The position numbers and the translations under genes were made by a program. A DNA stretch of 21,003 bases from a virus. The DNA lies in IMG/VR virus record IMGVR_UViG_3300046683_000177, positions 1 through 21,003 of that record; one strand, written 5' to 3'. Positions 1 through 21,003 of this stretch are shown piece after piece. Each line of letters starts with the position of its first letter. Position 1 is the first letter of the stretch. The notes under the pieces are model-generated. The model was not told the DNA's origin. It made no database searches and saw only the letters and a program-made list of their open reading frames with translations.

Positions 1-26
1 GGAAGGCTCTGTAAAGGAGACCTTCC
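1..26 (+). promoter_or_regulatory. Hairpin ending at the start codon of the first gene
   Basis: Bases 1-6 (GGAAGG) pair with 21-26 (CCTTCC). Bases 7-9 (CTC) pair with 17-19 (GAG), with A20 bulged. The loop is about 7 nt. The Shine-Dalgarno GGAG (16-19) lies partly in the inner stem and the last paired base is directly before ATG 27. The fold could hide the ribosome site; that role is inferred. The window edge cuts any extension. Confidence 0.45.
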
Positions 27-524
27 ATGATCGACACAATCACGCACTTTCTGGCGGCAATCACGGAGGGGGGGTGGCGTAATGCCATTCGCTCCGTCCT
101 GGTGCCTATTGGTGATCGGTATTCGACGCAGGTCATCAATACGGCCGGCCTGACGCTGGATGCTGGTTCCGTGACGGCGAAAATCGGCGCGGCAGACTTC
201 TACGCAATGGCAAAGGGAGTGACGATCACTATTGCCGCCGGCACTACGATGCCGGTGTTGACGGGTCTGAATGTCACGGCCACGCGGTTCAACGTGTTTT
301 GCTTCTTCGCGGATTCCTCTGCTGTCGTGACGGTAGCCATGGGCACCCAAGGCACCTCTTGGGCGAACATGGTCTGGCCGCCATTCCCGTTGAATAAGGT
401 GCTGGTGGGAGGCTTTCTCATCAATTACGCCAGCACTTTCACGGGCAATACGACACATCTCGATACGGCCGGCGTCGTCTACTTCAATGGCGGCGGCCCC
501 TTCGATCCCTCTGTTCTCGTTTAA
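27..524 (+). CDS. Putative capsid-associated (decoration-like) protein, 165 aa
   Basis: Small, beta-rich, Ala/Thr/Val/Gly-rich protein with no membrane segment. It is placed as a capsid-associated or decoration protein because it opens the structural block and because a similar-sized neighbour follows. ATG 27 is preceded by AAAGGAG at 13-19 within a hairpin. The C-terminal half (about residues 115-155, with FPLNKVLVGGF and later TTHLDTAGV) looks like a diverged version of the same part of the next gene (FPSLPDDFCPMAY, then PGTGSW and TASGV). That suggests a tandem paralogue pair with one fold. The family is not identified, and a fibre-base or other virion role is equally possible. The gap to the next gene is 11 bases, so co-expression is expected. 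Confidence 0.75.
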   Translation: MIDTITHFLAAITEGGWRNAIRSVLVPIGDRYSTQVINTAGLTLDAGSVTAKIGAADFYAMAKGVTITIAAGTTMPVLTGLNVTATRFNVFCFFADSSAVVTVAMGTQGTSWANMVWPPFPLNKVLVGGFLINYASTFTGNTTHLDTAGVVYFNGGGPFDPSVLV

Positions 525-535
525 GGAACAACAAC

Positions 536-1033
536 ATGGTACTTCCTGTCCCCTCTCCGGACACCCGGAGTTTCGCGAACGCGGCTTTCGTCGCCGGAAC
601 GACAAGCACTTATACGACCACCGTCACCACGGCCGGCATTATCAACGGCGAGTGGATCACGCCGCTCGTCGCGCAGACTGCTACCGCGACACCAACGACG
701 GACGCGAATACTGGCGTCGCGTTCAACGCACTGCAACCTAACCAATGTTGCGCGATTGTGTTCGGCACGAATAAAGCCGGCGCGATCAAAATGTGCCAAG
801 GGCCAATCCTCGCGACACTGGTTGGCGTCACGACCACGGTTGGCGGTTTCCTGAACGCTCCGCAGTTCCCCTCGTTGCCAGACGACTTTTGCCCTATGGC
901 GTATACCGTCGTGCGGACAGCGCCGTCAGCGGCCGCCTGGATCCCCGGAACGGGGTCATGGACGGCGAGCGGGGTTAGCGCCACGACGTTCCAGAACTGC
1001 TCGACGTTGCCGGCGCGGCCGCAGATCGCTTGA
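536..1033 (+). CDS. Putative capsid-associated protein, paralogue-like partner of the first gene, 165 aa
   Basis: Start ATG 536 has AAGGA at 523-527 overlapping the upstream stop, with 8-base spacing. The product is rich in Thr/Ala/Val and predicted beta, with no signal peptide or membrane helix. It has five cysteines (two adjacent in NQCCA, then CQG, FCP and NCS), more than its neighbour. Identical length to the previous gene and the FPSLPDD...W.PGT..W block suggest common ancestry and perhaps alternate capsomer-decorating subunits. The stop at 1031-1033 is only 4 bases before the first helix of the structured RNA element downstream, so ribosomes finishing this gene would cover the 5' arm of that fold. 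Function is inferred from context only. Confidence 0.75.
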   Translation: MVLPVPSPDTRSFANAAFVAGTTSTYTTTVTTAGIINGEWITPLVAQTATATPTTDANTGVAFNALQPNQCCAIVFGTNKAGAIKMCQGPILATLVGVTTTVGGFLNAPQFPSLPDDFCPMAYTVVRTAPSAAAWIPGTGSWTASGVSATTFQNCSTLPARPQIA

Positions 1034-1037
1034 TGAA

Positions 1038-1137
1038 GGTGTCGCGGGTTAGGCTTATGGCCGCGCGTAACGCCTAACCGAGACAGGAAGCCACACCGTG
1101 GTCTGTTTTCCTGTGCGCGGCCTCTAGCCGCGACACC
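1038..1137 (+). ncRNA. Candidate structured RNA with pseudoknot, about 100 nt
   Basis: All helices below are exact Watson-Crick matches read directly. A: GGTGTCGCGG 1038-1047 with CCGCGACACC 1128-1137. B: GTTAGGC 1048-1054 with GCCTAAC 1072-1078. C: GGCCGCGC 1059-1066, inside the loop of B, with GCGCGGCC 1115-1122. D: ACAGGAA 1083-1089 with TTCCTGT 1108-1114. E: CCAC 1091-1094 with GTGG 1098-1101. The order A-B-C-B'-D-E-E'-D'-C'-A' is an H-type pseudoknot (B/C) with a hairpin in its long loop, closed by outer helix A. Helices use about 70 of 100 bases. There is no U-tract. No known riboswitch or ribozyme signature was recognised. Possible roles are transcript processing, stabilisation or attenuation. 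Confidence 0.6.
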
Positions 1138-1190
1138 CATCTCCCTACCAATGACCCGCCGCCGACACAAGCCACCCAACCTCCCCACGA
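1131..1190 (+). promoter_or_regulatory. C-rich, G-poor leader (rut-like)
   Basis: These 60 bases contain 32 C and 7 G, a composition like Rho-utilisation sites, directly after the pseudoknotted fold and before the next ribosome site. This is compositional evidence only. Confidence 0.3.
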
Positions 1191-1201
1191 GGAGCGTATT
1201 C

Positions 1202-1693
1202 ATGCCACAAGGCCGAGAACTGAACAGCGCGAACGAACCGATTGACCAGTTGCCGCCCATTGGGACGGTGATTCGACCAGACGTCATCGCGGTTGAGACG
1301 ATTGAGGACAAAGACTACCTGGAACGGCTCAAGTTTGCCGAAGAACCAGTCACGATCTGGATCGAGGAAGGTCAGGAGGAAAACGCTCCGCGAACCGTTG
1401 GCCCGATCCAGGTGAACGGCACTGGCGTCGAGGTGCTTATCAAGGATCAGTGGGTTCCATTCGGACATCTGCCGGTGAACACGCAATTGGTCATCAAGCG
1501 GAAATACCTGGCTCTCATGCTGGGGTCAAAACGAACCCGGATCACGCACGTTCAGGATCACGCGGAGGCCGACTTTTCGCAGATGAACATCATGCGGCGC
1601 CAGACTTCGGCCGCGATGTCGGTGACGGTCCTGCTGGACGAGAATCCGCGTGGTAGGGCGTGGATGATGGAACTGACGCGGCGCGCGGCGTGA
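1202..1693 (+). CDS. Conserved-looking phage protein of unknown function, 163 aa
   Basis: The frame is open from an ATG at 1151, but the first 17 codons read as an Arg/Pro-rich non-coding leader. ATG 1202 has GAGGAG at 1189-1194 with 7-base spacing, so I start there. The product has an acidic N-terminal half (DVIAVETIEDKDYLERLKFAEEPVTIWIEEG...), a compact beta section around KDQWVPFGHLPVNTQLVIKRKY and a basic C-terminal end. No catalytic or binding motif is recognised. It overlaps the next gene by GTGA (1690-1693), implying translational coupling to the adaptor-like protein and a likely head-tail junction or assembly role. It is the first gene after the structured RNA element and is probably under its control. 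Confidence 0.8.
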   Translation: MPQGRELNSANEPIDQLPPIGTVIRPDVIAVETIEDKDYLERLKFAEEPVTIWIEEGQEENAPRTVGPIQVNGTGVEVLIKDQWVPFGHLPVNTQLVIKRKYLALMLGSKRTRITHVQDHAEADFSQMNIMRRQTSAAMSVTVLLDENPRGRAWMMELTRRAA

Positions 1694-2454
1694 ACTTTCT
1701 CCAACTCGCACAGCGGGCCGGGATCGAATGCGGCATCTGTGAACGGCAATCCGTCACCACGGCGTTGCCATCGATCGCGAGCGCGACTGGCAGTTGGGGA
1801 CGGATTGTCGGGTGGATCAATGACGCCTGGACCGACGTGCAGATGGACTGCCAGCAGTGGGACTGGATGCGCGCAAGCAACATCCTGCGCCTGAGCACGA
1901 CCGCGCCTCTCGGCTCACCGACTGCTGGCGCGCAGTTCGTGCCTCTTGCCGGTCAGGCCACATGCCCTCTCGGGATAGGCGCGGGCACGGTCGGCATTGA
2001 TCCGGAGACGTTCGCGGAGTGGGACGAATGGTCATTCCGGAATTACACGACCACGACGGGCTTCACCGATGAAATCGCGATGGGATCGGTTTCATTTGAT
2101 CGGTGGCGTAATAGTTGGATGATGAACGCCTCGCGGACTGTTCAGACGCGCCCCACTGTTGTTGCGATCGGCCCAGACAAATCCGTGAACCTGGGATCGC
2201 CGTCGAATGGCCTTTACACCATCACGGGCGATTACTTCGTGGCCCCGGTATCCATGGTCGATGACACCGATACGCCCGTTGGACTGCCGACGCGATATCA
2301 CATGCTGGTCGTGTATCGGACAATGATCAAATACGGTTATTACGATTCCGCAAGCGAAGTCCTGCAACGCGGAACCTATGAGAACAACGGCATGTTCGCA
2401 CAGTTGGAGGCGCAGTATGCGCCGCGTTTCCGGCGAGCGGGGGCTTTGGCATGA
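1690..2454 (+). CDS. Putative head-tail adaptor-type structural protein, 254 aa
   Basis: GTG 1690 overlaps the upstream stop by four bases; an in-frame ATG at 1660 exists but would lie deep in the previous gene. The N-terminus (NFLQLAQRAGIECG, then RIVGWINDAWTDVQ and WDWMR, residues 1-65) is a helical pattern I associate with a family of podovirus structural proteins whose members begin NFLxLxQRxxxExG and continue with RLVxWxNxAWxDIQ. The rest is beta-rich (PETFAEWDEWSFRNYT, RPTVVAIGPDKSVNLG) and ends in a helical region with WRNSW- and YRTMIKYGYYDSA-type segments. Position after capsid genes and before the nozzle-like gene fits an adaptor role, analogous to T7 gp11. Analogy is by position, not by demonstrated homology. 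Confidence 0.7.
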   Translation: MNFLQLAQRAGIECGICERQSVTTALPSIASATGSWGRIVGWINDAWTDVQMDCQQWDWMRASNILRLSTTAPLGSPTAGAQFVPLAGQATCPLGIGAGTVGIDPETFAEWDEWSFRNYTTTTGFTDEIAMGSVSFDRWRNSWMMNASRTVQTRPTVVAIGPDKSVNLGSPSNGLYTITGDYFVAPVSMVDDTDTPVGLPTRYHMLVVYRTMIKYGYYDSASEVLQRGTYENNGMFAQLEAQYAPRFRRAGALA

Positions 2455-2636
2455 GTTGGCGTTTATTCGGCGCGGGCGATGGAAAGCCAGCCACGGTGTG
2501 GCCGCTGGACGATCTTCGCGAGCACGAGCCGGACGATCCTGCTTGCTGGTGTCGCCCTCGATTGGATGGAGGTGTGCTTGTGCATAATGCCATGGATCGA
2601 CGCGAAGAGTTCGAGCAAGGACGGAAGCCGTCCTAG
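2451..2636 (+). CDS. Small acidic phage protein, 61 aa
   Basis: ATG 2451 overlaps the adaptor-like gene's TGA in ATGA, a coupled start. The product is short and charged, with core DDLREHEPDDPACWCRP followed by GGVLVHNAMDRREEFEQG. The CWC pair and the histidines could bind a metal, but four clear ligands are not visible. Similar tiny proteins with a LREHE...CWC...DGRExFE pattern recur in podovirus neck regions as hypotheticals. The stop TAG (2634-2636) lies within the palindrome CTAG that also supplies the stop of the convergent minus-strand gene. Confidence 0.7.
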   Translation: MSWRLFGAGDGKPATVWPLDDLREHEPDDPACWCRPRLDGGVLVHNAMDRREEFEQGRKPS

Positions 2637-2890
2637 TGCGTCGCCTCATCAATCGAATGGTTCAACTCCGCGATCGTCCGATGCCGACGCAACTTCGGCC
2701 ATTCGGCCATCAGCACGCGCTTCATGTCGGCCGGGAGGCTGTTGATCACCGAATTCGCCTGCCGCAGATCGTCGCATTGAACACCGATCGCGACCACGAG
2801 CGAGGATATCAGCGCGGCGATGACGTCGGTTTCGGTGTGGCCGCCAAGAGTGGCCTGGATGTCGTGGAACAGTTGGTTGCGCGGGTCCAT
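2633..2890 (-). CDS. Lone minus-strand gene, unknown function, 85 aa
   Basis: On the minus strand ATG (2890-2888) is preceded by AAAGGA with about 7-base spacing. Almost all codons end in G or C, while the + strand frames here give Arg/His-rich shadow translations, so the minus strand is the coding one. The product is largely helical: MDPRNQLFHDIQATLGGH, a hydrophobic amphipathic stretch around DVIAALISSLVVAIGV, then SLPADMKRVLMAEWPKLRR. No signal peptide or DNA-binding motif is recognised. Upstream in-frame codons extend to 2926 but lack a better RBS. It converges with the small + gene (shared CTAG stops) and diverges from the next + gene with only 14 bases between start codons. It may be a moron-like accessory gene or a small regulator. 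Confidence 0.75.
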   Translation of the reverse strand: MDPRNQLFHDIQATLGGHTETDVIAALISSLVVAIGVQCDDLRQANSVINSLPADMKRVLMAEWPKLRRHRTIAELNHSIDEATH

Positions 2891-2904
2891 GGGGCGATCC
2901 TTTG

Positions 2905-4416
2905 ATGGCTTCGCTGATGAATACACCGATCCAGGCCCTCGCTCCAGAGGATGCGGCGTCAGTCGGGCCGGCGCAGGCCTACACCTCGACCAAGGACGCC
3001 ATCGATCAATGGATCGAGAGCCAGCGGGCGCAGTCAGAAGCGCAAGGGATGTGGGATCCCGCGACGAACCTTCCCACGCTGAAGGGCATGCACGAGGCGG
3101 TCCAGCAGCTTGGGTATAATTTCGAGGGTGGTTTGAAGCCCAAGGGGTTGCTAAATGCTCCGGTAGCTGAAGTCCCCGGCCTCGCTGACCGCATATCGAC
3201 CAGAGTTCCGACAGCCGTTGGCAGCGACAATCCGCATCTTAACGCTGACCTGATGGTTGGCCTGGAAAGTAGCCGGAATTCAGACAAGGCATTCCCGAAG
3301 AACGCCGATCTGATCAGAACTTATCCCGATATCAGAACCGAAGGGTTGCCAGATGCTGATGCGGTTTCCGAGGCATTCATCAACCATTTGAAGGACAATC
3401 TTCTTGCTCTCCACGACTCAATCCCCCCTGAAATCAGAGCCCGTGCTCAGCAATGGTATGAGGGGGCAAATACCATAGCCAACCGCATGGCGGAACAATA
3501 CGGCATCTCGCCACGATCGGCCGCCGCGACTCTTGCCGCAATGTCTCCACAGAAAGACTGGTTTCAGAACGTCGATCTAGCGAAAAGAGTGCTCGATATC
3601 AGGCAACAGCAAGGAAATATGTCAGCGACGCCTGAAATGGGTCCAATACTGGATCGATTTGTCGCGATGCAGAAGAAACCGGCGGCAGCTGAGGCGCTTC
3701 AGTCGGCAGTTGATAATATCCAAAGCGGAGTACCGCTGGCCCAAATAAAAGATCCATTCGAACAAGCTGTTTGGATCAGGGCTTATGATGAGGCTCATAA
3801 CCCCAGAAGCTATCAGGTTGTCACGCCAGAAGGTGATTTCGCTGGTCCCGCTTTGAACAAGGATGGCAGCGAACAGGCAGTTGCGTGGGGCAGTTTCAAT
3901 CCTATTGAAAAGGCCATGCAGGTTCTCAAGGATGATAGCACGGAGAATATTTCCCGGCAGATGGGCGGGAACCACAAGGTCCGGAATTTCTACAACAACA
4001 TCATCTCGCCCAACTCGCCCAATGGTGATGTGACCATCGACACCCATGCCATCGCGGCGGGCCATATGCGCCCCCTCGGGTCGGGCGATCCAGTAGTGGA
4101 CGCGGGGTTGGGGCTTTCCGGTTCTTCGTCAGCCGCGACCGGCAGCCGGGGTCTGTATGGCTTGTACGCCGAAGCATACCGACGCGCTGCCGCCCAGGCG
4201 GGGATACTGCCCCGCCAAATGCAGTCCATCACATGGGAGGGTGTCCGGGGTTTGTTCTCGCCAGAGCAGAAGAGAAATGCTAATCTTGTCCAATCGGTAA
4301 ATCAGGTTTGGGACCAGTACCGAGGAGGACAGATCGATGCCCCCACAGCCAGGGCCGCAATCACCGAACTTGCGGGAGGAATTAACGCGCCTGAGTGGGC
4401 AGGACGGGGTCCTTAG
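2905..4416 (+). CDS. Tagged virion-module protein with DUF7178-like region, 503 aa
   Basis: ATG 2905 is chosen over TTG 2902. The RBS is weak (GGGG at 2891-2894), close behind the divergent minus-strand start. Residues 1-45 carry a leader (MASLMNTPI ... KDAIDQWIESQR) also found at the start of the gene at 13470. A GLLNAPV motif recurs at residues 81-87. The central and C-terminal body has YGISPRSAAATLAAMSPQKD near residue 198 and RNFYNNIISP...VTIDTHA near residues 359-382. This pairing of an A.SPQ..W..N helix with a K..NFY.NI...VTID.HA segment recalls DUF7178-type phage proteins. Activity is unknown; I infer an enzyme carried in or with the virion. Codons here are more AT-ended than in flanking genes, suggesting transfer. 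Confidence 0.75.
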   Translation: MASLMNTPIQALAPEDAASVGPAQAYTSTKDAIDQWIESQRAQSEAQGMWDPATNLPTLKGMHEAVQQLGYNFEGGLKPKGLLNAPVAEVPGLADRISTRVPTAVGSDNPHLNADLMVGLESSRNSDKAFPKNADLIRTYPDIRTEGLPDADAVSEAFINHLKDNLLALHDSIPPEIRARAQQWYEGANTIANRMAEQYGISPRSAAATLAAMSPQKDWFQNVDLAKRVLDIRQQQGNMSATPEMGPILDRFVAMQKKPAAAEALQSAVDNIQSGVPLAQIKDPFEQAVWIRAYDEAHNPRSYQVVTPEGDFAGPALNKDGSEQAVAWGSFNPIEKAMQVLKDDSTENISRQMGGNHKVRNFYNNIISPNSPNGDVTIDTHAIAAGHMRPLGSGDPVVDAGLGLSGSSSAATGSRGLYGLYAEAYRRAAAQAGILPRQMQSITWEGVRGLFSPEQKRNANLVQSVNQVWDQYRGGQIDAPTARAAITELAGGINAPEWAGRGP

Positions 4417-4561
4417 ATGGATGCTGTCCAAAAATATCCCGCTCGACCGCGAGACATACCTCGACCTTGCCTACGGAGGCGAGCGTCCGGCGGAATGGAC
4501 GGCGGAGCACGAGTTAGAGGTGCCAGAGCCATTCAGGACGAGGACAACGCAAACCGTCTAA
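4337..4561 (+). CDS. Small phage protein overlapping the previous gene, 74 aa
   Basis: A strong GAGGAGG at 4322-4328 lies 8 bases before ATG 4337, inside the last 80 bases of the preceding gene in another frame. The product has a Pro/Gln N-terminus followed by a conserved-looking core (LRWMLSKNIPLDRETYLDLAY) and an acidic tail (EWTAEHELEVPEPF). Similar short hypotheticals with a PLxRExYLxLAY core occur in podovirus late operons. There is no membrane segment and no cysteine. It is probably translated in a ratio to the upstream gene. The role is unknown; an assembly chaperone would fit its size and position next to the nozzle gene. Confidence 0.75.
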   Translation: MPPQPGPQSPNLREELTRLSGQDGVLRWMLSKNIPLDRETYLDLAYGGERPAEWTAEHELEVPEPFRTRTTQTV

Positions 4562-4566
4562 CAATC

Positions 4567-4595
4567 CGGTCGGTCTCCGGTAATGGGACCGACCG
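4567..4595 (+). promoter_or_regulatory. Perfect hairpin abutting the start of the large tail gene
   Basis: CGGTCGGTC (4567-4575) pairs exactly with GACCGACCG (4587-4595) around an 11-base loop. It lies between the stop of the 74-aa gene (4559-4561) and TTG 4596. The only Shine-Dalgarno-like GGGA (4585-4588) straddles loop and stem. There is no U-run, so it is not a classical terminator. Confidence 0.5.
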
Positions 4596-6968
4596 TTGAA
4601 CGCCCAAGCCAAAATCCAACTGCCGACCGTCAAGTATGAAGCGGTCCAACTGGGCGGCGGGTCCACATCCATGGGCCAAACGTGGCCGGGGGGATTGGAC
4701 CTCACGACCCCGAGCCTGCGGCTCCAATCCGGCGTCCTCATCGATGCGCTGAACTTCGAGTGCGCCCAGAGCGGCGGTTACGCCCGCTGCACAGGCTACG
4801 AACGCGTTGACGGCCGTGCCGCTCCCTCGGATGCCATATACAGCATCATCCAGGTCGAGGGGTTCGTGAATACCCCGGCTCTCGGTGACGTGGTCACGCA
4901 GGCTGTGAGTGGCGCCACGGGCACGGTTATCGCTGTTGTCTCCACTAACTCGACAAACTGGGACGCCAGTTTCTGGGACAATTTCGTTTGGGATTCAAAC
5001 CTCGGTTATGTCGTCGTGACACAGGTCACGGGGATTTTCGATGAAACGCACGATCTGACGACGTCTGGGCCGGCGATCGCGGGGAATGTGACGTTGGAGG
5101 ATGGCTCCGGGGACTGGCTCTGGGAGAACGGCGACACAATCGCGTGGGACGACACGACGTCGGGATCTGTCCTTATTGGCACCGCGACGGAATTGACCGT
5201 CTTCCTCGATGCCCAGACCAAGGCGATCTACAAGGCATTGGCGGCTGACGTCTATCGGGCACTGATCGGCGCCGTGCCGGGTTCGGGTAAGATTCTCGGG
5301 GTTCTGGCGATGAACCTGCCGGCGGTCCTGGAAGGCAATCTCCAACTGGAAGATGGCTCTGGGGACTGGCTTTGGGAGAACGGCGACACGATCGCATGGG
5401 ACGGGGTGACGACCGATTTCTTCGGCAGAGCGGATAGCCTTTTCGCCTTCCGCGCCGATGTCGGGAATACCGCCGTGGCGATTTACAAGGCGTCGGATAC
5501 CGGTTGGACTCTGGTTCCGCTCTACAACATCGTCAGTTTCACGGCCGGCGGCACGGCGGTCCCACTCGATGGCGACGTACTTACGCAGGGCGGGGTCACG
5601 GCCACGATCAAGCGCGTCATGTGGCAGTCTGGCGCCTGGACCGGGACGGCGGTTGGCCAGTTCGTCATAACCACCCCGGCGGGTGGGGATTTCACGGCCG
5701 GCGCGGCTCACACGACCAGCACGGCCACCATCACGCTGTCGGGCGTTCAAACCGCGATCACGCTCGCCCCTGGCGGACGGTTCGAGTTCGTCAAAACCAA
5801 TTTCAGCGGGGATATTTCGACGCGTCGGGCCTATGGATGCGATGGGGTCAACAAGGCGTTTGAGTTCGACGGCGATACGTTGGTTCCTATCAGCACTGGA
5901 TTGTCGCCTGACGTGCCGAGCCACATCACGGCGCACAAAAACTATCTGATCGTTTCCCAAGGCAGTTCCATTCTCGGCAGCGGTCCTGGCCTTCCGTTCA
6001 AATGGCTGGCGACGGACGGCGCGTGGGAGATCGCGACCGGGGATGTCGTCAATGCCATGCAGACGCTACCGGGCGACCAGAGCACGGCCACACTCGCGGT
6101 CCTGCTGAGAAGCAACACAGCGATCCTCTATGGGACTGACCGGACGACGTTCAACTTCGTAACCCTCAACACAGGTGTCGGCGCATTGCCTTATACCGTG
6201 CAGAATCTGTTTGATGTCTGCATGTTGGATACACTCGGGGTTGTTACGCTTCGGGCTACTTTGAGTTTTGGGAACTTCTCGTCTAACACGCTAACCAAAA
6301 ACATCCTGCCGTTCATTCAACGAGAGCGTAGCAAGGTCACAGCTTCGATCACGAGCCACGAAAAAAGCCAATACCGGTTGTTTTTCAACGATGGATTCGC
6401 CCTCTATTGCACGGTCGTCAATCAGCAAAACCTTGGCGCCATACCCCAGCAATTCCCTAATCCCGTGAATGTGACGGACGATACCAACCTTATCGATGGC
6501 AGCGAGGCGATCTATTTCGGCTCCACGGATGATAACGGATACGTCTACCAAATGGAAAAGGGGACCAGCTTCGACGGCCACGATATCAGTGCCTATTTCG
6601 TCACGTCATGGGATCCGATCAAATCGCCGCGCGTGCTGAAGCGGTTCCGAGCGGCATCTATCGAGGTCCAGGGCGAAGGATACGCCGCGATCCAATATGG
6701 TTACAACATCGCCTATGCCAACCATTTCGTGCAACAGCCGCTTGCGGTAGCGGCCACGCTAAATTTAAGTCAACGCGCATACTGGGATAGTTTCACGTGG
6801 GATGAGTTCGTCTGGGATGGCTTTCAATTGATGCCGACTGACGTTTCAGCGGTCGGGACGGCGGAGAATATCCAGGTCGCGATATCATCTGCCACGAACT
6901 ACATGACTGCGTATACGGTTGATTCGATCATTCACCATTATACGCCGAGAAGGGGTATGCGTGTATGA
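4596..6968 (+). CDS. Large tail (nozzle/tail-tube-like) protein, 790 aa
   Basis: Residues about 25-75 contain PGGLDLTTPSLRLQSG, ALNFE and GGYARCTGYERVDGR, a pattern typical of a phage tail-protein family (GGLDLxTP...ALNFE...GGYxRxxGYERxDG). The start is TTG 4596, because codons from there look coding and no better RBS exists; ATG 4671 would remove 25 residues. Length is close to T7 gp12 and the position after the adaptor matches a nozzle. Two near-identical segments (LEDGSGDWLWENGDTIAWD) lie about residues 167-185 and 251-269. WD-rich stretches (WDASFWDNFVWD near 128, YWDSFTWDEFVWD near 729) bracket the protein. The middle is beta-rich and probably propeller-like. It ends in ATGA overlap with the fibre gene. 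Structural role confident; nozzle assignment inferred. Confidence 0.8.
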   Translation: MNAQAKIQLPTVKYEAVQLGGGSTSMGQTWPGGLDLTTPSLRLQSGVLIDALNFECAQSGGYARCTGYERVDGRAAPSDAIYSIIQVEGFVNTPALGDVVTQAVSGATGTVIAVVSTNSTNWDASFWDNFVWDSNLGYVVVTQVTGIFDETHDLTTSGPAIAGNVTLEDGSGDWLWENGDTIAWDDTTSGSVLIGTATELTVFLDAQTKAIYKALAADVYRALIGAVPGSGKILGVLAMNLPAVLEGNLQLEDGSGDWLWENGDTIAWDGVTTDFFGRADSLFAFRADVGNTAVAIYKASDTGWTLVPLYNIVSFTAGGTAVPLDGDVLTQGGVTATIKRVMWQSGAWTGTAVGQFVITTPAGGDFTAGAAHTTSTATITLSGVQTAITLAPGGRFEFVKTNFSGDISTRRAYGCDGVNKAFEFDGDTLVPISTGLSPDVPSHITAHKNYLIVSQGSSILGSGPGLPFKWLATDGAWEIATGDVVNAMQTLPGDQSTATLAVLLRSNTAILYGTDRTTFNFVTLNTGVGALPYTVQNLFDVCMLDTLGVVTLRATLSFGNFSSNTLTKNILPFIQRERSKVTASITSHEKSQYRLFFNDGFALYCTVVNQQNLGAIPQQFPNPVNVTDDTNLIDGSEAIYFGSTDDNGYVYQMEKGTSFDGHDISAYFVTSWDPIKSPRVLKRFRAASIEVQGEGYAAIQYGYNIAYANHFVQQPLAVAATLNLSQRAYWDSFTWDEFVWDGFQLMPTDVSAVGTAENIQVAISSATNYMTAYTVDSIIHHYTPRRGMRV
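5095..5151 (+). repeat. Direct repeat in the tail gene, copy 1
   Basis: 57 bases encoding LEDGSGDWLWENGDTIAWD. It matches copy 2 (5347-5403) except at five positions, all silent, so the peptide is under selection. A diverged relative ends the gene at 19518 (MEDASGNWLFEDSSTVDW). Confidence 0.9.
5347..5403 (+). repeat. Direct repeat in the tail gene, copy 2
   Basis: Second copy of the 57-base unit at 5095-5151, same frame, 252 bases downstream. Both are preceded by a similar PA(I/V)xGN-type segment, so the duplicated unit may be somewhat longer at the protein level. Confidence 0.9.
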
Positions 6969-8488
6969 GTTATTATTCCCCCACGGGTAATCCAGGCACG
7001 GCAGCAGCGGGGCTGTCAGCGGCGATCCGCGCCGAGTTCGCGGCTATCGCGGCTGGGTTCGCGTTGCTGCCGAACTACGCTGGGAACGCGAATAAGTTTG
7101 TTGTGGTTAATTCCGGCGGGACGGGTTTGACGGTGACGGCGTCACCGTCGTTTGGTGCATTAACGGTGCCATCGTTGCATGTGACGGGGAACGCCACGTT
7201 CGATACCAGCATTTATGCCGACTCATTGATCGCCCCGCCGCCTGCATTGGCGCAAGGAACTCTGCTCGGGCGCTTCGCCGCGCTTCATGGAACCGGGGTC
7301 GGATGGAACCTTTATCAGCCAGACATCAATATTGGCGCGTTTAACTACCGGGAAAGTCTTCCCGCTTGGCGGGCGCGCTCGAATCCTTCTACCGGCGTGC
7401 TGGAATGGTATTCCGCGCCCGCTGGGACGGCGGACACCGCCGCGACATTGACGTTGACACAGAGTTTTCTTCCAGATGGAAGCGTTGAATTTGCCAATCA
7501 ATTGATTGTGGACGGTTCCGCGCAAATCGCTGGCACGCTGGATTTCGTGTCGAACGCGAGCGTATTCGCTGGAACAGGTGGGAATATCAGTCTGACTGCT
7601 GGTAACAGTAATACGTCCGCCAGATCAGGTCATATCACCATCTTGTCTGGTTCGCAGGCTTCGGGTGGCACGGCCACGACTGGAGATATCACTCTCAAGA
7701 CCGGATCGCAATCAGCAGGTGGGATCAGTGGTAACATCGTGTTGCAGCCTGGAACGGGTGGCAACGTGAGTGTCGTTGGCACCGCAAGTGTGACTGGGAA
7801 TGTATCTCTCACGGGCACTTTAACCGTGGGGAATACGATCACCGCGACCAATAAGATCACTGCTGGTTCAATGCATATAACCGGCACCGCATCATTCGAC
7901 AGCAGCATGCATGTCAACGGAATCCAGGACGAGTCGGGTGGGCAGGTTTCTATTCTGGGAGGAGCGGCGGTTAGTCTTGGTGATCTGAGCGTTGCCCCCA
8001 GCGGGAATAATTCCGGGTCGCTCATCGTGTCGGTGTCGGACGATGGCAATCCAACCGGTCTGGCACAGGGCACCTTGTATGGGCGGTTTGCATCGTTGCA
8101 TGTCACGGGGATCGGCTGGAATCTGTATCAGCCAGATCAAGGTGCTGCGATATTCAACTATCGACAAAGTATCCCGGCATGGTTGGGGCGGACAAATAAC
8201 ATTACGGGTGCGTTGGAGTGGTATTCGGCTCCCGCTGGGACGGCGGACACCGCGGCGACATTGACATTGACACAGAGTTTTCTGCCAGATGGGAGTATCA
8301 TGGCTGCAAGTCTGCACGTCGGCGCCAATCAGGTTGTTGGCGCACGGAATATCGGATACACGGCCATGACTGGAGTCGGTGACGCGGGGACGGTGTTTGA
8401 CACGACTACGGTGACGCTGCCGCAACTCGCCAGCCGAGTGAAGGCGTTGCAGGCGGCTCTAACCACCCATGGCTTGGTCGGGACATGA
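6965..8488 (+). CDS. Tail fibre protein with duplicated domain, 507 aa
   Basis: ATG 6965 overlaps the tail gene's stop (ATGA). The N-terminal 50 residues (YYSPTGNP, LSAAIRAEFAAIAAGFALLP) look like a virion-attachment segment. A 79-residue domain (AQGTLLGRF...GWNLYQPD...LEWYSAPAGTADTAATLTLT) occurs twice, about residues 95-173 and 366-444. Between them a Gly/Ser/Thr region with SG.ITL.(T/S)G periodicity (about 200-265) resembles a beta-helix. The C-terminal 55 residues (VGARNIGYTAMTG...LASRVKALQAALTTHGL) end in an amphipathic helix, possibly a trimeriser. Both ends recur in the gene at 19518. The role is receptor binding or fibre shaft. Finding a fibre directly after the nozzle gene and again 11 kb later is unusual. 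Confidence 0.85.
   Translation: MSYYSPTGNPGTAAAGLSAAIRAEFAAIAAGFALLPNYAGNANKFVVVNSGGTGLTVTASPSFGALTVPSLHVTGNATFDTSIYADSLIAPPPALAQGTLLGRFAALHGTGVGWNLYQPDINIGAFNYRESLPAWRARSNPSTGVLEWYSAPAGTADTAATLTLTQSFLPDGSVEFANQLIVDGSAQIAGTLDFVSNASVFAGTGGNISLTAGNSNTSARSGHITILSGSQASGGTATTGDITLKTGSQSAGGISGNIVLQPGTGGNVSVVGTASVTGNVSLTGTLTVGNTITATNKITAGSMHITGTASFDSSMHVNGIQDESGGQVSILGGAAVSLGDLSVAPSGNNSGSLIVSVSDDGNPTGLAQGTLYGRFASLHVTGIGWNLYQPDQGAAIFNYRQSIPAWLGRTNNITGALEWYSAPAGTADTAATLTLTQSFLPDGSIMAASLHVGANQVVGARNIGYTAMTGVGDAGTVFDTTTVTLPQLASRVKALQAALTTHGLVGT
7247..7483 (+). repeat. Intragenic domain duplication, copy 1
   Basis: 237 bases (79 codons) of the fibre gene, aligned without gaps to 8060-8296. The last 70 bases are almost identical, differing mainly at third positions. 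Confidence 0.85.
8060..8296 (+). repeat. Intragenic domain duplication, copy 2
   Basis: Second 79-codon copy. The 5' two thirds have diverged in sequence but keep GWNLYQPD, FNYR.S.PAW and LEWYSAPAGTAD. Homologous exchange between copies could remove the beta-helix region. Confidence 0.85.
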
Positions 8489-11367
8489 GCGGCACTCTCT
8501 CCCAGACACCCGGAATCAATACCCCCTCGATCCCGCCGCTGTTTCAGCCGCCGGGGACGGCCCCTACTGCTGCGCCACCACCACTGGCGCCAGTAACCGG
8601 GGCGCCAGCGGCAGCGCCAGCGGCAGCGCCTGCGCCAGCCCCCACGGGGCTGCTCAACGCGCCAATATCCACGACTGCCCCGCCGACCATATCGCCCCCC
8701 ACAGCCGCGCCAGGAGGCGGCGCACCGCCAGTCGCGACATACAACCCGGCGACTGCTACCGCGACCAAGGCCGATGCCAGTGGCTATACGGCGGCGCCGT
8801 TTACGGTAGCGCCCAATCAGACGGTCAGCGATCAGATCCAGCACATCATCGCTGAAGGCTCACCGCTGATGCAGCAGGCGGAATCGAACGCGCGCGACCA
8901 AATGAATCAGCGCGGGCTCATCAATTCCACCATGGGGATCACGGCTGGACAAAGCGCCGTCCTGGCCGCCGCTACACCGATCGCCACGGCGGATGCGAAC
9001 ACGTACAACACCGCGATGACGAACACCGTGACGGCGCAGAACAAGGCGGCGGCGGACGAAGCAGCAGCGAAGAATACGGCCTCGTTGGCGAATTCGCAGA
9101 CGGGCACACAGAATGCACAGTTCAACGCGGGCGCGGAGAACACGGCGGGGCAGGCGGCGGCCGGCGCGTCGAACACGCTGCAAAACACGCTGGCGCAGAT
9201 CGCGGGATCGAAAGACGTCGCGACGATCCAGACCACGTCTGCCCAGGCAATCGCGCGCATTCAATCCGACACCACGCTGAGCGCGCAGGACAAGCAGGAC
9301 CAGACCAATCAGATACTGGCGCAAATCCAGCAACAGACAACCTGGACAAACACCGACAAGGCGAACGCTTCCGCGCAGGCCATTGCCCAGATTCAGTCAA
9401 GCACGACGCTCTCCGCCACGGACAAGCAGGCAGCTTCGGCGCAGATCATCGCGCAACTCAACGCGAATACCAATCTGACGATCCAGGACAAAGCGACACA
9501 GTCCGCGCAAATCATCGCGCAATTGAACGCCAACACAAATCTCAGCGTCCAGGACAAGCAAGACCTCACCACCCTGGCGGTGCAATCCTCGCAGACCGCA
9601 TTGCAGACCTACCTGGGCGATTTGTCCGCCGACACGCAAAAGACAATCCAACAGCGCTCGGCAGACGCCACGGCGGCGCTCGCGGCGGTCAACAACGTGA
9701 GCGCGCAGGCTATCGCGCGAATCCAGAGCGATACGACATTATCGGTCACGCAACAGCAGACCGAGACACAAAAGCTCGTCGCGGGATTGAACAACGCCAA
9801 CGCCGTTACCGTGCAGGGTATGGTGAACGCCGCCGCGCTACAGAACATTCAGACCAATGGTGCGATCAACAAGGATACGCAACTCGCGATCACGAACCTC
9901 ACGAACGACAACAAGACGCTGTTGCAGACATCACAAGGCGCGGCGCAGCTTTACAATCAGGCACTGGCCAACATCCAGGCCATCATGATCAATCCGAACT
10001 TGAACACGCAGCAACAAGCCGATGCGATGAACAACACCATCGCGACGTTGAACTCGGGTTTGTCGGCGTTCAGTTCGATCGCGGGCAATCCGTCGATCCA
10101 ATCGACATTGACCTTCGGGCAGCCCGCTGCCGGCGACACGTCCGCGAACAGTCAGGCTATCAAAGATTTTTACCAACAGACCCTCGGGCGCCAGCCGTCA
10201 GCCGGCGATTTGCAGGGCGATCTCGCATTGATTGCGAGCGGGCAGACCCTCGATCAAATCCGCCAGAGCATCACCAATTCGCCAGAAGCGCAGCAGCACC
10301 AGGCGGCATTGAACACCGCGAGCGCGAACACAATCACAAGTCTCTATCAGCAAATCCTCGGTCGCCAGCCATCCGATAGCGATCTGCAAGGTTGGCTCTC
10401 CAGCGGTCAGACGCTGGATCAGATCAAAGCCTCCATCACGAACTCGCCCGAAGCGCAGCAGCACCAAGCGACGGCCACGGCTCAGAACACGAACGCCATC
10501 AACCAGGCGTTCCAGCAAAGTCTCGGCCGCCAGCCAACCGCCGCCGATTTGCAATACTACCTTGGCCAGATCGCCAACGGTTCGACGCCGCAGGCGCAAG
10601 CCGCCGCAATAGCCCAATCGGCCGATGCACAGGCGTATCATACCGCGAACGTCAACGCGATCACGACGGCGTTCTATAATGATCTTGGAAAGTTGCCGTC
10701 TCAGGACGATCTGAACTATTATCTCGGCCGGATCGCATCGGGTTCATCGACGGCGAACGAAGTTAATTCGATCGCGCAGTCCGATGCCGCCAAGACTTAC
10801 GCGGCCAGCCAGCAGAACAAGGGTTTGATCAATCAGCCGGTCACCAACCCGACAACGAATCCAACCACCAACCCGACTACCAACCCAACGACTAATCCGA
10901 CGACCAATACCCCGGCACCCCAGGACTACACGAACCAACTGACGTCGGTTTATCAGACGGCCACCGGCCGTGCGCCGGATGCCGCCGGCCTGGCGTATTA
11001 CAATCAGCAGATTAACAGCGGCGCGCTTACGGTCAACCAAGCTATTAACGCCATCCAACAGTCGCCAGAGGCCAAAACCTTCGCCAACAACCAGCAGATC
11101 ACCAACACATTCCAGCAGGCACTGTATCGCGCACCGTCCGCTGCTGATTTGCAATATTACAATCAACAGATCGCCCAAGGCGTCCCGGTGGATCAACTGA
11201 TGAATTCCATTCGGCAGTCGCCGGAAGGCCAGATCGCACAAGCCTATGCGACATACTTGCACCGCGCACCCGATCCGGCCGGGATGCAATATTATCTCGG
11301 CCAGGTGCAAAATGGCGCCATGTCGGTCCAGCAAGTGGTCCAGACGCTTCAGGCGGCTGGAGGATGA
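8485..11367 (+). CDS. Giant repeat virion protein with seven DUF4214-like repeats, 960 aa
   Basis: Coupled ATGA start at 8485. Residues 1-95 are Pro/Ala-rich and contain GLLNAPI (55-61). Residues about 110-190 (SPLMQQAESNA, MNQRGLINSTMGITAGQSA, then PIATADANTYNTA) form a helical pattern common in phage tail or ejection proteins. Residues 252-361 are five tandem 22-residue repeats (consensus SAQAIAxIQSxTTLSxxDKQ), with a sixth at 406-427; 22 equals two hendecads, suggesting a long coiled coil. From about 555 there are seven DUF4214-like units with LGRQPxxxDLQ/YY cores (starting near 556, 614, 670, 724, 818, 871, 915), split by a GLINQPV motif and five NPTT repeats (788-807). DUF4214 occurs in extracellular and surface-layer proteins; here an adhesive or scaffold role in the tail is inferred. 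Confidence 0.8.
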   Translation: MSGTLSQTPGINTPSIPPLFQPPGTAPTAAPPPLAPVTGAPAAAPAAAPAPAPTGLLNAPISTTAPPTISPPTAAPGGGAPPVATYNPATATATKADASGYTAAPFTVAPNQTVSDQIQHIIAEGSPLMQQAESNARDQMNQRGLINSTMGITAGQSAVLAAATPIATADANTYNTAMTNTVTAQNKAAADEAAAKNTASLANSQTGTQNAQFNAGAENTAGQAAAGASNTLQNTLAQIAGSKDVATIQTTSAQAIARIQSDTTLSAQDKQDQTNQILAQIQQQTTWTNTDKANASAQAIAQIQSSTTLSATDKQAASAQIIAQLNANTNLTIQDKATQSAQIIAQLNANTNLSVQDKQDLTTLAVQSSQTALQTYLGDLSADTQKTIQQRSADATAALAAVNNVSAQAIARIQSDTTLSVTQQQTETQKLVAGLNNANAVTVQGMVNAAALQNIQTNGAINKDTQLAITNLTNDNKTLLQTSQGAAQLYNQALANIQAIMINPNLNTQQQADAMNNTIATLNSGLSAFSSIAGNPSIQSTLTFGQPAAGDTSANSQAIKDFYQQTLGRQPSAGDLQGDLALIASGQTLDQIRQSITNSPEAQQHQAALNTASANTITSLYQQILGRQPSDSDLQGWLSSGQTLDQIKASITNSPEAQQHQATATAQNTNAINQAFQQSLGRQPTAADLQYYLGQIANGSTPQAQAAAIAQSADAQAYHTANVNAITTAFYNDLGKLPSQDDLNYYLGRIASGSSTANEVNSIAQSDAAKTYAASQQNKGLINQPVTNPTTNPTTNPTTNPTTNPTTNTPAPQDYTNQLTSVYQTATGRAPDAAGLAYYNQQINSGALTVNQAINAIQQSPEAKTFANNQQITNTFQQALYRAPSAADLQYYNQQIAQGVPVDQLMNSIRQSPEGQIAQAYATYLHRAPDPAGMQYYLGQVQNGAMSVQQVVQTLQAAGG
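9238..9567 (+). repeat. Five tandem 66-bp units
   Basis: Units start at 9238, 9304, 9370, 9436 and 9502, each 22 codons. Copies 4 and 5 are closest. An isolated sixth copy lies at 9700-9765 and matches unit 1 best (SAQAIARIQSDTTLS). DNA identity is lower than protein similarity, so the array is old and maintained. Confidence 0.85.
10846..10905 (+). repeat. Five tandem 12-bp units encoding NPTT
   Basis: Five Asn-Pro-Thr-Thr units with varied synonymous codons, forming a linker between the fourth and fifth DUF4214-like repeats. Codon variety argues against recent slippage. Confidence 0.9.
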
Positions 11368-11750
11368 TGAATTTAGTGGACCACCTCTGGGATGAACTGC
11401 ACCGCGAACTCGACGGCCACGTCTACATTACTCGCGACCAGTTCGAGCGCGGGCTGAATGACTGGAACGTCACGTCGCACGAGATCGACGGCGAACTTGC
11501 CTATGTGACCATGCACCAAGGGCCGGAATTCCACGTGAGCAGTTTCGGCACGGGCCGGACGATCTCGATGGCCATGATCCGCGCGAACCTCGCGCCGTTG
11601 CTCGATCTGTTCGGCTACGTGACCACGAGCACGCCGAAAGAGGATCGCCGGCAGCACGCGCTCAACCGGCGGTTCGGGTTTCGTGAGGTTGGCGAGAGCG
11701 AATTCTTTATCCATTTCCGATTGGACAAGCCATGCCCATCGTCGCCGTAG
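11364..11750 (+). CDS. GNAT-like virion assembly protein (T7 gp13 position), 128 aa
   Basis: GGAGG at 11359-11363 precedes ATG ATG; 11364 (ATGA overlap) and 11367 are both possible starts in one frame. The protein reads LWDELHRELDGHVYITRDQFERGL ... GPEFHVSSFGTGRTISMAMIRANLAPLLDLFG ... HALNRRFGFREVGESEFFIHFRL. The NRRFGFREVG segment near the C-terminus is the typical end of an acetyltransferase (GNAT) fold, and the length fits. It lacks an obvious Q/RxxGxG/A acetyl-CoA loop, so it may be a non-enzymatic fold. As I recall, the T7 internal virion protein gp13 belongs to the same superfamily and lies at the same place in gene order, so an internal-core assembly role is the best inference. It overlaps the next gene by 19 bases. 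Confidence 0.7.
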   Translation: MMNLVDHLWDELHRELDGHVYITRDQFERGLNDWNVTSHEIDGELAYVTMHQGPEFHVSSFGTGRTISMAMIRANLAPLLDLFGYVTTSTPKEDRRQHALNRRFGFREVGESEFFIHFRLDKPCPSSP

Positions 11751-12910
11751 TCGCTGCAATAGGCGCTGATGTCATAGCGGGCATTGGCGTTGGCGCTGTT
11801 GTCGCGGGTGAGGCGGCGTTCAGCGCGACTGTAGCCCTTGAAGTCGTGGCGGCGGTTGGCGCGACGATCGGGGCTGTGGGTGCTGTCACCGGCAACAAGA
11901 CGCTCGCGACGGTTGGTGCGGGAATTGGCATTGTCGGCGCGATCGGCGGGTTGGCATCGGCGGCCGGGGTGTTTGGATCGGCCGCGACAACCGCGACAGG
12001 TGCGTTGCAAGGCGCCACCGCGACCGGTGAGACGTTGGACGCGGCGACGGGCGGCGCGGCTGCTGGTGCTGGTTCGTTTGCTGAAGGCTTGACGCCCGCG
12101 ACCGCTGGCGGAACAGGAGGGGCCGTTGACGCGGGCGCGTTTGACGCTTCGTTCGGGGCCAACGCCGCGTTGCCAGCGGGAGAGGCTACCACGACCGCTG
12201 CAAGTCAGGCGCTGGCATCAGGAGATCAGGACGTTATCAATAGCTTCTATCAGAACACCGGGCTTGGCCGGGACACCTCATTGGATCAGATATCGGCCGG
12301 CGCGACGTCACAGGGATTGCCCGCTCAGACAAACGCCGATGTTGGCAACGGGCCACAACAGACAGCTTTGGGGCCAGCATATCCCCAACCGCAGGCGACT
12401 GCTAATCCGCTGGACAATACCGTCACGCAAGCTATGCAGCAGCCTCCTCCAGCGCCACCCGCGCCTACCGCACCAGCCACACCTACGGACCCGTCAGCCG
12501 GTCTGGCACCCCCTCAAGGGCCGACAGTGACAGGTGTCACGCTCGACAAAGCCGTCCCCAGTAAAGGTATTCTCGGTGACCTCCTCGATTGGGCCAAGCA
12601 GCCCCAGGTCAGCCTCGGCCTGTTGCAGACCGGCGGCTCGTTCCTGAAAGGCCTGACCGACACGCTCTCCCCTGCCCAGGTTAACGCGTACAACGCCAAC
12701 GCCGCTAACAATAACGCGCAAGCGGGACTGACAAACCTTCAGGTGGCAAATCTCAGTCAACCGAAGGCGACCGCGCTGCCTCCGGTCACAGGTGCTCCGG
12801 CTCCGCTTACGCCTCCCGGCACGACGCCGCCGGGGATTTCAGCAACACCGCAATTGGGGTTGATCAATAGGCCTCTGGTGCAGCCGGTGACCGGGAGCGT
12901 GGCGGCGTGA
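11732..12910 (+). CDS. Putative hydrophobic ejection protein, 392 aa
   Basis: Residues 1-90 are a nearly charge-free Ala/Gly/Val sequence with several potential membrane-active helices (IGADVIAGIGVGAVVAGEAA, EVVAAVGATIGAVGAV, VGAGIGIVGAIGGLASAAG). There is no signal peptide. A low-complexity Ala/Gly/Thr part follows, then a Pro/Gln/Ala linker (about 205-265), a helical segment with ILGDLLDWAKQPQVSLGLLQ, an Asn/Ala-rich stretch, and a C-terminal Pro-rich tail carrying GLINRPL. A glycine-rich hydrophobic N-terminus next to a gp13-like gene fits a T7 gp14-like protein that leaves the capsid and inserts in the host envelope during DNA entry. The function is inferred. ATG 11732 has only a weak RBS and lies within the previous gene, so coupling is likely. 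Confidence 0.65.
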   Translation: MPIVAVVAAIGADVIAGIGVGAVVAGEAAFSATVALEVVAAVGATIGAVGAVTGNKTLATVGAGIGIVGAIGGLASAAGVFGSAATTATGALQGATATGETLDAATGGAAAGAGSFAEGLTPATAGGTGGAVDAGAFDASFGANAALPAGEATTTAASQALASGDQDVINSFYQNTGLGRDTSLDQISAGATSQGLPAQTNADVGNGPQQTALGPAYPQPQATANPLDNTVTQAMQQPPPAPPAPTAPATPTDPSAGLAPPQGPTVTGVTLDKAVPSKGILGDLLDWAKQPQVSLGLLQTGGSFLKGLTDTLSPAQVNAYNANAANNNAQAGLTNLQVANLSQPKATALPPVTGAPAPLTPPGTTPPGISATPQLGLINRPLVQPVTGSVAA

Positions 12911-13470
12911 GCGACCTGAAAAATCCATTGTTGGCTCGCGCCGAAGATCAGATCGAAAGCCAGTTGGCGCCGGAGAATCGCGCCAATTACCTCAAAATCG
13001 TCGTGGCCGGAATGCACGCCGGCCTCGAAGGTGGCCCAACCGGCATCCTCGCATCCCTGAAGGCCGCGAAGGATCCGCTCACCGAGGCCGCGCAAGGTGC
13101 TGTGTCTCTGGTGTTAATCCTCCGCAAGGAGGCGAAAGGCGTGATGCCGCCGAAGGCAATGGTCCCGGCATCGTTCACCCTGATGCTCGGCGCGCTGGAT
13201 TTCCTGGACCGCACCGGGGTCATGAAGATCGGCAACCCGGAACTTGTTCAGGCCACGCATATCTGGACGAACTTCCTGATGAAGATGTTGAAGATCACGC
13301 CGCAAGTGTTGGCGCAGATGACGCAGCGTGTGCATGCGATCACGAAAGACCCGGCGGCTATGCACAAGGTGAACCTCAAGGCGGGGATTGCATCGCATAC
13401 CGATGTGCCGCCTGGCGCTCCCGCCGCTCCGGCGGCTGGCGGACCACTCCTGGGAATGCCGCAAGCGTGA
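12907..13470 (+). CDS. Helical virion-module protein, unknown, 187 aa
   Basis: GTG 12907 overlaps the upstream stop in GTGA. The product begins SDLKNPLLARAEDQIESQLAPENRANYLKIVVAGMHAG and is predicted almost entirely helical to about residue 150, with moderately hydrophobic helices (GAVSLVLILRKEAKG, SFTLMLGALDFLDR, WTNFLMKMLKITPQVLAQM). The tail is flexible, Pro/Ala/Gly-rich, ending in PLLGMPQA, a partial form of the PLLNxPx motif found in neighbours. Similar genes occur in podovirus ejection modules, but I cannot name a family. It is coupled by TGATG to the next gene. The likely role is internal virion or core assembly. Confidence 0.7.
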   Translation: MSDLKNPLLARAEDQIESQLAPENRANYLKIVVAGMHAGLEGGPTGILASLKAAKDPLTEAAQGAVSLVLILRKEAKGVMPPKAMVPASFTLMLGALDFLDRTGVMKIGNPELVQATHIWTNFLMKMLKITPQVLAQMTQRVHAITKDPAAMHKVNLKAGIASHTDVPPGAPAAPAAGGPLLGMPQA

Positions 13471-13961
13471 TGGCATCGCTCCTCAATGCGCCCATCTCGG
13501 CACCGGCTCCTGTCAAGGACATGATCGACCAATGGATTGAGAGCCAGCGGCAGGGATCACCCGACTTAACGGGTCTCGACCGCATCCAGGCGGGGCCGCG
13601 CGCCAATCACATGGCTGAAGCAGACGCCGCCATGAGCCTGACTCCGCAGGAAAAGTTCCTCTACAACACCCACCTCCAGAACTTGAACGGTCCTGGTAAA
13701 GTCGTCCATCCCGAGGGGGCTATTTCCAGCCTGTATCAGATGTCGTTTCAGAACGACGATGGGAAAATCTACAACATCCCCACTGTATGGAATGGCAAAA
13801 TCCTCGAACCACCCGACGCGATCGATGCCGCGAGAAAGACTGGCCTGGACAAGTTCCCGTCATATGACAATCAGGATGACGCCGAGTCGCGCTATAACGC
13901 GATGCACGGTTTCCTCGAAAAAGACACGGGTGATTTCATCGCGGGAGCCAAAGGGCAGTGA
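13470..13961 (+). CDS. Tagged small virion protein with YNIPTVWNGK domain, 163 aa
   Basis: ATG 13470 shares one base with the upstream TGA (TGATG); GTG 13467 also opens the frame but is less likely. Residues 1-27 (MASLLNAPI ... KDMIDQWIESQR) match the leader of the gene at 2905. The rest holds a compact domain: LTPQEKFLYNTHLQNL, GKIYNIPTVWNGK, DAIDAARKTGLDKFPSYDNQ and ESRYNAMHGFLEKDTG. This YNIP...NGK...FPxY...RYxxMH pattern is one I recognise as recurring in phage virion-associated proteins of unknown activity. Placed just before the lysozyme, it is probably packaged with it. Overlaps the next gene in GTGA. Confidence 0.8.
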   Translation: MASLLNAPISAPAPVKDMIDQWIESQRQGSPDLTGLDRIQAGPRANHMAEADAAMSLTPQEKFLYNTHLQNLNGPGKVVHPEGAISSLYQMSFQNDDGKIYNIPTVWNGKILEPPDAIDAARKTGLDKFPSYDNQDDAESRYNAMHGFLEKDTGDFIAGAKGQ

Positions 13962-14593
13962 GCCTTCTCAGCGCCTTCGGTGCCGCTGGCGGTGCTCTCA
14001 ACACCTACGCCACGAAGACCTTGGCCGATCTACCCAACTGGGATCGAGGGCCATTGCTGAACCGTCCAGTGGCTCCCGAGGCGCCAACGGAGCCGACGCC
14101 CGCAGCGCCCACCGCCGCCCAACCCGAACCTACCGCTGGCCGCAATTCCGGGTCGGTCGATGACGCCACAGCCGCACGCGCCAAGTTGGTTGTCGAAGGC
14201 CTTGTGGCGCGCGGTATGAAGCCGGCTGACGCTATCGGTTTCGCGGCGAACGCGGTGAAAGAGTCGGGCGCCAACCCGCAAACTGGCGCGGGAGATGCGG
14301 GTGCCTCGCATGGGCTCCTACAATGGAATGGCGATCGGTTGGCAGGGTATGTGCAGAAATTCGGACACGCGCCGGAACATGGCACCCTGGATGAAAACCT
14401 CGACTTTATCATGCACGAGTTGTCTGGGCCTGAAGCGTCCGCTTGGAAAATGATCCAGGCCGCGCCGGATGATCCGATGGCACGCGCGGCGGCGATATCG
14501 CAGCACTACGAGCGACCGAAAGACACGGCCAACGAGATCGCGCGGCGCAGTTCGATCGCGAATCAGTTGGCGAGCCGGTTTGGAGTGATTTGA
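13958..14593 (+). CDS. Virion-associated peptidoglycan hydrolase (phage tail lysozyme type), 211 aa
   Basis: Start GTG 13958 in GTGA overlap. Residues 1-25 (MSLLSAFGAAGGAL...) resemble the start of the next gene. PLLNRPV at 32-38 is followed by a Pro/Ala/Thr linker to about residue 65. The C-terminal domain fits the phage tail lysozyme family: helix with FAANAVKESGANP (E102 is the likely catalytic acid), GASHGLLQWNGDRL, LDFIMHELSGPEASAW, and a final AISQHYERPK. It would cut host cell-wall glycan during DNA entry, not at lysis, since there is no signal peptide and it lies in the virion gene block. The N-terminal leader and motif may load it into the particle. Enzyme class confident; exact bond cut not determinable. 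Confidence 0.85.
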   Translation: MSLLSAFGAAGGALNTYATKTLADLPNWDRGPLLNRPVAPEAPTEPTPAAPTAAQPEPTAGRNSGSVDDATAARAKLVVEGLVARGMKPADAIGFAANAVKESGANPQTGAGDAGASHGLLQWNGDRLAGYVQKFGHAPEHGTLDENLDFIMHELSGPEASAWKMIQAAPDDPMARAAAISQHYERPKDTANEIARRSSIANQLASRFGVI

Positions 14594-16110
14594 TGTCACT
14601 GATGAACGCATTTCACGATCTCGGCGGCGCCATCGCGGACACGGCCGGCGCGGGGATCAAGGAACTCCAGCGCGCGGACACGTTGAACACGCTGCAGCAG
14701 GGGCAGCAGCAGTTTACGGCCGGCGAGAATGTGCTTAACCGGCAGGCAACCGTCGATCTGGAGAAGATGAAAACGGCGGCCGCGCAAGACCTGGCGAGAC
14801 TGGTCGCCCAGCAACAAGAAGCGGCTTCTACGCCTGAGATGAAGAACCTAAAGAGTGGTGCTGCCGCCCAAACGTCAGCAATTAACGTGGCCGCTGAAAT
14901 AGCCAAACTTCGAGAAACCGCCAGACTTCAGGATGTTGCAAGGACTCCTGAAGAAAAAATGTTGGATAATTTATATCCTGGGTGGAGAGGAACAAGCACC
15001 CCGGCCCCCTCTTCTGGCGCGGTTTCGACTTCAGGGTATGAAGATACAACCAGTACACTCAATCCATCATCATCGGACGCGGCAAGCACGACTGTGCCGT
15101 CTAATACGACGTCGGCAGGGATGGCCGCGCCGGCAGGCGGACTATCTTCAACGTTGCGCGATCAACTTATATCAAAAGTTACTGGCGCACCCTTGGCTGG
15201 TTCAGATGCCGCTATCAAATATGCCATAGCGCAAGATGTGCTGAAGGATGATAAATTCAAAAACGCTTCTCCTGGCATGCAGGCCGCCGAGATTGAAAAC
15301 AGGCTGGCAATAGCGAAAGGGACAATGACTAGTCCAGAATCGCGCACGGCCATGGCTAAAGCTATCGCGAGTTATCAACTCGCTCCGTTGAGTGCTTATG
15401 CTCTGGTCAAACCCGGCGGACCGGAGACAATGGGGCAAGTTATAGAGTTTAATCCTGATTATCAGGAATCAAGATATCCAGAAGTCAATAAGGCCATGAG
15501 TGCCTTTGGTTCAGGAAAACAAGGGGATATCACTCGTTCAATCAACGTCGGCGTGCAGCATTTGGACGTTCTTGACCAAGCCGCCAACGCTCTGAAGAAT
15601 AATGACGTGCAAGCCTTGAATTCTCTCAAGAATGTATTTATGCAACAGTTTGGTTCTCCAGAACCAACTACCTTTGACGGGATAAAACAAATTGTTGGGA
15701 CTGAAATAGAAAAGGCTGTAGCCGGGGGGATTGGAGCATCGTCGGATCGTGACCGGATTATGAAAGCGTTGGATCGTGCCAACTCTCCTGATCAATTGGT
15801 GGGGATTACAAATGCGTTCCGAGCGTTGATGGTGGGGCAGGTTAAGGGGCTTAAAGATCAATACGAGGATGCTACTGGCTTCAAAACTGGGCCGTTCGCA
15901 TTCGAGACAAAACTAGCGCCCGAGACGATTAAGGCTCTTAGTGGAAACAGATCGTCCACATCATCCGATATCCCGCCTCGGGACACCTCAGTGTCCAAGG
16001 ACACCACTCCTCCGGGATATATGACGCCGCAACAGATGTATGGCGGGACCGGTCCAACTCCCACGCGTAAGCCTCTTGCGGCGTTCATGCCACAACAAGC
16101 GCCGCAATGA
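14593..16110 (+). CDS. Internal virion/ejection protein, 505 aa
   Basis: ATG 14593 shares a base with the upstream TGA; TTG 14590 is rejected. Residues 1-25 (MSLMNAFHDLGGAI...IKEL) align with the start of the lysozyme. Residues 25-120 are Gln/Ala/Glu-rich helices, probably coiled coil; 130-185 is a Ser/Thr/Pro linker. The C-terminal domain (about 255-430) has IASYQLAPLSAYAL, VIEFNPDYQESRYPEVNKAM, ITRSINVGVQHLDVLDQAANAL, and GITNAFRALMVGQVKGLKDQYE. This NPDY...Y...F.sG......N..I.HLdvL..A.aL pattern recurs in phage internal proteins. Codons in 15000-15950 end in A/T more than in neighbours, suggesting a transferred C-terminal module. It overlaps the next gene in ATGA. Confidence 0.75.
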   Translation: MSLMNAFHDLGGAIADTAGAGIKELQRADTLNTLQQGQQQFTAGENVLNRQATVDLEKMKTAAAQDLARLVAQQQEAASTPEMKNLKSGAAAQTSAINVAAEIAKLRETARLQDVARTPEEKMLDNLYPGWRGTSTPAPSSGAVSTSGYEDTTSTLNPSSSDAASTTVPSNTTSAGMAAPAGGLSSTLRDQLISKVTGAPLAGSDAAIKYAIAQDVLKDDKFKNASPGMQAAEIENRLAIAKGTMTSPESRTAMAKAIASYQLAPLSAYALVKPGGPETMGQVIEFNPDYQESRYPEVNKAMSAFGSGKQGDITRSINVGVQHLDVLDQAANALKNNDVQALNSLKNVFMQQFGSPEPTTFDGIKQIVGTEIEKAVAGGIGASSDRDRIMKALDRANSPDQLVGITNAFRALMVGQVKGLKDQYEDATGFKTGPFAFETKLAPETIKALSGNRSSTSSDIPPRDTSVSKDTTPPGYMTPQQMYGGTGPTPTRKPLAAFMPQQAPQ

Positions 16111-19100
16111 GCGGTTCTGTCCCTGGCTTTGACGTGCTTGGCGCTCGCAAGGAAGGTTATTCGGATGGCGAGATCGCGACATTTCTTGCCAAACAAACCG
16201 GCTTCGATCTCAATGGAGCGCGGAAGGAAGGCTACAAAGATCCCGAGATAGTGGGATTTCTTGCGCCGGCCACGTTGACGAAGGCTACTACTGAACCCAC
16301 GGGGCCGACAGAATACGCACCCCCAGCGGACCCCGGCGGCGCACCCGTGGCGATGGGGGCAAGACCTCAGCCCACCGCGCCGTCAGATGATTACGCGGGC
16401 ACAGGCGCCGAGGGTATGAAACCCGGCGCCGAATCCATCGGGTCCGCGTTTGGTCGCGTTGGCGGGGCCGTCGATGAAGGGTTCAGGAAAGGAGCCGCCG
16501 CTGGCACGGATATCCAGGGGCAACCACTTCTCACTGGGCTCATGAGACAGGCCGGGGGCGTGGCGAGAGGCGGCATGGCGGCGTTGTCGCAATCGCTGAT
16601 GGAGGTCTTCGGGGAGAAGGGCGGCCGGGACGCTCTGGCATTGCTGAGCACTCTTCCGATGGCGCCCGAGACCGCGCACGCGACAACACTTCTCAAAACA
16701 ATGTCGCCGGATGTTTCCGCTGCCGCTGCCCCTCCCGTCGCGCGCGTTCCACAAACGCCTCTTGAGGTAGCCCGCGACCTTCGCGCGGACAGGGCGGAGA
16801 CCCTGGCTGCCCCTGAACCGGCCACCTCGGCCATTCCCGCCCTTGACCCTACCATCACGGACTTTTCCGCACTGACGAATCCTCTTTCGACGCGCGGACA
16901 AGGCGTGGGGGCCGTGTTGACGGCAGACAATGTAGACAGCGCCATTGCCGCCGCCCAGGATGTCACTGGCACCGGCCCCTACAAGCCTGTCACCGTGGGT
17001 GAGGTAGCGGCGAGGGACGGCCTCACGGATCCCAACGAGGCGTATCGCCGCATGGCGGCGGAGAACGCGGCGGGAGGTCGGGCGACTGGCATTCCAGATT
17101 TTGATATGGTAAGAGATGCCGGAAGGAGTGTTAATCGTGGCCAGTCCCTTGAACCCGTTAATGAACAACCAGGCCTTTCTGGCGCATATGCTGGCGCAGC
17201 ACCCCCAGGTTACACGCGAACAGATGTTGGAGATGTTGGAGGCAGCGGGAGCACTGGGGTCCGAGCCGTCTACCAGTCCACGGCCAGCGATGCCCCCATC
17301 CCCGTCTTCCACGAGATAGGCGGCGACGGTACGGGAGAGACGTTCGCTCAGAATATCGCTGAGAGTAAGCAAGGCAACAAATTCGGCGCTTCTGTCGCAG
17401 TCTATCCGACTGATGAATATAATCAGATGCGGTTGTTCGTCACGCCTGATCGTGGCGCTGGTTTCGCGTTGCATGGCGATGACATTGTCTCTGTGTATCG
17501 CAAACCGGATGGTCCGAAGGGAGTAGTATCACCAATTCTTGATCTCGCTACCCAGGAAGGGGGGCGAAAACTTGATGCTTTTGATACCGTATTGCCTGGA
17601 ATTTACGGGAATAACGGATTCAAGGCGGTCGCGCGGTTGGCATGGAATGACGCCTATGCACCCGAGGGGTGGGATTTCAACACTTATCGCAATTTCAATG
17701 GTGGTCGTCCCGATGTAGTCTTCATGGTCTATGATCCGAATCATAACCTACCTTACAAAGCTGGAGACGGGGTCAGAGTCGCAGATTATGATGCGGGCGT
17801 AGCGGCACAAGACCGCGCACTGGGGCAGATAGGCCAGCCAGCGGCCAGAGGGGCTCCAGCAGAGGTTGTGCAAGCGCCTACGCGGCGCCTGCCAGGTATT
17901 TACGGCGGCGAACCGGACGTGACGACGGGGCCATTCGAGCCTCAGGCAGCAGGCGCTGCTGCATCCCGCGAAGGCACGCCAGCCAGCCAGATCGGGATGG
18001 ACTTCGACACCATGAAGGCCAATCGGCGGCGGGCGGAACTGGATGAAATCCAGGCGCCAGCCACCCCAGGCGACAACACCATCTACGTGGAGGGATCCAA
18101 CCCCACTCTGGCCGAGCGCACAGGCGATCCGACAACCTCTCAGGTTGAAAACATGCTGCGCGAGCGCCGCGCGGGGTTTTTCACGGGGGAAGGGAAGCCA
18201 ATCACCGAGGCCAATAAGGCACGCGTGCGGGCGATTGAGAATGAAGGCATTCCGGACACGACACTGAATACGATGCGGAAAGAGCGCACGGATGAGTGGG
18301 TGAGTTTGTCTAAAGACATCATCCCCAAAAGCAAACCTGCCGATTTGTCTGGATACGAGGGATGGCTCGATGAGCAACTCGCGGATCCGCGTATCCAAGA
18401 GAACGACCCGGTCTTCGCGACATTACGAAGCCTCAAGAACAGACTTTATGGGCCAGATGGACAACTGAAATCCAACCCGGCCGCAGTTTGGGGCATGCAT
18501 GACCAATTACAATATATGCTCGCCAAAGCGAAAGACCCGTTCGACCAGGTCAGCGCGGAAGCGTATTCCAATAAGGAGATTCTACTCGCTAAAAAGTTTG
18601 TGGATGATGCGATGAACGAAGCGTCAGGCAATCAGTTCCAGGTCGCCCTCGATGCCTATGCTAAACGCTCGCAGGAAATAAGGGCGGGTGAAATCATGAA
18701 CGAACTACGCAGCAAAGATGTGAACATGCACGGGGAATTGCAGCCCCAGCGGTTCCATAACGATGTTCTGGCCCTGGCTAAATCTCGTGGTGACAAGGGC
18801 ATTGATCCATCCATGGATATCTCGGACAGCACCATGCGAACTCTGATCAACATTGATGCGGATCTGAAGCGGGCCGGCCTCATCAAGCTGGGCGCCCCGC
18901 GTGGGTCGCAGACAAACCTGATGGGGTATCTATCAGATCGACTTGGCAGAGATGCCGCTGTGAAATTGCTGGGGGCTATTCCTGTCGTCAGGCAGGCGGT
19001 GAAGCCAATGTTTGATGTCCTCAATGAAATGCACCTCGACAAGCTGGCTCGGCAACACACTGAGCCACCCGCTGGCGGCTACACGCTGCATCCGTCTCTC

Positions 19101-19118
19101 GGCCCCGAGACGCCCTGA
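16107..19118 (+). CDS. Giant polyvalent internal virion protein with GNAT-like insert, 1003 aa
   Basis: Two 22-residue repeats (GFDxxGARKEGYxDxEIxxFLA) lie at 7-28 and 32-53, a motif seen at the front of phage polyvalent proteins. A low-complexity and helical part follows to about 335. Residues about 337-390 are odd: the frame has poor codon bias and a better ORF is nested there. Residues about 395-545 form a domain with GASVAVYPTDEYNQMRLFVT, GFALHGDDIVSVYR, LDAFDTVLPGIYGNNGF and DVVFMVYD; the YGNNGFKAVAR segment resembles the YxxxGF end of a GNAT acetyltransferase. Residues 660-1003 are charged helices typical of ejection proteins (VSLSKDIIPKSKPADLSGYE, RGSQTNLMGYL). By position it parallels T7 gp15/gp16. 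The insert is more AT-ended than its flanks. Confidence 0.75.
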   Translation: MSGSVPGFDVLGARKEGYSDGEIATFLAKQTGFDLNGARKEGYKDPEIVGFLAPATLTKATTEPTGPTEYAPPADPGGAPVAMGARPQPTAPSDDYAGTGAEGMKPGAESIGSAFGRVGGAVDEGFRKGAAAGTDIQGQPLLTGLMRQAGGVARGGMAALSQSLMEVFGEKGGRDALALLSTLPMAPETAHATTLLKTMSPDVSAAAAPPVARVPQTPLEVARDLRADRAETLAAPEPATSAIPALDPTITDFSALTNPLSTRGQGVGAVLTADNVDSAIAAAQDVTGTGPYKPVTVGEVAARDGLTDPNEAYRRMAAENAAGGRATGIPDFDMVRDAGRSVNRGQSLEPVNEQPGLSGAYAGAAPPGYTRTDVGDVGGSGSTGVRAVYQSTASDAPIPVFHEIGGDGTGETFAQNIAESKQGNKFGASVAVYPTDEYNQMRLFVTPDRGAGFALHGDDIVSVYRKPDGPKGVVSPILDLATQEGGRKLDAFDTVLPGIYGNNGFKAVARLAWNDAYAPEGWDFNTYRNFNGGRPDVVFMVYDPNHNLPYKAGDGVRVADYDAGVAAQDRALGQIGQPAARGAPAEVVQAPTRRLPGIYGGEPDVTTGPFEPQAAGAAASREGTPASQIGMDFDTMKANRRRAELDEIQAPATPGDNTIYVEGSNPTLAERTGDPTTSQVENMLRERRAGFFTGEGKPITEANKARVRAIENEGIPDTTLNTMRKERTDEWVSLSKDIIPKSKPADLSGYEGWLDEQLADPRIQENDPVFATLRSLKNRLYGPDGQLKSNPAAVWGMHDQLQYMLAKAKDPFDQVSAEAYSNKEILLAKKFVDDAMNEASGNQFQVALDAYAKRSQEIRAGEIMNELRSKDVNMHGELQPQRFHNDVLALAKSRGDKGIDPSMDISDSTMRTLINIDADLKRAGLIKLGAPRGSQTNLMGYLSDRLGRDAAVKLLGAIPVVRQAVKPMFDVLNEMHLDKLARQHTEPPAGGYTLHPSLGPETP
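17137..17319 (+). CDS. Nested out-of-frame ORF with strong RBS, 60 aa
   Basis: Within the 1003-residue gene, in the +1 frame, GTG 17137 is preceded by GGAAGGAG (17121-17128) at 8-base spacing. The product reads MASPLNPLMNNQAFLAHML, then QHPQVTREQMLEMLEAAGAL and a Ser/Pro tail. It has the look of a real small helical phage protein. By my hand count about three quarters of its first 45 codons end in G or C, while the main frame over the same bases has about 40 percent and gives a Gly/Ala/Pro-rich linker. Either it is a true overlapping gene, or a former separate gene through which the larger frame later became continuous. An in-frame ATG at 17116 is a less likely start. Confidence 0.5.
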   Translation: MASPLNPLMNNQAFLAHMLAQHPQVTREQMLEMLEAAGALGSEPSTSPRPAMPPSPSSTR

Positions 19119-19139
19119 CCGCAACAAGGACACCAACAC

Positions 19140-19508
19140 ATGAAACTCACACTCGCCTTTCTGGCGGCGGTCCTTTGCGCGTCCAGCGCATGGGCACAGA
19201 ACGTCACGACGTTCCCCGGCCCACTTCAGATCGTGACGCTGGACGTCAAAACCGTCACGACCGGCGGCGTGGCTGTCACCGCGATCGCCAATGGGCACAG
19301 AACAGCCGGGGGCTTCATCCAGAACCCCACCGGGGCGGTTGCCTTGTGCATCAACGAAATAGGCACGGCCACAGGCGCGACGTCGTCCGGCGATACGACC
19401 TGTATCGCAGGGGGCGCCACATATACCGTTGCTCCTTCGATCGGCTCAGTGTCTGTGATTTCCAGCGACAGTTCGCACCCGTTCAGCGGCTACGGATTTG
19501 TGCGGTAG
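19140..19508 (+). CDS. Exported small phage protein with Sec signal peptide, 122 aa
   Basis: AAGGA at 19125-19129 precedes ATG 19140 at suitable spacing. Residues 1-19 (MKLTLAFLAAVLCASSAWA) are a clear Sec signal peptide with probable cleavage AWA/QN. The mature part is a small beta domain with IQNPTGAVALCINEIGTATG and SSGDTTCIAGGATYTV. The two mature cysteines could form a disulphide in the periplasm. The IQNP...CIN...G...SVISS pattern resembles small phage fibre or decoration proteins, which normally lack a signal. It follows the giant internal protein after 21 bases and begins the distal fibre cluster. It may be added to the virion outside the cytoplasm, or alter the host surface; both are inferred. 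Confidence 0.75.
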   Translation: MKLTLAFLAAVLCASSAWAQNVTTFPGPLQIVTLDVKTVTTGGVAVTAIANGHRTAGGFIQNPTGAVALCINEIGTATGATSSGDTTCIAGGATYTVAPSIGSVSVISSDSSHPFSGYGFVR

Positions 19509-19517
19509 GAGACGGGA

Positions 19518-20021
19518 ATGGCCTACTACACGCCAACCGGTAAGCCGCTAACCAATTCGTCCGCCCTCTCCGCTCAGATGCGCGCGGAGTTCGTTTCCAT
19601 CGCTGCGGGCTTCTCGTTGTTGCCGACAGTCGCGGGGAACCAGGACCAACTCGTGGTTATCGACTCCACCGGCAGCGCGTTGGTTGGAAGCCCGCAACTC
19701 ACACTCACTTCGGGCAATCTGAACATCTCCGGCGGCAGTGTGGCGACGGATACCAGCCTGATTGTCGGCGCAGATCAGGTGGTCGCGGCGCGGGACACGG
19801 GATGGACCGCGATGACCGGGACATCTGACAAAGCCAGCGTTTTCGACACGAGTTCGGTGACGCTTTCTCAACTGGCCAGTCGCGTTTTGTCGCTTCAAGC
19901 GGCACTGGCGACACACGGTTTAATTGGCGCAACCGGCGGCGGCGGCGTGTCGAGCATGGAGATGGAAGATGCATCAGGAAATTGGCTGTTCGAGGACTCG
20001 TCAACTGTTGATTGGGGATGA
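19518..20021 (+). CDS. Minimal paralogue of the tail fibre, 167 aa
   Basis: AGGAG at 19507-19511 overlaps the upstream stop and serves ATG 19518. The N-terminal 50 residues (YYTPTGKP, LSAQMRAEFVSIAAGFSLLP) and the segment at about 75-137 (VGADQVVAARDTGWTAMTG, LASRVLSLQAALATHGLIG) align with the two ends of the 507-residue fibre at 6965. The duplicated GWNLYQPD domains and beta-helix are absent. After a Gly-rich hinge it ends MEDASGNWLFEDSSTVDWG, a relative of the LEDGSGDWLWENG repeats of the large tail protein. It may be an adaptor or spacer in the fibre, or a competing short form. Confident in paralogy, not in role. Confidence 0.8.
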   Translation: MAYYTPTGKPLTNSSALSAQMRAEFVSIAAGFSLLPTVAGNQDQLVVIDSTGSALVGSPQLTLTSGNLNISGGSVATDTSLIVGADQVVAARDTGWTAMTGTSDKASVFDTSSVTLSQLASRVLSLQAALATHGLIGATGGGGVSSMEMEDASGNWLFEDSSTVDWG

Positions 20022-20026
20022 CGTAA

Positions 20027-20275
20027 ATGGCTGACACAAAAATATCCGCGTCGACTTTGACGGGTTATGCCGGGAATCTGCAAATACCCGTCGCGATCCC
20101 CAGTAACACTGGGGCATTTCACATAGTCGGGTCCTCTGTCGTGGCGGCAGTCACGCCGGCCGTTATCGCCGCGCTCGACTTTTCGACACTGCCAACAAGT
20201 GACCCTGGCAGCGGAAAACTTTGGATCAATGGCAACGGCGCCGCGAATGGCCCACTATGGGTAGGACCAGCATAA
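20027..20275 (+). CDS. Small fibre-associated protein, 82 aa
   Basis: ATG 20027 follows the fibre paralogue after 5 bases, with GGGGA at 20014-20018 as the RBS. The N-terminal part (ADTKISASTLTGYAGNLQIPV) has the tail-fibre style ISxLT...L.G sequence, and the C-terminal LPTSDPGSGKLWINGNG...LWVGPA matches the LPTSDPGxxGxLWxNGG ending common on phage tail fibre proteins. There is no signal peptide. It overlaps the next gene by one base (TAATG). Likely a fibre-tip or chaperone-like component. Confidence 0.7.
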   Translation: MADTKISASTLTGYAGNLQIPVAIPSNTGAFHIVGSSVVAAVTPAVIAALDFSTLPTSDPGSGKLWINGNGAANGPLWVGPA

Positions 20276-21003
20276 TGAAAACATTTCTGTGGGGGCTCCT
20301 GGCCTGCGTCCTGGCCGGTAACGCGATGGCCGCCGACGTGCCGATGGACAGTCTTATCCTTATTCCAAAAGGGTCGCCGCCGGGATCGCCCGCGAACGGC
20401 CAGATGTGGAGCACGTCGGCGGGGTTCTTTGGCAAAAGCAGCGGCGGCGGCGTGGTCGGGCCGTTCGGCACGGGCGGCGGCGGTGGCTCTGGCACCGTCA
20501 CGAGCGTCAATGGCACCAGCACGGGAGGCACACTCACGCCGACCGGCGGCCCCGTGACGACCTCGGGATCGTTGAATTTCGAACTCAACCTGGCGCACGC
20601 GAACACGTGGAGTGGGCAGCAAACCTTCGTGGCGCCAATCCTTGGCACGATCGCTTCGGGAGTTGGCACCAACCTGACGGGGTTGACCTTGGCCGGCCAC
20701 GCGGCACAGGCGGCGAACACCGTCGTTGCCAACGTCACTTCGGGCTCGGCCGCGCCAACGGCTGTGTCGGTGCCAGGGTGTGTTGATACCAGCGGCAACC
20801 ACTTAAACTACACGAGCGGCACGGGCTTCTCTTGCGGCACGAGTTCGAGCGGCGGTGGTAGCTCGTGGAACCTGACTGACGGCACGCATACCATTACCGG
20901 CGTTACCACGGTAACTACTCCGATTGGGTCACTGTTGGTCGGAGGTTCGGGGACCGCCGCCACATTGACGCCAGTAGCCTCCACGCGCACCGCCGCGTCG
21001 CCC
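20275..21003 (+). CDS. Tail-fibre-like protein with signal peptide, 3' end outside window
   Basis: ATG 20275 shares a base with the upstream TAA and the frame stays open for 243 codons to the window edge. Residues 1-19 (MKTFLWGLLACVLAGNAMA) form a Sec signal peptide, probable cleavage AMA/AD. Then a short PPGSPANGQMWSTSAGFFGK segment, a poly-Gly hinge, and fibre-type repeats: GTVTSVNGTSTGGTLTPTGG, TWSGQQTF, ANTVVANVTSGSAAPTAVSV, SSWNLTDGTHTITG. The GTVTSV...GGP(V)T(T)SG pattern is typical of phage tail fibres, which are normally cytoplasmic. A second exported protein in the same cluster makes chance unlikely. Cysteines in VPGCVD and FSCGTS could pair after export. Confidence 0.75.
   Translation, partial: MKTFLWGLLACVLAGNAMAADVPMDSLILIPKGSPPGSPANGQMWSTSAGFFGKSSGGGVVGPFGTGGGGGSGTVTSVNGTSTGGTLTPTGGPVTTSGSLNFELNLAHANTWSGQQTFVAPILGTIASGVGTNLTGLTLAGHAAQAANTVVANVTSGSAAPTAVSVPGCVDTSGNHLNYTSGTGFSCGTSSSGGGSSWNLTDGTHTITGVTTVTTPIGSLLVGGSGTAATLTPVASTRTAASP

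Follow-up and report, generated by a model that had tools for sequence, protein, structure and literature searches.

The ratio of capsid to neck proteins needs to be set within one operon, and the locus described here raises the question of whether a structured RNA lying between the two groups of genes could contribute to setting it. The window, by which we mean the whole 21,003-nt stretch analysed (IMGVR_UViG_3300046683_000177, an uncultured phage), carries the element at 1038-1137 on the plus strand, as are all genes and helices of the window given below. The two genes upstream (27..524 and 536..1033) each encode a protein of 165 aa that has no family match, the second having 76 viral relatives; position and small size suggest that both are cement/decoration proteins. 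In relatives, the cement-like gene pair sits behind an N4-gp56-type major capsid gene (TIGR04387 for contig L118), and ORFs homologous to the L118 capsid gene are found in L001, L005, and L092. Downstream of the element, a gene for a 163-aa protein with the Shine-Dalgarno sequence GAGGAG (1202..1693) precedes that of an SU10-type head-tail adaptor, a neck protein (1690..2454; PF24175, E 6.8e-10); an in-frame ATG at 1151, lacking a Shine-Dalgarno sequence, would lengthen the 163-aa protein by 17 residues. A first-pass annotation had placed the element between head genes and a neck gene, 4 bases past a stop codon, and both statements hold: the second cement-like gene stops at 1031-1033, with another in-frame TGA directly behind (1034-1036). 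Past this TGA the frame stays open across the whole element and as far as the gene that follows (1034-1151), and L001 is similar. The gap is not the only sizeable one, as had been claimed, since about 180 nt at 4417-4595 are also devoid of a long ORF. Given the capsid and cement genes 5' and the adaptor gene 3', the element lies on the border between head genes, whose products are high-copy, and neck genes, whose products are low-copy.

All five of the helices proposed for the element were recovered at their positions. A helix search gave the outer stem A of 10 bp, in which the 5' arm GGUGUCGCGG (1038-1047) pairs with the 3' arm CCGCGACACC (1128-1137). Helix B joins 1048-1054 to 1072-1078 by 7 bp, or 8 bp if G1047-C1079 is assigned to B rather than to A. 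The pseudoknot helix (PK), evaluated in the crossing-helix test described below, pairs the loop strand GGCCGCGC (1059-1066) with GCGCGGCC (1115-1122) over 8 bp and can be extended to 11 bp with G-U and A-U pairs. Hairpin C (1083..1114) is formed by 1083-1089 and 1108-1114, with 7 bp plus one G-U, and encloses the 4-bp hairpin D (1091-1094/1098-1101).

The fold is stronger than that of shuffled sequence. RNAfold gave a minimum free energy of -53.1 for the 112-nt region, whereas 200 dinucleotide shuffles averaged -37.1 +/- 3.6 (z -4.44) and never reached the native value. We also used stacking energies to find the strongest pair of crossing helices and compared it with shuffles; the pair B+PK within the 80-nt interior scored -35.9 kcal/mol, which 0 of 300 shuffles reached, and over the full 112 nt it was reached by 2 of 300. 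As a control, 80-nt stretches taken at random from the window behaved mostly as expected, 3 of 60 being reached by at most 1 in 100 shuffles. A perfect inverted repeat can fold from either strand, and the minus strand of the element passed the crossing-helix test as well (0/400 shuffles). The comparison with shuffled sequence that the annotation had proposed thus came out in its favour, folds and crossing helices of equal strength being rare, and we conclude that the structured element is real and stronger than chance.

Whether the pseudoknot itself forms is less clear-cut. The best nested RNAfold structure is a rod made up of A, PK, C, and D, from which B is missing, indicating that B and PK compete thermodynamically. 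When a pseudoknot penalty of 9 to 15 is assumed, the energy of the pseudoknotted fold is estimated at -37.1 - 21.5 + 9 to 15, or about -43 to -49 kcal/mol, against -52.1 for the nested fold. In line with the view that the pseudoknot is not a mere alternative, the loops (4 nt, 5 nt, and 3 nt with hairpin C) would leave room for B and PK together and the crossing pair beats shuffles, but the nested rod is predicted to be slightly more stable; pseudoknot formation in the window is plausible. A covariation check on the window interior found no variants, the only close copy (the second cassette of L003, see below) being identical over 77 nt.

We compared the element with known classes of RNA. The absence of a U tract, noted earlier, is correct for the sequence 3' of 1137, so that the combination of a GC-rich hairpin and a direct U tract that marks an intrinsic terminator is not seen there; a UUUU (1106-1109) does lie inside the element, following hairpin D, and the resulting site (1090-1109) is weakly terminator-like, one such site being found where 0.8 were expected by chance. 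As the annotation had stated, no recognised RNA class applies: in a search of the window with Rfam 15 the element rose above no gathering cutoff, lax thresholds gave chance matches for the elements, and neither ARAGORN nor Rfam found a tRNA or tmRNA in the window. Among the relatives, Rfam matched only tRNAs, in L088 and L029. HDV-like and twister-like topologies, examined by hand, were rejected on strand order or core, and an integron attC site was rejected because GTTAGGC/GCCTAAC, although they resemble attC cores, are in the wrong order and present only in the window interior. Literature searches for such an element returned nothing. As the structure begins a few bases past the stop, and the genes in the window and in L001 are in one frame that is open after the stop or stops, we considered that it might stimulate stop-codon readthrough and so yield a fusion of the cement protein with the product of the next gene. 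Two consecutive UGA codons in the window, a further in-frame stop in L003, and the out-of-frame arrangement in L005 and L021 make this most improbable, and it was rejected on the ground that the frames are not kept among these relatives.

The same outer stem, GGTGTCGCGGG/CCCGCGACACC of 10-12 bp, was found in the same gap in phages of four lineages, a small number of independent records, and these carry four mutually unalignable interiors. The elements of L001 (93 nt), L005 (118 nt), and L021 (139 nt) have unchanged arms around wholly different interiors, the 5' arm being identical in all three; comparison of the interiors on both strands gave no convincing homology between different ones. The window interior (1048..1124) recurs only in L002-L004, three contigs of the clade with the same sequence at the element, where it forms the rear cassette of a tandem pair. 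The front cassette is of the L001 type, and its 5' arm differs only in the first base. In L003 the 3' arm of stem A in the second cassette is intact and the 5' arm is decayed (GCGTCGCGA), which argues that stem A is not strictly required there. The pseudoknot appears to be common but not universal: crossing helices in the L001 interior were reached by 0 of 300 shuffles, whereas no pseudoknot in the interiors of L005 and L021 reached significance (156/300 and 89/300).

The interiors that are shared are more alike than the genes around them. The window and the second L003 cassette are 100% identical over 77 nt, compared with 89-94% for the cement and downstream genes, and L001 is identical to the first L003 cassette over about 93 nt, with flanking genes at 94-96% upstream and 87% downstream. 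At neutral identities of 91.8% and 94.2%, identical runs of 77 and 93 nt have chances of about 0.001 and 0.004, respectively. Judged from these alignments, the identical interiors may reflect either strong constraint or recent exchange; that close relatives carry unrelated interiors favours exchange of the interior as a block. Inverted ends that are conserved although the inside varies, identity above background, and a tandem in which the 3' flank ACCAATGA is repeated (no empty site aligns) could also describe a mobile or recombining cassette at the DNA level, with stem A as its terminal inverted repeats and the RNA fold as a by-product. We consider this unlikely. Copies at several unrelated sites, as expected of a MITE or transposon, were not seen, the relatives having the element at this position only and the L003 genome at no other. 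No clear target-site duplication and no transposase were seen, and several interiors fold better than shuffled sequence, which such an element would not need.

Searches beyond the clade bear on the same point. Exact pattern scans for the paired arms returned 57 viral and 7 genome loci; nearly all viral matches outside the clade lie in coding or other contexts, such as repeats beside FtsK-like genes, and the genome loci lie mostly in long open frames, with one long inverted repeat. No relative was found in 84,980 genomes or among cultured phages. The cassette interiors were not found in 50,697 phage records, the few matches in 72,556 plasmid records were short and attributable to chance, and the 62.8-kb relative genome (L003) holds no clear further copies or other stem cassettes. 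Because outside matches are chance, coding, or of other context and the interiors are absent from cultured phages, stem A is a feature of this phage clade.

Several other sequences were noted along the way. In apparent intergenic gaps of L061 (13081-13191) and L062 (12530-12659), arms GTGTCGCGG/CCGCGACAC and a hairpin GGCGTG..CACGC are common to both and the insides otherwise differ; a tRNA-like T arm GCGGGTTCGAATCCCGC comes after the L062 element. GTGTCGCGG also occurs in several direct and inverted copies just 3' of an FtsK/SpoIIIE-like gene in L029 (3554-3730) and L035 (882-1060), which look like an array of putative binding sites for the FtsK/SpoIIIE-like protein. A long near-perfect inverted repeat beginning with GGTGTCGCGGG in a Phycisphaeraceae MAG (L161:6605-6704) looks like a small transposon-type element. 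The window itself has a 12-bp perfect inverted repeat CCGCCGACGTGC within a long ORF at 20330-20422, and the related genome L167 has a 10-bp version at 2841-2929.

The position behind the cement gene is occupied by structure far more widely than stem A. Of 56 distinct loci gathered through the cement protein, a count that takes in the stem-A clade, 48 show a GC-rich hairpin within 90 nt 3' of the homologous cement gene, and at 19 of those 48 it is followed by a U tract (4 or more U among the 8 bases after it). Terminator-like hairpins at the same spot in most relatives fit the role in expression of the adjoining genes that the annotation had thought plausible. L098, L118, and L131 share a different pseudoknot (B of 8-10 bp, PK of 7 bp), with one double-sided, compensatory change and a matched indel among the only three sequences, a level of covariation that shuffles reach too; its crossing helices are reached by 5, 2, and 1 of 300 shuffles, respectively. 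A second cassette in L118 (3068-3154), found in this one contig only, repeats the architecture of the window element without sequence similarity: an 11-bp outer stem GTGGGTTGTGG/CCACAACCCAC unrelated to stem A, an inner stem GGTCATGCCGA/TCGGCGTGGCC, and a loop pairing GGGAG/CTCCC (1/400 shuffles). The corresponding position in L088 (3017-3112, minus strand) holds a tRNA (RF00005, 36.9 bits) antisense to the late operon, behind a hairpin resembling an intrinsic terminator and with an extended outer stem GCGTCGCGGTCG; its anticodon, read by eye, is probably GCA.

Simple hairpins in relatives, the nested rod as minimum-energy fold, and the one terminator-like site inside the element are what would be expected if this were a plain stable hairpin, a terminator or stabiliser, with close kinship and high GC accounting by accident for the pseudoknot and the conserved stem. 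This seems to us rather improbable, given that L005 and L021, in which the cement protein shows only 73-75% identity, keep an identical outer stem around changed interiors, and that several interiors unrelated to each other have crossing helices stronger than those of shuffles.

The explanation that we favour, to which we give about an even chance, is that the element acts in cis, as a structured part of the late transcript that marks a boundary between over-expressed head genes and low-copy neck genes, built as an exchangeable cassette bounded by a stem. It would replace the terminator or stabiliser hairpin found at exactly this spot in most relatives. Terminator-like hairpins throughout the family and the precedent of phage LUZ100 (see below) suggest that it does the same job as a terminator by serving as a roadblock or processing site; because it is without a terminal U tract, the main action would be to block 3'-to-5' exonucleases or to be cleaved by a double-strand-specific RNase, such that the upstream head mRNA outlives the downstream mRNA and head proteins are made in excess. 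Transcription would presumably pass through the element, and slowing or partial termination of the polymerase, a form of attenuation, may be a secondary action. Stem A, fixed in sequence, would act as a frame within which the interior is swapped as a block, probably by recombination, with strong folding kept; the swapped interiors would often hold a hairpin whose loop pairs downstream. Exact conservation of the sequence of stem A counts against the boundary reading, as a mere roadblock would not need it, and may point to sequence-specific recognition or to a crossover frame for cassette exchange. Also weighing against this reading are the L005 and L021 interiors with no significant pseudoknot, the greater predicted stability of the nested rod in the window, the small number of lineages with this stem, and the ability of a perfect inverted repeat to fold from the minus strand too.

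The block-replaced interiors within a fixed outer stem, identical interiors in diverged backgrounds, tandems of different cassettes, and strong compact folds would also suit a stable free RNA that is released from the head-gene transcript, with stem A as its processing site, and acts in trans on a host factor or defence, interior turnover then reflecting an arms race. The location agrees with this, since no operon should be expressed more strongly than the one that holds the head genes. On the other side, plain terminators occupy the same spot in other relatives, which argues for a cis role, and the database and L003 searches described above gave no clear copies elsewhere. A trans-acting RNA is a real alternative, weaker than the cis boundary reading and, in our judgement, improbable. 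A broader formulation, in which phages reserve a place 3' of the capsid genes for interchangeable, often pseudoknotted, tandem-stackable interiors in a constant stem frame that either tune late expression or yield functional RNAs, we regard as possible but doubtful.

If the cis boundary reading is right, there would be one fixed position at which phages appear to set the head-to-neck ratio by means of terminators, hairpins, pseudoknots, or stem-framed cassettes. A structured transcript boundary after the capsid genes is already known; the present element adds to this the apparent swapping of interiors within a stem frame. It is unusual for the inside of an RNA to be replaced as a block around which the sequence of the closing stem does not change, and RNAs of this type would escape ordinary covariation searches, since no two interiors align. 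The evolution of the element is more interesting than its pseudoknot. The first-pass annotation was right about a structured element of no Rfam class at the head/neck junction; the fixed outer stem with replaced interiors, the tandems, and the unrelated pseudoknots, all visible in relatives, had escaped it.

T7 Tphi and the central terminator of filamentous phages each follow the major capsid gene directly. In the T7-like phage LUZ100, a terminator directly 3' of the capsid gene was reported to control capsid expression (PMC10134795). The element shares with these terminators the position behind head genes and the expected excess of head protein; unlike them, it has no terminal U tract, is much larger, is capable of forming a pseudoknot, and has a fixed outer stem with a swapped interior. 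The Mu-gpT-DE candidate motif is likewise a structured RNA 3' of a head gene, the major head gene of Mu-type phages, whereas our element belongs to a different phage type, matches no Rfam model, and has an interior that is not conserved. Integron attC sites, REPINs, and MITEs resemble it in that their inverted ends are conserved and enclose a variable inside, but the element occupies a single genomic position and no recombinase or transposase partner was seen. The packaging RNA of phi29 also has paired ends and keeps its fold under sequence turnover; the element differs from it in phage group, in genome position, and in its occurrence as tandem pairs of different cassettes.
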